Positions 1 to 48,024 of a DNA stretch of 48,024 nucleotides are shown piece by piece. The stretch is taken from IMG/VR virus record IMGVR_UViG_3300043446_003565, positions 1 through 48,024 of that record, one strand, 5' to 3'. This DNA comes from a virus. The position numbers and the translations under genes were made by a program. The notes under the pieces were generated by a model that made no database searches, was not told where the DNA came from, and was given only the letters and a program-made list of their open reading frames with translations. Each line of letters begins with the position of its first letter. Positions within the stretch are counted from its first letter, which is position 1.

Positions 1-337
1 CCAGCTCGGTGATCTCCTCCTCGAGGAGCCACACGCCGACCAGCACCAGGCCGGTCGTTTCGATGGTGAAGGACCGCGCAGCCACGCGCCGCACGGCCCC
101 GCGCAGGTAGATCTGGCTGACGGGACAGCTGATCGTGGTGCCGTTGATCGTGGGCGGGGTGCCGGAGATCACCGCGCCGTCCTTGAAGACGGCATCGGCG
201 ATGCGCTTCAGGCGATCGATCAGGCCGCTCTGGATCTCGTTCAGCTCAGCCGACTGGAGGCCCTTGCCCGCGCGGAACAGGAGCTCGTCGTAGTTGTCGG
301 CAGAACTGAAGCGGTTGTAGTAGCCGGTCAGCGTCAT
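1..337 (-). CDS. Tail-fibre protein, N-terminal DUF4815-like part (cut by window edge)
   Basis: The reading frame starts at an ATG at 337, which overlaps the stop of the upstream gene (ATGA), and stays open to base 1. The visible 112 residues begin MTLTGYYNRF and contain the stretch around 'LLFRAGKGLQSAELNEIQS', which I recognise as the start of the DUF4815 family of phage tail/fibre proteins. The family is usually several hundred residues long, so most of that domain is not here. If the two window ends are joined directly, the codon at the junction is valine and the frame runs on through the ORF at 47381-48024, giving a protein of about 326 residues with a fibre-like C-terminus. Its place between gpI and the sheath fits the P2 gene H position. 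Family assignment is from recall; the join is inference. Confidence 0.65.
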   Translation of the reverse strand, partial: MTLTGYYNRFSSADNYDELLFRAGKGLQSAELNEIQSGLIDRLKRIADAVFKDGAVISGTPPTINGTTISCPVSQIYLRGAVRRVAARSFTIETTGLVLVGVWLLEEEITEL

Positions 338-822
338 CAGAAGGTCACCACAAAGTCGAACAGCTGCCGGGTCGTGATCTCCCGAATGATCGGCGCACGC
401 CGCTCCAGGACCAGCATGGTGCCGGGGGACTGGATCTGCTCGGGCGTGAGGTAGTACTGGCCAACGGGCACCCCGGCGGCGAGGACGGTGTCCAGGAAGA
501 TGGCCGTCTCCCGAATGGTGGACCCGACCCCCTCTGCAAACTCGAAGTGGAACTTGAAGTAGAGGTTGGGCGTCGGGGTTGAGCTGATGCTGAAGCGACC
601 TTCGGGGACGATGATGGCGCCGTTGGCGTCTGCGGTGCAGTACTCGACCTGGGTGGCCTTGCGTCGCCCGATCTCGGCTATCAGCGCGGTGGCGTTGGGC
701 GACGGCGCGGGGGGATTGTTGGTCCAGGCGGAGTTGCCCGTGCCCCATGCGAGGTGAGCGTCGCTGGCCTTGATGGCAGCGGCGATGGCTCTGCGGCCAG
801 ACAGTGTCAGGATTGCGGCCAT
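337..822 (-). CDS. Tail-fibre/baseplate-associated protein (gpH N-terminus-like)
   Basis: A 161-residue protein lying directly between the gpI-adhesin gene and the DUF4815-like fibre gene, with a 4-bp overlap at its 3' end. Its sequence (MAAILTLSGRRAIAAAIK..., then an aromatic '...YFKFHFEFAEGVGSTIRETAIFLD...' section) resembles the N-terminal attachment domains of P2-type tail fibres and related 'tail-collar fibre' proteins, which sit on the baseplate and hold the distal fibre. No signal peptide or membrane segment is visible. Position and composition support a structural role in the baseplate-fibre connection. I cannot name the family with certainty; DUF3751-like is the closest I can suggest. 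Confidence 0.55.
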   Translation of the reverse strand: MAAILTLSGRRAIAAAIKASDAHLAWGTGNSAWTNNPPAPSPNATALIAEIGRRKATQVEYCTADANGAIIVPEGRFSISSTPTPNLYFKFHFEFAEGVGSTIRETAIFLDTVLAAGVPVGQYYLTPEQIQSPGTMLVLERRAPIIREITTRQLFDFVVTF

Positions 823-886
823 CGCGCCTGCGCCTTTGCGGCCATTGTAGAGGCTGCCCGTGAGAGGGGCAGAGCGGAGAGGTTGG

Positions 887-3340
887 TCATGCTGTCAGCG
901 GAACCGGGAAGGGCTGCGTTGGCGGAGTGAATGGAGCGGTGTACCTGGCGACGTTCTTGGTGATCCGCACCTCATCGAAGTAACCCCAGAAGTAGCTTGT
1001 GGATCTCCCCCGTGACCCGAATGTGATCACTGCGTTGTCTATCGACTGAGAAGCGGTAAAGCTGAGCGCTTCTGTGCCGTTGAGATAGACCTTGTTGACG
1101 CCTGCGTTTCGGACGTAGGCAACGTGAACCCATGTGTTGATGGGCACAGTGATGGTGCTTGTTGCAGCAGTGCCGCCTATTTGCAGGTAGACCTTGCGGT
1201 CACTGTCCAAACTCAGCAGACAGCGACCTGACGCGTTATTGCTTTGCCATTGCGCACAGAGGGTCTGAAGAGTGCTGGTACCTGGCGTAACCGTGTTGTA
1301 GATCCAGAATTCGACCGTATGGTTCCCGGTGCCAAGTTTTGCACGATCGTCGGCGCAGAACAGACAGTCGAAGCCTGGGATGTAGACCGATGATCCGCCG
1401 AACTTGAACTGGTCGGTCTTGATCTTGACGTAGGTGCCGCCGTAATCCGTCGTGACAGATACGTTGTTCGTGCTGCTGTCGGTGAACGTCGAGCTGTTGT
1501 TGCTGCCATCCAGTTTCAGCAGCAGCGCCACGTTCGCGAACTCAGGATCGAACAGGCTGCCATCCATCGTGAAGGTGAATGGCGCTGATGTCGCGCTGTT
1601 GCCGAAGCTGTCAGATTGCGTCGCCGTGATCTGCTTGTTGCTGCCCTGCCCGATCGTCGTGACGTTGGCGGCGGTGAACGTGTAGGAGAACGCCCCGCTG
1701 CCGTTGATGGCCGTGGTGCCCAGCAACGTCGCGCCGTAGAAGATCGACGCCGTGTTGTTCGGATCGCCCGTGCCGGTGACCGCATAGTCGCCTGCGGCAT
1801 TGGTCACGATGCTGTCGGCGCCACCGACAGCGGTGATCGTCACAGGACCGATGGTGTAGAGCGAGAAGGTGAACGGAGCCGATGTGCCCACGTTGCCCAC
1901 AGCATCCGTCTGCGACGCCCGCACGGTCTTGCCGGCGCCCTGGCCGATGGTCGTGATGTTGGCTGGCGTCAAGGCGTAGGAGAACGCCCCGCTGCCATTC
2001 GCGGTTGTCGTGCCGAGTGTCGTGCCGCCACTGGTGATCGTCACCAGGAGGCCGGCCTCGCCTGTGCCGACCACCAGATTGTCGTTGGCCTGCAAGGTGA
2101 CGGTGCTGTCCGCTCCACCGACCGAGGTGATGGAGACCACCGGCGCTGCGGTGTCGATCACCAGGATGCCGGTCGGGTTGCCAGTGAACGCATCGAAGGG
2201 AGTGCCGAAGGCGCTCACGATCGTCGCGCCGTTTTTGGTGATCCCGATGGTCTGCAGATCGGAGGTCGAATCTGTCGCTCCCACGGTGTAGGTGAACACC
2301 AGCATCGTTGAGCCGCTGCCGGATGTGTATGGCGCAGAGCCACCAGAGTTCAGGACCAGCGAGGGCGTGCCGCCGCTGATGATGACGGCATCGGTCGTTG
2401 TGACCGTCAGCGTCACCACCGCGCCGGCCTTCAGCGTGCCGTCGCCATTGGTGATGCCGTTGCCGGTCGCCACAATCGACACCAGTTGCGGCGGGTCCAT
2501 GATCACCCTGCTGGATGCCACGACATTGACGTCAGGCCATTCAGTTGGCTGCCACGTGAATCCGCCCCACACCTGTCCCTCATACTGAACGCTGACGCCA
2601 TCCTGACCAGTCGTCGTGACGCCAGCCGAATAATTCAGGGTGTGCCATTCCTCGTCGATCAAGCTCTTGGAGAGGATGAAGCGATCGCTCATCTCCACCA
2701 ACGCACCCGACGCGTCGCTCACCGTGCTGGAAGCGCTGGCATCAGCCGACACCAGGCTGGAATGGATCTGCCCGTAGCTGATCTGAGGCCAGTCCGGCCG
2801 CGGCCGCACCCCGCTGTGATCGCTGAGCATTGCGCCGCCGCTCAGCAGGCTGTCGTCCAGGACGAACCGGCGGAAGTCGTAGACCGCATAGATCCGCTGC
2901 AGCCGGCTCCGAACCGGGCTGCTGATGCGCGCCACACCGACCATGTCGTCGATGATCTGCTCACCCGTTGTGGCGGCTTCCAGCCCCAGCTGGTACTCCG
3001 ACCAGCGGTAGCTGCCGCCTTCTGATTCCTCGACCAGGCCGGTCACGCCAATCCAGCTGAGCGCCAGATGGATCGCGCCAGGGGTCCCCCTGATCCGCTG
3101 CCACAGGATCCCTTCTGCCAACGCACGGCGCTGGTTGTTGCCGATGAACGGCAGGATCTCGCCGAGCCCGTACTCGAAGATCAGCCACGGGACGACGCTG
3201 TCGGGGATGTTCGTGCGCTTCGCCGTCCGGATCACCGGGACGGGCGGGCCCACGCGCTGCAGGTTCGATGTCGCCCTGGAGAGATTGCGCTCCAGGGGCG
3301 TGGCGTTCGGCGGCAGCAGGTCGAAGCGACTAGGTCTCAT
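887..3340 (-). CDS. I: Baseplate protein gpI fused to Ig-like repeats and a LamG-type lectin domain
   Basis: The first roughly 190 residues match P2 gpI-type baseplate proteins: MRPSRFDLLPPNATPLERNL, then 'PWLIFEYGLGEILPFIG' and 'TPGAIHLALSWIG'. It follows baseplate gene J with an ATGA overlap, as in P2. Ordinary gpI is about 180-200 residues; this one is 817. The extension holds an Ig/SwmB-like region (about 285-397), two similar Ig-like repeats (about 403-492 and 500-592, each containing GSGAFSY and TSAPFTF) and a C-terminal concanavalin/LamG-like domain (about 600-812, with 'HTVEFWIYNTV', 'NTWVHVAYVRN' and 'YFDEVRITKNVARYT'). The last motif is typical of carbohydrate-binding LamG domains. 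The fusion probably places a receptor-binding adhesin directly on the baseplate. Sequence from about 900 to 1500 looks less GC-rich than the neighbouring genes, suggesting module exchange. Confidence 0.88.
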   Translation of the reverse strand: MRPSRFDLLPPNATPLERNLSRATSNLQRVGPPVPVIRTAKRTNIPDSVVPWLIFEYGLGEILPFIGNNQRRALAEGILWQRIRGTPGAIHLALSWIGVTGLVEESEGGSYRWSEYQLGLEAATTGEQIIDDMVGVARISSPVRSRLQRIYAVYDFRRFVLDDSLLSGGAMLSDHSGVRPRPDWPQISYGQIHSSLVSADASASSTVSDASGALVEMSDRFILSKSLIDEEWHTLNYSAGVTTTGQDGVSVQYEGQVWGGFTWQPTEWPDVNVVASSRVIMDPPQLVSIVATGNGITNGDGTLKAGAVVTLTVTTTDAVIISGGTPSLVLNSGGSAPYTSGSGSTMLVFTYTVGATDSTSDLQTIGITKNGATIVSAFGTPFDAFTGNPTGILVIDTAAPVVSITSVGGADSTVTLQANDNLVVGTGEAGLLVTITSGGTTLGTTTANGSGAFSYALTPANITTIGQGAGKTVRASQTDAVGNVGTSAPFTFSLYTIGPVTITAVGGADSIVTNAAGDYAVTGTGDPNNTASIFYGATLLGTTAINGSGAFSYTFTAANVTTIGQGSNKQITATQSDSFGNSATSAPFTFTMDGSLFDPEFANVALLLKLDGSNNSSTFTDSSTNNVSVTTDYGGTYVKIKTDQFKFGGSSVYIPGFDCLFCADDRAKLGTGNHTVEFWIYNTVTPGTSTLQTLCAQWQSNNASGRCLLSLDSDRKVYLQIGGTAATSTITVPINTWVHVAYVRNAGVNKVYLNGTEALSFTASQSIDNAVITFGSRGRSTSYFWGYFDEVRITKNVARYTAPFTPPTQPFPVPLTA

Positions 3341-4176
3341 CGATCACGCCCCGCCATGGTGAGCGTGATGGAACCGAGCGCCGGGGCCTGGCTGGGGCCG
3401 CAGACTACATCAGCCGCCGGCTCGGTCAAGACCACGCGCTGCACTCCAGCGGGGTGCAGCTGGGCGATCAACCAGGAGCGGGTGACGTTCCAGCCAAGGC
3501 CGCTGGCGTTGTCGAAGGCGCTGGTCAGCCGATCCTCCAGGCCGTTGAAGACCTCGATGGGCGTTTCGGGGTAGAGCCACACCTCAGCGGTCACCGGCAC
3601 CTGGGTGATCGTCGCCGACGCCACCGTCACGGTGTCCGTGACGACCCGCACGTCGTCGCTCTGCAGGACGGTGTTGACGGCCGTCAGCAGATTGCTGTTC
3701 GCGGTTCCGTTGCCCTGGGTGGAGAGGATGTTGACCAGCACCTCCCCGGGCGCGGGCGAGCTCACGGCCGCATCGCGCACCAAGGGGCTGGCCGTCAGGG
3801 CCTGGTAGCGATACCAGGATGCGCCGCCGGCGGTGCTGCTGCCCATGATCCGCTCGATGGTGCGGGCCTGCAGCGCTTCGTCTGTCTCGCCGGTGAGGCG
3901 GGTGACGCCGTAGAAGGCGGCGAGGTTGTCGAGGTCACCGGCCGTCGCGTAGCGCAGCAGGGTGGCCCTGAGCGCATCGTTGACGCGCTGGCGCAGGATC
4001 AGCTCGCGGGCCGCCGCGACCTCGAGGATCTTCACCCCCGGGTCGCTCTCCAGGATCTCGGTGTAGGACGGGTCGCGGGCCTGCAGGTCGGCGATCATCG
4101 CCTGCAGGATCGCCTCGAAGGCCAGCTCCTCGATGATCGTGGGCTCTGGAATGCTGCTGAAGTCGATCGTCGCCAT
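3337..4176 (-). CDS. J: Baseplate assembly protein J
   Basis: A 279-residue member of the baseplate J family, which forms the wedge of the contractile-tail baseplate. Diagnostic features are 'EAILQAMIADLQARDPSYTEILESDPGVKILEVAAARELILRQRVNDALRA' near the N-terminus (read here in pieces), then 'ATAGDLDNLAAFYGV', and a C-terminal section beginning about residue 200 with the usual repeated alpha/beta pattern. Length is normal for the family (about 270-300). It overlaps gpW at its start (TGATG at 4176) and gpI at its end (ATGA at 3337), so translation is probably coupled through W-J-I. P2 gene order is conserved on both sides. Confidence 0.95.
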   Translation of the reverse strand: MATIDFSSIPEPTIIEELAFEAILQAMIADLQARDPSYTEILESDPGVKILEVAAARELILRQRVNDALRATLLRYATAGDLDNLAAFYGVTRLTGETDEALQARTIERIMGSSTAGGASWYRYQALTASPLVRDAAVSSPAPGEVLVNILSTQGNGTANSNLLTAVNTVLQSDDVRVVTDTVTVASATITQVPVTAEVWLYPETPIEVFNGLEDRLTSAFDNASGLGWNVTRSWLIAQLHPAGVQRVVLTEPAADVVCGPSQAPALGSITLTMAGRDR

Positions 4177-4514
4177 CAGACCACCAGCCCCTCGATCTGA
4201 ATCCGCTCGCCGTTGAGCAGGTAGTACCCGACCAGGCTAAGGGCGATCTGACCCTCAGAGCTCACGTTGTCGATGATGATCTGCTCCAGGCGCAGGCGCG
4301 GCTCCCAGCGGTCGAGGGCTTCAGCGGTCGCCGCCACCATCTCGGAGACCAGGCTGTCGTTGATCGGTCGGTCGACGAGGCGCGGCAGGCGACTGCCGTA
4401 GTCGCGCCGGTGCACGCGCGTGCCGATCGGGGTGGAGAGGATGTCCTGGATGGACTGGCGGAGATGATCGAACCCGCCGATGGCAGCCCCGGTTGTGCGG
4501 CTCATGCCGGCCAT
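4176..4514 (-). CDS. W: Baseplate assembly protein W (gp25/lysozyme-like fold family)
   Basis: 112 residues with the hallmark of the GPW/gp25 family: 'ILSTPIGTRVHRRDYGSRLPRLVDRP' at about residues 25-50, followed by 'TAEALDRWEPRLRLEQI'. In P2 and T4 this protein (W, gp25) joins the baseplate wedge to the sheath initiator. The likely translation start is the second Met (MSRTTGAAIGG) or the first; both are in frame and 9 bp apart. The gene lies 10 bp downstream of the spike gene V and overlaps J by TGATG. Confidence 0.94.
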   Translation of the reverse strand: MAGMSRTTGAAIGGFDHLRQSIQDILSTPIGTRVHRRDYGSRLPRLVDRPINDSLVSEMVAATAEALDRWEPRLRLEQIIIDNVSSEGQIALSLVGYYLLNGERIQIEGLVV

Positions 4515-4524
4515 GGTCTACCTC

Positions 4525-5043
4525 CTACGGGTTCAGATCGATTGGAGCTCCCACCAGCTTGAGGTTACCTGCCGCCTCGATCTCGATGTTGCCGGTGGCC
4601 TTGATCTTGATGTTGCCCTTCACGTCCAGCAGGAGGGTGTGAGTCTCCCGGTCGTATTCGACGACGGTGCCATCGTCATAGGTGCGGCGCTCCAGGCCGG
4701 CACGATCGCCGTTGGCATTGCCATCGGAGAACAGGCCGGGGATGGCGACGCCATTGGCCAGCTCACCCGACGGGGCCAGGATCATCACCACCTCCCCCAC
4801 CTCGGGGGGATCCCACACCCGGTCCTTGCCAGCCCGGGGGGTGAACCATGGCATCCAGTCGGTGAGGATCTCGCCGTCCTGAAGGGCGACACGGATGGCG
4901 GGGAAGCCGGCGGTCTCGCCCGTGTAATCGGCCTCCGAGACGGTGCCGTAGCGGGCGATGTTCGCCAGCCTGCGGGCGTGGTCCGTGTTCTCCGGCGAAC
5001 CGACGCCAGCGGTGAGCTGATCCGATCGGTTGACGCCAAGCAT
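4525..5043 (-). CDS. V: Baseplate spike protein V
   Basis: 172 residues of the phage baseplate assembly protein V family. An OB-fold region runs from about residue 20 to 115 ('ARRLANIARYGTVSEADY', 'WDPPEVGEVVMILAPSGEL', 'GVAIPGLFSDGNAN'). A C-terminal beta-stranded spike stem follows, with short repeats 'VKGNIKIKATGNIEIEAAG', typical of the trimeric puncturing needle. It acts at the tip of the tail tube; the PAAR protein encoded at 36991-37281 is the natural cap for this needle. The start overlaps the stop of the connector gene upstream. Length is close to P2 gpV (211) but shorter at the C-terminus. Confidence 0.93.
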   Translation of the reverse strand: MLGVNRSDQLTAGVGSPENTDHARRLANIARYGTVSEADYTGETAGFPAIRVALQDGEILTDWMPWFTPRAGKDRVWDPPEVGEVVMILAPSGELANGVAIPGLFSDGNANGDRAGLERRTYDDGTVVEYDRETHTLLLDVKGNIKIKATGNIEIEAAGNLKLVGAPIDLNP

Positions 5044-5372
5044 CAGGCGGTCTGCCAGAGGTAGCGAACGACCGCGGGGATCTCCAGGCCGACGGGCACA
5101 GCCGTGGCTTCCTTCAGCAGGAGCTGCGAGGCGAGCATGTGGATGCCGTGGCGGATCCCGTGGCAGGCGGTCTCACCGATGGGCCGGCCAGTGGTGGCCG
5201 TGGCGGCCTCCTTGGCCAGCTCCAGGGCGATGCTCAGCCGGTCGCGGTCGGGCTCCTCGAGCTCCATGAACTCGGCGAGGCTGTCGACGTTCAGCGGCAG
5301 GTCTTGGGTCGCCGGGGCGTCGATGACCTGCTCTGCTTCGGACTCGGTCTGCGGGCGCTTGCGGGTGGTCAT
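5043..5372 (-). CDS. Putative head-tail connector (HK97 gp6-like)
   Basis: 109 residues. The section 'EEPDRDRLSIALELAKEAATATTGRPIG' followed by a helical stretch 'GIRHGIHMLASQLLLKEATAVP' and the C-terminal 'IPAVVRYLWQTA' has the layout of gp6-type head-tail connectors (DNA-packaging adaptor family): two helices, a TGR-type turn and a tail that docks on the portal ring. The gene overlaps its upstream neighbour at 5372 and V at 5043. The first roughly 30 residues are polar and probably disordered. Assignment rests on pattern and position, so moderate confidence. Confidence 0.6.
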   Translation of the reverse strand: MTTRKRPQTESEAEQVIDAPATQDLPLNVDSLAEFMELEEPDRDRLSIALELAKEAATATTGRPIGETACHGIRHGIHMLASQLLLKEATAVPVGLEIPAVVRYLWQTA

Positions 5373-5977
5373 CAGTTGATCGGCTCCTCTTGAGAGAACA
5401 GTTCGGCCGTCCCGATCGGGCAGACCTCGCCGGTGTTGTTGGCTGGGCAGCCAGGTGTTACCTGGCCTCCAGGGTAAGCGCCACTGCGCTCCAGTGGACC
5501 GTCACCAGCGGCCGCGTCGACGTCGACGTAGGGGTTGCTGCAGGAGCGGTAGGGCGTGGTGTAGTCGACGCTGTAGCGGAGGGTGAGAGCAGCGGTTGCC
5601 AGGCTGCCGTCGAACTCGGGATCCGACATGTCGGAGTCGACGAGGAACGGATCGGTGGACTCGAAGCCAGGGATGGTCCAGGTCTGCAGCGCAGCTTCCA
5701 CCTGGTCGGCCATGGTGTCCAGGTCTGCGTCGATGTCGTCGAAGGACTGAGCGACGACGACGACGGAGACGATGCAGCGCCGCTTCTCGTACCCATTCCA
5801 GCCGGAGTCGCTGCGGTCCAGGACCTGCTCGGGTTCGCGGGTGTGAACGATGATGGCCGGCAGCTCGGGCTCCTCGACGGGCATGAGGCGGCCAGAGTGA
5901 ACGCGTTCCTCAGCGGCGGTCGCGTCCTTGAGGCGATCGACGAAGGCGCTGCGGAGCTGAGTGCGGCGGTGGGTCAT
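5372..5977 (-). CDS. Putative tail terminator/completion protein
   Basis: 201 residues starting MTHRRTQLRSAFVDRLKDAT, then 'LPAIIVHTREPEQVLDRSDSGWNGYEKRRCIVSVVVVAQ' and 'ADLDTMADQVEAAL'. This alpha/beta layout is that of lambda gpU-like minor tail or tail terminator proteins, which cap the tail tube before it joins the head. The C-terminal 60 residues contain five Cys (SCSN, GCPANNTGEVCPIG) and look like a small extra module whose role I cannot name. It overlaps the repeat protein upstream by ATGA at 5974-5977. Confidence 0.55.
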   Translation of the reverse strand: MTHRRTQLRSAFVDRLKDATAAEERVHSGRLMPVEEPELPAIIVHTREPEQVLDRSDSGWNGYEKRRCIVSVVVVAQSFDDIDADLDTMADQVEAALQTWTIPGFESTDPFLVDSDMSDPEFDGSLATAALTLRYSVDYTTPYRSCSNPYVDVDAAAGDGPLERSGAYPGGQVTPGCPANNTGEVCPIGTAELFSQEEPIN

Positions 5978-8277
5978 GAGAGAGCAGCGATCTGGTCGCC
6001 AGTGGTTTCAACGGTGGCGCAGTTGGCGACCCGGTTCAACTCTGGTGTCAGCTCCTCGCGCACGGCCTCGGCGATCTCCGGGCCGGTGGGCACGTCGGGC
6101 GCGTTGGTGAGCGTGGTGGTGGTGTCAGTGAGCGTGACCCGGGCCAGCGTCCCGCCGGGCGCCAGGCGACTGCTGACGGTGACATCGATGCGGCTCAGCT
6201 CTGTGCTCAGCTCTGTGCGGACCTGGGAGGCAATCTGCGATGGCGTCGGCACCGTGGGCGCATTGGTCAGCGTGTCGACCGTGCCACCAGTGATGGTGCG
6301 ACTCACGGCCGACCACACCGCTGAGGCGATGGTGGAGCTGTTGTCGATGGCTGTGGTCAGTGTGCGGGTGGCAGCGGACCACACGGCTGAGGCGATGGTG
6401 GAGGCGCTCGGCGGTGTCGTGTAACCGCTGGTGGCCAGCCGGCTGCTGACCGTTACGTCCAGGTTGGCCAGCTCTGGAGACAGCTCAGAACGCACTGCTG
6501 AGGCGTTGGCCGCTGCAGTTGGCGGCGCGGTGTAGGCCGAGGCAGCGAGGCGTGTGGCGAGCGTGCCGCCGTTGCGCTCCAGGTCGGTGCGGATGGCGGC
6601 CACCAGCGCAATCTGGTCGATGTTCTGGTTGCCGATGGCGCCGACGATGGCGTTCAGGATTGCCTGACCGTCGTTCTCGTTGAGAATGCTCTGCTCAACA
6701 GCGGTGGCGATCGCCTGCCGCTCGGCGGTGGTAAGGCTGTAGCCGGTGCGATCGAGGGCCGAGTTGACAGCCGTGGCAATCGCGGCGGCAGTGGGTGGCG
6801 TGCTGTAGCTGCTGGCGGCCAGCCTGGTGCTGATGGCAGCATCGAGGCGGGCCAATTCAATCGCCAGCTCTGTGCGGACCTGGGAGGCGATCTGCGCAGC
6901 GCTGGGGACGCTCGGCGGGTTGGTGAGGGTGTCGACCGTGCCGCCAGTGACGGTGCGACCAGAGGCGTAGGACCAGACAGCAGCGGCGACGGTGGCGGAG
7001 TTGTCGATCGCGGTGGTGAGCGTGCGGGTTGCAGCTCCCCAGACAGCAGCAGCGATGCTGGCAGCCGTCGGCGGCACGGTGTAGTCGGCGCTGGCCAGAC
7101 GGCTCAGCACGTTGGTGTTGATCGTCGTCTGACCGCTGCTCAATCCAGAGAGCTGCGTGTCCAGGTTGGCGCTGCTCATCCCCAAAGCGCTGCGGATGTT
7201 TGCTGCGGTGATTGTCGCGGTGCCAACAGTATTGTCAACAGGAACGCCAGACACGACAGATCCCGCTGGTGGAACAGCGCATGTGCCGGTTTTTACGTTA
7301 GTCAAGTATTTTACGCCCGCTCTTACGTCGGATGGTTGCGGAATGCTATCAAAATAAGCATTTGGTGGCCTCAGGGAGATGTAGCTCCTGTCTGGCACGC
7401 TAAAGTTAATGATTTCAGATCCAAGCATTACGTACTCAATAGAAGCAATGGCGGACTGCAAAATGAGAACACGCGCGCAATAAACGGCTGCAATGCCTGA
7501 TGTGGCAGCGCCAGCGCCAGTTGCGTAGTACGGCACCAATGGGCCAGTTACCGCTGTCACCTGACTCACGCTTGCGCCAATCACTGCGTTATTGGTTGAG
7601 CTGGCATAGCAGCCGCCAACGATCGTGACAGTGCCGTCTCCAAGATTGTTGACCGCAGGATAGACGCCTGCGTAGCAGTTGCCTGTTATGTTAATCGTGC
7701 CGGTTGAACCGTTGTAGACGCACTGCGCGTTGACGACTACCGATGGGCCGGTACAGTTACCTGTTATGTTGACGGTGCCAGTGCTCAGGTTCAGGAGTGC
7801 ATAACTCCTGTTGCCGTTGAGATTGCCTGTAATATTAACTGTGCTGACGTTAGACAACCTGACCGTTACCCCAGCGGTGACGCCTGTAGGTCCGTCGATC
7901 TGCCCAGATATATTAAGTGTTCCGGTGCCGTTGTGCTGAATTGTGTAATTAGCGGCACTTGATCCGGTGTGCGAGACGTTTCCAACGATCGATAGAACGC
8001 TTTGCTCACCGGCGTGCGTACAGGTGAGAAGCGTTGAGCTGCTCTGAATTAGGTTGGCTTCAATCGTGAAACCGCCTGCTGCTACAGAGAACCCGCCCGA
8101 TGCTGTCGTAACACCCGTCGCCAGGCTGTTGCGCAGGCTTAGAACCTTGATGCTCTGATTGATGGTTACAGTGAAACCGTTGCTATAGACATCATCATCT
8201 ACAGCCGGCAGGGTCCCACCGTTCCATGTAGCCGTAGCGCTCCAGTTGCCTGTAGCAACAGCCCAACGAATCGCCAT
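5974..8277 (-). CDS. Large repeat-rich virion surface protein (beta-helix-like N-part, 'AVW' repeats in C-part)
   Basis: 767 residues. The N-terminus 'GNWSATATWNGGTLPAVDDDVYSNGFTVTIN' is typical of secreted or virion beta-stranded proteins. Residues about 60-240 hold short repeats around 'TGTVNITGNC', suggesting a right-handed beta-helix. Residues about 399-489 and 618-709 are a roughly 90-residue repeat ('PPTAASIAAAVW...ATRTLTTAIDNS...GGTVDTLTN'), giving a DNA repeat between 6811-7083 and 6151-6426. Such 'AIASAVW' repeats occur in head decoration and fibre-like proteins of several myophages. The region 7150-8277 is visibly richer in A and T than the flanks. The location among head-tail genes suggests a capsid- or neck-attached fibre. 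No catalytic motif was seen. Confidence 0.65.
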   Translation of the reverse strand: MAIRWAVATGNWSATATWNGGTLPAVDDDVYSNGFTVTINQSIKVLSLRNSLATGVTTASGGFSVAAGGFTIEANLIQSSSTLLTCTHAGEQSVLSIVGNVSHTGSSAANYTIQHNGTGTLNISGQIDGPTGVTAGVTVRLSNVSTVNITGNLNGNRSYALLNLSTGTVNITGNCTGPSVVVNAQCVYNGSTGTINITGNCYAGVYPAVNNLGDGTVTIVGGCYASSTNNAVIGASVSQVTAVTGPLVPYYATGAGAATSGIAAVYCARVLILQSAIASIEYVMLGSEIINFSVPDRSYISLRPPNAYFDSIPQPSDVRAGVKYLTNVKTGTCAVPPAGSVVSGVPVDNTVGTATITAANIRSALGMSSANLDTQLSGLSSGQTTINTNVLSRLASADYTVPPTAASIAAAVWGAATRTLTTAIDNSATVAAAVWSYASGRTVTGGTVDTLTNPPSVPSAAQIASQVRTELAIELARLDAAISTRLAASSYSTPPTAAAIATAVNSALDRTGYSLTTAERQAIATAVEQSILNENDGQAILNAIVGAIGNQNIDQIALVAAIRTDLERNGGTLATRLAASAYTAPPTAAANASAVRSELSPELANLDVTVSSRLATSGYTTPPSASTIASAVWSAATRTLTTAIDNSSTIASAVWSAVSRTITGGTVDTLTNAPTVPTPSQIASQVRTELSTELSRIDVTVSSRLAPGGTLARVTLTDTTTTLTNAPDVPTGPEIAEAVREELTPELNRVANCATVETTGDQIAALS

Positions 8278-8280
8278 CGC

Positions 8281-8574
8281 TCAAAGCCCCTTCACGTCGA
8301 TGAACCGTTGTGCGGCGGCTTCCAGCGTGCTCAGAAACTCGGCCACCGCTGGATCGCCCGTAGCCGTCTCCAGCGCATCGCCATAGACCACCGCCTCCGC
8401 CGCATCATGCAGCGGCTCTGGGCCTTCCTCCCCCACTCGATACGGCGTCAGCCGCACGGCAATGCTCACCCCAATGCCATCCGTGTTCCACATCGGCGAC
8501 AGCGCCAGGTTGGCGGCCAGCTTGTCATAGACCTTGCCGTCGCGTTCGATCGGTTTGCTGGTCGTGATTGCCAT
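8281..8574 (-). CDS. Hypothetical virion-region protein
   Basis: 97 residues, MAITTSKPIERDGKVYDKL..., containing 'WNTDGIGVSIAVRLTPYRVGEEG' and a helical C-terminus 'AEFLSTLEAAAQRFIDVKGL'. I do not recognise the family. It is packed between the repeat protein (3-bp gap) and another small gene (3-bp gap) in the head-completion region. It is therefore likely to be a small structural or assembly protein made with the repeat protein, perhaps its chaperone or anchor. That role is inferred from position only. Confidence 0.6.
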   Translation of the reverse strand: MAITTSKPIERDGKVYDKLAANLALSPMWNTDGIGVSIAVRLTPYRVGEEGPEPLHDAAEAVVYGDALETATGDPAVAEFLSTLEAAAQRFIDVKGL

Positions 8575-8577
8575 GGC

Positions 8578-8919
8578 TCAGGTGTAGGTGTGACCAGTGC
8601 GGCCGGTCCAGGTGACGCCATGGGCGGTGCCCGCCGCCAGGACAGCACCAGTTGATCCAATCTCAATGCGTGTCACAGTCCATGATGCTGTGCCCTCTGC
8701 AGTGCCGGCTGGCGCTGTCCCGCAGTAGCTGAAGGGTGCTGACCACGCATGCCGGCGCACACGCGTCGCCAGTGGCCCTTGTGGGCCCGGATGGATCACC
8801 TCCACCGCGTCCACAGCGGCTGGTCGGTCGATCTCGACCACCAGCACACCAGCTTCTTCGACGACCTCCACCGACACCGGCGGGGCCTCGATCACCTCCA
8901 TCGATACCGGCAGGCTCAT
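8578..8919 (-). CDS. Hypothetical virion-region protein
   Basis: 113 residues. The N-terminal 50 are a run of Val/Glu/Pro-rich short strands (MSLPVSMEVIEAPPVSVEVVEEAG), followed by a compact domain with 'WSAPFSYCGTAPAGT' and Gly/Thr-rich turns ending 'WTGRTGHTYT'. The beta-rich pattern suggests a small virion protein. Its stop lies 3 bp before the next gene and its start overlaps the upstream gene by ATGA. It has no recognised family. Confidence 0.6.
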   Translation of the reverse strand: MSLPVSMEVIEAPPVSVEVVEEAGVLVVEIDRPAAVDAVEVIHPGPQGPLATRVRRHAWSAPFSYCGTAPAGTAEGTASWTVTRIEIGSTGAVLAAGTAHGVTWTGRTGHTYT

Positions 8920-9269
8920 GGCGTCATCACCGGCAGCGGAGCCGAATGCCCCACGTCAAGCCAGGCTGCACCCTCCAGCCAGTAGAAGCGATCACCATTG
9001 GGCTGGATCACCAGCAGGTCCCAAACTCCGTCCTGCACCACTGCTGTCGTCGCCGGATACTGCAGGACCAGCTCGAACAGTCCCGTTCCCTGATCAACCC
9101 ACTCGACGACCAGGTCGGCGTACTTCGTCGTGCGCCGACGGTCCCACACCTGCGCCACCAGCTGGTAGCCCAGGGCGTTCAACGGCTGGCCAGCAGCCTT
9201 CAGCCGCATGCGCTTACGAAACGTCGCGCGCTGCGGAATCGTGATGTCGAGCCGCGCTGGCCGGATCAT
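8916..9269 (-). CDS. Hypothetical head-completion-region protein
   Basis: 117 residues: MIRPARLDITIPQRATFRKRMRL, then 'GYQLVAQVWDRRRTTKYADLVVEW', 'GLFELVLQYPATTA' and 'VWDLLVIQPNGDRFYWLEG'. The alternating pattern is that of an all-beta domain, similar in outline to small phage proteins that bind head or neck beta-structures. It is coupled to both neighbours by ATGA overlaps. I cannot assign a named family; its conserved position after the capsid genes suggests a structural role. Confidence 0.62.
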   Translation of the reverse strand: MIRPARLDITIPQRATFRKRMRLKAAGQPLNALGYQLVAQVWDRRRTTKYADLVVEWVDQGTGLFELVLQYPATTAVVQDGVWDLLVIQPNGDRFYWLEGAAWLDVGHSAPLPVMTP

Positions 9270-9583
9270 CGGTTGCTCGTGCGATGGAGCATCACCAGCA
9301 CGCCGCTGTGCCCATCAGGCTGCGCATCGCGCACCTTGAACACTGCGCCGCGGGCCTCGACCTCGTCGCCCTGCTGCAGCTTGAACGGCAGGTCGTTGCG
9401 GTCAATCAGCACCACCGGCTGCGTGCTGCGAACCTGGACCCCAGTCTCGGGATCCAGGCCCACGTAGCTGTCCTGATACACGCCACTGGCGGTCACGCTC
9501 TGCCCACGGTGGCGCAGAGTGACAGGTTCCCCCATCACCCGCACCACGGCGGTCAGCGCACGGTTCGCCAGGTCGTTCAGCAT
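9266..9583 (-). CDS. Putative head-tail joining/attachment protein (FII-like)
   Basis: 105 residues from the ATG at 9583, which overlaps the stop of the decoration gene (TGATG). The sequence MLNDLANRALTAVVRVMGEPVTLRHRG..., then 'VVLIDRNDLPFKLQQGDEVEARGAVFKVRDAQPDGHSG' has the size and beta-rich layout of lambda FII-type head-tail attachment proteins, which plug the head side of the connector. The longer frame reaching 9823 runs antisense-like through the upstream gene and was rejected. Assignment is by layout and gene order (portal, capsid, decoration, joiner). Confidence 0.55.
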   Translation of the reverse strand: MLNDLANRALTAVVRVMGEPVTLRHRGQSVTASGVYQDSYVGLDPETGVQVRSTQPVVLIDRNDLPFKLQQGDEVEARGAVFKVRDAQPDGHSGVLVMLHRTSNR

Positions 9584-9945
9584 CAGACCACGAACTCGTT
9601 CAGGCGCACGGTGGCGAACGCCTGAGAGGTGGTCTTGGCCGCCATGAACACCCCGACGTAGGAGTTGTTGGTGGAGACCGGCGTGATCTTCTTCGCGCTG
9701 TTGTCCCAGTAGGCCTTGGCACCGGCAACGGCATCGGTGCTGGCACCGGTCGCCGCCTCGAGGCCGTAGACGCCCTCGGTGTGAATGTTGATCACCTCGC
9801 CGTTGGCGCCGTCGACCACACACACGCCGAACAGCGCGCCGACCAGCACACCCTGTCCGCCGGAGCGGGCATAGGGCAGCGTCACTTCGACGTAATCACC
9901 GTTCTGGATGAAGCCCAGACCGGTGCTCGGATCGTAACCCTTCAT
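9583..9945 (-). CDS. Capsid decoration/cement protein (DUF2190-like)
   Basis: 120 residues beginning MKGYDPSTGLGFIQNGDYVEVTLPYARSGGQGVLVGALFG and continuing 'GVYGLEAATGASTDAVAGAKAYWDNSAKKIT'. This is the pattern of DUF2190-family phage proteins, which bind the outer face of HK97-fold capsids and stabilise them. It lies 37 bp downstream of the capsid gene, the usual place. Length is normal for the family (about 110-130). Confidence 0.82.
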   Translation of the reverse strand: MKGYDPSTGLGFIQNGDYVEVTLPYARSGGQGVLVGALFGVCVVDGANGEVINIHTEGVYGLEAATGASTDAVAGAKAYWDNSAKKITPVSTNNSYVGVFMAAKTTSQAFATVRLNEFVV

Positions 9946-9982
9946 GGTTCAGTCCTCAGAGGATGGATGGAGAGAGATTGGA

Positions 9983-11923
9983 TCAGGCGCCGGTGGAGCG
10001 GTAGAAGCCCTGGTGCTGAACGATCGTGGCACCGAAGCTGTGACGCAGATAGGTGGTCACGCCATCAGGATCGCGGCCAGACACCGACTCGATGCTGGGG
10101 CCGCCTTCGCCATCCAGGTAGCCGTAGAGCATCTTGTCCACACCGGGATAATCGCCCACGATGTAGAACTGGGTCTCGCTCTTCGCGTCCAGGCGCGGCT
10201 CCACCACCTTCTGCAGGTAACCGGAGAAGATGTTGACGTTGCTGGTCTGGTTCGGCGTGATCGTGGTGTTGAACTTGTCGAACGCCGTCTCCAGGGTGGT
10301 CGGCAGCAGGATGTAGCGAAGCTCCACATACAGCGGCGTGGTGCCGTCGAAGCCCTTCTGATTGCGCATCTTCCGACGCGCTTCCGCGATGCTCGCCTCA
10401 CCGATCGCGCCAGTGCCGGTGTTGGCGTGATCAGCATGGAACAGCGCCTTGCTGTCCATCATGCAGTTGGCGCCGAGGCTGCCAGAGGTGAGAAGACCCC
10501 ACATCTGGTTGGCCTCGAACACGGCGACGCCGCGGCCCAGGATCTGAATCGCGCGGGTGATGTAGCCGAGGTTGTCGTTGATGATCAGCCGGCGGCCGAC
10601 CACCACCTTCTTGCCGTACTCGGTCAGCTTCCAGGAGCCCTTCGACTCGCGGATGGTGCCGGCCTTGTACTCGCCGCCTTCCTTCAGCTCTTCAGGCAGC
10701 ATCTGGCCGCCGACTTCGATCACGCTCATGTCGCGGAAGTCGGGCAGGTTCTCCTGCCGGGCCATCACCTGCCAGGTCTGGCGCTCCTCGCCGTAGGCCG
10801 CCTTGAGGGTGACCCGCTGGATGGAGGTGAGCAGGAGGGGGAAGTCGGTGGTCGAGTGCATGGCGCGGATCGCCACCTCGTCCTTCGACAGGCCACGGGT
10901 GTTGACGCCGCTGCGCTCGACACACTCGCGGGCCATGTCCAGCAATGTGCTGCCGACGTACTCGCGAGCCCCGCCGTCGTCCCAGCTCTTGAAGCCGCTG
11001 CGGGCCTCCAGGGCGTTGAGCATCGCGGCGGCGCGCTTCTCGCCATGGTCCTGAGTCACCTCCACGCGGCTGCCCACGGTCTGGGGCTGGCCGGCGTGGG
11101 TCTTGCTGGCGAAGGCGTCGATGATCGCGGCGCGCGCGTCAGCGATCGGGGTGCCGTCGTTGATCAGCTTCTCGGCAAACTCACCATCGAGGCCGGCCTT
11201 GCGGCAGGCGTCGAGGATGTCGCTCACGCGGCGACGCTCACCAGCGCGGATCTGATCAGCATCCACCGCGGGGGCGGCGGGAGTGGTGGCACGGGTCTCA
11301 GTGGTGGCAGCGCCTGCTTCAGCCCCACGGGCTTCAGCAGGAGCTTCCTGCAGTTGGTTGGTGGCCATGGGGCTGTCCTTTGAAGGTTCAGTCTCGGGGT
11401 TCATGTTAGGCGACTCTTCCGAGCGCACCTGCGCTGCCGCATCTGCCGGGATCGGCACAAGCGACAGCTCGTACGGCTCCCAGTCGACGGCGCGCTCCAC
11501 AGGCACAGGGCCTGTCTCATCACGCTCCGTCTTGTGCTTCCGGAATCCCACGCTGATGTTGCGCAGGATTCCATCACGCACGTCCTGGAAGAACGGTTCC
11601 ACATCGGCACGCTTGCTGAAGCGCACCGTCGCGCGGCCTTCGTTGCCGTTGAGCCATGCGCGCTCAACAACACCCAGCACGCTGCGCAGGCTCCAATTCT
11701 CATGCGAGTCGAGCAACGGCGCGCCCTTGTTCAGGCGATCCAGTCGCACATGATCCGACTGCAGGCTCAGCTCCTCGATGTAATCGCCGCGCGCCCAGTC
11801 GCTGCGCTTCACCTGCGCGCCGGTCGTCCACACCACATCGACGGTGCGAGCCTCGACGTTCACCGTGTCAGGCGCGAACATCGCCCGTGTCTGCAGCAGA
11901 TCAGTCATCGTTCGTTCGCTCAT
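9983..11923 (-). CDS. Prohead protease / scaffold / major capsid fusion protein
   Basis: 646 residues. Residues about 1-165 are a prohead protease of the HK97/U35 type, with 'GAPLLDSHENW' (candidate catalytic His74) and 'RNISVGFRKHK' (candidate Ser124), ending 'WEPYELSLVPIPADAAAQVR'. A roughly 100-residue polar Ala/Glu-rich stretch and a helical region ('ADQIRAGERRRVSDIL', 'ARAAIIDAFASK') follow and probably act as scaffold. From about residue 300 the protein is a major head subunit ('WQVMARQENLPDFRDM', 'YGKKVVVGRRLIINDNLGYI', 'LFHADHANTG') ending 'GATIVQHQGFYRSTGA'. Protease-capsid fusions of this kind are known in several myophages and prophages. The protease presumably cuts itself and the scaffold from the assembled shell. 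Confidence 0.92.
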   Translation of the reverse strand: MSERTMTDLLQTRAMFAPDTVNVEARTVDVVWTTGAQVKRSDWARGDYIEELSLQSDHVRLDRLNKGAPLLDSHENWSLRSVLGVVERAWLNGNEGRATVRFSKRADVEPFFQDVRDGILRNISVGFRKHKTERDETGPVPVERAVDWEPYELSLVPIPADAAAQVRSEESPNMNPETEPSKDSPMATNQLQEAPAEARGAEAGAATTETRATTPAAPAVDADQIRAGERRRVSDILDACRKAGLDGEFAEKLINDGTPIADARAAIIDAFASKTHAGQPQTVGSRVEVTQDHGEKRAAAMLNALEARSGFKSWDDGGAREYVGSTLLDMARECVERSGVNTRGLSKDEVAIRAMHSTTDFPLLLTSIQRVTLKAAYGEERQTWQVMARQENLPDFRDMSVIEVGGQMLPEELKEGGEYKAGTIRESKGSWKLTEYGKKVVVGRRLIINDNLGYITRAIQILGRGVAVFEANQMWGLLTSGSLGANCMMDSKALFHADHANTGTGAIGEASIAEARRKMRNQKGFDGTTPLYVELRYILLPTTLETAFDKFNTTITPNQTSNVNIFSGYLQKVVEPRLDAKSETQFYIVGDYPGVDKMLYGYLDGEGGPSIESVSGRDPDGVTTYLRHSFGATIVQHQGFYRSTGA

Positions 11924-11932
11924 GTGAAGAGT

Positions 11933-13492
11933 CTATGGCAGCCCGCCTGCTGGGGCCGGAGCTGGGGGCGGCGTCGCCTGATCTGGCGGCTCACCTGTCG
12001 GCGGCAGTTCAGAACCAATCGGTCGCGCCTGCGTGAGGCCTGCAGCGCTCACCTTCCGCGGATCGGTGTCGAGCACCACCAGGGCCGCATCCAGCATGCG
12101 GTTCCATTCCTGGTAGAGCGCGATCACATCCTCGGGCTCCAGGCCCTCCATGCGGATCGCTTCCTGTGGCGGCAGGAGGCCGCTCCGCATCTTGCTGATG
12201 ATCGCCTTGGTGTCGGCTGCTGGGTCGTAGGACTGCGGAGGCGGGGGCGTCCAGTCGGCCGTCAGGCCATCGGTGGGGATCCCGGCGATGCTCGCCGCCT
12301 TGAACCACCAGGTCGCGATCGGCGAGAACACCATCGGGGCCAGGAGCTGCCACTGCTCCGCCGTCGTCCGCTTGTTGAACGACTGCCAGCCGAGGCGGCC
12401 GGCGCTGAAGTTCGTACCCTGGAAGTCGCCTGTCAAGAGCTCATACGGCACGTTGCCGCCGATCGCACAGCGCAGCAGGTAGGTGCGCATGATCTGGTCG
12501 ATCTCGCCCACGCTCGGCGGTGAGCTGAAGCGGATGTCCTGCCCGGGCCCCAGGCGCATCATTGCCCCGGGCTCGAGTCGATCGCTCACGTCGCTCTTCT
12601 GATCGCTCGCACCATCAATGTCCACGATGATGCCCGTCATGCACGCGCTGATCTTCTGCTTCAGCAGCTGCGCGTCCATGTAGTCGTCCAGGTCGCGCAG
12701 GGTGATCATCACCGGCGCAAGGCACGTCACACCGCGCGTCATCCCAGGGCGGTCCGGGCTGAACAGGTGGATGATCTGGTCGGCCGGCACACGGTTCGCC
12801 GTCGGGCTCACCACCCGCAGCATCGACTCGCCAGGGTGATAGCTGTGGAGCCAGTAGCTGACACGGCTGCCGTTGGCGTCGTATTCGATGCCGCGCTTCG
12901 TCCATCCGCCCTCCGGCATCCCTGCCATCTGGATCCCGTCCTGCTCCTCTGAGATCCAGTCCGCCTCGAGGAGCTGAAGCTGCAGAGGGACGCGCAGCCC
13001 CAGGCGGGTCATCCGCGCGCTGTCCGCCATTCGCATGCGGATCAGCACCTCGCCCGACTCCTTCCAGGACCTGACGGCCTTCGCCATCATCCCGTCGAAG
13101 TTCAGCAGGCCGTCCCAGTCGCACTGGCGGGGATCCATCGCCCAGGCCCGGAACTCATCCGTCGCGCGCTGCCCCCGTGTTCCGCCGTTGCGCCGGCCTG
13201 CCTTCGCCTTGAAGCTCCACCCATGGCCGATCAGCGCGGTCTCCCACAGCGTCACCATCCGCTGCGCATAGGGGTTGTTGCGGACCAGGTCGCGCGCGCG
13301 ATCGCGCATGTCCTCGAAGCCCACCGCCGTCGCGGCATCGGCGCTCGTTCGCCTGGTCGACCAGTTCTCCGTCCGCCGGCCCCGGGCCGCCCCGTCGTAT
13401 CGGCGGAGCTGATCCAGCTGCAGGCGCGCCGCCAGCCGGCGTGCACCGGCACGGGGAGCGACAGCACTGATGATCCGATCGAGGACGTTCAT
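11933..13492 (-). CDS. Portal protein (lambda family)
   Basis: 519 residues of the lambda gpB portal family. Visible features are 'RARDLVRNNPYAQRMVTLWETALIGHGW' (residues about 65-95), 'LEADWISEEQDG', 'RVPADQIIHLFSPDRPGMTRGVT', 'DYMDAQLLKQKISACMTGIIV' and 'GTNFSAGRLG'. A Pro/Ala-rich C-terminal tail ends the protein. Twelve copies form the DNA gate at the head vertex. It overlaps the gpW-like gene by ATGA at 13489-13492 and is 9 bp before the capsid fusion gene. Length is normal for the family. Confidence 0.94.
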   Translation of the reverse strand: MNVLDRIISAVAPRAGARRLAARLQLDQLRRYDGAARGRRTENWSTRRTSADAATAVGFEDMRDRARDLVRNNPYAQRMVTLWETALIGHGWSFKAKAGRRNGGTRGQRATDEFRAWAMDPRQCDWDGLLNFDGMMAKAVRSWKESGEVLIRMRMADSARMTRLGLRVPLQLQLLEADWISEEQDGIQMAGMPEGGWTKRGIEYDANGSRVSYWLHSYHPGESMLRVVSPTANRVPADQIIHLFSPDRPGMTRGVTCLAPVMITLRDLDDYMDAQLLKQKISACMTGIIVDIDGASDQKSDVSDRLEPGAMMRLGPGQDIRFSSPPSVGEIDQIMRTYLLRCAIGGNVPYELLTGDFQGTNFSAGRLGWQSFNKRTTAEQWQLLAPMVFSPIATWWFKAASIAGIPTDGLTADWTPPPPQSYDPAADTKAIISKMRSGLLPPQEAIRMEGLEPEDVIALYQEWNRMLDAALVVLDTDPRKVSAAGLTQARPIGSELPPTGEPPDQATPPPAPAPAGGLP

Positions 13493-13692
13493 TCGTAGTC
13501 GCGCGCCGTGGAGATGTAGACCTTCCGCATCGGCTTCGCCTCGTTGATCTTCGATGCAATCAGCGCGCGCGCCTTCAGCAGGTCGCCCATGCTCTGGTAG
13601 CGCACCACCTTGTCGTCGTACCGGACCTCCAGGTAGCCGCCGGCAATCGCTTCCTCGATGGCGGCCAGATGTGCCTGCGTGAATGTGCTCAT
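13489..13692 (-). CDS. Head-to-tail joining protein (lambda gpW-like)
   Basis: 67 residues from the ATG at 13692. That start is chosen over an upstream GTG because AGGAGG sits 8 nt before it. The sequence 'AHLAAIEEAIAGGYLEVRYDDKVVRYQSMGDLLKARALI' is the gpW fold signature: two helices flanking a hairpin with V/Y-R-Y. gpW closes the portal channel after packaging in lambda. It lies between large terminase and portal, as in lambda, with ATGA coupling to the portal gene. Length equals lambda gpW (68). Confidence 0.9.
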   Translation of the reverse strand: MSTFTQAHLAAIEEAIAGGYLEVRYDDKVVRYQSMGDLLKARALIASKINEAKPMRKVYISTARDYE

Positions 13693-13720
13693 CGGGGCCA
13701 CCTCCTCGGGGCCATGCTAC

Positions 13721-15652
13721 TCAGTCCCAGAAGCTGCTCCTGCGCCGCGTTGGTTGATCATCCTCCCGCGGCGACTGCTCGGCCTTCGGCGCCATCGCGG
13801 CCGGGGCCTCCTGGACGGTGCTGCCCTCTGCCGCCCACCGCTCGTCGCTCCATCGGTCAGCACCGACCAGGGCCGCGGCCGCGCGCGCATAGCACCTGCA
13901 GTCCAGCGCCTCGTTCCTTGGCCTGGTCTTCACCCACTCGAACTTCGGATACCCCCGCCGGTCGATCGTGTTCTCGAGGCGCTCCGCCGTGAGCTGCTGG
14001 AACCACTCCTGCCCGTACTGCGGGAAGTGGCACCACCCATGCGGCAGGCCCTCGGCCGGATCCTCCGGCGGCTGGCGACGCAGCCAGCCGTAGAGCTCAC
14101 TCTTCGCCGTGCTGGTGCCCACCGGCCAGACCTTCACGCCACCGCGCAGCGCCTTCCCGTTCCGCAGCACCTCCACCCTGGAGGGGGTGCCGATCACGCT
14201 CGTCTGCGACTCCACGCCCTTGATGGCGATCACGCGGCTGGCCGGCTGCGTCCGCACCCACCGGTAGACCTCCTGGCTGCGGTAGCCCGAGTCGATCGCC
14301 ACCATCCGGATCGGCAGCCGCTGCCCGTCGCCGCGGCCGAACTCCGACCGCACGAAAGTCGTCAGCTCCTTCCACACTGCCGGCTGCGCCGTGTCGCCAG
14401 CCAGCACCTGGTAGTCGAGGCTCCAGCTCTCCATCCCAGGGCCCCAGCCCACCACCTCCAGCTCCAGGCGGTCCGCCTGCACGTCCACGCCGCACGTCAG
14501 GAACACCACCCTGTCGGGCACCGTCCCGATCTCGTAGACCTCCCGCCGGTTGTAGAGCGCCTCCCAGTCCGGGGCCTCGCCGTCGTTGTTGTAGGGGAGC
14601 GCCAGCACCGTGTTCACGAACGGCTGCATCAGCGCCGGGTTGTCCTCCGCCTTCACGTGCTTCAGCACCGCGTCTTCCCAGCTGAACCAGCCGAGGGGCG
14701 CATAGAGCGCGTTGCAGTGATACCCCTGATGTTGCACCCGCTCCGGGAACGTCGGCTCCCACCAGTCGTCGTCGAACACCTCCGGGTCGTACCACCAGGC
14801 CTTCGTGTCCTCGCTGATGCCCTCGCCGCAGCTCTCGCAGATCAGCACCGGCGGCTGCAGCAGCTTCACCGGCAGGCCCGGGTCCTTCTCGTCCCATCGC
14901 ATCCGCTCCCACTCGAGCACCTGGCGGTGGCCGCAATGCGGGCACGGGAGCTTCAGGTGGTTCTGGCTGCTGTCCTCCCACTTCCGCCAGATCGCGCTCG
15001 TCCCAGCCCGGCCCGGCGTGCTCGTCCATGCGTGCTTCCGTCGCGCGCCGAACGTCCGTGTGCGCGCCTCGACGATCTCCAGAGGGTTGCCCTCCTCGTC
15101 CACGTCCATCGGCCAACGGTCGATCTCGTCCCCGCCCAGGTACCGGATCGGCATCGACGCCAGGCCGCTTGCCGCATTCGCACCGCCAAGGATCAGCAGG
15201 CCCCCGCTGAACTCCTTCATCAGCTGCGTGTTGCCAGAGTCGCGCGATCGCGACTCCTTCACCTTCTCCCGCAGAGTCGGCGTCGCCTCGATCATCGGCT
15301 GGATCCGCATCTTCGAGTACCGCTTCGCCAGGTCGATCGTCGGTTGCACGAACAGCGCCGGCCCCGGCGCGATGTCCATCACGTACCCCTTCCAGTTGTT
15401 GAGCGCCTCGCTCTTCCCCATCTGCGACCCGAACACCAGCGTCACCTCTCGCGTCCGGCTGGTCGACGACAGGTCGTCCATTGGACGCCGCAGGTACGGC
15501 GTCCGGCTCGTCTTCCACTGCCCGTGCTCCGCCGACGCCTTCGGGCTCAGCACTCGCCGCTGATCCGCCCATTCGCTCACCGTCAGCAGCGGATCCGGCC
15601 GCAGGCCCTGCCAGAACGCTGCGATGCAGCTCTCAGCCGTTGCCAGCGCCAT
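13721..15652 (-). CDS. Terminase large subunit (GpA family)
   Basis: 643 residues, the DNA-packaging motor and nuclease. Walker A-like GSQMGKSE is at 75-82 and Walker B 'YLGGDEID' ends at 178. A zinc-binding insert has CPHC at 237-240 and CESC at 272-275. The nuclease half carries 'CGVDVQADRLELEVVGWG', 'VAIDSGYRSQEV' and 'EALDCRCYARAA', as in lambda gpA. It overlaps the small terminase gene by 20 bp. Length matches lambda gpA (641). The GpA type usually goes with cos or headful-like ends depending on the phage; the window ends do not settle which. Confidence 0.96.
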   Translation of the reverse strand: MALATAESCIAAFWQGLRPDPLLTVSEWADQRRVLSPKASAEHGQWKTSRTPYLRRPMDDLSSTSRTREVTLVFGSQMGKSEALNNWKGYVMDIAPGPALFVQPTIDLAKRYSKMRIQPMIEATPTLREKVKESRSRDSGNTQLMKEFSGGLLILGGANAASGLASMPIRYLGGDEIDRWPMDVDEEGNPLEIVEARTRTFGARRKHAWTSTPGRAGTSAIWRKWEDSSQNHLKLPCPHCGHRQVLEWERMRWDEKDPGLPVKLLQPPVLICESCGEGISEDTKAWWYDPEVFDDDWWEPTFPERVQHQGYHCNALYAPLGWFSWEDAVLKHVKAEDNPALMQPFVNTVLALPYNNDGEAPDWEALYNRREVYEIGTVPDRVVFLTCGVDVQADRLELEVVGWGPGMESWSLDYQVLAGDTAQPAVWKELTTFVRSEFGRGDGQRLPIRMVAIDSGYRSQEVYRWVRTQPASRVIAIKGVESQTSVIGTPSRVEVLRNGKALRGGVKVWPVGTSTAKSELYGWLRRQPPEDPAEGLPHGWCHFPQYGQEWFQQLTAERLENTIDRRGYPKFEWVKTRPRNEALDCRCYARAAAALVGADRWSDERWAAEGSTVQEAPAAMAPKAEQSPREDDQPTRRRSSFWD

Positions 15653-16211
15653 TCGCCAATGCCTCCAACGCTTCGACCTGGTGCCGTTCGATCACCAGCA
15701 GCACATCCGCGCGCTGCTCCGGCGTCAGCCCCCCGGCCGCCTTCGCGATCTCACCGATCATCTGCGGACCGATGCGCAGCACAGCATCACGCACCCGCCG
15801 GCCGGCCTCGAACTGCTGCCGCTTCACATCCTCCACCCGCACCAGCTGGCCGCTCTTCTCCTCGTACTCGAGCGCCAACAGCTTCGCCTGGTAGCCGGCC
15901 TTGATCGTCTGGGCCTGCGACATCGTCGGCCCGCGATACTCCCCACCGCCGGCAGCCGCCGCCAGCTGCCTCTGCCGCCCGGCCTTCGTCGCCGCGCTCT
16001 GCCGATGCTGCGGAGACGTGTTCTTGCCCCACTCGCGGTTCGCAACCTCAGGGTCGATCCACCATCCAGGCCGGCCCGTTTGCCCCGGCGTCTCATCCGC
16101 TGAACGCTTCTTGGCGCCTGCCTTGATTCGACCTTCAGCGATCGCCTTCCGCACCGCCTGGACCGACACGTCCAGCTGCTCGGCGTATTCAGCGAGCTTC
16201 ACCCATGCCAT
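15633..16211 (-). CDS. Terminase small subunit (Nu1-like, HTH)
   Basis: 192 residues from the ATG at 16211, which overlaps the previous stop as TGATG. The N-terminal 'VKLAEYAEQLDVSVQAVRKAIAEGRIKAG' is a winged helix-turn-helix for recognising the packaging site. The middle has a 'WWIDPEVANREW' link and a coiled region 'SQAQTIKAGYQAKLLALEYEEKSGQLVRVEDVKRQQFEAGRRVRDAVL', the oligomerisation part seen in Nu1/DUF1441 small terminases. It sits directly upstream of the large subunit. Confidence 0.88.
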   Translation of the reverse strand: MAWVKLAEYAEQLDVSVQAVRKAIAEGRIKAGAKKRSADETPGQTGRPGWWIDPEVANREWGKNTSPQHRQSAATKAGRQRQLAAAAGGGEYRGPTMSQAQTIKAGYQAKLLALEYEEKSGQLVRVEDVKRQQFEAGRRVRDAVLRIGPQMIGEIAKAAGGLTPEQRADVLLVIERHQVEALEALANGAGNG

Positions 16212-16492
16212 CAGCTGGGAAGCAACTGCACGTAGAACCCTGCGTCGATCAGCTTCCGCCCCAGGCCCGGTGGGGGGGAGCACAGCTCAATCGGCGTGTC
16301 ACAGGACGTCATCCCAACCACCAGCGCCACCAGCTGATCCAGGAGCATGAGGGTGTGGCCGCGGCCCTCCAGCATCTGATCCACCGTCACCTCCGGCCCG
16401 CGCGGACCGAACGTGATGCGCATCGGCCAGGCGCTCACATGCCCGTCCTCGTTCCACTGGCAGCCGTAGGTGATGGAGGCGACTTCAATCAT
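16211..16492 (-). CDS. Hypothetical protein
   Basis: 93 residues from the ATG at 16492 (MIEVASITYGCQWNEDGHVSAWPMRITFGPRGPEVTVDQMLEGRGHTLMLLDQLVALVVGM...). An upstream in-frame start at 16513 would overlap the previous gene more deeply and was not preferred. The central 'MLEGRGHTLMLLDQLVALV' is an amphipathic helix. No family is recognised. It is translationally coupled to small terminase (TGATG) and overlaps the upstream PRTase-like gene by 8 bp. Confidence 0.6.
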   Translation of the reverse strand: MIEVASITYGCQWNEDGHVSAWPMRITFGPRGPEVTVDQMLEGRGHTLMLLDQLVALVVGMTSCDTPIELCSPPPGLGRKLIDAGFYVQLLPS

Positions 16493-16862
16493 CGAACCCT
16501 GGCACGAACTCACGGCGCCAGGGGAACAGTAGAGCCGCGGGGAACGGGGCCTTCATCACGCTCTGCCAGCAGCAGCTCCTGCTGGTGTCGACCCACACCC
16601 ACGCCTCAACGTCGGACCATGCCGCCGCCTTCTGGCTCAGCTCCGGGGTGACGATCGCATCGACCAGCAGCATGCCGGGCGTCGGGAGCTCCAGCACGTT
16701 CAGCCCCAGGTGCTCCGCCAGCCGTTCCGCCAGCCACACGCCATCAGCGCTCGCGGCATGCACGCCGGACCGATCCCGCCGCCGGCATTGCGCCGCGATC
16801 AGATCGACCGCCACATCGAACCCGTCCCAGGTGAGCTGCATGCGTGGCTGTTGCAGTGGCAT
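16485..16862 (-). CDS. Degenerate phosphoribosyltransferase-like protein
   Basis: 125 residues from the ATG at 16862 (TGATG with the upstream stop). The layout 'LTWDGFDVAVDLIAAQCRRR...GVHAASADGVWLAERLAEHLGLNVLE...PTPGMLLVDAIVT...AWVWVDTSRS...LLFPWRREF' follows small phage purine phosphoribosyltransferase-like proteins. In active enzymes the centre is an acidic PRPP loop of the form V-D-D/E-x-x-x-T-G-x-T. Here it reads VDAIVTPELS (67-76), lacking the second acidic residue and the Gly-Thr. The protein is thus probably not an active PRTase and may be a structural or binding derivative. Its position beside terminase is shared with related phages only by recall. Confidence 0.6.
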   Translation of the reverse strand: MPLQQPRMQLTWDGFDVAVDLIAAQCRRRDRSGVHAASADGVWLAERLAEHLGLNVLELPTPGMLLVDAIVTPELSQKAAAWSDVEAWVWVDTSRSCCWQSVMKAPFPAALLFPWRREFVPGFDD

Positions 16863-17089
16863 CAACCCTTCCCCGGCACCGACGCATACATCCCGGCCGT
16901 CAGCACATGCGGCCACAGCCCGTGCTGACGCACCGTCAGCGCTCCCTCTGAGCAGAACACGAACTGCGTCGCGTCCTCGCCCAGCACCAGGGCCCCGTCA
17001 TCCACGCCCCACACCCGCACGCCCGGCAGCTCCCGCAGCAGGCCATGCCCACCGCGCAGCGGCTCGAACGCCTCATCCCTCTCGCTCAT
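16862..17089 (-). CDS. Hypothetical protein
   Basis: 75 residues: MSERDEAFEPLRGGHGLLRELPGVRVWGVDDGALVLGEDATQFVFCSEG..., a compact beta-rich protein. It overlaps the ParB-like gene by 17 bp at its start and the PRTase-like gene by TGATG at its end, so it is part of the same translational chain. No family is recognised. Confidence 0.62.
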   Translation of the reverse strand: MSERDEAFEPLRGGHGLLRELPGVRVWGVDDGALVLGEDATQFVFCSEGALTVRQHGLWPHVLTAGMYASVPGKG

Positions 17090-17789
17090 CCAGCCACTCC
17101 CTGCAGATCATCACCAGCGCCTCCGGCGTGCCCTCCAGGCCCCGCCGCTCCTTCATCGCCCGCACCGCAGCCAGCACCACCTCACGGTCGTCCCACAGCA
17201 GGTTCACGCTGAAGACGTGCCGCTCCACCACCTCGCCGCTCTCGGCGGTGGCATCGTCCGGCCCATCGTCCTCACCCGCACCTGACAGGCCCAGGCCTGG
17301 CTGGTCCTCCGGCTCCGCACGCTCGAAGCCCTGCGACAGCTCCTCGAACTGCCCCAGCTCCAGGCCGTCCTCCAGCCGCTTCAGGTCCTCGTCATCGAAG
17401 CCCAGGGCCCCGATGTTGAACTCGGCCGCCAGCAGGTCCCCCAGCTCGGCGTTCAGCCGCTGCAGATCCCACCCCGCGTTCTCCGCCAGCTTGTTGTCCG
17501 CCAGCACATAGGCCCGCCGCTGCTCCGGCGTCAGGTGGTCCAACACCACCACCGGCACCGCCGTCATCCCCAGCGCCCGAGCAGCCTCCAGCCGCCCATG
17601 GCCCGCCAGGATCCCCGCCTCGCCGTCCACCAGGATCGGCGCGGTGAACCCGAACTCACGGATGCTCGCCTGGATCTGCTCCAGCTGCTCCGGGCTGTGG
17701 GTCCGCGCGTTCCGCTCGAACGGCACCAGACGCTCCACCGGCCACAGTTCAATCGCCTTTGCCATCTGCGGCGAGAACGCTTTCCCCAT
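17073..17789 (-). CDS. ParB/Srx-fold nuclease-domain protein
   Basis: 238 residues from the ATG at 17789, preceded by GGGGAG at 5-6 nt. The frame is open further upstream to 17990, but that stretch is atypical and has no start with a good ribosome site. Motifs are 'LWPVERLVPFERNARTHSPEQLEQIQASIREFGFTAPILVDGEAGILAGHGRLEAARALGMT' (given in parts: NARTHS, the ILAGHGRLEAA box) and 'RAYVLADNKLAENAGWD', the ParB N-terminal fold. The C-terminal 'ALVMICREWLDEREG' is a separate helical part. Such proteins lie next to terminase genes in many phages; roles proposed for the family are DNA binding or nicking. No ParA partner is present. Confidence 0.87.
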   Translation of the reverse strand: MGKAFSPQMAKAIELWPVERLVPFERNARTHSPEQLEQIQASIREFGFTAPILVDGEAGILAGHGRLEAARALGMTAVPVVVLDHLTPEQRRAYVLADNKLAENAGWDLQRLNAELGDLLAAEFNIGALGFDDEDLKRLEDGLELGQFEELSQGFERAEPEDQPGLGLSGAGEDDGPDDATAESGEVVERHVFSVNLLWDDREVVLAAVRAMKERRGLEGTPEALVMICREWLDEREG

Positions 17790-18091
17790 CTGCACTCCCC
17801 AGCGTGAGCCCGAGCCTAGGGGAGGCATTGCGCCACGTTGCGCAACGGTTGCGCAACCGGGCCGGGAGCTCCCGGGAGCTCCTTCCTTTCCAACGAAAAA
17901 ACGGTCAGGACTGCCCCGGAACCCCTCGGATGCCGTTCTCATTTGGCCAGTTCTATTGAGAACCCCAGTGATACCAGGGCCTTTGGCCACCCGATCGGAA
18001 GGCTGTCTCTAGCGAAAAATCGGGGCGCGCGGGCGCGCAGCTCACCGACCGGCGGAGGACCCAAGCCGGTGGGGGGTGGGGTACCCCTGTA
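17790..18091. other. Non-coding gap upstream of the ParB-like gene
   Basis: About 300 bp without a convincing gene. It contains the tandem TTGCGCAA palindromes (17836-17859), a GGGAGCTCCC palindrome just beyond them (about 17865-17874), a patch with lower GC at 17890-17970, and a G-run section with ggggtacccc at about 18080-18090. No clear sigma70 promoter was found on the minus strand. It is a likely control region for the packaging/head operon. Confidence 0.5.
17836..17859. promoter_or_regulatory. Tandem TTGCGCAA palindromes (candidate operator)
   Basis: Two perfect palindromes lie side by side: CGTTGCGCAACG (17836-17847) and CGGTTGCGCAACCG (17846-17859). Their centres are 11 bp apart, one helical turn, so two dimers could bind on the same face. 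They sit about 50 bp upstream of the ParB-like gene start on the minus strand. A binding site for a phage regulator, or for the ParB-like protein itself, is an inference. Confidence 0.5.
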
Positions 18092-18301
18092 CTACCCCGG
18101 GGGGAGGGGCTGGGAGGGCCCTGGGAGGGGGTGACGCATGGCCCAGGTGGTAGCAGCGCGCTGGGTCATCCAGGCCTGCAGGAGCTTCTTGCAGAGGCAC
18201 TGGAGGGCCAGCACGTCAGTGGTGCTGTCGATGGCGCGCAGCATGCGCTCCTGCTCGAAGGCCAAGGCAGTGGAGAGGTGCATGGGATCAGCCACGGCCA
18301 T
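18092..18301 (-). CDS. Small helical hypothetical protein
   Basis: 69 residues from the ATG at 18301 (MAVADPMHLSTALAFEQERMLRAIDSTTDVLALQCLCKKLLQAWMTQRAATTWAMRH...), overlapping the end of the Z-like gene by 14 bp. It is almost all helical: a first helix 'STALAFEQERMLRAI' and a second 'LALQCLCKKLLQAWMTQRAATTWAM'. The two-helix outline with an 'EQE' in helix 1 recalls NblA-type phycobilisome degradation adaptors, but key positions differ and I would not assign it. It is the last gene before the 300-bp gap. Confidence 0.55.
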   Translation of the reverse strand: MAVADPMHLSTALAFEQERMLRAIDSTTDVLALQCLCKKLLQAWMTQRAATTWAMRHPLPGPSQPLPPG

Positions 18302-18845
18302 ACCCCCTGGCCATGCCACCAAGGGAGCGGAGGATGCCGTTCTCCAGGGCCTCTTCGATCCGGAGTTCGGTGCGTGCCTGGAGGGCGGGTGCCCAGTGTC
18401 CCCCCGTGTAGATGGCATGGATGGACGGGCCAAGAACGACTCGGATGGGCATGCGCTCCTTGCCCCTGCGGACGAAAGGCTTGCCCTTGGCGATGAAGCC
18501 CGATCTCACCAGGGTGCGCTCGCCTCGGAAGATGCTCATGGTGAGGCCCTTGGAGGTCTGGCGGGCCTTGAACTGCATGGCCGTGATGGGCTTGCGGGTG
18601 GTGTAGATGATCGCGGTCTGCCCGGCGTCGCGGAACGAGGGCTGGGAAACGTCCTGCTTGATGCGGCCGGCGGAGAGGCTGTAGCGCTGGCCAATGGACT
18701 TGGCGAGGGTGGTGCGGCCGGCTCTGGCGGCATCACGGACGCCTGAGCGAACGGCCTTGGGGATGTCGTGGCTGGAGAGCTTGGCCAGGGCGGCGGAGAG
18801 CTCCTTGTCCCCGACGATCCGAGCGCTGATGTCGATCTGAGCCAT
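18288..18845 (-). CDS. Minor tail protein Z-like
   Basis: 185 residues from the ATG at 18845, chosen because AGGAGC lies 6-7 nt upstream; the open frame to 18941 has no such site and its sequence overlaps a repeat region. 'ELSAALAKLSSHDIPKAVRSGVRDAARAGRTTLAKSIGQRYSLSAGRIKQDV' followed by 'GKPFVRRGKERMPIRVVLGPSIHAIY' matches the prophage minor tail protein Z family. In lambda, Z joins the tail to the head. The usual place for such a gene is after the portal/capsid genes; here it starts the late block, well away from its functional partners. Confidence 0.8.
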   Translation of the reverse strand: MAQIDISARIVGDKELSAALAKLSSHDIPKAVRSGVRDAARAGRTTLAKSIGQRYSLSAGRIKQDVSQPSFRDAGQTAIIYTTRKPITAMQFKARQTSKGLTMSIFRGERTLVRSGFIAKGKPFVRRGKERMPIRVVLGPSIHAIYTGGHWAPALQARTELRIEEALENGILRSLGGMARGYGRG

Positions 18846-18885
18846 GGGGTGCTCCTGACGGGTCCAGGGTAGGCCTGAGGGGTGG

Positions 18886-18990
18886 TGCCCTACCGATTGC
18901 CCCTGCTTTGGAGAGGTAGGGCAGAGGTAGGGCAGGCTCAAAAGCCAGTCGCTGCCTGGGATTGCCCCTTATTACCCTACCTACCCTACC
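18886..18990. repeat. Cluster of short direct and inverted repeats (GGTAGGG / CCCTACC)
   Basis: The stretch contains tgccctacc (18886-18894), two tandem copies of gaggtagggca (18913-18923, 18924-18934) and two tandem copies of taccctacc (18973-18981, 18982-18990). The 10-mer gattgcccct occurs twice (18895-18904 and 18960-18969). The two orientations could pair. It lies between the primase operon terminator and the first late gene. It could be protein-binding iterons of an origin or a late-gene control region; the sequence alone cannot decide. Confidence 0.6.
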
Positions 18991-19088
18991 TAAAGGGAGG
19001 TTATAGGGTTAAAGGGGAAGAGGGGGTAAGGGTTTTGGAAAGTCACTGACCTAGGTGGGGCAGTGGGGCAGGAGGGGCAGCAAGAAGA

Positions 19089-19113
19089 AAACCCCAGGTG
19101 TGGCCTGGGGTTT
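19089..19113 (-). terminator. Rho-independent terminator of the primase operon
   Basis: A perfect 10-bp stem AAACCCCAGG / CCTGGGGTTT with a 5-nt loop. On the minus strand the stem is followed by TTTTCTTCTT, the expected U-rich tract. It lies about 57 bp beyond the stop codon of the primase gene, which ends at 19170. Confidence 0.85.
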
Positions 19114-19119
19114 GGGGGT

Positions 19120-19164
19120 GCCTCACCTCGTTTTGGAGGTTGGGCATCAAGTGGGAGGTGAGGC
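19120..19164. repeat. 10-bp inverted repeat between primase stop and terminator
   Basis: gcctcacctc (19120-19129) and gaggtgaggc (19155-19164) are perfectly complementary with 25 bp between them. It could form a second stem-loop at the 3' end of the primase message (RNA stability) or be a binding site. Confidence 0.6.
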
Positions 19165-19169
19165 AGTGA

Positions 19170-21377
19170 TCAGCCAGCGCGGAACCACCTCCAGGCCCGT
19201 TGACCGCCGACCATGGTCCGGTGCCGCTCGTAGCCGAGGGAGCGGAGGAGGTCTGCGATGGCCATCTGATCGGCGCGGGTCTGGCGCTCGATGGGCTTCT
19301 CGATGGCCTCCACGAGGATGCGCTCGGTGGTGATGTGCTCCCCGGGCATGCGCTGGTCGATCCACTGGGCCACAGCTGGCAGCCAGGGGTTGTCGACCTG
19401 ATAGCCCTCGTTCTCGCTGGTGACCTGCTGAGCGAGTTCTGGGGGGAGGTAGTTGGCCTGCCCGGCGCGGTAGGCGTGGACCGCGGCGGACCAGATGGAA
19501 TCGCGCTCAGCCACCAGCCTGGGGGTGTCGATCGGCTGGGCCTCGGTGCGGGTGGTTGGGATGACCCAGAAGCGGCGGTTGCCGGTGTCGTCGACCAGGA
19601 AGCCGGTCTGGCGGTTTGTGGAGCCGACGATGATGCCGCGCCTGGGGAAGGCCTCGGTGGCCTTGCCGTAGGGGACGCGGAAGAGGTCGGTGGACTGGGA
19701 GAGGAAGGACTTGATCTGGCCGGCGTGCTTGCGGCCCATGATGTGGTCCAGCTCGGCCCACTCCATGATCCAGGAGCGGTGGAGGACCATGAGGTCGTCC
19801 TTGGTGGAGATGTCCCCGAGGGCGTCGGAGAAGAACTTGTTGCCGAGGGCGGACCAGAAGGAGGACTTGCGGGCTCCCTGGTCACCCATGAGGACGCATG
19901 CGGTGTCGTGCTTGCAACCGGGCTCGAAGACGCGCCGCACGGCCCCGATGAGGGTGCAGCGGAGCATGTGGTCGTAGAGGGTGGGAGCGCCGCCTGGGGT
20001 GTGGTCTTCAGGCCTGAGGTAGGTGGTCGCGAGCGCGTCGATGTAGGTGGGCGGGACAGTGGCCGCCACGTGGTCCAGGTAGAGCGCGACGGGGTCGTAG
20101 GGGTTCTCTCTCGCGACCTGGATGAGGCAGTCGAGGGCGAGGTCCTTGGCGACCTTGAAGCCCTGTTCGGCGAGGCGGAGGTAGAAACGCTCCGAGCCCT
20201 GGAACTCGTCGCCATCCAACTCGATGAGCTGAGAGAAGGTGTTGTAGCGGATGCGGCCGCCTTGGGCTTGCTCGCGGAGCATGGCGAGGAGCTCCCCGGC
20301 CTCGAGCCGCTGCGGCTTGGCGAAGGAGGGAGCGTAGGGAGTGGCCTGGTCGGGAGCCTGGATCGGCTGTTCAGCGGCTGACGGGGGGCGCTGCGTGTCG
20401 GGATCGGGTGAACGGGTGACGAGCAGCTCGCGGGGAACGCGCCGGTGGAAGGCCAGGCGCTGCTGGAGCTTCTCGTCGGGGGTGCCGGGTGTGGGTGCGT
20501 GCTTCTCAGCACCGTCGAAGCGATGCCAGGCCTTGCGCTCGTCGAAGTCGCGGGCATGAGCGCGTGCAGCGGCGATGTGCAGCGCGAAGGCCTGGTTGGC
20601 GGTGATGTCGGGCTGTGCGCCCTGGTTGCGGAGCCAGGCCTCGGTGCCGCGGAGATCGAGTGCGAGGCGGAGCTGGTCGTCGTTCCAGGAACCTGGGGTG
20701 CCGCCGGATTCGACGAGAAACCTGGAGTCGCGGGTGACGAAGTCGAGCAGCGGAACGAGCCGGCCGGGCTGGGGCGGGGGCGGCGGTGTTGGTGGGGTGA
20801 GGAGTGGTGTCGGTTCAGGTTCGGGGGTGTCGAGCAGCTGCTCGATGAGCACCAGGGGGGCGTCGGCGAGGGCCTGCTCATGGGGGCCGCGGCCTGGCAG
20901 CCACCGGTAGCCGGAGGTGGAGGGGTGAGCACCGATGACGACCGACTGATGGCCGACCCAGCGGAGCTCCAACTGTTCGGCCTTGCCTTCGGTGTCGGTC
21001 TTGCCGGACTTGATGACCCGACGGCCGACCATGGCGGGCCAGTAGTCAGGCGGGACGCGGTAGACGATCTGGAAGCGACCGTCGCGGCCGGAGGTGACCG
21101 CAATGGACTTCGGGAGTTGTCTCAGGGGCGCGCCGATCTTCTCGAGGACCTCGGTGGCGCTGATGCCGTCGTGATCGACGAAAAGGAGGCCGCCGGAGGC
21201 CGGGCCGGCGATGACGCCGATGGCCTTGGCGCGACCGTTGCGGATCTCCTCAGCAGCGGCGGCCTTGGTGAGGGGGTTGTCCTGCCAGTTGGACTGGTAG
21301 GGGCGCTTGTTGTTGCCGACGGCGACGAGGCCCCACTCGACAGGCAGCGCCTGGAGCTGCTGGAGGAGGTCCGACAT
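19170..21377 (-). CDS. Primase-polymerase fused to VirE-type helicase/ATPase
   Basis: 735 residues. The N-terminus (about 1-180) is an archaeo-eukaryotic primase/polymerase domain: 'GLVAVGNNKRPYQSNW', catalytic 'LLFVDHDG' with Asp68 and Asp70, and 'SGRDGRFQIVYRVP'. A Pro-rich linker (about 183-206) follows. The C-terminal half (about 425-700) is of the virulence-associated E (VirE) family: 'YDPVALYLD', P-loop GDQGARKS (498-505), 'SWIMEWAELD' as the Walker B-type segment, and 'PRRGIIVGSTN'. The protein should prime and unwind phage DNA at the fork. It starts 3 bp after the small upstream gene and ends at a strong terminator. Confidence 0.9.
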   Translation of the reverse strand: MSDLLQQLQALPVEWGLVAVGNNKRPYQSNWQDNPLTKAAAAEEIRNGRAKAIGVIAGPASGGLLFVDHDGISATEVLEKIGAPLRQLPKSIAVTSGRDGRFQIVYRVPPDYWPAMVGRRVIKSGKTDTEGKAEQLELRWVGHQSVVIGAHPSTSGYRWLPGRGPHEQALADAPLVLIEQLLDTPEPEPTPLLTPPTPPPPPQPGRLVPLLDFVTRDSRFLVESGGTPGSWNDDQLRLALDLRGTEAWLRNQGAQPDITANQAFALHIAAARAHARDFDERKAWHRFDGAEKHAPTPGTPDEKLQQRLAFHRRVPRELLVTRSPDPDTQRPPSAAEQPIQAPDQATPYAPSFAKPQRLEAGELLAMLREQAQGGRIRYNTFSQLIELDGDEFQGSERFYLRLAEQGFKVAKDLALDCLIQVARENPYDPVALYLDHVAATVPPTYIDALATTYLRPEDHTPGGAPTLYDHMLRCTLIGAVRRVFEPGCKHDTACVLMGDQGARKSSFWSALGNKFFSDALGDISTKDDLMVLHRSWIMEWAELDHIMGRKHAGQIKSFLSQSTDLFRVPYGKATEAFPRRGIIVGSTNRQTGFLVDDTGNRRFWVIPTTRTEAQPIDTPRLVAERDSIWSAAVHAYRAGQANYLPPELAQQVTSENEGYQVDNPWLPAVAQWIDQRMPGEHITTERILVEAIEKPIERQTRADQMAIADLLRSLGYERHRTMVGGQRAWRWFRAG

Positions 21378-21380
21378 GGT

Positions 21381-21581
21381 TCAGCTGGCCTCGTCGATGA
21401 CGCGTTGAAGAAGCCGCATCTCAGCGGTGAGCATGCGGACGGTGCGTGATGGCAGGCCGATCTCACCGAGGCGGTTGAGATCGCTGATGCGCTGGCGGAG
21501 GAGTTCACCGAAGCGGCGGCGCTCATAGGCCTGGCCGGCGGCGAACGCGACGGAGTCGCGGAGTTCCTGGGGGCCGCTCAT
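21381..21581 (-). CDS. Hypothetical protein
   Basis: 66 residues: MSGPQELRDSVAFAAGQAYERRRFGELLRQRISDLNRLGEIGLPSRTVRMLTAEMRLLQRVIDEAS. It is nearly all helical with basic residues, starts in an ATGA overlap with the upstream gene and ends 3 bp before the primase start. It is probably a small partner of the primase-helicase; that is inferred from position only. Confidence 0.65.
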   Translation of the reverse strand: MSGPQELRDSVAFAAGQAYERRRFGELLRQRISDLNRLGEIGLPSRTVRMLTAEMRLLQRVIDEAS

Positions 21582-21820
21582 GCGCTGGCCTCGGTGGTGA
21601 TGGCGAGAGCAGCGCGGCGACGCAGGGCGCGGCAGTTGCGGACGACCGCCTCAGCGGCGAAGTAGGACCAGCCGCGATGACGGATCTGGGCCTCTGCCCA
21701 GGCCTCGGGATGGTTGGCCCAGTCGAGGACGAGGGCATCGGAGGCGGGATCGCACTTGTGGGCGTCGCGGTAGAGAACGCGAAGGCGTCCGAGGCATTGC
21801 TCGGGAGATCGCACGGGCAT
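21578..21820 (-). CDS. Hypothetical protein
   Basis: 80 residues from the ATG at 21820 (MPVRSPEQCLGRLRVLYRDAHKCDPASDALVLDWANHPEAWAEAQIRHRGWSYFAAEAVVRNCRALRRRAA...). The frame is open far upstream, but that part is a shadow of the nuclease and helicase genes. Helical and basic C-terminus. It is coupled to the next gene by ATGA. No family is recognised. Confidence 0.65.
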   Translation of the reverse strand: MPVRSPEQCLGRLRVLYRDAHKCDPASDALVLDWANHPEAWAEAQIRHRGWSYFAAEAVVRNCRALRRRAALAITTEASA

Positions 21821-21890
21821 GGGGGAGCGAGTGGTGCCCCCGAACCGTACGGGCTGTGAGCGGCAGATGCCCGTGTGTTGCAACCGATCG

Positions 21891-22241
21891 TTACAGGCGA
21901 AGGATGGCGCGGGCCTCGTCGACTGAGTGCGCGACGCCGGCGAGGCCGCCGGCCTGCTGAACCATGGCGATGAACGCGCGCTGCTGCTCGGTGAGGCGGC
22001 CCTGGTCCTTGACCTCGATGGCGACGAACTGCGCGAAGCGGTGGCCGAGGTCAGCCTCGGTGATGATGTGTGTGCGCAGGCCGATGAGGTCGCTGGAGCC
22101 CGGGCAGAGGCCGTAGCGCACCAGGCGGCCGGTGGCGTCCTTGAGCGCGCCGGTGTTGTTGCGCCAGAGACGGGCCGGGCCAGAGCCGTGCTCGAGGCGG
22201 ATGGCGTTCTGAACCGCCAGCTCATCCGAACGCCCGGCCAT
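21891..22241 (-). CDS. VRR-NUC domain nuclease
   Basis: 116 residues, the size of stand-alone phage VRR-NUC enzymes (PD-(D/E)XK superfamily). Motifs are 'ELAVQNAIRLEHG' at the start, 'LWRNNTGALKDATGRLVRYGLCPGSSDLIGL' with the catalytic Asp in SSDLIG, and 'FVAIEVKDQGRLTEQQRAFIAMVQQAGGLAGVA' holding the E-V-K core. Family members act on branched DNA; Holliday-junction or flap cleavage during phage recombination is likely. The gene overlaps the helicase gene by 20 bp, suggesting the two work together. Confidence 0.92.
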   Translation of the reverse strand: MAGRSDELAVQNAIRLEHGSGPARLWRNNTGALKDATGRLVRYGLCPGSSDLIGLRTHIITEADLGHRFAQFVAIEVKDQGRLTEQQRAFIAMVQQAGGLAGVAHSVDEARAILRL

Positions 22242-23619
22242 TGCGTGCTCTCAGCATGTGATCGGTCCATCCTGATCGGTAGCCGCGCTCGAGGCGGATC
22301 GCTTCGAGCTCCTCGCGGGTGCGGGCCTGGGCCACCTCGGAGCGCTTGCGGCGAGCCATGACGGAGGCGGGCAGCTCCTGGAGGTTGCCATCGATGACGG
22401 TGAGCTCCCGGCGTGCCGGCGGCGGGAAGACGTGCTGGCAGATCGGGCAGGTGGGTTCGGCGGAGTTGATGGTGGCGAAGCACTGGGGGCAGACCTTGAC
22501 CGGCAGGGCCTCGCTGGCGGCCTTCTTGCTGCGCTTGGTGCGGCCGTCAAGGGACCACTCGCGGGGATCGGTCGGGAGGCCGTGGCGCAGGCTGTTGCCG
22601 ACGTGGTCGTTGACGATCGCGTGGGTCTTGCCCGGGGCGGGCCGGAGGACGCGGCCGACCTGCTGGAGGTGCAGGCCCAGGCTGTCGGTCGGGCGGAGAA
22701 GGATCGCGCCGGTGACGGAGGGGATGTCGGTGCCCTCGCTGATGATGTCGCAGCTTGTCAGCACTTTGAGCACGCCAGCGCCAAGGTCGTTGATGAGCCG
22801 GCGGCGCTCGCCGCGGTCCATTGCTCCATCGAGGCGTGCGGCGGCGATGCCCTGGTCGTTGAAGGCGGTGGCGAGGGCGTCGGCGTGGGCGACGGAGCAG
22901 CAGAAGGCGATGGCGGTGCCGTTGTGCTCGGGCTCGATGGTGCGCCTGTAGTGGGAGACGGCATCGCCCATGGCCTGGCCCTGGCGGAGGATCTCGTCGG
23001 AGTCGTGGCGGCCCTTGGCGGTGTCGAAGCGCTTCACGGCCGAGAGGTCGATGCCCGGCGGGGCGAAGATGCGGGCGGGGACGAGGAAGTCGTTGTCGGT
23101 GAGCCAGCCAGCGTCGGGGCCTTGGATGAGGACCTCGAAGGCGTGACCGAGGCCGCGGCCGTCGAGCCGCTCGGGCGTGGCGGTGACGCCGAGGACGTGG
23201 CCGCCTTGATGGTGGTCGAGCACCTTGGCCCAGGTGCCGGCGACGCCGTGGTGGGCCTCGTCGACGATCAGCAGCTGGAAGAAGCCGGCCGGGATCTGGT
23301 GGAGGCGTCGGGCGAGGGTCTGGACGCTGGCGACCTGAACGGTGTGGGAGAGGTCCTGGCGATAGCCGGCGGCGATGATCCCGTGGCGGCAGCCGATCGC
23401 GTGGAGTGAGCGCGAGGCCTGATCGACCAGCTCCTGACGGTGGACCAGGATGCAGACCCGGTTGCCGCGGATGGCGGCCTGCTCAGCGATGTAGACGAAG
23501 GTGTAGGTCTTGCCGCCGCCGGTGGGGAGGACGAATAGGACGCGGCGGTAGCCGGCCATGAAGGCCCCCCGAATGTCAGTGACTGCAGTGGCTTGGAAGG
23601 GACGAAGTGAGACGGCCAT
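22222..23619 (-). CDS. DEAD/DEAH-box (SF2) DNA helicase
   Basis: 465 residues. Motif I PTGGGKT is at 32-38, motif II DEAH at 120-123, motif III in 'GVTATPERLDGRG', and C-terminal RecA-like motifs include 'QVGRVLRPAPGKTHAIVNDHVGN'. A zinc ribbon with CPQC (377-380) and CPIC (391-394) follows, then a basic tail. Such proteins serve as replicative or recombination helicases in many phages. It is the first gene of the minus-strand replication operon, 154 bp from the divergent plus-strand gene. The start at 23619 is the first ATG of the frame. Confidence 0.93.
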   Translation of the reverse strand: MAVSLRPFQATAVTDIRGAFMAGYRRVLFVLPTGGGKTYTFVYIAEQAAIRGNRVCILVHRQELVDQASRSLHAIGCRHGIIAAGYRQDLSHTVQVASVQTLARRLHQIPAGFFQLLIVDEAHHGVAGTWAKVLDHHQGGHVLGVTATPERLDGRGLGHAFEVLIQGPDAGWLTDNDFLVPARIFAPPGIDLSAVKRFDTAKGRHDSDEILRQGQAMGDAVSHYRRTIEPEHNGTAIAFCCSVAHADALATAFNDQGIAAARLDGAMDRGERRRLINDLGAGVLKVLTSCDIISEGTDIPSVTGAILLRPTDSLGLHLQQVGRVLRPAPGKTHAIVNDHVGNSLRHGLPTDPREWSLDGRTKRSKKAASEALPVKVCPQCFATINSAEPTCPICQHVFPPPARRELTVIDGNLQELPASVMARRKRSEVAQARTREELEAIRLERGYRSGWTDHMLRARNGRAFG

Positions 23620-23638
23620 GAACGCCTGAGAGTGGGAC

Positions 23639-23668
23639 TTGACGGTAGGCGCAGGGTGGCAGATTATC
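23639..23668 (+). promoter_or_regulatory. Divergent early promoters (overlapping -10 elements)
   Basis: On the plus strand TTGACG (23639-23644), 17 nt, then GATTAT (23662-23667) is a near-consensus sigma70 promoter pointing at the early operon. On the minus strand the same bases give GATAAT (23663-23668) as a -10, with a weak -35 (TTCATA-like), pointing at the helicase operon. The two -10 boxes share five bases, so the polymerases should exclude each other. A near-palindrome ggtcaggcctgtcc at 23745-23758, downstream of the plus promoter, could be an operator. Confidence 0.7.
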
Positions 23669-23773
23669 CCGCGAAATCAAAGGATTATGAAGGTATGTAA
23701 CGGGATGCAGCAGGAAGCAGCGGTAAGGAGCGGGAACGCCGTAGGGTCAGGCCTGTCCACGCAATTCACACGC

Positions 23774-24241
23774 ATGAGTGACTGGATCACTGACCGTCAG
23801 CCGACTGAGGCGGATGGGGATATAGATGAAGAGGTGTTGATGTGCCGGTTCCACCATGGCCGGACGTGGTTCCTTAGGGGCCCACATGCGCTTGTTGATT
23901 GGAGGCATGTGGGCCCAGGCGTTCCGTGGAAGCGCACGTCCATTTGGAAACCTCGGCCCGAGCCTGAACCCGTCGATGCGGAGTTCACCCCACCTGCTGC
24001 CGAGATCCCCGAGCCGATCCGCACCGGTGTGGTTCCGTTCTACGTGGTGGTCTTGAGCGACGACAACCCTCGAGGCCCCGGCGGTGAGCCGATCGTGTGG
24101 GAGCACCCTCTCCCCCGCGAGACCACGCTTCAAGCCGCGCTCAAGCGGCGGGACAGCATCGGCAGCCGCTACGGCACGACCCACATCGCCGAGTGCCGCA
24201 TCATCCCGGAACTGACCCGCGAGGTGCCGGCCGATGTCTGA
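23774..24241 (+). CDS. Hypothetical early protein
   Basis: 155 residues from the ATG at 23774. The start at 23639 (TTG) is rejected because it lies in the promoter. The N-terminus MSDWITDRQPTEADGD and 'LMCRFHHGRTWFLRGPHALVDWRHVGPGVPWKR' resemble the short W-x-x-D-R-x-P-x-E-A start of DUF551-type phage proteins of unknown function. The C-terminal half has 'PFYVVVLSDDNPRGPGGEPIVWEHPL'. First gene of the early operon, with no Shine-Dalgarno visible. It overlaps the exonuclease gene by 8 bp. Confidence 0.75.
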   Translation: MSDWITDRQPTEADGDIDEEVLMCRFHHGRTWFLRGPHALVDWRHVGPGVPWKRTSIWKPRPEPEPVDAEFTPPAAEIPEPIRTGVVPFYVVVLSDDNPRGPGGEPIVWEHPLPRETTLQAALKRRDSIGSRYGTTHIAECRIIPELTREVPADV

Positions 24242-25043
24242 GCTGACTCACCACCCGGGCCTGACCAACGAGGCCTATCACGCACTGAAGGCGGTCAGCC
24301 CGTCACAGATCAAGGTGCTGGGCCGCAGCCCCCTGCACTACTTCGACCAGTTCCTGGCGGAGGACCGCGAGAAGAAGGAGCCGACGCCGGCCATGCTGCT
24401 GGGCACGGCGCTGCACACGGCGGTCCTGGAGCCCGATCTGTGGGATGCCACGATCGCGGTGCCGCCGCACACGTTTGACCGCCGGACGAAGGTCGGCAAG
24501 GAGCTGGCCGCGGCCTTCGAGGCCGAGAGCGCCGGGAAGATCGTGCTCGCCCCCGACGATGCCGATCAGGTGCGTCGGATGGCGGACCAGGTGCGGAAGC
24601 ACCCGGCGGCTGGCTTCCTGCTGGAGCTCCCAGGCCGGCGGGAGGCCAGCTACACCTGGGAGGATCCGCAGACCGGGCTGGCATGCAAGACGCGGCCGGA
24701 CTGGCACAGCGAGGACCGTCGGATCGTCGTGGACGTGAAGACGACCCGCGACGCCAGCCGGGCGGAGTTCGCCAAGTCGATCGCCAACCTGGACTATCAC
24801 GTCCAGGCGGCCTGGAACCAGGACGCGCTGGGTGCTGAGCAGTTCATCACGATCGCGGTGGAGAACGTGCGGCCGTTCGCCGTGGCGGTCTACCCCGCGT
24901 CGGGAGCGATGATCGCCGCGGGCCAGAGGCGCATCGAGGCTGCGATGGCGCTGCTGGCCCAGTGCTGGGAGACCGGCGTGTGGCCCGGCTATGGCGACCT
25001 GGTGCAGGAGCCGATCGAGCTGCCGGGGTGGTGCCGTGATTGA
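24234..25043 (+). CDS. RecE-like exonuclease (PD-(D/E)XK)
   Basis: 269 residues of the phage exonuclease VIII / DUF3799 type. It begins 'LTNEAYHALKAVSPSQIKVLGRSPLHYFDQFL' and has 'MLLGTALHTAVLEP', then the catalytic core 'CKTRPDWHSEDRRIVVDVKTTRDAS' (Asp of RPD; D-V-K-T-T) and 'YHVQAAWNQDAL'. It should digest one strand of double-stranded ends to leave 3' tails for the annealing protein encoded at 25570-26337. The arrangement is that of RecE/RecT modules with two small genes between. Confidence 0.9.
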   Translation: MSELTHHPGLTNEAYHALKAVSPSQIKVLGRSPLHYFDQFLAEDREKKEPTPAMLLGTALHTAVLEPDLWDATIAVPPHTFDRRTKVGKELAAAFEAESAGKIVLAPDDADQVRRMADQVRKHPAAGFLLELPGRREASYTWEDPQTGLACKTRPDWHSEDRRIVVDVKTTRDASRAEFAKSIANLDYHVQAAWNQDALGAEQFITIAVENVRPFAVAVYPASGAMIAAGQRRIEAAMALLAQCWETGVWPGYGDLVQEPIELPGWCRD

Positions 25044-25389
25044 TCTCAGCACCTATCACGAGGGCTTCGTCGCGGGCTTCGTCCCCGGCCTTGGCCTTGG
25101 CCTTGGCTTGATGAAGATGGCCTGGGAGCAAAGCGAGCGCCGCCGCCGCCGGCCTTATTCCTCCGCCGCGATCGCTTTCCGCGCCACTGCTGAGGATGCC
25201 GCCAAGGTCCGCAGCAAGATCGTCAACCCGCTGGCTTGGGAGGATCCACCCAAGCCCATCCGCAGGATTTACCACTGCAACCCGCAAACCATCGCCGAGT
25301 GCGGCGGCCCTTGCGAGGAAGGCGGCCCTGAAGCCTGCGACTGCGGTGCCATCACATGGACCGATCGACCGGTGAAACCCCATGACTGA
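25036..25389 (+). CDS. Hypothetical protein with a Gly-Leu hydrophobic segment
   Basis: 117 residues from a GTG at 25036 that overlaps the exonuclease stop. The N-terminal 'FVAGFVPGLGLGLGLMKMAW' is short and hydrophobic, encoded by a tandem ggcctt repeat at about 25087-25108, and is followed by ERRRRRP, so a membrane anchor is possible. The C-terminal half has six Cys ('YHCNPQTIAECGGPCEEGGPEACDCGA'), suggesting metal binding. Role unknown. The upstream GTG/ATG alternatives lie inside the exonuclease gene. Confidence 0.6.
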   Translation: MIDLSTYHEGFVAGFVPGLGLGLGLMKMAWEQSERRRRRPYSSAAIAFRATAEDAAKVRSKIVNPLAWEDPPKPIRRIYHCNPQTIAECGGPCEEGGPEACDCGAITWTDRPVKPHD

Positions 25390-25573
25390 GCAGCAAGAGC
25401 AGGCCATCCGCAAGGCCGCAATGATCGCCGTGACGCGCGCCTTCGACGATGGCCTGCGGACGGCCGCCGAGATGATCCGCATCGCGGTCCGAGAGAAGCC
25501 GGGCATCTCACCCCTTCAAGTGGCTGCAGCCATCGAGGCCACAGCCAACGCCAACCCTTCACAGACCCCATGA
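25382..25573 (+). CDS. Hypothetical small helical protein
   Basis: 63 residues: MTEQQEQAIRKAAMIAVTRAFDDGLRTAAEMIRIAVREKPGISPLQVAAAIEATANANPSQTP. It is helical throughout and overlaps both neighbours (8 bp and ATGA). Its position between RecE-like and RecT-like genes suggests an accessory role in recombination; no family is recognised. Confidence 0.65.
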   Translation: MTEQQEQAIRKAAMIAVTRAFDDGLRTAAEMIRIAVREKPGISPLQVAAAIEATANANPSQTP

Positions 25574-26337
25574 CCGAATCCACAGCCCTCACGACCACGA
25601 CCCAGCAGCAGTCGCCCGGTGCGCTGGCGTTCCTCCACGACGGCGCGGCCCTCGACCACCTCTACCGGGTGTCGAAGGCGTTCAGCATGTCCGGGCTGGT
25701 GCCGCCGCACTTCCAGGGCAAGCCCGAGGCCTGCATGGTCGCCCTGATGTACGCCGAGCAGCTCGGGGAGCATCCGATGGTGATGTTCCAGGAGGTGTCG
25801 GTGATCAACGGCCGGCCGAACACCTCGGCCCGGTTCGCGATCAGCCGCGCCAACAAGTCGGGCCTGCTCCAGGGCCCGATCACCTGGAAGTCGAAGGGCC
25901 AGGGCGAGGCGCTGGAGGTGACAGCATCGGCGGCGCTGCGCGAGACCGGGGAGGTGATCACCGCCACGGTGACGATGCGGGAGGCTATCGCCGACGGCTG
26001 GACCCGCAACTCCAAGTACAAGTCGATTCCCGAGCAGATGCTGCGGTGGCGCGCCGCGACCCGGCTGATCAACCTCTACATGCCCGAGGTCCTGTTCGGC
26101 CTGGGCGTGAAGGAGGAGGCGGAGGTGCGGCCGGTGACGGTGCGCGAGGAGCCGGCTGCCAGCACCGGCAACGTGGTCGCCGATCTCAACCGGCAGATCG
26201 CCGCGGCCTCAACCGGTGCAGTGTCAGGATCAGATTCTGGCAACGAAGCCCCTATCCAAGAAGCTGCGGCGGAGCAGATTCAACCACAGGATGTTGAAGT
26301 CTTAGATCCAGCGGTCGATCCGAAGGATCTGTTTTAA
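25570..26337 (+). CDS. RecT-like single-strand annealing protein
   Basis: 255 residues. 'ACMVALMYAEQLGEHPMVMFQEVSVINGRPNTSARFAISRANKSGL' and 'YKSIPEQMLRWRAATRLINLYMPEVLFGLGVKEEAE' are the recognisable RecT-family blocks: the substrate-channel region and the C-terminal 'PEQMLRWRA...PE' box. It coats and anneals complementary single strands made by the exonuclease encoded just upstream. The C-terminal 60 residues are acidic and flexible. The start is coupled by ATGA to the small upstream gene. Confidence 0.85.
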   Translation: MTESTALTTTTQQQSPGALAFLHDGAALDHLYRVSKAFSMSGLVPPHFQGKPEACMVALMYAEQLGEHPMVMFQEVSVINGRPNTSARFAISRANKSGLLQGPITWKSKGQGEALEVTASAALRETGEVITATVTMREAIADGWTRNSKYKSIPEQMLRWRAATRLINLYMPEVLFGLGVKEEAEVRPVTVREEPAASTGNVVADLNRQIAAASTGAVSGSDSGNEAPIQEAAAEQIQPQDVEVLDPAVDPKDLF

Positions 26338-26348
26338 GGAGTGTGCCA

Positions 26349-26567
26349 ATGGGCATGAGTGAGACGCTGTATTTGACATCGAAGGAAGTTGCTGACCGCT
26401 GGCGGCTGTCTGATCAGACGTTGGCGAACTGGCGATCGGTGGGCAAGGGCCCACCCTTCATTCGAGTCGGCGGCCGGGTGCTTTACCCCATCGAGGGGAT
26501 TCAATCGTTCGAGAAGCTGTCACCCGGCTGGCTGGCTTCCGAAGACACTATCCAACCGCAATCTTGA
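26349..26567 (+). CDS. Helix-turn-helix protein (excisionase/MerR-like)
   Basis: 72 residues from the ATG at 26349, with AAGGAG 7 nt upstream (26336-26341), one of the few good ribosome sites in this operon. 'LYLTSKEVADRWRLSDQTLANWRSVGKGPPFIRVGGRVLYPIEGIQSFEKL' is the HTH_17/excisionase fold, with the 'RVGGRVLYP' wing. It could be a small regulator or an excisionase; an integrase remnant lies at 34573. It overlaps the SSB region closely. Confidence 0.85.
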   Translation: MGMSETLYLTSKEVADRWRLSDQTLANWRSVGKGPPFIRVGGRVLYPIEGIQSFEKLSPGWLASEDTIQPQS

Positions 26568-26569
26568 AC

Positions 26570-27103
26570 ATGGATGAGCAACAGTTCGAACTGCTCCTGA
26601 CGATGGCCATGGTGCTGCGTGCATCCAGCCATCGCTTCATCGGCCGTCTGGCGTGGGATCCGGAGCTGAAGGCATTCGACAGCGGCAAGTGCGTGGCGAA
26701 GAGCCGGCTGCTGGTGAACCTGCCTGGCGCGAAGCGTGATGACGGGTCGAAGCCCGATGGGTTCACGCTGGAGCTGTGGAACGAGGATGCGCAGCGGTTC
26801 GTGGATGGTGCCCACAAGGGCGACCTCGTCGAGGTGACGGGTCGCGCGAGGACGAACCGCTGGACGGACCGGAACACCGGCGAGGTGAAGAAGGAAGTCC
26901 TGATCGAAGTCGAGCGGTGGGAGCTGGTCCGTCCTGCCGGCCAGCAGGCCGCCCCGGCGGTCCCGGCCCCAGCCCCGGCTCCTGCTCCGCATCCTGCCTA
27001 TGCGGCGGCCGGGTATCAGCCGCAGGCCCAGGCCGGTGCTCCGGCTCCGGCTCCTGCGGCACCGGCGGCCCCTGGGTGGGCAGCCGGGAACATCCCGTTC
27101 TGA
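26570..27103 (+). CDS. ssb: Single-stranded DNA-binding protein
   Basis: 177 residues from the ATG at 26570; a TTG six bases earlier is possible. The OB-fold is visible as 'SSHRFIGRLAWDPELKAFDSGKCVAKSRLLVNLPG', 'FTLELWNEDAQRFVDGAHKGDLVEVTGRARTNRWTDRNTGEVKKEVLIEVERWEL'. The linker is Pro/Ala-rich. The C-terminus ends AAGNIPF: the IPF tip that recruits partners is kept, but the acidic residues that normally precede it (D-D-D/E) are absent. It fits with the recombination module upstream. Confidence 0.9.
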   Translation: MDEQQFELLLTMAMVLRASSHRFIGRLAWDPELKAFDSGKCVAKSRLLVNLPGAKRDDGSKPDGFTLELWNEDAQRFVDGAHKGDLVEVTGRARTNRWTDRNTGEVKKEVLIEVERWELVRPAGQQAAPAVPAPAPAPAPHPAYAAAGYQPQAQAGAPAPAPAAPAAPGWAAGNIPF

Positions 27104-27108
27104 TGAGA

Positions 27109-27134
27109 CGGCCCGCTCAGCAATGGGCGGGCCG
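27109..27134. other. GC-rich stem-loop after ssb
   Basis: CGGCCCGC (27109-27116) pairs perfectly with GCGGGCCG (27127-27134), loop 10 nt, six bases after the ssb stop and ten before the next start. There is no T-run, so it would be a pause, processing or weak termination element. First member of a recurring junction type (see findings). Confidence 0.6.
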
Positions 27135-27143
27135 CTTCCGACG

Positions 27144-27608
27144 ATGATCCAGACAGAGTTTCTGAGCTACCTCCGCCGGCACCACCGGGCGGAGATGGTG
27201 CTGGTGATGGTGCAGCTGGAGCAGGTGTGCCCAGGGTGGTGGGAGTCGCTGGAGGACCTGGCAGAGCAGCTGGGGACCGATCGCGCGACGCTGAACCGGA
27301 GCCTGCGGCACCTGGAAGATCGGGGGCTGATCCGCCGTTTCAGCATCAGCAACCGATCCGGCACATGGATCTGGTGGGTGAAACGCCATGCGGTGGACGC
27401 CCCCGATCCCGACCAGGAGCCTGCGTGGGTGCTGAAGTCGACGACCAGCAAGCATCGGGTACGGGTGCCAGTTTCTCGTCGGCGGGAGTGGGCGCAGCGC
27501 CGGGGGATCCCGCTGCCGACACTGATCGGATTCCTGAACGGCCGGCAGAACGTGCTGCGTGGGCAGTGGCGGGTCGTCGGCTCGCCAGTGGATTGTGAAG
27601 AGTTGTGA
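27144..27608 (+). CDS. Winged helix-turn-helix protein
   Basis: 154 residues from the ATG at 27144 (MIQTEFLSYLRRHHRAEMVLVMVQLEQ...); an ATG at 27123 is the alternative but lies in the stem-loop. 'WESLEDLAEQLGTDRATLNRSLRHLEDRGLIRRFSIS' is a clear MarR/replication-initiator-type winged helix, followed by 'GTWIWWVKRH' as wing. The C-terminal part 'VRVPVSRRREWAQRRGIPLPTLIGFLNGRQNVLRGQWRV' is basic. It is probably a DNA-binding regulator or a replication accessory factor. Confidence 0.75.
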   Translation: MIQTEFLSYLRRHHRAEMVLVMVQLEQVCPGWWESLEDLAEQLGTDRATLNRSLRHLEDRGLIRRFSISNRSGTWIWWVKRHAVDAPDPDQEPAWVLKSTTSKHRVRVPVSRRREWAQRRGIPLPTLIGFLNGRQNVLRGQWRVVGSPVDCEEL

Positions 27609-27684
27609 ACGCAGCTGTTATGGCGCGGTGTGGCGCCGGATAGTGGTCTCAACGGGGGGCGACCCCCACCACCCCAACGGACCG

Positions 27685-27921
27685 ATGACCTTCACCACCC
27701 TGGTCTACGAACGCGAGCACGACCGCAAGCCGCGCGGCCGCGGCAGCTGGGCGTTCTGCCCCTGGTCGAAGCACAACGCCCACGATTACCTGGACCACAC
27801 GGTCTTCAGCCCCGGCGGCATGACGCTCACCGAGGCGAAGCGCTGGGCGCGTCTCCACGCCAGTGACGTCCGCTCGCCGCTCGCCGCGGCCGTGGGCCAG
27901 ACCATCGTGATCATGCCCTGA
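27685..27921 (+). CDS. Hypothetical protein
   Basis: 78 residues from the ATG at 27685 (MTFTTLVYEREHDRKPRGRGSWAFCPWSKHNAHDYLDHTVFSPGGMTLTEAKRWARLHASD...). The leader has no Shine-Dalgarno; a stem-loop GGGGG/CCCCC lies at 27654-27667, then 17 nt of C/A-rich sequence. No family is recognised. The frame is open upstream to 27559, but that part overlaps the previous gene. Confidence 0.65.
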   Translation: MTFTTLVYEREHDRKPRGRGSWAFCPWSKHNAHDYLDHTVFSPGGMTLTEAKRWARLHASDVRSPLAAAVGQTIVIMP

Positions 27922-27952
27922 GCGGCGCTCAATGTCCCATCGCATTCCCTCA

Positions 27953-28168
27953 ATGGACTACACCGTCAACGGCATTGACATGCTGGCTCTGAGCAACCGA
28001 CTCGAGCAGCAGACCGGCTTCTACCTCCAGACCGCGGGCTGCGATTGGCAGATCCGCAACCCGCTTGGCAACCTGGTGATTCAGTGGGGGGCCGGCACCG
28101 CCAGCCAGAACGCCGCCGCCTGCGTGAGCTACCTGGCCGAGCGCGGCATCGCCCTGGAGGTGGCCTGA
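27953..28168 (+). CDS. Hypothetical protein
   Basis: 71 residues from the ATG at 27953 (MDYTVNGIDMLALSNRLEQQTGFYLQTAGCDWQIRNPLGNLVIQWGAGTASQNAAACVSYLAERGIALEVA); an in-frame ATG at 27932 would add seven residues. A TGAGC/GCTCA mini-hairpin (27919-27931) overlaps the previous stop. Its stop overlaps the next start (TGATG). No family is recognised. Confidence 0.62.
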   Translation: MDYTVNGIDMLALSNRLEQQTGFYLQTAGCDWQIRNPLGNLVIQWGAGTASQNAAACVSYLAERGIALEVA

Positions 28169-28407
28169 TGTCTCAGCTCATCTACAAGGCCGGCCCCTGG
28201 TTGATTGAGCAAGACCCGACCATGGCGGCCCGCCCCGACCTGGTGCGGTTCGTCAAGCGCGGTCCAAGCGGTCGCAAGACGCTGGACCAGATCGCGCAAT
28301 GGACCGGCACCGGCTGGGATCGGTCCCGCTGGATTCCACGGCCGCCGATGGTCTCTCGACCGATTCTCGACTTGGTGGAGCGGCACATGCAGGGGGTGCA
28401 GCGATGA
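28168..28407 (+). CDS. Hypothetical protein
   Basis: 79 residues: MSQLIYKAGPWLIEQDPTMAARPDLVRFVKRGPSGRKTLDQIAQWTGTGWDRSRWIPRPPMVSRPILDLVERHMQGVQR. It is basic and Trp-rich, coupled on both sides (TGATG, ATGA). It has no recognised family. Confidence 0.65.
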   Translation: MSQLIYKAGPWLIEQDPTMAARPDLVRFVKRGPSGRKTLDQIAQWTGTGWDRSRWIPRPPMVSRPILDLVERHMQGVQR

Positions 28408-28697
28408 AACGCGAGACCCTCACCCTGGTCGGCCGGGCCCACAGCTTGGCCTTTGACGACGGCACCGCCAGCTGGAAGATCGCCATCCGCCGCAGCGCGG
28501 ATCCGAACCACCTCATCGACTTCAACCTCCAGGCCCGGCAGACCCAGGTCCTCGAGCAGTTCGAGGCCATGGACGAGGGCCAGCTGATCGGCGTGATCGC
28601 CGAGCTGCCGCCGGTGCGGCTGCGGGTGCCCGGTGCGCCGCTGACCGTGACCCGTCTGGAGCTGCTGGGCAAGGCCCAGGAGGTGGCCCGTGCCTGA
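28404..28697 (+). CDS. Hypothetical protein
   Basis: 97 residues from an ATGA-coupled start (MKRETLTLVGRAHSLAFDDGTASWKIAIRRSADPNHLIDFNLQARQTQVLEQFEAMDEGQLIGVIAELPPVRLRVPG...). The alternating strands and one central helix suggest a small beta-barrel (OB-like) fold. It has no recognised family. It overlaps the next gene by 8 bp. Confidence 0.65.
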   Translation: MKRETLTLVGRAHSLAFDDGTASWKIAIRRSADPNHLIDFNLQARQTQVLEQFEAMDEGQLIGVIAELPPVRLRVPGAPLTVTRLELLGKAQEVARA

Positions 28698-28872
28698 GAC
28701 CAACGTCACGCACCTGGGCGACGGCCTCTATGCCGCCTTTGACGGCTGGGGCATCGCCCTCAGCGTCAACGACCACCGCAACCCGCCGGTCGCCTACATC
28801 GACGGGCCGTCAGTGATGGCAGCACTGAATCGGTTCTGGGAGCAGCAGACCGCACAGGAGCGGGGGCGCTGA
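28690..28872 (+). CDS. Hypothetical phage protein
   Basis: 60 residues from a GTG at 28690, with AGGAGG 6 nt upstream (inside the previous gene). 'VTHLGDGLYAAFDGWGIALSVNDHRNPPVAYIDGPSVMAALNRFWEQQ' matches a short protein type common in phages (LGDGLYA-F-DG-...-L), of unknown function. Its last base is shared with the start of the methyltransferase gene. Confidence 0.75.
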   Translation: MPETNVTHLGDGLYAAFDGWGIALSVNDHRNPPVAYIDGPSVMAALNRFWEQQTAQERGR

Positions 28873-30320
28873 TGTTCAACCCCGACTTCTACCCCACGCC
28901 GCCCGAGGTGGCGGCCACCATGCTCGACCCGCTCGACCTGCAGGGCGCGGTGATCCTCGAGCCATCGGCCGGCAGCGGCAACCTCGTCGCCGAGTGCCTG
29001 ATCCGCGGTGCTGCCCGGGTCGTGGCCTGCGAGAACGAGCCGAAGCTGCGCAGCCTGCTGGCCGGCGGCGACGCCGCCCGCACCGGCCGCCTTCAGATCA
29101 TCGGAGAGGACTTCCTGCAGCTCCAGGCCGGTGACGTCGCCACGGTCGACGCGATCGTGATGAACCCGCCGTTCAGCGCCGGCGCAGCGCACCTGCTCCA
29201 TGCCTGGCGCATCGCCCCGGCGGGCTGCCAGATCGTCTCCCTGCTGAACAGCTGCACCCTCACCCGCTGGCACAGGGGAGACGATCGCCGGGAGCTGCAA
29301 CCGCTGGTCGACGCCTACGGCAGCGTCCAGGAACTGGGTGAGTGCTTTCGAGAGGCAGAGCGTCGCACCAACGTGGAGGTGTCGCTGGTGCGGCTGCGCA
29401 AGCCGGCCAATGACGACGCCAGCGAGTTCGACGGGTTCTTCATGGGCCCCGACGACGTGGAGGCCGAGGGCCAGGGGATCATCCCCTACAACCTCGCCCG
29501 CGACGTGGTGAACCGTTACGTGGAGGCCTGCAAGATCTTCAATGAGCAGCTGGCGACCGCCGCCCGCCTGTCGACGGTGCTCGATGGCGTCTACCAGGCG
29601 CAGGGCACCGGCATCGCGGTGCTGATCACCGAGAACGGCGTGCCGCGCGCTGCGAACGCGTTCCGCAAGGATCTGCAACGGCAGTTCTGGACGTGGGTGA
29701 TCAAGCGGATGGGCCTCGAGCGCACCGCCACCAGCCAGCTGCAGAAGGATCTCGCGAAGTTCGTGGAGCAGCAGTCGCATGTGCCGTTCACGATGCGGAA
29801 CATCTACCGGATGCTGGAGATCGTGATTGGCACCCACGAACAGCGGATGGACAAGGCTGTCATCGAGGTGTTCGACGAGTTCACGAAGCACACCAAGGAG
29901 AACAGGTGGGGCGTCGAAGGCTGGGTGACGAACGAGCAGTATCTGTTCGGGAAGAAGTTCATCGTGAACGACCTGGTAAAGCCGGACTGGTCGGGTAGCA
30001 CGGTGAGCATCAAGAGCTACTGCGGCCGCCGCACGCAGGTGGAGGACCTGATCAAGGCGCTGTGCTCGATCTGCGGCAAGAGCTACGACCTGATGAAGGA
30101 TCCAGCCTGCGGCTATGACCACCTGGAGGCGGGTGTGTGGCAGGACTGGGGATTCTTCCGGTTCAAGGTCTACAAGAAGGGCACCGGCCACTTCGAGTTC
30201 AAGGACCTGGATGACTGGGCGCGGCTGAACCAGCGTGTCGCCAAGATCCGTGGGTGGGTCCTGCCGGAGCAGATGAAGCGGCCGCGGCCGCGTCGGAAGC
30301 GCGAAGCGGCCGCGGCATGA
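28872..30320 (+). CDS. Adenine-specific methyltransferase domain fused to DUF4942
   Basis: 482 residues. The N-terminal part has 'FYPTPPEVAATML', the SAM-binding motif EPSAGSGN (30-37) and the catalytic NPPF (98-101), which is the N6-adenine (gamma-type) order. After about residue 190 the protein is DUF4942-like: 'NLARDVVNRYVEACKIFNEQLATAARLSTVLDGV', 'GVEGWVTNEQYLFGKKFIVNDLVKPDW', and a Cys-containing 'ALCSICGKSYDLMKDPACGYD'. The C-terminus is very basic (RPRPRRKREAAAA). It may protect phage DNA from restriction. No target-recognition specificity can be read from sequence. Confidence 0.87.
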   Translation: MFNPDFYPTPPEVAATMLDPLDLQGAVILEPSAGSGNLVAECLIRGAARVVACENEPKLRSLLAGGDAARTGRLQIIGEDFLQLQAGDVATVDAIVMNPPFSAGAAHLLHAWRIAPAGCQIVSLLNSCTLTRWHRGDDRRELQPLVDAYGSVQELGECFREAERRTNVEVSLVRLRKPANDDASEFDGFFMGPDDVEAEGQGIIPYNLARDVVNRYVEACKIFNEQLATAARLSTVLDGVYQAQGTGIAVLITENGVPRAANAFRKDLQRQFWTWVIKRMGLERTATSQLQKDLAKFVEQQSHVPFTMRNIYRMLEIVIGTHEQRMDKAVIEVFDEFTKHTKENRWGVEGWVTNEQYLFGKKFIVNDLVKPDWSGSTVSIKSYCGRRTQVEDLIKALCSICGKSYDLMKDPACGYDHLEAGVWQDWGFFRFKVYKKGTGHFEFKDLDDWARLNQRVAKIRGWVLPEQMKRPRPRRKREAAAA

Positions 30321-30340
30321 CCAGCACCTGGTATCCCCCC

Positions 30341-30358
30341 GCCGCCGGCACCGGCGGC
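30341..30358. other. GC-rich stem-loop before 30386 start
   Basis: GCCGCCGG and CCGGCGGC pair perfectly around a 2-nt centre (practically a 6-bp stem with 6-nt loop). It is followed by a 27-nt C-rich leader and the ATG at 30386. Member of the recurring stem-loop/leader junction. Confidence 0.6.
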
Positions 30359-30385
30359 TTCCTTCTCACCAATCCACCATTCGCC

Positions 30386-31108
30386 ATGACTGCAGCCGAC
30401 CAGATCCGCGCCGCGATCCAGCGGTGCATCGAGGCCAACCCTGAACCTTCCGACGGAAGCGACATCGCGGCTGCGGTGCTGTATGCGGCAGCTGAGGTGC
30501 TGTGCCCGGAGAAGCCGGAGCCTCTGGAGCCGAGGCCGCTCACGCCGGTCAAGGCGATCCACCATGCCGGGGAGTGGAGCGCATGGCGCGCCATGAAGGC
30601 CGCCAACGAGCGCCTGCATGCCCTGGCCGAGCAGCTGAACGACACTGCTCTGGCCCAGCCCGCCACGACCGAAGGACCGGCTGTGCTCGAGGGCAGGGAA
30701 CCGGCCGCCGTCACTGGCCAGTCTGTCACCGCCGAGGGGGAGGTGGCGGAGTTGGTGCGCACGTTGCGGATGGAGGTTGCAGCTTGGAACGGCAACGAGT
30801 CGGCCACGTATTGGTTGAGCGGTCCTGAAATGACCCGCATTGCCGACCTGCTAGAGCGCCAGGCCGCCCCGGTGCCGGTGGCGGTGAGTGGCTGGCAGGA
30901 CATCGACACTGCGCCGAAAGACGGCACCGAAATCCTGGCCAGTGACTACGACGCCATTGAGATTGTGAGCTGGGTCGCTCCAAGGTTTGATGTGGGCATC
31001 ACGGGTGAATGGACCAATCGCGAAGGCGAGGCCATGTATCCAGCCTGGTGGCAGCCGTTGGCCGATCACCCCGACCTGCCGCTGCCCAGCGGGGAGGACG
31101 AGCCGTGA
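30386..31108 (+). CDS. Protein with C-terminal DUF551-like domain
   Basis: 240 residues from the ATG at 30386; an upstream ATG at 30317 overlaps the methyltransferase stop but would translate through a strong stem-loop, so I prefer 30386. The C-terminal 80 residues 'GWQDIDTAPKDGTEILASDYDAIEIVSWVAPRF...YPAWWQPLADHPDLPLP' match DUF551 (pattern W-x-x-I-x-T-A-P-K-D-G ... WxPLP). The N-terminal part has helices rich in Ala/Glu ('AWRAMKAANERLHALAEQLND'). Function unknown. Coupled to the next gene by a GTGA overlap. Confidence 0.75.
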   Translation: MTAADQIRAAIQRCIEANPEPSDGSDIAAAVLYAAAEVLCPEKPEPLEPRPLTPVKAIHHAGEWSAWRAMKAANERLHALAEQLNDTALAQPATTEGPAVLEGREPAAVTGQSVTAEGEVAELVRTLRMEVAAWNGNESATYWLSGPEMTRIADLLERQAAPVPVAVSGWQDIDTAPKDGTEILASDYDAIEIVSWVAPRFDVGITGEWTNREGEAMYPAWWQPLADHPDLPLPSGEDEP

Positions 31109-31581
31109 CCCGGCTGCCGCCGACCACGGTGGCGAACACGGTGGCCGACCTGCGCGAGGCAGCACAAGCCGCCGCCAGCGTTCGCCACTACGAGGACGCC
31201 GCACTGCTCACCCGCGCTGCCGATCTGATCGAGGAGCTCCGAGCCGCATGGCGGCGGGGAACCCGGCCGCCATGCCCCGAGTGCAACGGCACCAGCACGG
31301 GCGTGGTGGAAGTCCGCCGGTCGAAGGCGGGGCCGACGCGTCGTCGGCACGAGTGCAACACCTGCCGGTGCCGCTGGACGTTGTGGGATGGCGTCCTGGA
31401 CCATGAGTCCATCGTGAAGCCCACCCTGGCCCTGCCCGCCCCCGCGCCAGGAGTCCTCACATGCCTGTCCTGCCAGCACTGGACGGACGACCGTTGCGGC
31501 ATGGGCTTCCCTGATCCCGAGCTGGAGGGCGTGGGCTTCGCGGCCGACTGCGAGACGTTCCTCGGCGCTCCCTTACCGTGA
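31105..31581 (+). CDS. Zinc-ribbon hypothetical protein
   Basis: 158 residues from a GTG at 31105 overlapping the previous stop. It starts with a helical domain 'VADLREAAQAAASVRHYEDAALLTRAADLIEELRAAW'. A zinc ribbon follows ('PPCPEC...HECNTCRCRW', Cys pairs), then a second Cys set 'LTCLSCQHWTDDRCGMGFPDP...ADCETF'. Such double Cys clusters occur in phage proteins of unknown role that bind nucleic acid or metal. Confidence 0.7.
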   Translation: MTRLPPTTVANTVADLREAAQAAASVRHYEDAALLTRAADLIEELRAAWRRGTRPPCPECNGTSTGVVEVRRSKAGPTRRRHECNTCRCRWTLWDGVLDHESIVKPTLALPAPAPGVLTCLSCQHWTDDRCGMGFPDPELEGVGFAADCETFLGAPLP

Positions 31582-31739
31582 CCGGAAGCCGGGTCGGCTC
31601 CACCCGTGAGGGCGAGCACCGCTGCAGTCGCCCTGGGGTGCGGCTGCCACGCGCGGTATCGGAGGCCCGGCGCGTCTTCGTAACGCTTTGCGACAACACC
31701 CTGTTGCAATGGCGCTGCAGTGGTGATGATGAGCGCACC

Positions 31740-31755
31740 GGGGCGGAGACGCCCC
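31740..31755. other. GC-rich stem-loop before 31772 start
   Basis: GGGGCG (31740-31745), GAGA tetraloop, CGCCCC (31750-31755), then a 16-nt leader and ATG. GNRA tetraloops on GC stems are very stable. The roughly 190 bp before it (31582-31739) holds no gene I can support. Confidence 0.6.
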
Positions 31756-31771
31756 ACAACCCCTGGATTCA

Positions 31772-32203
31772 ATGACCACCATCACCACCCTTCAATCTGA
31801 TCTGGTCCGCCTGATCGGAACCCTTCGCGCACTCCCCTGGGCCAAGATCGCCGACCGCACCGCGAACGGCATCCGCCTCAGCTGGGCCGTTGCCCAGCTG
31901 ATCGTCGCCGGCTGCGTCCTGCTCGGTGAAGTCGCCTGGGAGCACCGGGCCAAGATCCGCCAGGGCCTGGTCACCGCGATCGCCGCGGTCTACGTGGCCG
32001 GCTGCTGGACCCGTGAGCAGGCCGAGCGCTGCTACCGCGCCGGCTGCTGGACGCGCCATCAGCTGGAGCGCTTCAGCGGCCGCACCGTGGCCCTGCTGCC
32101 CCAGCAACCGGTCGAGGCCCTGGCTCCCATCACGGCCACCATGCAGGCCGCCCGCGAGGCCCTCGCCCGGCTGATCGCTCGCCTCTACCCCGCGGTCGCC
32201 TGA
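31772..32203 (+). CDS. Hypothetical membrane-associated protein
   Basis: 143 residues: MTTITTLQSDLVRLIGTLRALPWAKIADRT..., with hydrophobic segments 'LSWAVAQLIVAGCVLLGEVAW' (about 36-56) and 'GLVTAIAAVYVAGCW' (about 65-79). A small direct repeat 'AGCWTREQAERCYRAGCWTRHQLERF' follows. This looks like a membrane-anchored helical protein. No family is recognised. No Shine-Dalgarno. Confidence 0.65.
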   Translation: MTTITTLQSDLVRLIGTLRALPWAKIADRTANGIRLSWAVAQLIVAGCVLLGEVAWEHRAKIRQGLVTAIAAVYVAGCWTREQAERCYRAGCWTRHQLERFSGRTVALLPQQPVEALAPITATMQAAREALARLIARLYPAVA

Positions 32204-32217
32204 CCCCACCCACGGCC

Positions 32218-32240
32218 TGCCGGGAGCCTCGATCCCGGCA
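32218..32240. other. Stem-loop before 32263 start
   Basis: TGCCGGGA (32218-32225), 7-nt loop, TCCCGGCA (32233-32240): a perfect 8-bp stem, followed by a 22-nt leader made almost only of C and A, then ATG. Lies 15 bp after the previous stop. Confidence 0.65.
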
Positions 32241-32262
32241 CCATCCCACCGCATCACCCACC

Positions 32263-32529
32263 ATGCACTTCCCGCCGCTTCCTCTCTCGTCGGACAACAC
32301 CATCGAGGTGTGGCACGTCAAAGGGCACATCACAGACGTTCGGGTCACGCGAGGGTTCGCCCGCTATGGCCGGCTGCCTGCCTGGCGTCGCTGGCTGGGG
32401 CGCTGGTTTCCGTCGCTGCTGATTCACTGGCACCGTTCACAGCCTGATCCCACCTGGCAATCAGTTCTCTTCTTGGGGAAGATTGGAGACCAGCCGAACG
32501 ACCCTGTGACCGAACGCTGGCCTGACTGA
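32263..32529 (+). CDS. Hypothetical protein
   Basis: 88 residues: MHFPPLPLSSDNTIEVWHVKGHITDVRVTRGFARYGRLPAWRRWLGRWFPSLLIHWHRSQPDP..., with an aromatic and basic centre (WRRWLGRWF) that could bind membranes or nucleic acid. No family is recognised. It is followed by a 64-bp gap that contains a weak ACGGC/GCCGT stem and a C-rich leader. Confidence 0.6.
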   Translation: MHFPPLPLSSDNTIEVWHVKGHITDVRVTRGFARYGRLPAWRRWLGRWFPSLLIHWHRSQPDPTWQSVLFLGKIGDQPNDPVTERWPD

Positions 32530-32593
32530 TGACCGAGAACGGCCCGCCAGGAGCCGTCACCAATCCTGGCCCTCATCTCACCCCATTCTTACG

Positions 32594-32740
32594 ATGCGAA
32601 CGCTCTCTTTCATCGTCGTGTTGACCGCATGGCTGACCATCTTCATCGGGTACTTGTTCGTGCTCGCGACGACAATGCGCGCCATGACGAACGCCGAGCG
32701 CGCACTCCTCCCGCTGTGCTCTCAGCAGGTGAAGCGATGA
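32594..32740 (+). CDS. Small single-pass membrane protein
   Basis: 48 residues, too short for most gene callers: MRTLSFIVVLTAWLTIFIGY, LFVLATTMRAMTNAERAL and so on, ending QQVKR. Residues 4-25 form a strong membrane helix with Arg2 and Arg29 at the ends (N-in likely). Its stop overlaps the next start (ATGA), which supports it being real. Function unknown. Confidence 0.6.
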   Translation: MRTLSFIVVLTAWLTIFIGYLFVLATTMRAMTNAERALLPLCSQQVKR

Positions 32741-32949
32741 CCGGTTACGCACTCCGCCGCGGCCGCGACTGGATCACCGCTCCTGAGGGTGACTGCCGGC
32801 CTGGTCAGCCCATCCCGCCGGTGCTGGCCATCTCTGACGACTCGTCGCTGGCCTGGTTGTCATCCACCATCGAACAGGCGCTGGAGCGCGCGTCGCTGCT
32901 TCGCATGTGCTGGGGCTGGGCCACGGAGATCCGGAGAATCGACCGATGA
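32737..32949 (+). CDS. Hypothetical protein
   Basis: 70 residues from an ATGA-coupled start (MTGYALRRGRDWITAPEGDCRPGQPIPPVLAISDDSSLAWLSSTIEQALERASLLRMCWGWATEIRRIDR). Likely a small strand-helix protein. No family. It is coupled to the next gene by ATGA. Confidence 0.6.
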   Translation: MTGYALRRGRDWITAPEGDCRPGQPIPPVLAISDDSSLAWLSSTIEQALERASLLRMCWGWATEIRRIDR

Positions 32950-33149
32950 TCAGGATCTTCAACGGCTATCCCTGGCGCTTCCAGATCGGTGACCAGGTCT
33001 GGGTGCGTGGTTGGAACGACGAGAGCGCACGCATCATCAGCCAGCAGATCACGCGGAATGGCTGGCCGCATTACCGCGTCGTCGATGAGATCGGCGCAAA
33101 GTTCATCGTGCCTCAGATTCACATCAGTTCACGCCCGATTCATCTATGA
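32946..33149 (+). CDS. Hypothetical small beta protein
   Basis: 67 residues (MIRIFNGYPWRFQIGDQVWVRGWNDESARIISQQITRNGWPHYRVVDEIGAKFIVPQIHISSRPIHL). 'FQIGDQVWVRG...ARIISQ...PHYRVVDEIGAKFIVPQIHI' is the layout of a small SH3-like barrel. It is coupled to both neighbours by ATGA. No named family. Confidence 0.62.
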   Translation: MIRIFNGYPWRFQIGDQVWVRGWNDESARIISQQITRNGWPHYRVVDEIGAKFIVPQIHISSRPIHL

Positions 33150-33517
33150 GCCTGACCGTTCGATTCCCTCAGAATCTCTCAGAGCACGACCCAACCGGCC
33201 GCGCCGCCAACGAGCCGGGGGCCAAACTGGATGCTGGCAAACCCCGCTGCGCCCTGGTGTTGGGGGGCTTCAGCCGAGCCTTGGAACAGGTGGCTCTGGT
33301 CGGCACCTTTGGCGCAGCCAAATACACCGACCACGGCTGGCGCAGCGTCCCCAACGGGCAGGAGCGCTACACCGACGCCCTCTGGCGTCACCTGCTGGCC
33401 GAGGCCCAGGGCCTGGAGCTTGATCCCGACTCGAGCTTGCTGCATGCAGCCCACACGGCATGGAACGCCCTGGCCCGCCTTGAGCTGATCCTGCAGGAGC
33501 AGGAGGGCCAGCCATGA
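33146..33517 (+). CDS. dATP/dGTP diphosphohydrolase N-domain protein
   Basis: 123 residues. 'GAKLDAGKPRCALVLGGFSRALEQVALVGTFGAAKYTDHGWRSVPNGQERYTDALWRHLLAEAQGLELDPDSSLLHAAHTAWNALARLEL' matches the all-helical 'dATP/dGTP diphosphohydrolase' N-terminal family of phages (blocks D-x-GKPR, TFGAxKYxDHxWR, RYxxALxRHL, H-x-AH). Family members are proposed to hydrolyse dNTPs and shape the nucleotide pool. It is one of two nucleotide-metabolism genes within 1.2 kb. Confidence 0.85.
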   Translation: MSLTVRFPQNLSEHDPTGRAANEPGAKLDAGKPRCALVLGGFSRALEQVALVGTFGAAKYTDHGWRSVPNGQERYTDALWRHLLAEAQGLELDPDSSLLHAAHTAWNALARLELILQEQEGQP

Positions 33518-33639
33518 GGACGCGACTGATCGGCTTCCTCATGGTCGTCCTGCCGCTCGGCTGGCTGGCCTGGGATGCCCACTACGATCCCTGCGGCCTG
33601 CAGGGCAAGGCCTGGTTCAAGTGTGCTGAACCACGATGA
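33514..33639 (+). CDS. Small secreted or membrane-anchored protein
   Basis: 41 residues, ATGA-coupled on both ends: MRTRLIGFLMVVLPLGWLAWDAHY, then DPCGLQGKAWFKCAEPR. An N-terminal signal-anchor (residues 5-20) is followed by a short loop with two Cys that could be periplasmic and disulfide-bonded. Function unknown. Confidence 0.6.
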   Translation: MRTRLIGFLMVVLPLGWLAWDAHYDPCGLQGKAWFKCAEPR

Positions 33640-33845
33640 CTCCTGATCTGCGCCTGGCCCTGCGCCAGAACACTTGCCGCCGCGCGCACATCGCCGGCGC
33701 TGAGGCCGCCAGCCTCGCGACCGATGGCTTTCTCGCTGAGGCCGCAGAGGCCCGCCGCCGCTACTTCCGCGAGCTGGAGACCTGCGACCTCCTCGCAGGC
33801 ATCTCCCCCTCCCCCTTCGCTCCCCTCACTCATGGAACTTGCTGA
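33636..33845 (+). CDS. Hypothetical protein
   Basis: 69 residues: MTPDLRLALRQNTCRRAHIAGAEAASLATDGFLAEAAEARRRYFRELETCDLLAGISPSPF.... Helical up to about residue 53. The last residues are encoded by the stem-loop and C-rich leader of the downstream deaminase gene, which its stop overlaps by 14 bp. No family is recognised. Confidence 0.58.
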   Translation: MTPDLRLALRQNTCRRAHIAGAEAASLATDGFLAEAAEARRRYFRELETCDLLAGISPSPFAPLTHGTC

Positions 33846-34344
33846 TCACCAGATCGACGAACTGTGCCGCGGCGGCATGGTCACCCCCTACGATCCGGCG
33901 CTGCTCAACCCGGCGTCGCTGGACCTCCGCCTGGGGGACACGCTGCTGATCGAGAAATCATCCAGTCCTGAACTGGTGCCCTACCCCCTGGGACATCACA
34001 GCGAGGAGTTCCCCTACTTCCTGGTCCCGGGCCAGTGGGTGCTGGCCGAGACGGTGGAGCTGTTCACCATCCCCGACTGGCTGTCTGTCCAGTTCATCCT
34101 AAAGTCCTCCCGCGCGCGGGAAGGATTCGACCATGCCCTCGCCGGCTTCGGGGACCCGGGCTGGCACGGCAGCCGGCTGACGATGGAGCTGAAGAACAAC
34201 CGCCAGCTGCATCCGATCCCGCTCTGGCCTGGCATGCGCATCGGCCAGATGAAGTTCTCGCGCATGAGCAGCGAGCCCCGCCGGTCCTACCGGGAGACGG
34301 GCCGCTACAACGGCGACACCACGGTCCAGGCCAGCCGGGGATGA
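33832..34344 (+). CDS. dcd: dCTP deaminase / dUTPase-family protein
   Basis: 170 residues from the ATG at 33832. Motifs are 'LLNPASLDLRLGD' (25-36), 'FILKSSRAREGF' (89-99), 'GFGDPGWHGSRLTMELKNN' (106-123, catalytic-position Glu119) and 'GMRIGQMKFSRM'. These are the DCD/dUTPase trimer motifs. The enzyme would turn dCTP to dUTP (or dUTP to dUMP), feeding dTMP synthesis for phage DNA. It has no Shine-Dalgarno: a CCTGCGA/TCGCAGG stem-loop (33781-33799) and a 32-nt pyrimidine-rich leader precede the start. Confidence 0.9.
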   Translation: MELADHQIDELCRGGMVTPYDPALLNPASLDLRLGDTLLIEKSSSPELVPYPLGHHSEEFPYFLVPGQWVLAETVELFTIPDWLSVQFILKSSRAREGFDHALAGFGDPGWHGSRLTMELKNNRQLHPIPLWPGMRIGQMKFSRMSSEPRRSYRETGRYNGDTTVQASRG

Positions 34345-34511
34345 CCAAGCCGCAAGTGATCGCCCGGATCGAACGCGACGGCGGCGCCATCGAGGTGCTG
34401 CAGAACCAGCAGGGGCACATCTACCACCGGGCCTGTGCGCGGGGCCTGCGCCGCTACTGCGAGGACCGCTGGCAGGCCGAGCTCTACCTCGATCAGTTGC
34501 TGGGATCCTGA
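34341..34511 (+). CDS. Hypothetical protein
   Basis: 56 residues, ATGA-coupled to the deaminase (MTKPQVIARIERDGGAIEVLQNQQGHIYHRACARGLRRYCEDRWQAELYLDQLLGS). Last gene of the early operon, 30 bp before the terminator. No family is recognised. Confidence 0.65.
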   Translation: MTKPQVIARIERDGGAIEVLQNQQGHIYHRACARGLRRYCEDRWQAELYLDQLLGS

Positions 34512-34541
34512 GCGGGTACGATGCACGAGGACGTGAGAGCC

Positions 34542-34572
34542 ACCCGGTCGCCGCGAGACGACCGGGTTTTTT
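34542..34572 (+). terminator. Rho-independent terminator of the early operon
   Basis: ACCCGGTCG (34542-34550), 8-nt loop, CGACCGGGT (34559-34567), then a T-run to 34572. A perfect 9-bp stem plus U-tract: a textbook intrinsic terminator for the roughly 11-kb plus-strand early operon. Confidence 0.93.
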
Positions 34573-34941
34573 GTGGGAACCGTGTCGGAGGTGCAGCTGT
34601 CGGCGCGTGCGGTGGCGATCCTGCGGGAGCTGCAGGCGGCTGAGGCGGCGATGGGCGGGGGGTGCCCGGCGGTGATCGCCGGGGCGGAGCGCACGGGCCC
34701 GCTGGTCGGCTACCGGAAGCCGTGGCTGGCGCTGTGCCGGGAGGCCGGCATCGAGGGGCTGCGGATCCACGACCTGCGGCACACGTTCGCGTCCTACACC
34801 CTGTCGGCCGGGCACAGCCTGGGTGTGGTGGGGCAGCTGCTGGGGCACCGCAGCACGCAGACGACGAGCCGGTATGCGCACCTGGTCGACGAGGCGGCCC
34901 GGGCGGCGGTGGCCAGGGTGAGCGACGACCTGGGAGTGTGA
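34573..34941 (+). pseudogene. Tyrosine recombinase/integrase remnant (C-terminal part only)
   Basis: 122 residues opening at GTG codons (34573 or 34582) directly after the terminator. The sequence is the end of an integrase catalytic domain: 'VQLSARAVAILREL', 'IEGLRIHDLRHTFASYTLSAGHSLGVVGQLLGHRSTQTTSRYAHL', with His66-x-x-Arg69, His92 and Tyr101. The whole N-terminal DNA-binding domain and the first catalytic Arg and Lys are missing; full enzymes are about 300-400 residues. No matching N-terminal part was found upstream in any frame. It is most likely a remnant, though the kept catalytic residues and clean frame leave open a small functional protein. Confidence 0.75.
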
Positions 34942-34951
34942 CTGGTTGCAA

Positions 34952-34979
34952 CGTTGGCTGCCATCCGTGGCGGCCAACG
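34952..34979. other. Long stem-loop before 35011 start
   Basis: CGTTGGC-t-GCCA (34952-34963), loop tccg, TGGC-g-GCCAACG (34968-34979): a 12-pair stem with one T-G wobble. It starts 10 bp after the integrase stop and is followed by a 31-nt pyrimidine-rich leader. It could also be the site where recombination truncated the integrase. Confidence 0.6.
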
Positions 34980-35010
34980 CCTACGGTCCTGTGGTGTTCA
35001 TTCACCACCC

Positions 35011-35292
35011 ATGACCGACCGAGCCGCTGAACTGGAGCGCCTGAAGAGTCAGCAGCGCGTAAAGCGCTATCGCGATCGCAAGGCGGGCTTCCTGCCGCCG
35101 CTGCCCGTGTGCCCGAAGTGCGGGGCGAAGATCCTCACCGATCGGTGGCTGCCGCTGTGCTCGATCTGCGGCAGGAACACCAGCGGTGAACGGCGTGGCA
35201 GCCGCGGGCAGCTGCACAAGGCGCGGCCGGTGCGGCTCGCCGCCGAGGAGATCATCCGCGAGCTGCGCGCCGAGGCCCGTGGACACGTTTGA
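35011..35292 (+). CDS. Zinc-finger hypothetical protein
   Basis: 93 residues from the ATG at 35011: MTDRAAELERLKSQQRVKRYRDRKAGFL then 'CPKCGAKILTDRWLPLCSICG', a four-Cys zinc ribbon, and a basic C-terminal helix 'HKARPVRLAAEEIIRELRAEARG'. The basic N-terminus and ribbon suggest nucleic-acid binding. It overlaps the following HTH gene by 14 bp. Confidence 0.68.
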   Translation: MTDRAAELERLKSQQRVKRYRDRKAGFLPPLPVCPKCGAKILTDRWLPLCSICGRNTSGERRGSRGQLHKARPVRLAAEEIIRELRAEARGHV

Positions 35293-35695
35293 TCTGCTGG
35301 CGCTGCGCCATCGCGTGTCTGACTCGACGCTGCTCGACTGGGCGGAGCTGGAGCAGCTGCTGCCGCCGCGGCCCTGCCGGATCCGTGTCGCTGAACTGCG
35401 TCGCCTGTGGCGCTGCTCGCAGCCGACCGTGAGCCGACGCATCACGCGCCTGTGGGATGCGGGCCTGCTCGATTACCGGGCTGGCAGCGGCTGGTATCGG
35501 GTGCGCCGCCTGGGGCCCCTACCGCAGAAGCCAGATCGCGTGCCAGGTGCCGATCAGGAGAACGACGCCCATGACAGCGCTCATCACCGCGACCCGGATC
35601 TCGTGATCGCGGATCGCGGCGTTGACGATGTCCCGAACCTGTTGCTCATCCATGGCCGGAGGGTAGCCGGCGACGCGGGAGCGGGCTGTAGCTGA
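35279..35695 (+). CDS. Winged helix-turn-helix protein
   Basis: 138 residues from a GTG at 35279. The convincing part is residues 1-80: 'LLDWAELEQLL...CRIRVAELRRLWRCSQPTVSRRITRLWDAGLLDYRAGSGWYRVRRLG', a clear winged helix. The rest, from about 35520 onward, lies opposite the small membrane gene on the other strand and reads as unordered sequence, so this tail may be a chance read-through. The protein is a candidate regulator for the control region that follows. Confidence 0.68.
   Translation: MDTFDLLALRHRVSDSTLLDWAELEQLLPPRPCRIRVAELRRLWRCSQPTVSRRITRLWDAGLLDYRAGSGWYRVRRLGPLPQKPDRVPGADQENDAHDSAHHRDPDLVIADRGVDDVPNLLLIHGRRVAGDAGAGCS
35519..35653 (-). CDS. Small membrane protein, antisense to the HTH gene's 3' end
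   Basis: 44 residues on the minus strand: MDEQQVRDIVNAAIRDHEIR, then VAVMSAVMGVVLLIGTWHAIWLLR. A charged amphipathic helix followed by one membrane helix is a common layout of small phage anchors. It overlaps the plus-strand HTH frame in antisense for its whole length. Both frames cannot be equally constrained. I favour this one for the overlap because of its clean membrane pattern. Confidence 0.5.
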   Translation of the reverse strand: MDEQQVRDIVNAAIRDHEIRVAVMSAVMGVVLLIGTWHAIWLLR

Positions 35696-36250
35696 TACAT
35701 CCGTACCGTTGGCACTCGCGCCGGTTGAGTGCCAACGGTACAAACGCACTACCGAACGGCTGGTACAGATGCACCATCAAGCAGTGCGCAGACTGCGCGA
35801 AGAATTGATAGTACGCGTGCACTGCTTATCAATGAGATCGACTGCGCCGCAATGGATCTGAGCCGGTAGTACATCCGCTCACCCCCGATTGTTACGCGGC
35901 GTGAAGCGACCGAGTGTGACACCTGTGGAAACGGAGTTCTCCACAGGTACGGCTGTACCAGATTGGCCAGATCCCAGTTGCCGCAATGTATTTGAGCGGT
36001 AGTACGGCCGTATCAAGCGGTCCGATTCGGTGTAATAGCGATACACAAACCCGCCCCCCTTGTGCCAGTTGGGGGCGGTTGCGTGTGCGGCGAGTGTGCC
36101 AGTTATCGCTTATCTGTGCCACTACGTCACCGGCACAACCGGGCCAGATCGCTTGCGGCGCAAGGGGTTTGGCCAATTTTGGTTCATGCGTACTGGTTAC
36201 GTCTTGGCACGAATGCAGCGCATACTGAAGGGGTCCCACGCACCAGTCCG
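35696..36250. other. Repeat-rich non-coding region (candidate origin/control region)
   Basis: About 555 bp without a convincing gene and less GC-rich than the rest. It holds the 15-bp inverted repeat at 35703-35741; a 9-bp inverted pair aagcagtgc/gcactgctt (35779-35787, 35819-35827); a near-identical 26-bp direct repeat gccgcaatg...gcggtagtac (35846-35872 and 35980-36005); ACCTGTGGA/TCCACAGGT (35921-35929, 35940-35948), whose TTCTCCACA arm is one base from a DnaA box; CCGCCCCC/GGGGGCGG around 36050-36077; and tgtgccagtt twice (36061-36070, 36095-36104). This density of repeats is what a phage origin or a switch region would look like. Confidence 0.6.
35703..35741. repeat. Perfect 15-bp inverted repeat
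   Basis: GTACCGTTGGCACTC (35703-35717) and GAGTGCCAACGGTAC (35727-35741) are exact reverse complements with a 9-bp spacer, giving a 39-bp dyad. There is no T-run, so it is not a standard terminator. Origin hairpin, recombinase core or operator are the options. Confidence 0.75.
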
Positions 36251-36403
36251 ATGTCCACCACCGCAATCGCTACCGAGATCCGCTGGATGGTCGCCAACAC
36301 CATCAGCGATCCGATCGAGGCGCTCCGCGTCTGGGAGATCGAGATGGCCCACCCGCTCACCGATGAGCAGTTCGACGAGGTGATCCACCTCGTCCGGGGC
36401 TGA
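36251..36403 (+). CDS. Hypothetical small protein
   Basis: 50 residues: MSTTAIATEIRWMVANTISDPIEALRVWEIEMAHPLTDEQFDEVIHLVRG. Helical and acidic. First gene after the non-coding region; the leader is C-rich with a GAAGGGG sequence about 20 nt upstream. No family is recognised. Confidence 0.58.
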   Translation: MSTTAIATEIRWMVANTISDPIEALRVWEIEMAHPLTDEQFDEVIHLVRG

Positions 36404-36413
36404 GCCCCCACCC

Positions 36414-36433
36414 GGGGCGCCACCCGGCGCCCC
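36414..36433. other. GC-rich stem-loop before 36462 start
   Basis: GGGGCGCC (36414-36421), loop ACCC, GGCGCCCC (36426-36433), 10 bp after the previous stop, then a 28-nt C/A-rich leader and ATG. Perfect 8-bp stem. Confidence 0.65.
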
Positions 36434-36461
36434 TCACTCACGTCACCCCCACCACAGACCG

Positions 36462-36665
36462 ATGACCGTCACCGCCGCCGAGATCGCCGCCCTGGTCGCC
36501 GCCGACCGGGACGAAGCGCACGAGAACGCACTGGATGCGTTCCACGCCATCGAGGCGCTGCAGTCCACCGCCACATGGATGGAGCTGCCCATCAGCGTCA
36601 GGCGCGTGCTGTCCGCCTCGCACGCCGCGCTGGGCGCCATTGCCGATGCCATCGGTGGGGAGTGA
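36462..36665 (+). CDS. Hypothetical small protein
   Basis: 67 residues: MTVTAAEIAALVAADRDEAHENALDAFHAIEALQSTATWMELPISVRRVLSASHAALGAIADAIGGE. All helical and acidic. No Shine-Dalgarno. It stands between two nearly identical stem-loops (36414-36433 and 36682-36701). No family is recognised. Confidence 0.6.
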   Translation: MTVTAAEIAALVAADRDEAHENALDAFHAIEALQSTATWMELPISVRRVLSASHAALGAIADAIGGE

Positions 36666-36681
36666 TCCCCAGCCGCACCAC

Positions 36682-36701
36682 GGGGCGCGCCACAGCGCCC
36701 C
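36682..36701. other. GC-rich stem-loop before 36728 start
   Basis: GGGGCGC (36682-36688), loop GCCACA, GCGCCCC (36695-36701), then a 26-nt C/A-rich leader and ATG. Seven-bp perfect stem, very like the one at 36414. Confidence 0.65.
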
Positions 36702-36727
36702 TGACCCGTCCCACCGCACCGCACGCC

Positions 36728-36973
36728 ATGGACACCACCGACACCGATCTCGACGCCCTGATGGCGGAGATAGACGCCATGGAGGCGGCCTGGCGCGAGA
36801 CGAGCGCGCGCCTGGACGCGCTGCTGGCGCGGCCGGTGCCGGTCCACTCCATCAGCGGGCGGATTGCGGCGCTGCAGGCGCTGTCCGCCGAGAACGCCGC
36901 GGCCCTGGACGCCATCGAACGGGAGCAGGCCGCCATCGCCGCCCAGCTGGACGAGATGGAGCGGGACGACTGA
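36728..36973 (+). CDS. Small coiled-coil protein
   Basis: 81 residues with heptad pattern throughout: MDTTDTDLDALMAEIDAMEAAWRETSARLDALLARP then 'RIAALQALSAENAAALDAIEREQAAIAAQLDEMERDD'. It resembles small phage coiled-coil proteins of unknown role. It converges on the PAAR gene; the two stop codons are 17 bp apart inside a TGAGCG/CGCTCA imperfect dyad (36971-36993). Confidence 0.62.
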   Translation: MDTTDTDLDALMAEIDAMEAAWRETSARLDALLARPVPVHSISGRIAALQALSAENAAALDAIEREQAAIAAQLDEMERDD

Positions 36974-36990
36974 GCGCCCCCAGGCGTCGC

Positions 36991-37281
36991 TCAGGGCCCG
37001 CAGAACACGTCTGGGCTGCCGGCCGCCACGCTGGTGCAGCCGCTGATCGCGTCGCCCACACGGCCCGCTCCACGGCCGTTCACGCGCACCGTCGTGCTGC
37101 CCACCGCGATCGGTGCCGCATGCGCCGGGCACGGCACTGGCGGCAGCAGATGCGGCGTGTTCAGGTCGCCCTGCCTGGACCAGGGGATCCCGTTGACGAA
37201 CACGTCTGGCGACCCCTCCGCCCGGGTCATGCCCGAGCAGTGCGGCACGTCCGCGTCACCCACCCTGGTTGCTGCCGGCAC
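36991..37281 (-). CDS. PAAR-domain tail-tip protein
   Basis: 96 residues. 'MPAATRVGDADVPHCSG', 'GSPDVFVNGIPWSRQGDLNTPH', 'CPAHAAPIAVGSTTVRVNGRGAGRVGDAISGCTSVAAGSPDVFCG' is the PAAR repeat pattern that forms a sharp cone on contractile-tail spikes, with His/Cys for the metal. It would cap the V spike (4525-5043), which is on the far side of the window but in the same late transcript if the molecule is circular. Last gene of the late block. It overlaps the upstream gene by 26 bp. Confidence 0.92.
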   Translation of the reverse strand: MPAATRVGDADVPHCSGMTRAEGSPDVFVNGIPWSRQGDLNTPHLLPPVPCPAHAAPIAVGSTTVRVNGRGAGRVGDAISGCTSVAAGSPDVFCGP

Positions 37282-37480
37282 GTTCCAACTCCATCAGCGT
37301 CTGCAGTCGCTCGTTCCACAGCGCCGCCTGAGCGTGCTGCTCAGCCGTGTGGGGCCCGGGCGGAATCTTCGGCTCGAACCGGACCACGTGCTCGAATGCC
37401 GCCGGGATGTCCTCCCAGCGGTAGAACCGCCGGACCACGCCGGCGACGACCAGGTCGAACAGGCCCTCCTCTTCCCTCAT
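37256..37480 (-). CDS. Hypothetical protein
   Basis: 74 residues from the ATG at 37480, ATGA-coupled to the lysozyme: MREEEGLFDLVVAGVVRRFYRWEDIPAAFEHVVRFEPKIPPGPHTAEQHAQAALWNERLQTLMELERAGSNQGG. The C-terminus, with a Pro-rich turn and a helix of alternating charge, is typical of small late phage proteins. It lies between lysozyme and PAAR. No family is recognised. Confidence 0.62.
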   Translation of the reverse strand: MREEEGLFDLVVAGVVRRFYRWEDIPAAFEHVVRFEPKIPPGPHTAEQHAQAALWNERLQTLMELERAGSNQGG

Positions 37481-37920
37481 GGCCGCGGCCACAGCTCCCG
37501 GGGGGTCGCGCCGGTCGCCATCATCCGGCTCAGGCGCTCGGCTCGCTGGCCCACCTGTTTCGCCCACCGCGAGTCGAGCATCATCGTGGCCGCGCGCTTG
37601 TAGTCGCCGGCCTGGATCGTCGCCAGGGTGTGCTTGAAGCCCAGCAGGCCCGCGATGCCCATGTTGAACGCCATGTCGAGCAGCACCCGCTGGCGCACCT
37701 CATCGAGCGTCGCCACCCAGGGGAGCGCGCGCAGCAGCTCACGCTCCTCGGCTGCGATGTCGTTGGCGAGAAGCATGGCTGACTCCTCGGCGGTGATGCC
37801 GCGGTCCTCCAGGTTGCGGCCCACACCGATGGTGAGCTTCCCGGCGGTGCAGCGGTAGGGCTTCAGCCGCTCCCCCTCATGGAGGCGGAGCTGGCGCACC
37901 ATCGCGTCGCGATCGATCAT
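37477..37920 (-). CDS. Endolysin, GH24 (T4-type) lysozyme
   Basis: 147 residues. The catalytic pattern E-x8-D/C-x5-T is present as Glu15, Cys24 and Thr30 in 'LHEGERLKPYRCTAGKLTIGVGRNL'. The Cys in place of Asp is common in this family. 'LDMAFNMGIAGLLGFKHTLATIQAGDYKRAATMMLDSRWAKQVGQRAERLSRMM' completes the lysozyme fold. It has no signal peptide or SAR anchor, so it needs a holin for export. It starts in an ATGA overlap with the small hydrophobic gene upstream. Confidence 0.94.
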   Translation of the reverse strand: MIDRDAMVRQLRLHEGERLKPYRCTAGKLTIGVGRNLEDRGITAEESAMLLANDIAAEERELLRALPWVATLDEVRQRVLLDMAFNMGIAGLLGFKHTLATIQAGDYKRAATMMLDSRWAKQVGQRAERLSRMMATGATPRELWPRP

Positions 37921-38060
37921 CGGCGGGGGAAGGCGACGCGCAGCAGCTGCAGGACCAGCTGGATCACGCTGTTGGCCCTCAGCGGCGACAGGGCCAGGAT
38001 CTCGCTGGCGGCGGCAACGCCGATGGCGATCATCGTTGCGGTGTTCGGATCCATGGTCAC
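37917..38060 (-). CDS. Small hydrophobic protein (holin candidate)
   Basis: 47 residues from a GTG at 38060 with AAGGAG 8 nt upstream (an ATG two codons later is the alternative). After MTMDPNTATM a hydrophobic stretch 'IAIGVAAASEILALSPL' and an amphipathic 'VIQLVLQLLRVAFPRR' follow. It overlaps the lysozyme start by ATGA. The size and position next to lysozyme suggest a holin-type or lysis-accessory protein, but a single weak membrane helix makes this uncertain. I recall similar short proteins in cyanobacterial phages. Confidence 0.55.
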   Translation of the reverse strand: MTMDPNTATMIAIGVAAASEILALSPLRANSVIQLVLQLLRVAFPRR

Positions 38061-38078
38061 AGTGAGGCTCCTTCGAGG

Positions 38079-38639
38079 TTAGACGTAGTGGAGGTAGGTG
38101 GTCAGGATGTACTTCGGGCCTGAGATCGGCGGGCGGCCGGCGTGCAGCCAGGGCCAGAGCGGCGGGAACAGCAGCAGGGTGCCGGCCCGGGGAAACCAGG
38201 AGCGGCTGCAGTGGTCATTGCCCCAGGTCAGGAACTCAGTCTCGCCGCCCTCCTCCACGTCGTTGAGGTAGAGCAGCGCCGCCAGGAACCGCCGCGCGCT
38301 GGCGTGGTCGCCCACGTCGACATGCGGGTCGAACCGGTCATGGCCCCCGGTGCGGTAGCCCTTGATCCGCAGCTCCTCGAACGCGAGGTCCTGCGGCCAC
38401 TGGGTCACGTCGATGTCCAGGTCGCGGCTGTACCGCTCGAACATGGGGAAGACGGCCTTGAACGCCAGGTCGTGGCCGTCGCTCCAGTGCTGGGTGAGGT
38501 TGAGTTCGGAGAACGCGAACCCCTCGTTGTCGTGGATCAGGTGGTGGTCGCTGCGGTCACAGAACCCGTGGACCAGCTCCTGGCATTGCTCGGGCGACAG
38601 GACGCCGGGGTAGACACGGACCAGATCCGCCAGCTGCAT
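38079..38639 (-). CDS. 2-oxoglutarate/Fe(II)-dependent oxygenase
   Basis: 186 residues of the prolyl-4-hydroxylase/PKHD superfamily. 'VLSPEQCQELVHGF' opens the domain. The iron-binding set is His106-x-Asp108 in 'FDPHVDVG' and His166 in 'WPWLHAGRPP'. The 2OG-binding basic residue at the usual Arg site is Lys176 ('GPKYILTTYLHY'). 'RRFLAALLYLNDVEEGGETEF' is the conserved strand-turn. Such oxygenases are common in cyanophages; substrates are unknown, with protein or nucleic-acid hydroxylation proposed. It is embedded in the lysis cassette, which is odd. Confidence 0.88.
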   Translation of the reverse strand: MQLADLVRVYPGVLSPEQCQELVHGFCDRSDHHLIHDNEGFAFSELNLTQHWSDGHDLAFKAVFPMFERYSRDLDIDVTQWPQDLAFEELRIKGYRTGGHDRFDPHVDVGDHASARRFLAALLYLNDVEEGGETEFLTWGNDHCSRSWFPRAGTLLLFPPLWPWLHAGRPPISGPKYILTTYLHYV

Positions 38640-38650
38640 GAGGCCTCTGC

Positions 38651-39352
38651 TCAGGGCTGCGCCACTATGGCCCAGCCGGTGGCCGGGCCTTCGACCATCC
38701 AGCGCTGGCCGAGGTTCTGGCGGGAGTAGCGGAGGCGTGCGCCCCAGTTGTTGCGGTAGACGCCGGCCACCAGGTCGAGGTCGCCGAAGGGATCGTGGAC
38801 GATGATCGCGTCGTCGGTGTAGCCGATCGCGCAGATCCAGTGGCCGCCGCCGGTGGGTGCGGTGACGGGCCCCTTGTGGAGGATCCCGAGCGGCACCGGG
38901 ATGCCGCGATCGATCTGCCCCTCGATGGTCTTCCAGCTGGCGTTCGGCACCAGGCTGGCCTCAATGCCGAAGGACTGCAGCGCCTTGATCTGGCTCTGGG
39001 CATCGGTGGTGTCGCCGTAGCGCAACACCCTGCCCAGGTAGGCGTCGTCACCGTTGGGGCCTTGGAGGGTGCCGGGTCGCAGCGTCTCGAGGAGCATGGC
39101 GCAGCTGGACGAGAAGCACATCCGCAGTGCGTGCTCGGTCTGGCTGTCGCGCTGGCTGAAGTAGGGCACCCGCAGGGGGTTGGTGATGGCCCGGGTCGCC
39201 TCCTGCTTCCCGTCGGCCTTCCATGTCTGATACCAGCTGGCGTCGCGCTGCTTCAGGCTCGCCGGCACCGCCTCCCAGAACTGCTGCACCGCCGCCCGCT
39301 GATGCGGCAGGCCCTTCCAGTGCTCGAAGAACGGGATGAAGTCGGCGATCAT
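38651..39352 (-). CDS. C39-like cysteine peptidase (lysis or entry hydrolase)
   Basis: 233 residues. The papain-like core reads 'NPLRVPYFSQRDSQTEHALRMCFSSSCAMLLETL' (candidate catalytic Cys79), 'GGGHWICAIGYTDDAIIVHDPFGDLD' (His171, Asp187). This is the peptidase C39-like layout found in phage lysis proteins and secreted peptidases. A role in cutting cell-wall peptides or as a second endolysin is likely. Starts in an ATGA overlap with the small membrane gene upstream. Confidence 0.85.
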   Translation of the reverse strand: MIADFIPFFEHWKGLPHQRAAVQQFWEAVPASLKQRDASWYQTWKADGKQEATRAITNPLRVPYFSQRDSQTEHALRMCFSSSCAMLLETLRPGTLQGPNGDDAYLGRVLRYGDTTDAQSQIKALQSFGIEASLVPNASWKTIEGQIDRGIPVPLGILHKGPVTAPTGGGHWICAIGYTDDAIIVHDPFGDLDLVAGVYRNNWGARLRYSRQNLGQRWMVEGPATGWAIVAQP

Positions 39353-39633
39353 CGTGTCTGTGCAGGGGGTGGATGGTCAAGCCCGAACTCGATGCGAGGT
39401 GACAGCATCGCCACCAGCACCGGCATGACCACGCTGACCACGACCGCGAGGATCACGCCCTGGGCGACCTTCTTCTCCACCTCGTTGAGCCGACTGAAGG
39501 CGCTGGCAAGGTCGATGTGCTTCTGGGCCAGGCTCTGGTGCATGGCGTCGAGCTTGCCCTCCAGCATGCCGAGCTTGTGGAGGATGTCCCCATGGGAGAC
39601 GTCGTGTTCACCCGGCATGCTGCTGATGCTCAT
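39349..39633 (-). CDS. Coiled-coil plus membrane-helix protein (XhlA-like holin candidate)
   Basis: 94 residues. A coiled-coil region 'HGDILHKLGMLEGKLDAMHQSLAQKHIDLASAFSRLNEVEKKV' is followed by one membrane helix 'GVILAVVVSVVMPVLVAML' and a short polar tail. This is the layout of hemolysin XhlA/holin-like proteins. Lying directly before peptidase, oxygenase and lysozyme genes, it is the best holin candidate in the window. Confidence 0.65.
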   Translation of the reverse strand: MSISSMPGEHDVSHGDILHKLGMLEGKLDAMHQSLAQKHIDLASAFSRLNEVEKKVAQGVILAVVVSVVMPVLVAMLSPRIEFGLDHPPPAQTR

Positions 39634-39642
39634 CGCCCGAGG

Positions 39643-41454
39643 TTACTTCAGCCGCCAATACTCGGGAGTGCGGCCGTAGTAGCTGGTGTAACTGCTTGGA
39701 GATCCGACCCATGAGAAGGTCCCCCGGCTGGAGCTGTTGCTGATGATCGACCCGTCGCTCTGGACGATGCCAATGTGGGGATAGGGCGGGCTGCCGTTGT
39801 CGCGCAGGATGACGATTGCGCCAGGCTCTGGTCCGCTGAGCAGTGTGCCACCACCGTTGGCCAGCGCTGCCCGGGCATCGGGCACATAGTTGCTGTTGCC
39901 CCAGGGTGGTGTGATGCCAGCGCTCCTGAGTACCTTGTTGACGGCGTAGACGCAAGCGTTGTTGCCGCCGTCGGGGCCGCCGCGAGTGTTCATCCCGCGC
40001 GCCTGCGAGGCCGCTGACGAAACCAGTCTGGCCTTCTCCGTCGCCGGCTTTCCGTTGTTCGCGCCGGTGCCTTCTGTCCAGTCGCTGCTCTCCTCGCCCT
40101 GCGTGCCGCATTTCACCGACGTGGAGTAGCCGCCGCCGCCCAGGTCGTGGGTCACAGTCTTCACGTTCCACTGCCCGTCCACCTCCGGTCGGAACCCGCT
40201 GAGGCTGACGAGGCCCTCGGCGTTCACCTCAGGCCGGCCTGGCATCGTCAGGCTGACCCGCACCTCGCCGGCCCGCAGCGACTGGAGGCGAGACTCGGCC
40301 CCCTTCTGCGCTTCGTCCTGGGTCTTGAAGAGCTGCTTCTCCTCGAAGGTCGGCAGGGTGCCCTTCTCGCCGGCCGTCAGCGTCTTCTCGGTGTTGGTCG
40401 TTCGGTCCAGGTAGCGAGCGGTCACCCCTCCATAGGCCCCGCGGTTCTTCAGCGTCGCCCGCCAGTTCGTCACCTCGTTCGCCTTGATCGCGAACGACTG
40501 GATGTTCTCGCCGCCCAGGCCGGCCGGGATCGAGCCACCGCTGGCCGCGGCCGACAGGTAGCTGCGGTAGGCGCCGCTGCGGTAGACCGACCAGGCGTTG
40601 AAGCCCTGCTGCTGGAAGATGGCCCGGGCGGCCCTGGCGTTGGTCGCCGGGTTGTAGAGCTGCTCATTGCTCGACAGCCCCAGCTGGGCGCGCCGGGCCG
40701 GCCCCAGGCTGCCGTACATGTTGATCTGCCACAGCCCGTAGCTGAGATCCGGGGGGCGGCTGTTCAGCTCGCGAGGATTGCCCTGGGACTCCGCCATCGC
40801 GATCGCGCCCATCGTCACCGCGTCGTTGCCGGTGAAGCCGGCCGCGCGCGCGAGCGCCGTCGCCTGCCCGGCGGCGATCCGCCCGGTGATGTTCACCGAT
40901 GGCGCGATCGCTCCGGTGCCGCGCTCCACCATCACCAGCTTGCCATCCGCCGGCTTGATGGTCGCCTTGTACTTCTCCGCCAGGCGGGTGAGGAACGCCT
41001 GGTCGCTCTCGTTCGTCTGGTCCTCGTGCTTGATCGGCGTGCTGGCCAGGTTGCCCTTGATCGTCAGCTGCAGGCCGTTGCGCTTGCCGATGTCCTGCAC
41101 GATCTGGCCCAGGGTGGTGTCGTGCCAGCTCTGGGTTCGCTGCTCCTTCACCAGCTCAGGCGCTGTCGCCGCGGCCGTGGCCCGGATGACCATGCTGCGG
41201 GGCCCGTTGCTGAGCTCCACCTCGTCGACCGCGAACGACCCCATGAAGGTCGGCTTGGAGTATCCCAGCCAGACGCGGATCCATGCGCCGGAGCGCGGGA
41301 CCGGCACCCGTGCGTCACGGTCATCGAGGCCGATCTCGAGGCTGTCGCTCTGCTGCCCCGCCTGGTCAGTGATGCGCAGGCTCGTCAGGCGATCCCGGAT
41401 CAGGTCGGTGATGTCGTTGCCGTCAGCGACGATCCGGAACGAAGGGGTGGTCAT
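39643..41454 (-). CDS. D: Tail protein D with built-in transglycosylase and C-terminal NlpC/CHAP-type peptidase
   Basis: 603 residues, where P2 gpD is about 390. Residues 1-185 and about 317-445 are gpD/late-control D ('RIVADGNDITDLIRDRLTSLRI', 'ESDQAFLTRLAEKYKATIKPADGKLVMV', 'VNAEGLVSLSGF', 'WNVKTVTHDLGGGGYSTSV'). Inserted at about 190-310 is a lytic transglycosylase-like domain ('AIAMAESQGNPRELN', Glu222; 'DLSYGLWQINM'). The C-terminal part (about 475-603) is a cysteine endopeptidase-like domain ('NNACVYAVNKVLRSAGI', Cys501; 'PEPGAIVILRDN...YPHIGIV', His560). The protein forms the tail hub and should cut peptidoglycan during DNA entry with two activities. Confidence 0.88.
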   Translation of the reverse strand: MTTPSFRIVADGNDITDLIRDRLTSLRITDQAGQQSDSLEIGLDDRDARVPVPRSGAWIRVWLGYSKPTFMGSFAVDEVELSNGPRSMVIRATAAATAPELVKEQRTQSWHDTTLGQIVQDIGKRNGLQLTIKGNLASTPIKHEDQTNESDQAFLTRLAEKYKATIKPADGKLVMVERGTGAIAPSVNITGRIAAGQATALARAAGFTGNDAVTMGAIAMAESQGNPRELNSRPPDLSYGLWQINMYGSLGPARRAQLGLSSNEQLYNPATNARAARAIFQQQGFNAWSVYRSGAYRSYLSAAASGGSIPAGLGGENIQSFAIKANEVTNWRATLKNRGAYGGVTARYLDRTTNTEKTLTAGEKGTLPTFEEKQLFKTQDEAQKGAESRLQSLRAGEVRVSLTMPGRPEVNAEGLVSLSGFRPEVDGQWNVKTVTHDLGGGGYSTSVKCGTQGEESSDWTEGTGANNGKPATEKARLVSSAASQARGMNTRGGPDGGNNACVYAVNKVLRSAGITPPWGNSNYVPDARAALANGGGTLLSGPEPGAIVILRDNGSPPYPHIGIVQSDGSIISNSSSRGTFSWVGSPSSYTSYYGRTPEYWRLK

Positions 41455-41457
41455 CGA

Positions 41458-41667
41458 TCAGTCCCAGATCCTCACGGTCGTGGTGGTGCTGGGCTCCGGC
41501 AGATCCGGCAGGAGGATCGTCAGCCCGTCGGGGAGGATCGGGGCCAGGTCCGCCAGGCCTGGGTTGGCCAGCAGGACCGCCTCGACCGTCTGCTGGGTCC
41601 GCCCGTAGTAGGCGTGGCAGATCGCGTCCACCTCATCGAACTGGCGGGTGATGTAGAGCTGGCTCAT
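41458..41667 (-). CDS. X: Tail protein X (LysM-like)
   Basis: 69 residues from the ATG at 41667, coupled to gpU by ATGA: MSQLYITRQFDEVDAICHAYYGRTQQTVEAVLLANPGLADLAPILPDGLTILLPDLPEPS.... 'VEAVLLANPGLADLAPILPDGLTILLPDL' is the gpX/LysM signature. In P2 this small protein goes with U and D in the tail tip. Length equals P2 gpX (67). Confidence 0.93.
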   Translation of the reverse strand: MSQLYITRQFDEVDAICHAYYGRTQQTVEAVLLANPGLADLAPILPDGLTILLPDLPEPSTTTTVRIWD

Positions 41668-42584
41668 GGCTGGATCGCCTGCCGCACGGTGTCGGTGATG
41701 AACGGGTCGACGTCCAGCATGGTGGAGATGGTGGCGACGCTGCCGAGGAGGTCGCGCAGCGCCGTGCCGCCGCCGGTGCCGCCGCCGAGGGTGTTGAGCA
41801 TGGAGGTGGTCGCCGGCTGGAGGGCTTGCAGCGCGACGCTCATCGACGGTGCGCCGCGGCCGGTGGCGACCTGCTGGAGCATCTGCGCAGCGTTGATCCC
41901 CAGCTGGCCCCACACGCCCCGCTGCGACGTGCTGAGGGAGCTGAGGCCGAATGCGCCAAGCGCTGCACCGACGTAGTCCTGGTTGGCGATGGAGCGCGCG
42001 ACGGTCGCCAGCTGGCCGAGGCCGAAGCCTGCGCCAGTGGCGGCCGTGACGACATCCGTGTTTGCCGCCTGGCTCACCCATGACGCGGCATCGAAGGCGC
42101 TGCCGGCACCCACGAACGACGGCAGCGCGCCGGTGGTGGTGAGCGGTGCGGCGGAGTTGAAGGCGACGCTGAGGGGGCTGGCGGCCTGCCCCGGGTTGTC
42201 CTCCACGTAGCGCCCCAGCTGGACGGAGAACGTGATCTGACGCGCCCCGCCGCCGGGGGCGAACGTCGACAGCCCCTCGCGCAGGCTGATGATCGCCCAC
42301 TTCCCGTAGATCTTCCCCAGCCCATCGGTGAGCGCCACCGGCTGGCCCTTCTCGGCGATCGCCCGCAGCTGATCCAGGGTGGACCGGCGCCCGCTGAAGC
42401 CGGGGTAGAGCACGCCGTCGAGAGTGATCTGCTGGCCGCCGGGGCCCAGGAACTGCAGCGCGGGATCGCGCAGGAGCCGGTCCTGGCTCTCCCAGCGGTA
42501 GTCAGCGACCCGCTCCAGCGTCTGCGGGACGCCGTTCGGCAGATCGAACTGGAAGGTGCCGAGCTGGAAGAGGGGGCGTGCCAT
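41664..42584 (-). CDS. U: Tail protein U, extended
   Basis: 306 residues; P2 gpU is about 159. The N-terminal 140 residues are gpU: 'FQLGTFQFDLPNGVPQTLERVADYRWESQDRLLRDPALQFLGPGGQQITLDGVLYPGFSG', 'LDQLRAIAEKGQPVALTDGLGKIYGKWAI', 'TFSVQLGRYVED'. The C-terminal half is an Ala/Gly-rich helical addition (about 150-306) without a recognised family. gpU acts at the tail tip/hub. It starts 2 bp after the tape-measure stop. Confidence 0.9.
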   Translation of the reverse strand: MARPLFQLGTFQFDLPNGVPQTLERVADYRWESQDRLLRDPALQFLGPGGQQITLDGVLYPGFSGRRSTLDQLRAIAEKGQPVALTDGLGKIYGKWAIISLREGLSTFAPGGGARQITFSVQLGRYVEDNPGQAASPLSVAFNSAAPLTTTGALPSFVGAGSAFDAASWVSQAANTDVVTAATGAGFGLGQLATVARSIANQDYVGAALGAFGLSSLSTSQRGVWGQLGINAAQMLQQVATGRGAPSMSVALQALQPATTSMLNTLGGGTGGGTALRDLLGSVATISTMLDVDPFITDTVRQAIQP

Positions 42585-42586
42585 GG

Positions 42587-44800
42587 TCAGTCGTTCAGGG
42601 CGACGCGGTAGTCACCGTAGACGCGGGCGAGGAGATCCTCGAAGGCAAGGCGCACCTGCTCACGGATGCTGTGGCTGTCGCCGCCGGCGGCATGGATGGT
42701 GATGGGCGCGTTGATGGTGATGGGCGGCTTGGACTGCGGCGCGGCCCCCTGCGAGGGGATGCGCAGATCGACGGTCGGCGCAGCCTGCCTGCCAGGCGCG
42801 ACGCTGATGGGCTGGGCGATGCGGGGGATGATCGCGCCGTCCATGCCGGGCACAAACAGCTCTCGGCGACGCTCCCCGACGATGTAGCCCATGCCGGCGA
42901 GCACCCGGCCGCCATTGGCGCGGCCTGGAGGCGCAGGTGCTGTCGGGGCTGCAGGAGCGGCAGGAGCCGCCGGTGCACTGCCCCCGCCCCCGCCGTTGAT
43001 CATCGACCCGATGCGCGAGACCGCGCTGCCGATCCAGGAGAACAGCGCGCCGGCCCGGGCCTTCAGCCCATCGATGATGCTCGTGATGATCTTCTGCCCG
43101 ATGCCCGCGTTGGTGAAGAGGTTGATGATCAGCGCGGGGACCGGGAACATGACCGCCAGCACCTTCGGCCCCCAGGCGCGGATGATGCCCAGGGCCTTGT
43201 TGAACAGGTCGCCGAACCAGCTGGTCCACTGCCCCCACTCACGCTTCGTCCCTTCCCAGATGGCGATCGCCTTGTCGCCGATGCTCTTCCAGGCTGACAG
43301 CGCTGCGGCTTTCACCGCGTCCCAGTTCTTGACCAGGGCGTAGATGCCGACGCCGATGCCGGCGATCAGCGCGACCCACGGCAGGAGGGGGAGCGACGCA
43401 GTCCAGATGGCTGTCCCGAGTCCTGCAATCGCCGGCAGCCAGCCCGCGATCAGCCCGCCAAGGTTCACGGCGACCAGTGCGGTCTTGAGGGTGCCGATGG
43501 CGGTGACCACCCCGGCGATGACCGGCAGCGCGAGAACCAGGCCGGCCAGCGCGCCGCCGATCAGCACGATGCCGGTGGCGATGCGTGGGTTGCTGGCGGC
43601 GAAGTTGGCGAAGCCCTCCGCCAGCGGCGTGATGATCTCCGCCAGGCGGGTGAGCGGTGGCAGCAGGGCATTGCCGACGGCGATGCCGAGCCGCTGGGCG
43701 CTGTTCTGGAAGCTGGTCAGCGTGCCCTGGAAGGTCTTGAGGCTGCGCTGATAGTCCTTGTCGACGGTGCCGGCGGCAGTCTGGCCGCCTGCATCGGCCT
43801 TCAGCTTCTCGTACTCCTTCCGGTACTTCATCAGCGACATCAGGCCCAGCTTGGCCTCCTTGTCGCCGAAGATCTGGGACAGCTTGAAGACGTCGCCGCC
43901 GGTCACCCGCTGCAGCTCGGCGATCGCGGCCTCCATCGGGTTGATGCCCTTGGCCTTGGCGTCCTTCAACACCTGCTCAATGTTGACGCCGAACTTGCTG
44001 AAGTTCTTCACCGCGTCAGGCGCGGTCATCTTCAGCATCGCGTCCGTCATCCGGGTTGCGGCCTGGCCAGCGTCCGGCGCGTCCTTCCGCACCATCTGCA
44101 TCATCGCCGCCAGGGCGACGGCGCCCTTCTTGCCCTCGATTCCCATGGTGCCGGCGGCCGCGGCGATGGTGGGCATGAACTGCGCCATGTCCTTCAGCTC
44201 GAACGCGCCCTGCTTGCCGGCGAAGGCCAGCGCATCGAACGTCGCCTTCAGCTCGGTGGGTCGGATCTTCAGCGCGTTCTGCAGCTGGAAGCCGGTCTTC
44301 GTGACGTCGAGGAGATCGGAGTTCGTGGCGGTCGCCACCCGGCCAAGCGCCTCCATGGAGGCGACGGCATCGTTCAGCTCCAGGCCCTGGGCCACAAGGT
44401 CCTGGATGCCGGCCGCCAGCTTCTCCGGGGCCAGGTTGGTGATGTTGCGGCCGGAGAGCTGCAGGATCTGCCCGCTCAGCTTCTTCAGCTCGACGTCGCC
44501 GACGTTGGCGGTCTTGCCGATGTCGGCCAGCACGCTCTCGAATCGCGCCGCGGTTCGGACGCTGCCGGCGAGCGCCACGCCGATCCCTGCCGCGCCGACC
44601 GCGGCCTGCTGCCAGAGGGCGTTGTCGAAGATGCCCTTGAAACCCTTGCGGCCTGAAGCCGCCGCGTCGTTCATCGTCCGGGTGACGTTCCGCCCGAACG
44701 ACGACACCTTCACCTGTGCGCTGCGCAGGCTGGCCCCGAGACTGGCCGCGATCTTGCCGCCGATCTCGACCGTGATCTTCTGGGGCCCGCCGCCGATCAT
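42587..44800 (-). CDS. T: Tape-measure protein T
   Basis: 737 residues of the TP901/PhageMin_Tail tape-measure family. The core (about 60-330) includes 'RFESVLADIGKTANVG', 'ELKKLSGQILQLSG', 'GIQDLVAQGLELNDAVASMEALGRVATATNSDLLDVTKTGFQL' and 'KFGVNIEQVLKDAKAKGINPMEAAIAELQ'. Hydrophobic segments at about 415-520 ('IVLIGGALAGLVLALPVIAGVV', 'LLPWVALIAGIGVGIYALV') are typical and enter the host membrane. The C-terminus has an Ala/Pro linker and 'GRANGGRVLAGMGYIVGERRRELFVPGMDGAIIP'. At about 3 residues per 4.5 angstrom it predicts a tail of about 110 nm if all helical. It starts in an ATGA overlap with the E' frame. Confidence 0.95.
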   Translation of the reverse strand: MIGGGPQKITVEIGGKIAASLGASLRSAQVKVSSFGRNVTRTMNDAAASGRKGFKGIFDNALWQQAAVGAAGIGVALAGSVRTAARFESVLADIGKTANVGDVELKKLSGQILQLSGRNITNLAPEKLAAGIQDLVAQGLELNDAVASMEALGRVATATNSDLLDVTKTGFQLQNALKIRPTELKATFDALAFAGKQGAFELKDMAQFMPTIAAAAGTMGIEGKKGAVALAAMMQMVRKDAPDAGQAATRMTDAMLKMTAPDAVKNFSKFGVNIEQVLKDAKAKGINPMEAAIAELQRVTGGDVFKLSQIFGDKEAKLGLMSLMKYRKEYEKLKADAGGQTAAGTVDKDYQRSLKTFQGTLTSFQNSAQRLGIAVGNALLPPLTRLAEIITPLAEGFANFAASNPRIATGIVLIGGALAGLVLALPVIAGVVTAIGTLKTALVAVNLGGLIAGWLPAIAGLGTAIWTASLPLLPWVALIAGIGVGIYALVKNWDAVKAAALSAWKSIGDKAIAIWEGTKREWGQWTSWFGDLFNKALGIIRAWGPKVLAVMFPVPALIINLFTNAGIGQKIITSIIDGLKARAGALFSWIGSAVSRIGSMINGGGGGSAPAAPAAPAAPTAPAPPGRANGGRVLAGMGYIVGERRRELFVPGMDGAIIPRIAQPISVAPGRQAAPTVDLRIPSQGAAPQSKPPITINAPITIHAAGGDSHSIREQVRLAFEDLLARVYGDYRVALND

Positions 44801-45039
44801 TTCCTCATCGCCTCCGCGATCTCATTCTGGACGGTCTGCGCCTCGAGGAACCAGGCCCAGAACTCATCGGTCTCCATCTCCAGGATGTCGGCCAGGCCGG
44901 TGCTGGTCCATCCGGAGAGCAGCACTGCCGCCCTCCGGATGTCGGCCTCTACCGCCTGGCCTGCCTGAAATCCTGCACCTGCTTCTCCAGCCTCGACCAG
45001 TCGGCGGAGTCGAGGTCCAGCAGGTCGTCGACCGTCACC
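44797..45039 (-). CDS. E' extension frame (tail assembly chaperone, -1 frame)
   Basis: Downstream of the gpE stop (TAG at 44949-44951) the -1 frame is open from about 45039 to a TGA at 44797-44799, which overlaps the tape-measure ATG (ATGA). It reads EADIRRAAVLLSGWTSTGLADILEMETDEFWAWFLEAQ..., resembling P2 E' (GpE family: a helix, then L-x-E-L/M-x-x-W). It has no start codon of its own near the beginning. In P2 E+E' is made by a -1 frameshift; the same is likely here. Confidence 0.7.
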   Translation of the reverse strand, partial: GDGRRPAGPRLRRLVEAGEAGAGFQAGQAVEADIRRAAVLLSGWTSTGLADILEMETDEFWAWFLEAQTVQNEIAEAMRK

Positions 45040-45227
45040 TCACAGAGGTTGGCGACGAGGAGAAGCGACTTGTCCTCGTCGCTGCCGGAGTGCTTCGATG
45101 CCGCCAGGTCGTCGCGCACCTTGGGTCGGCGCATGACCAGGTGGCTCACCTCAACGCCGCTGATCTGGATCGGGAAGTCGAGTTCGATCTTCGCGGTGTT
45201 GGGATGCAGGTTCTTGGAAGCGCTCAT
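44949..45227 (-). CDS. E: Tail assembly chaperone E
   Basis: 92 residues of the P2 gpE / TAC family: 'KIELDFPIQISGVEVSHLVMRRPKVRDDLAA', 'LLVANLCEVTVDDLLDLDSADWSRLEKQVQDFRQARR'. It is encoded between tail tube and tape measure, the constant place for tail assembly chaperones. The frame ends with TAG, but the -1 frame continues as E'. Starts 5 bp after the tube gene stop. Confidence 0.92.
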   Translation of the reverse strand: MSASKNLHPNTAKIELDFPIQISGVEVSHLVMRRPKVRDDLAASKHSGSDEDKSLLLVANLCEVTVDDLLDLDSADWSRLEKQVQDFRQARR

Positions 45228-45232
45228 TCAGA

Positions 45233-45739
45233 TCAGACCCCGATGGCGGTGCGGATGGACTCCAGCTGATCCACGCCGTTGATGCGACGGATCATGTTCA
45301 CCTTGTCGATCTCGACCAGCTCGCGGCCGGCGACGGTGAGCTTGTAGTACCGGAGGGCGAAGTTGAACGTGCCGGTCGCCATGTCGCCGCTCTTCCAGTC
45401 GCCCGGATCCAGCTCCTTGATCACGCCGGTCATGTTGACGATGACCGGCTCAGCGGGTTCGCCATCACGGCGGATCGCGCCGCGGGCGGTGAGCTGCGTG
45501 TCGGCCGATGCCAGGCCGTAGAGCGCCACGATGTCGGGGTTGTACTCGGCCAGGACGAAGGAGCCCTCCAGCTTCTCCATCCCCATGTCGAGCTCGACTG
45601 GGGCGTCCATGCCGCCGCCGCGGAACTCCTCCATCTTGGTGGTGAGGGTCGGCAGCGTGAGGGTGTCGATGAGGCCGGCGAGGCCGCGGCCATCGACGAA
45701 GAGGCTGAAGTTCTTCAGTACGCGTGGGATCTGGGCCAT
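45233..45739 (-). CDS. FII: Major tail tube protein FII
   Basis: 168 residues, the size of P2 FII (172): 'IPRVLKNFSLFVDGRGLAGLIDTLTLPTLTTKMEEFRGGGMDAPVELDMGMEKLEGSF' and 'VVVNMTGVIKELDPGDWKSGD'-like segment, ending 'VDQLESIRTAIGV'. Forms the inner tube inside the sheath. It follows the sheath gene by 32 bp. Confidence 0.95.
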   Translation of the reverse strand: MAQIPRVLKNFSLFVDGRGLAGLIDTLTLPTLTTKMEEFRGGGMDAPVELDMGMEKLEGSFVLAEYNPDIVALYGLASADTQLTARGAIRRDGEPAEPVIVNMTGVIKELDPGDWKSGDMATGTFNFALRYYKLTVAGRELVEIDKVNMIRRINGVDQLESIRTAIGV

Positions 45740-45771
45740 GGGTCAGTCCTGCAGGGTGAGCGGTGGGGTGA

Positions 45772-47202
45772 TCAGGCGAAGAGGTCGACCACGTAGGAGT
45801 TGACCAGGTGGCTGCGGAAGGTCACGCGCTCGGCCGGATAGGGAGGCGTGAACTCGAAGTCGAAGAACACCTGCCCGTTGGCGATGCTGGTCGGCGAGTT
45901 CAGCTCGGGATCGACCCAGACGTCGCCGCCGAGGATTGCTCCGCGGGCCTTGAGGCTGCGCAGGTAGCCGCGCACCGACTCCATCACCTCCTCGAGGTAG
46001 GTGGCGGTGATGCAGCGATCGACGGCCCAGAGGTGGCCGCGGAGGATCGACTCGTTGATCATGTCGGCCGTCCTGCGCACGCTCAGGAAGGCGTAGAGCG
46101 GCTCGGCGCTGAGGGTGCGGTTGCCCCAGAGGCGGAAGCCCTGCTCACGGACGATCGTGGCGATCTTGAACTCGTTGAGCAGGTTGGCCCGGCTGGTGTA
46201 GTCGCCCAGGGCGAAGTCAATGGCCCGGGCCGTGCCCTCGATGCCGTTGATCTCGTTGTTGGAGGGCGACCACCAGAAGCCGCGCTCGTTGTCGACCTTG
46301 TTGATCAGGCCGGCGACAGCGCTGGAGGCGGGCACAGCCTCGCCGTTCCGCAGCACCCAGGGATCGACGACGAAGATCCGATCGGAGCCGAAGTCATCGG
46401 CGATCTGAATCGCGTCCGCGTCGACGGTGTTGGGACCGTCGGCGATGATTACCGCGCGCAGGCGCTGCGCGATGCCCACCATCTCGGCGAGCACCTCGGA
46501 CCGCACGGTGCCGCGGTTCACGTTGCCGGCTGATGCCTGCGCCAGCGTGCCGGATCCACCAGGGGCTGGAGGGGCGATGGTGACCGTGGGGCTGGAGGTG
46601 TAGCCCTTGCCCGGGGTGGTGATGGTGATGCTCACCACCTTGCCGGCATTGGCGCTGTTGGGTCCGCCGAGGACGGCGACAGCAGTGGCTCCTGTGCCGC
46701 CGCCGCCGGTGATGGTCACGGCAGGCGCGCTGGTGTAGCCGCTGCCACCATCCGCCACCGCGATCGAGAGGATGCCGTTGCTGGTCCGCTGATGGGTGAA
46801 GCCAGGAGCGCAGAGCACACGCGGGCTGAAGCCGACCGCGTTCTCGGCGGCGAGGAATGCGTGCACGCCGCGATAGGCGCCGGTGCTCGGGGTGATGCCG
46901 CCGACGACGTTGTCGATCGCGTCGGCTTCGCTCGTTCCTTGAGCGACACGAACGACGACCACGACAGCGCCGGCCTGGTCATAGATCAGATCCAGGGCCT
47001 TCGGCAGGGTGCCATTGTTTCCCAGGGCAGCGAGTTCGCTGCGGCTGGCGACCAGCACCGGAGTATTGAACGGGAACTTCTGATTGTCAGCGTTAGAAGC
47101 GGTGCCGATGACGCCGATCACGCTGGATCGAACGGTCTGGATCGGCCGGGCCCCAGTGTCGATCTGGAGCACCTCCACACCATGGAGGAAGGTCGTAGTC
47201 AT
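45772..47202 (-). CDS. FI: Tail sheath protein FI with inserted glycine-rich repeats
   Basis: 476 residues; P2 FI is 396. The N-terminus 'TTFLHGVEVLQIDTGARPIQTVRSSVIGVIGTASNAD' and the C-terminal half ('AERLRAVIIADGPNT'-like, 'GFRLWGNRTLS', 'RRTADMINESIL', 'PPYPAERVTFRSHLVNSYVVDLFA') are standard sheath. Residues about 138-233 are an insertion with two repeats ('VADGGSGYTSAPAVTITGGGGTG' in part, then 'TTPGKGYTSSPTVTIAPP'). It has a good ribosome site (AGGAGG 9 nt before ATG). Confidence 0.95.
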   Translation of the reverse strand: MTTTFLHGVEVLQIDTGARPIQTVRSSVIGVIGTASNADNQKFPFNTPVLVASRSELAALGNNGTLPKALDLIYDQAGAVVVVVRVAQGTSEADAIDNVVGGITPSTGAYRGVHAFLAAENAVGFSPRVLCAPGFTHQRTSNGILSIAVADGGSGYTSAPAVTITGGGGTGATAVAVLGGPNSANAGKVVSITITTPGKGYTSSPTVTIAPPAPGGSGTLAQASAGNVNRGTVRSEVLAEMVGIAQRLRAVIIADGPNTVDADAIQIADDFGSDRIFVVDPWVLRNGEAVPASSAVAGLINKVDNERGFWWSPSNNEINGIEGTARAIDFALGDYTSRANLLNEFKIATIVREQGFRLWGNRTLSAEPLYAFLSVRRTADMINESILRGHLWAVDRCITATYLEEVMESVRGYLRSLKARGAILGGDVWVDPELNSPTSIANGQVFFDFEFTPPYPAERVTFRSHLVNSYVVDLFA

Positions 47203-47239
47203 GGGCGGAAGCCTCCTGTCGTGTCGATTCTAGGGGTGC

Positions 47240-47377
47240 TCAGCGACCCTGCCCCCGCAGCTTCTTACGGCCGCGACGACGCGGGCGAGAGCGCTGGCCC
47301 TGCCCCTGGCTGGTGGTCTTGGGTGGGCCGGGCTGGTGCTCAATGCGGGCAGCGCCCTGCTTGCTGCGAACGGCCAT
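47240..47377 (-). CDS. Small Arg-rich protein ending RGQGR
   Basis: 45 residues, too short for most gene callers: MAVRSKQGAARIEHQPGPPK, TTSQGQGQRSRPRRRGRKKL, RGQGR. Very basic (15 Arg/Lys of 45). It lies 3 bp after the fibre gene and 37 bp before the sheath gene. I recall small proteins with 'SKQG...RGQGR' ends in T4-like cyanophages, where function is unknown. It may bind DNA or neutralise virion charge. Confidence 0.6.
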   Translation of the reverse strand: MAVRSKQGAARIEHQPGPPKTTSQGQGQRSRPRRRGRKKLRGQGR

Positions 47378-47380
47378 GGT

Positions 47381-48024
47381 TCACTCCCACGAGATGCTGG
47401 CGAAACCGCCATCGAAGGCCGGCGTGCCGGCGGCGGTTGTCAGGCGGACCATGCCCAGGGAATTGGTGAGTGGAGCGAGACCACTGGAGACGACAGATGA
47501 CGGCGACGTCTGCGTGTTGTTGGCCGTGATGTTCACGATCCAGTTGTTGAGCCCCGGCTCAAGCAGCTCCATCGTGACTCGCCCAGTCCAGATGTAGGTG
47601 GCGGAATTGTTGTAGAGCGGAATACCAGCGGATGATGTTGCGCTGATGATTCCACCACCCCACGAAAAGACGGACTGACAGTTGATGTAGCCACTGGCCA
47701 GCGGCGTTGATCCGGTTCCGAGTTGAACCAGGATGTCGCTGGCTCCATTGGTCGAGACTCCGTACAGCAGCAGTGTGACGCGTCGGGCCCACGATGGAAT
47801 GCCTAGGAAGTCCTTATAGGTTCCGCTCTGCGTCGCCTGCGCGCTGCTGAGGTGAATCATTGATTCACCAACCTTGGCGCGCGTTACCGCACTGTCTGCC
47901 AGTTTGGCGGTTCCAATCGAGCCATCAGCGATTGATTGCAGATAGCGAGCGTCGGTCTCTGCCTTGGTGTAGCGATTGCTCAGCGCGGTGGTCATCGTCG
48001 CCGCGAAGTTGGCGTCATCGCTCA
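47381..48024 (-). CDS. Tail-fibre protein, C-terminal part (cut by window edge)
   Basis: The frame is open from base 48024 inward and ends at 47381. The first codons read SDDANFAATMTTALSNRYTKAETDARYL, a fibre-type sequence ('DDANFA', 'YTKAETDARYL' are frequent in tail fibres). Then comes a helical 'SIGTAKLADSAVTRAKVGESM' and a beta-rich tip of about 150 residues ending 'GGFASISWE'. The internal ATG at 47995 is unlikely to be the true start. If base 48024 joins base 1 the frame continues into the DUF4815-like N-terminal part. Confidence 0.7.
   Translation of the reverse strand, partial: SDDANFAATMTTALSNRYTKAETDARYLQSIADGSIGTAKLADSAVTRAKVGESMIHLSSAQATQSGTYKDFLGIPSWARRVTLLLYGVSTNGASDILVQLGTGSTPLASGYINCQSVFSWGGGIISATSSAGIPLYNNSATYIWTGRVTMELLEPGLNNWIVNITANNTQTSPSSVVSSGLAPLTNSLGMVRLTTAAGTPAFDGGFASISWE

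Follow-up and report, generated by a model that had tools for sequence, protein, structure and literature searches.

Two promoter-linked elements and their surroundings

The window analysed here is the whole 48,024-nt stretch of the IMG/VR virus record IMGVR_UViG_3300043446_003565. Two of its genes, starting at 27685 and 31772, are preceded by elements of the same architecture (elements 1 and 2, Table 1). Just upstream of element 1 lies the gene of a winged-helix DNA-binding protein, whose AlphaFold model has a pLDDT of 90.7 and gave only MarR/Fur-like matches (E about 0.005) in a fold search. Judged by sequence comparison, the two elements are members of a previously unlisted family of control elements, conserved across a group of uncultured phages. 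Rfam reported nothing above the gathering threshold in the window, and nothing up to E=5 at 27560-27760.

Table 1. Features of elements 1 and 2 and of a possible third promoter.
Feature	Position	Strand	Details
Winged-helix DNA-binding protein gene	27144..27608	+	HTH_Crp_2 2.6e-7, MarR 8e-7
Element 1, tandem promoter repeats TTGTGAA-GAG-TTGTGAA	27593..27609	+	about -58 to -42; conserved in relatives
Element 1, -10-like hexamer GATAGT	27639..27644	+	predicted +1 = A at 27651
Element 1, stem-loop GGGGG-GCGA-CCCCC (GNRA)	27654..27667	+	begins +4; -10.1 kcal
Element 1, octamer ACCACCCC (27668-27675) and remaining C-rich SD-less leader	27668..27684	+
Gene downstream of element 1	27685..27921	+	78 aa, no assigned function; one of 11 exchangeable families at junction
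Element 2, tandem promoter repeats TCGTAAC-GCT-TTGCGAC	31678..31694	+	PWM score 29.1
Element 2, -10-like hexamer GATGAT	31725..31730	+	predicted +1 = A at 31737
Element 2, stem-loop GGGGCG-GAGA-CGCCCC (GNRA)	31740..31755	+	begins +4; -12.6 kcal
Element 2, octamer-like ACAACCCC and SD-less leader	31756..31771	+	from sequence
Gene downstream of element 2	31772..32203	+	143 aa, no assigned function; no Pfam match
Possible third promoter, GTGTGAC-TGG-TTGCAAC, 29 nt, TACGGT (34982-34987)	34936..34987	+	PWM 14.8, near noise maximum 13.9
Small hairpin GTGGTG-TTCATT-CACCAC, predicted 5′ end before ATG 35011	34991..35008	+	-8.9 kcal

Comparison of the sequences gives a consensus that opens with tandem TTGTNAC-N3-TTGTNAC repeats (period 10 bp; about -58 to -42), followed after 29 or 30 nt by a -10-like hexamer (GATGAT or TANNNT) and then by N5-C-A, where the A of the CA initiator is the predicted start (+1). 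The A and T at hexamer positions 2 and 6 are invariant in 21 homologous junctions; in the promoter logo A-11 and T-7 are likewise invariant, with C at -1 in 39 and A at +1 in 37 of 50 non-redundant sites. The hexamer with these two bases and a predicted start 6-7 nt downstream is of the sigma70 type. A -35 hexamer at 16-18 nt spacing is absent, and the logo shows nothing similarly conserved between about -35 and -30. From 1-4 nt beyond the predicted +1 the family has a GC stem of 4-6 bp with a GNRA loop, then the octamer ACCACCCC and the ATG, which is about 35 nt away from the predicted +1 and mostly 15-20 nt from the stem. The octamer is kept over 30 non-redundant GNRA elements, and leader positions 9-16 are not conserved. 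The promoter of element 1 scored 30.8 with the PWM, and the best of 10 Markov sequences 13.9.

A weak third promoter may precede the gene at 35011, and a similar arrangement (TGTGAA..TTGCTGC, 29 nt, TACCGT) stands before the homologous gene in L115. The 12-bp inverted repeat at 34952-34979, taken by the earlier note as the stem of this start, falls in the spacer of the possible promoter, outside the leader. The small hairpin at the predicted 5′ end is only tentatively linked to the promoter, because it is absent in L115.

Conservation of the element in related phages

Promoter and hairpin occurred together in 27 of 29 homology-selected junctions that follow the winged-helix gene, and the compensatory changes on which the earlier note had staked its proposal were found there for 27685. 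The stem sequence differs among relatives while the pairing is kept (covariation 0.465 versus 0.125 +/- 0.037 in shuffled alignments, 0 of 500, a shuffle-based statistic that is inflated by the relatedness of the sequences), and 90.4% of cells are paired at the stem, compared with 38-62% when it is slid. The covariance model R1 has exactly two matches above noise in the window, element 1 at 40 bits and element 2 at 33.3 bits, the next match reaching 14 bits; it matched in 41 of the 46 related records.

A promoter scan blind to the hairpin gave 50 distinct (non-redundant) sites, 31 of which have a hairpin at +1 to +5 (5% in controls), with the stem offset by 0-4 nt from the predicted, computed +1 and a GNRA sequence in 18 of 23 tetraloops. 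When all viral contigs were scanned separately with the promoter pattern only, a hairpin of -6 kcal or lower was present at 10 of 17 distinct sites and in 5.8% of shuffles. Because 19 of the 50 promoters have no hairpin, it is not essential to the promoter; these hairpin-less promoters also lead into C-rich leaders without a Shine-Dalgarno (SD) sequence. Genes of 11 unrelated families follow the element at one and the same junction, which partially supports the suggestion that it marks independently acquired cassettes.

No relatives were found in bacterial genome contigs in two scans, and hence there was no host genome for comparison; we infer that the hosts are probably cyanobacteria. HLR1 (KTTACAWW-N2-KTTACAWW), to which the cyanobacterial regulator RpaB binds, activates at about -66 to -45 (PMC13421787). 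Like HLR1, the repeats described here are direct, have a 10-bp period and lie upstream of a -10 element, but their half-sites read TGTNAC, where the variable base is G, T or A, and lack the WW tail, so that the sequence match is only partial. The cultured cyanophages S-LBS1 and S-H1 have replication proteins in common with these phages and no element. Cyanophage S-2L has one look-alike before its exonuclease (TTGTGG-17-TATAGT-6-A-cc-GGGGGC-GGGA-GCCCCC-ACAATCCC), which at 9.1 bits and E=2 is a lead and not a member. Neither psbA nor NblA, sought as host markers, occurs in the 46 records. The HIP1 octamer was rejected as host evidence: its 13 copies look high against base composition, but Markov models of order 2 to 4 already predict about 6-7 and the maximal-order model 11.

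Ten gene starts with a stem and a C-rich leader

The earlier note had described a recurring stem-loop followed by a C-rich, SD-less leader at ten gene starts. Such a unit is real and conserved at 27685 and 31772, but not at ten sites; a ten-member family is rejected, as the covariance model rises above noise at these two only. All ten stems do fold at the coordinates given for them, with energies from -4.1 kcal (27919-27931, a stem that contains the stop codon of the upstream gene) to -21.1 kcal (34952-34979). A hairpin of -10 kcal or lower is present in 8 of the 10 upstream windows, a level reached by 17% of windows drawn at random from that region and by 10-11% of windows from the genome or from shuffles, although the sites had been picked by eye; among 29 plus-strand junctions 10 reach -10 kcal, only a modest excess. 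The C-rich, G-poor, SD-less leader was confirmed: 8 of 10 starts have at least 44% C and at most 16% G in the 25 nt before the ATG, a composition met in 2.5% of plus-strand windows and at 1 of 11 other starts. On the promoter side the repeats and the -10 hexamer had been overlooked, and in the leader the GNRA loop and the octamer, which is conserved.

For two of the ten starts the stem can be shown to be coding sequence. That of 30386 is part of an ORF that begins at 30317 (ATGA overlap), in which the differences between relatives are distributed 7/3/26 over codon positions 1, 2 and 3; this pattern led us to reject it as an element, and suggests that 30386 is probably not the true start. The stem of 33832 was rejected too: it is part of the 33636-33845 coding sequence, and L082 and L084 have lost it. 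The starts at 32263, 32594 and 36728 have no homologues, and 36462 has one partial homologue; membership is unsupported for these four starts and for 27953. A chance or coding-driven hairpin is the default explanation at 27953, 32594, 33832 and 30386 and a possible one at the remaining sites. It is scarcely credible for all ten stems: in this 67% GC genome 17% of random windows from the region contain a hairpin as stable, but conservation, covariation and promoter coupling exclude it for 27685 and 31772.

Proposed function and alternatives

We are confident that the unit combines a promoter with a 5′-leader RNA structure, and we think it fairly likely that elements 1 and 2 act as promoters of early genes, giving transcripts with a structured cap at the front and an SD-less leader. 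RNA polymerase with a primary-type sigma factor would start at the two predicted A residues, assisted by an activator bound to the tandem repeats; no -35 box is conserved. The winged-helix protein is a candidate regulator of the promoter; its role as sole activator is doubtful, since a 50-kb record with elements (G015, the record of L115) has no detectable homologue. The stem, with 1-3 unpaired nt ahead of it, would hide the mRNA 5′ end from RppH/RNase E-type 5′-end-dependent decay, and the 16-19 unpaired, C-rich nt after it would give a ribosome a place to land independently of an SD sequence. Published work shows that a hairpin at the 5′ end can make bla mRNA more stable and hinder RppH, and ompA and papA mRNAs have 5′-terminal stabilising stem-loops (reviewed in PMC3997798). 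As in these leaders, only a few nt separate the stem from the 5′ end (a predicted one here); they are host leaders of single genes, whereas here a GNRA stem and octamer follow one promoter class in many phages, and stabilisation is putative. That 5′-end protection is the main function is plausible, and we hold it with reserve. The conserved octamer and the GNRA preference exceed the needs of a plain protective stem, which speaks against it.

Possible, if on the unlikely side, is that the hairpin and ACCACCCC form a site for an RNA-binding factor of the nut/boxB or put antitermination type, so that RNA polymerase or the mRNA would be modified as each early transcript begins. The put sites of HK022 have a small GC-rich hairpin in the leader of early phage transcripts. 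Lambda-type nut/boxB sites share with our element such a hairpin in an early phage leader, and lambdoid boxB loops, recognised by N peptides, are also GNRA-like (PMC12550061). Loop and octamer are conserved here while the stem sequence varies, and one phage carries the element at several of its early promoters. However, the stems differ even within one genome (GGGGG, GGGGCG), leaving only loop and octamer readable, and no N-like protein was identified, although none was searched for systematically. Unlike nut and put, the element occurs in 1-5 copies per phage record, and the octamer adjoining its hairpin is unlike boxA. Rather doubtful is the wider reading of hairpin and octamer as a dedicated RNA-based control site, for a phage or host RNA-binding factor or put/nut-like antitermination, that would mark early accessory transcripts, the promoter-hairpin being a standard socket for unrelated exchangeable genes.

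We think it improbable that the leader mainly controls translation, with the hairpin isolating a C/A-rich unstructured ribosome site for SD-independent (S1-type) initiation. The stereotyped stem-ATG spacing and the C-rich SD-less leaders, also behind hairpin-less promoters, agree with it, but transcripts starting at +1 would have no upstream sequence to insulate from, and the 19 promoters without a hairpin argue against it. In Cluster K mycobacteriophages the SAS/ESAS elements comprise an asymmetric sequence of 13 bp, conserved and placed just ahead of the start codon, that could pair with 16S rRNA; 17-bp inverted repeats lie upstream at about half of the sites (PMC3203893). Like them, our element is short, repeated upstream of start codons before different gene families and conserved between phages, its function being unproven; unlike them, it has an unconserved stem sequence and no SD-like part, its C-rich leader being poorly conserved next to the ATG, and it follows promoter repeats and a -10 hexamer.

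The earlier suggestion of U-tract-free terminators, or 3′ ends of upstream genes, is very unlikely: several stems (36414, 36682, 32218) do lie 10-20 nt after stop codons, but those of elements 1 and 2 begin 8-9 nt past the conserved -10 hexamer, at the predicted 5′ end and a fixed distance from the ATG, and are followed by ACCACCCC and ACAACCCC instead of a U tract, and a terminator of the ordinary U-tract kind is present in the window, at 34542-34575. More improbable still is a DNA operator that extends over the start site: the +4 to +17 position would suit a repressor, but operators conserve sequence, and here the stem varies in sequence with its pairing and its loop preserved.

Read as a promoter with a structured 5′ leader, the element provides dozens of uncultured phages that previously had none with a testable promoter and leader model, which predicts transcription starts with single-base precision and ties the promoter, the structure at the mRNA 5′ end and initiation without an SD sequence together in one short unit. 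It also gives expression work, probably in cyanobacteria, a compact leader part with natural variation. Its presence before 11 unrelated gene families at one position suggests how phages swap small accessory genes while their expression is retained.

Conservation of the hairpin at gene junctions

The earlier note described a recurring element, a stem-loop followed by a C-rich leader lacking a Shine-Dalgarno (SD) sequence, at ten gene starts. All ten stem-loops do fold, and the C-rich, SD-less leader is clear (8/10 starts vs. 2.5% of windows). Hairpins of -10 kcal or better were found in eight of the ten upstream windows and in 17% of the random windows of the region, and when all 29 junctions were compared the excess was modest (10 observed, about 5 expected). 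As both stem and leader properties had served to select these sites, conservation was needed as the arbiter.

Homologous junctions were located through their proteins, and those of element 1, which precedes gene 27685, were aligned using their flanks as anchors. At this junction, located after the winged-helix gene (27144-27608), the element was present in 27 of 29 loci, with five stem pairs formed in 90% of cells and GC, CG, AU and GU pairs interchanging among relatives. The covariation score was 0.465, compared with 0.125 +/- 0.037 in shuffles (0/500) and no more than 0.17 with the partner slid; the compensatory changes looked for in homologous junctions are thus seen here. A covariance model built from this junction matched the window at elements 1 and 2 (Table), the third best match scoring 14 bits (E = 0.15), and 41 of 46 related records were positive, with up to five copies per record. 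The recurring element therefore holds for 27685 and 31772, but the other sites do not join them as one family. Eleven protein families, mutually without detectable similarity, lie behind the element at the winged-helix-gene junction, and the same architecture precedes other genes, e.g., after the methyltransferase gene in loci L115 and L006 of related phages.

Table. Coordinates of the elements and of neighboring or similar features (in the window unless a locus is named).
Feature	Position	Details
Element 1, model match	27639-27675	40 bits; predicted start A 27651; leader 34 nt
Element 2, model match	31725-31763	33.3 bits; predicted start A 31737; leader 35 nt
Candidate third promoter, before 35011	34936-34987	GTGTGAC-TGG-TTGCAAC, 29 nt, TACGGT
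Small hairpin after it	34991-35008	
Hairpin between SSB and winged-helix genes	27112-27136	GGCCCGC..GCGGGCC; -20.4 kcal; absent from earlier list
Canonical U-tract terminator	34542-34575	
Integrase-fragment ORF, directly after terminator	34573-34941	Only C-terminal catalytic part of tyrosine integrase (PF00589 positions 111-170); homologues in 23 loci
dATP/dGTP diphosphohydrolase-like gene	33146-33517	
dCTP deaminase-like gene, nearby	33832-34344	
Longer structured leader	L064:11891, L025:10312, L037:8832, L106:4324, L010:13256; L151 4443 (reverse strand)	Short version in L165
Look-alike in S-2L (L194)	18059-18010 (minus strand)	TTGTGG-17-TATAGT; at +4 GGGGGC-GGGA-GCCCCC, then ACAATCCC

Architecture of the predicted promoter and hairpin

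Upstream of the hairpin are tandem repeats, (T)TGTNAC-N3-TTGTNAC, followed after 29 or 30 nt by a -10-like hexamer (GATGAT, also TATTCT, TAGGTT, TAGTGT and GATAGT; A2 and T6 invariant), then five nucleotides, C and A, the predicted +1; no -35 box is visible. The distance from +1 to the stem is 0-4 nt and from the stem to the ATG mostly 15-20 nt; the octamer ACCACCCC directly 3′ of the stem is conserved across 30 non-redundant elements, while the following eight positions are not. A promoter matrix whose training ignored the hairpin found 50 non-redundant promoters in the loci examined; of these, 31 had a hairpin at or below -5 kcal beginning at +1 to +5, compared with 5% for positions further downstream and shuffles, and since the sites share ancestry these counts are not independent trials. 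Of the 23 tetraloops among these hairpins, 18 were GNRA. When the promoter pattern alone (TGTGA-N4-TTGTTAC-N29/30-GATGAT) was run against the entire viral collection, 24 stretches matched; among 17 distinct sites, 10 had hairpins at or below -6 kcal, compared with 5.8% in shuffles.

The stem could be read as a DNA operator, but its sequence varies while pairing persists. The suggestion of a U-tract-free terminator is not supported: the stem, which has no U tract, sits just after a promoter, and the ordinary terminator of the window looks different. Chance hairpins are excluded for elements 1 and 2.

No Rfam family matches the element. The closest published parallel found was the SAS/ESAS of Cluster K mycobacteriophages (PMC3203893), and the literature searched, which included few subscription journals, contained no description of the element. 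Cyanophage S-2L, a cultured 2-aminoadenine phage, has a single look-alike with a canonical promoter before an exonuclease gene, scoring below significance with the covariance model.

Some copies of the promoter are followed by a longer structured leader (stem GGAGGC..GCCTCC, second hairpin GGGGC..GCCCC, conserved hairpin around CCTGCCAGATCGTCGGCATTCCCC), in which the first ATG does not come until about 100-150 nt after the start. For one copy, in L064, Rfam gave no credible match; this leader is possibly a regulatory RNA.

The remaining sites

The stem 30341-30358, before 30386, is coding sequence: it encodes AAGTGG inside a conserved peptide (MTSTWYPPAAGTGGFLLTNPPFAM in the window, MTPSGTWYPPELGTGGFLLTNPPFAPM and others in relatives), and differences among relatives fall 7/3/26 on codon positions 1/2/3, which probably places the ORF start at 30317. 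This peptide, some 24 residues at the N terminus (WYPPxxGTGGFLLTNPPF; window 30317-30385, also L018, L022, L027, L029 and L044), is similar to methyltransferase motifs I and IV, and the proteins fused downstream of it differ across phages. The stem 33781-33799 was likewise rejected, lying within ORF 33636-33845 and being gone in L082 and L084, where the protein is retained. The stem 27919-27931 takes in the stop codon of the upstream gene. For 32263, 32594, 36462 and 36728, zero or one relatives each were available for comparison; the perfect 7-8 bp GC stems 36414-36433 and 36682-36701, 10-20 nt past stop codons and ahead of C-rich leaders, have neither a promoter motif nor homologues.

The candidate third promoter scored 14.8, barely over the best shuffled match (13.9), and L115 has a parallel arrangement ahead of the gene homologous to 35011. 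If this is a promoter, the 12-bp inverted repeat of the earlier note would lie within its spacer.

Host and possible function

The 48-kb record encodes a gpA-type terminase, portal, contractile-tail sheath and tape measure, and its early region a PrimPol/VapE-like primase, helicase, exonuclease VIII-like nuclease, RecT and SSB. The phage collection contained no close DNA relative. Similarities to cyanophages make a cyanobacterium the likely host: Synechococcus phage S-LBS1 has a primase with 65% identity, the helicases of S-LBS1 and S-H1 reach 56% and 54%, and of 50,697 phage records only that of S-2L has a match to the winged-helix gene. The diphosphohydrolase-like and deaminase-like genes suggest nucleotide pool manipulation.

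At the level of sequence, the element combines a conserved promoter-like array, RNA-type structure under compensatory change, a conserved octamer and fixed ATG spacing; from these we infer the start at +1, an activator requirement and the role of the element. One candidate activator is the phage winged-helix protein (HTH_Crp_2/MarR matches), whose two DRATLNRSL arginines, together with the TGTGA-like half-site, are reminiscent of CRP; one 50-kb record that carries elements has no detectable homologue. The other candidate is RpaB, a host regulator. Its HLR1 binding site, which activates from -66 to -45, is like the element repeats a direct repeat with a 10-bp period (PMC13421787); the two agree only partly in sequence. 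The hairpin position would fit a 5′-terminal stem-loop, an arrangement known to slow 5′-end-dependent decay (review, PMC3997798); such protection alone would not explain the GNRA preference and the octamer, which leave room for a bound factor.
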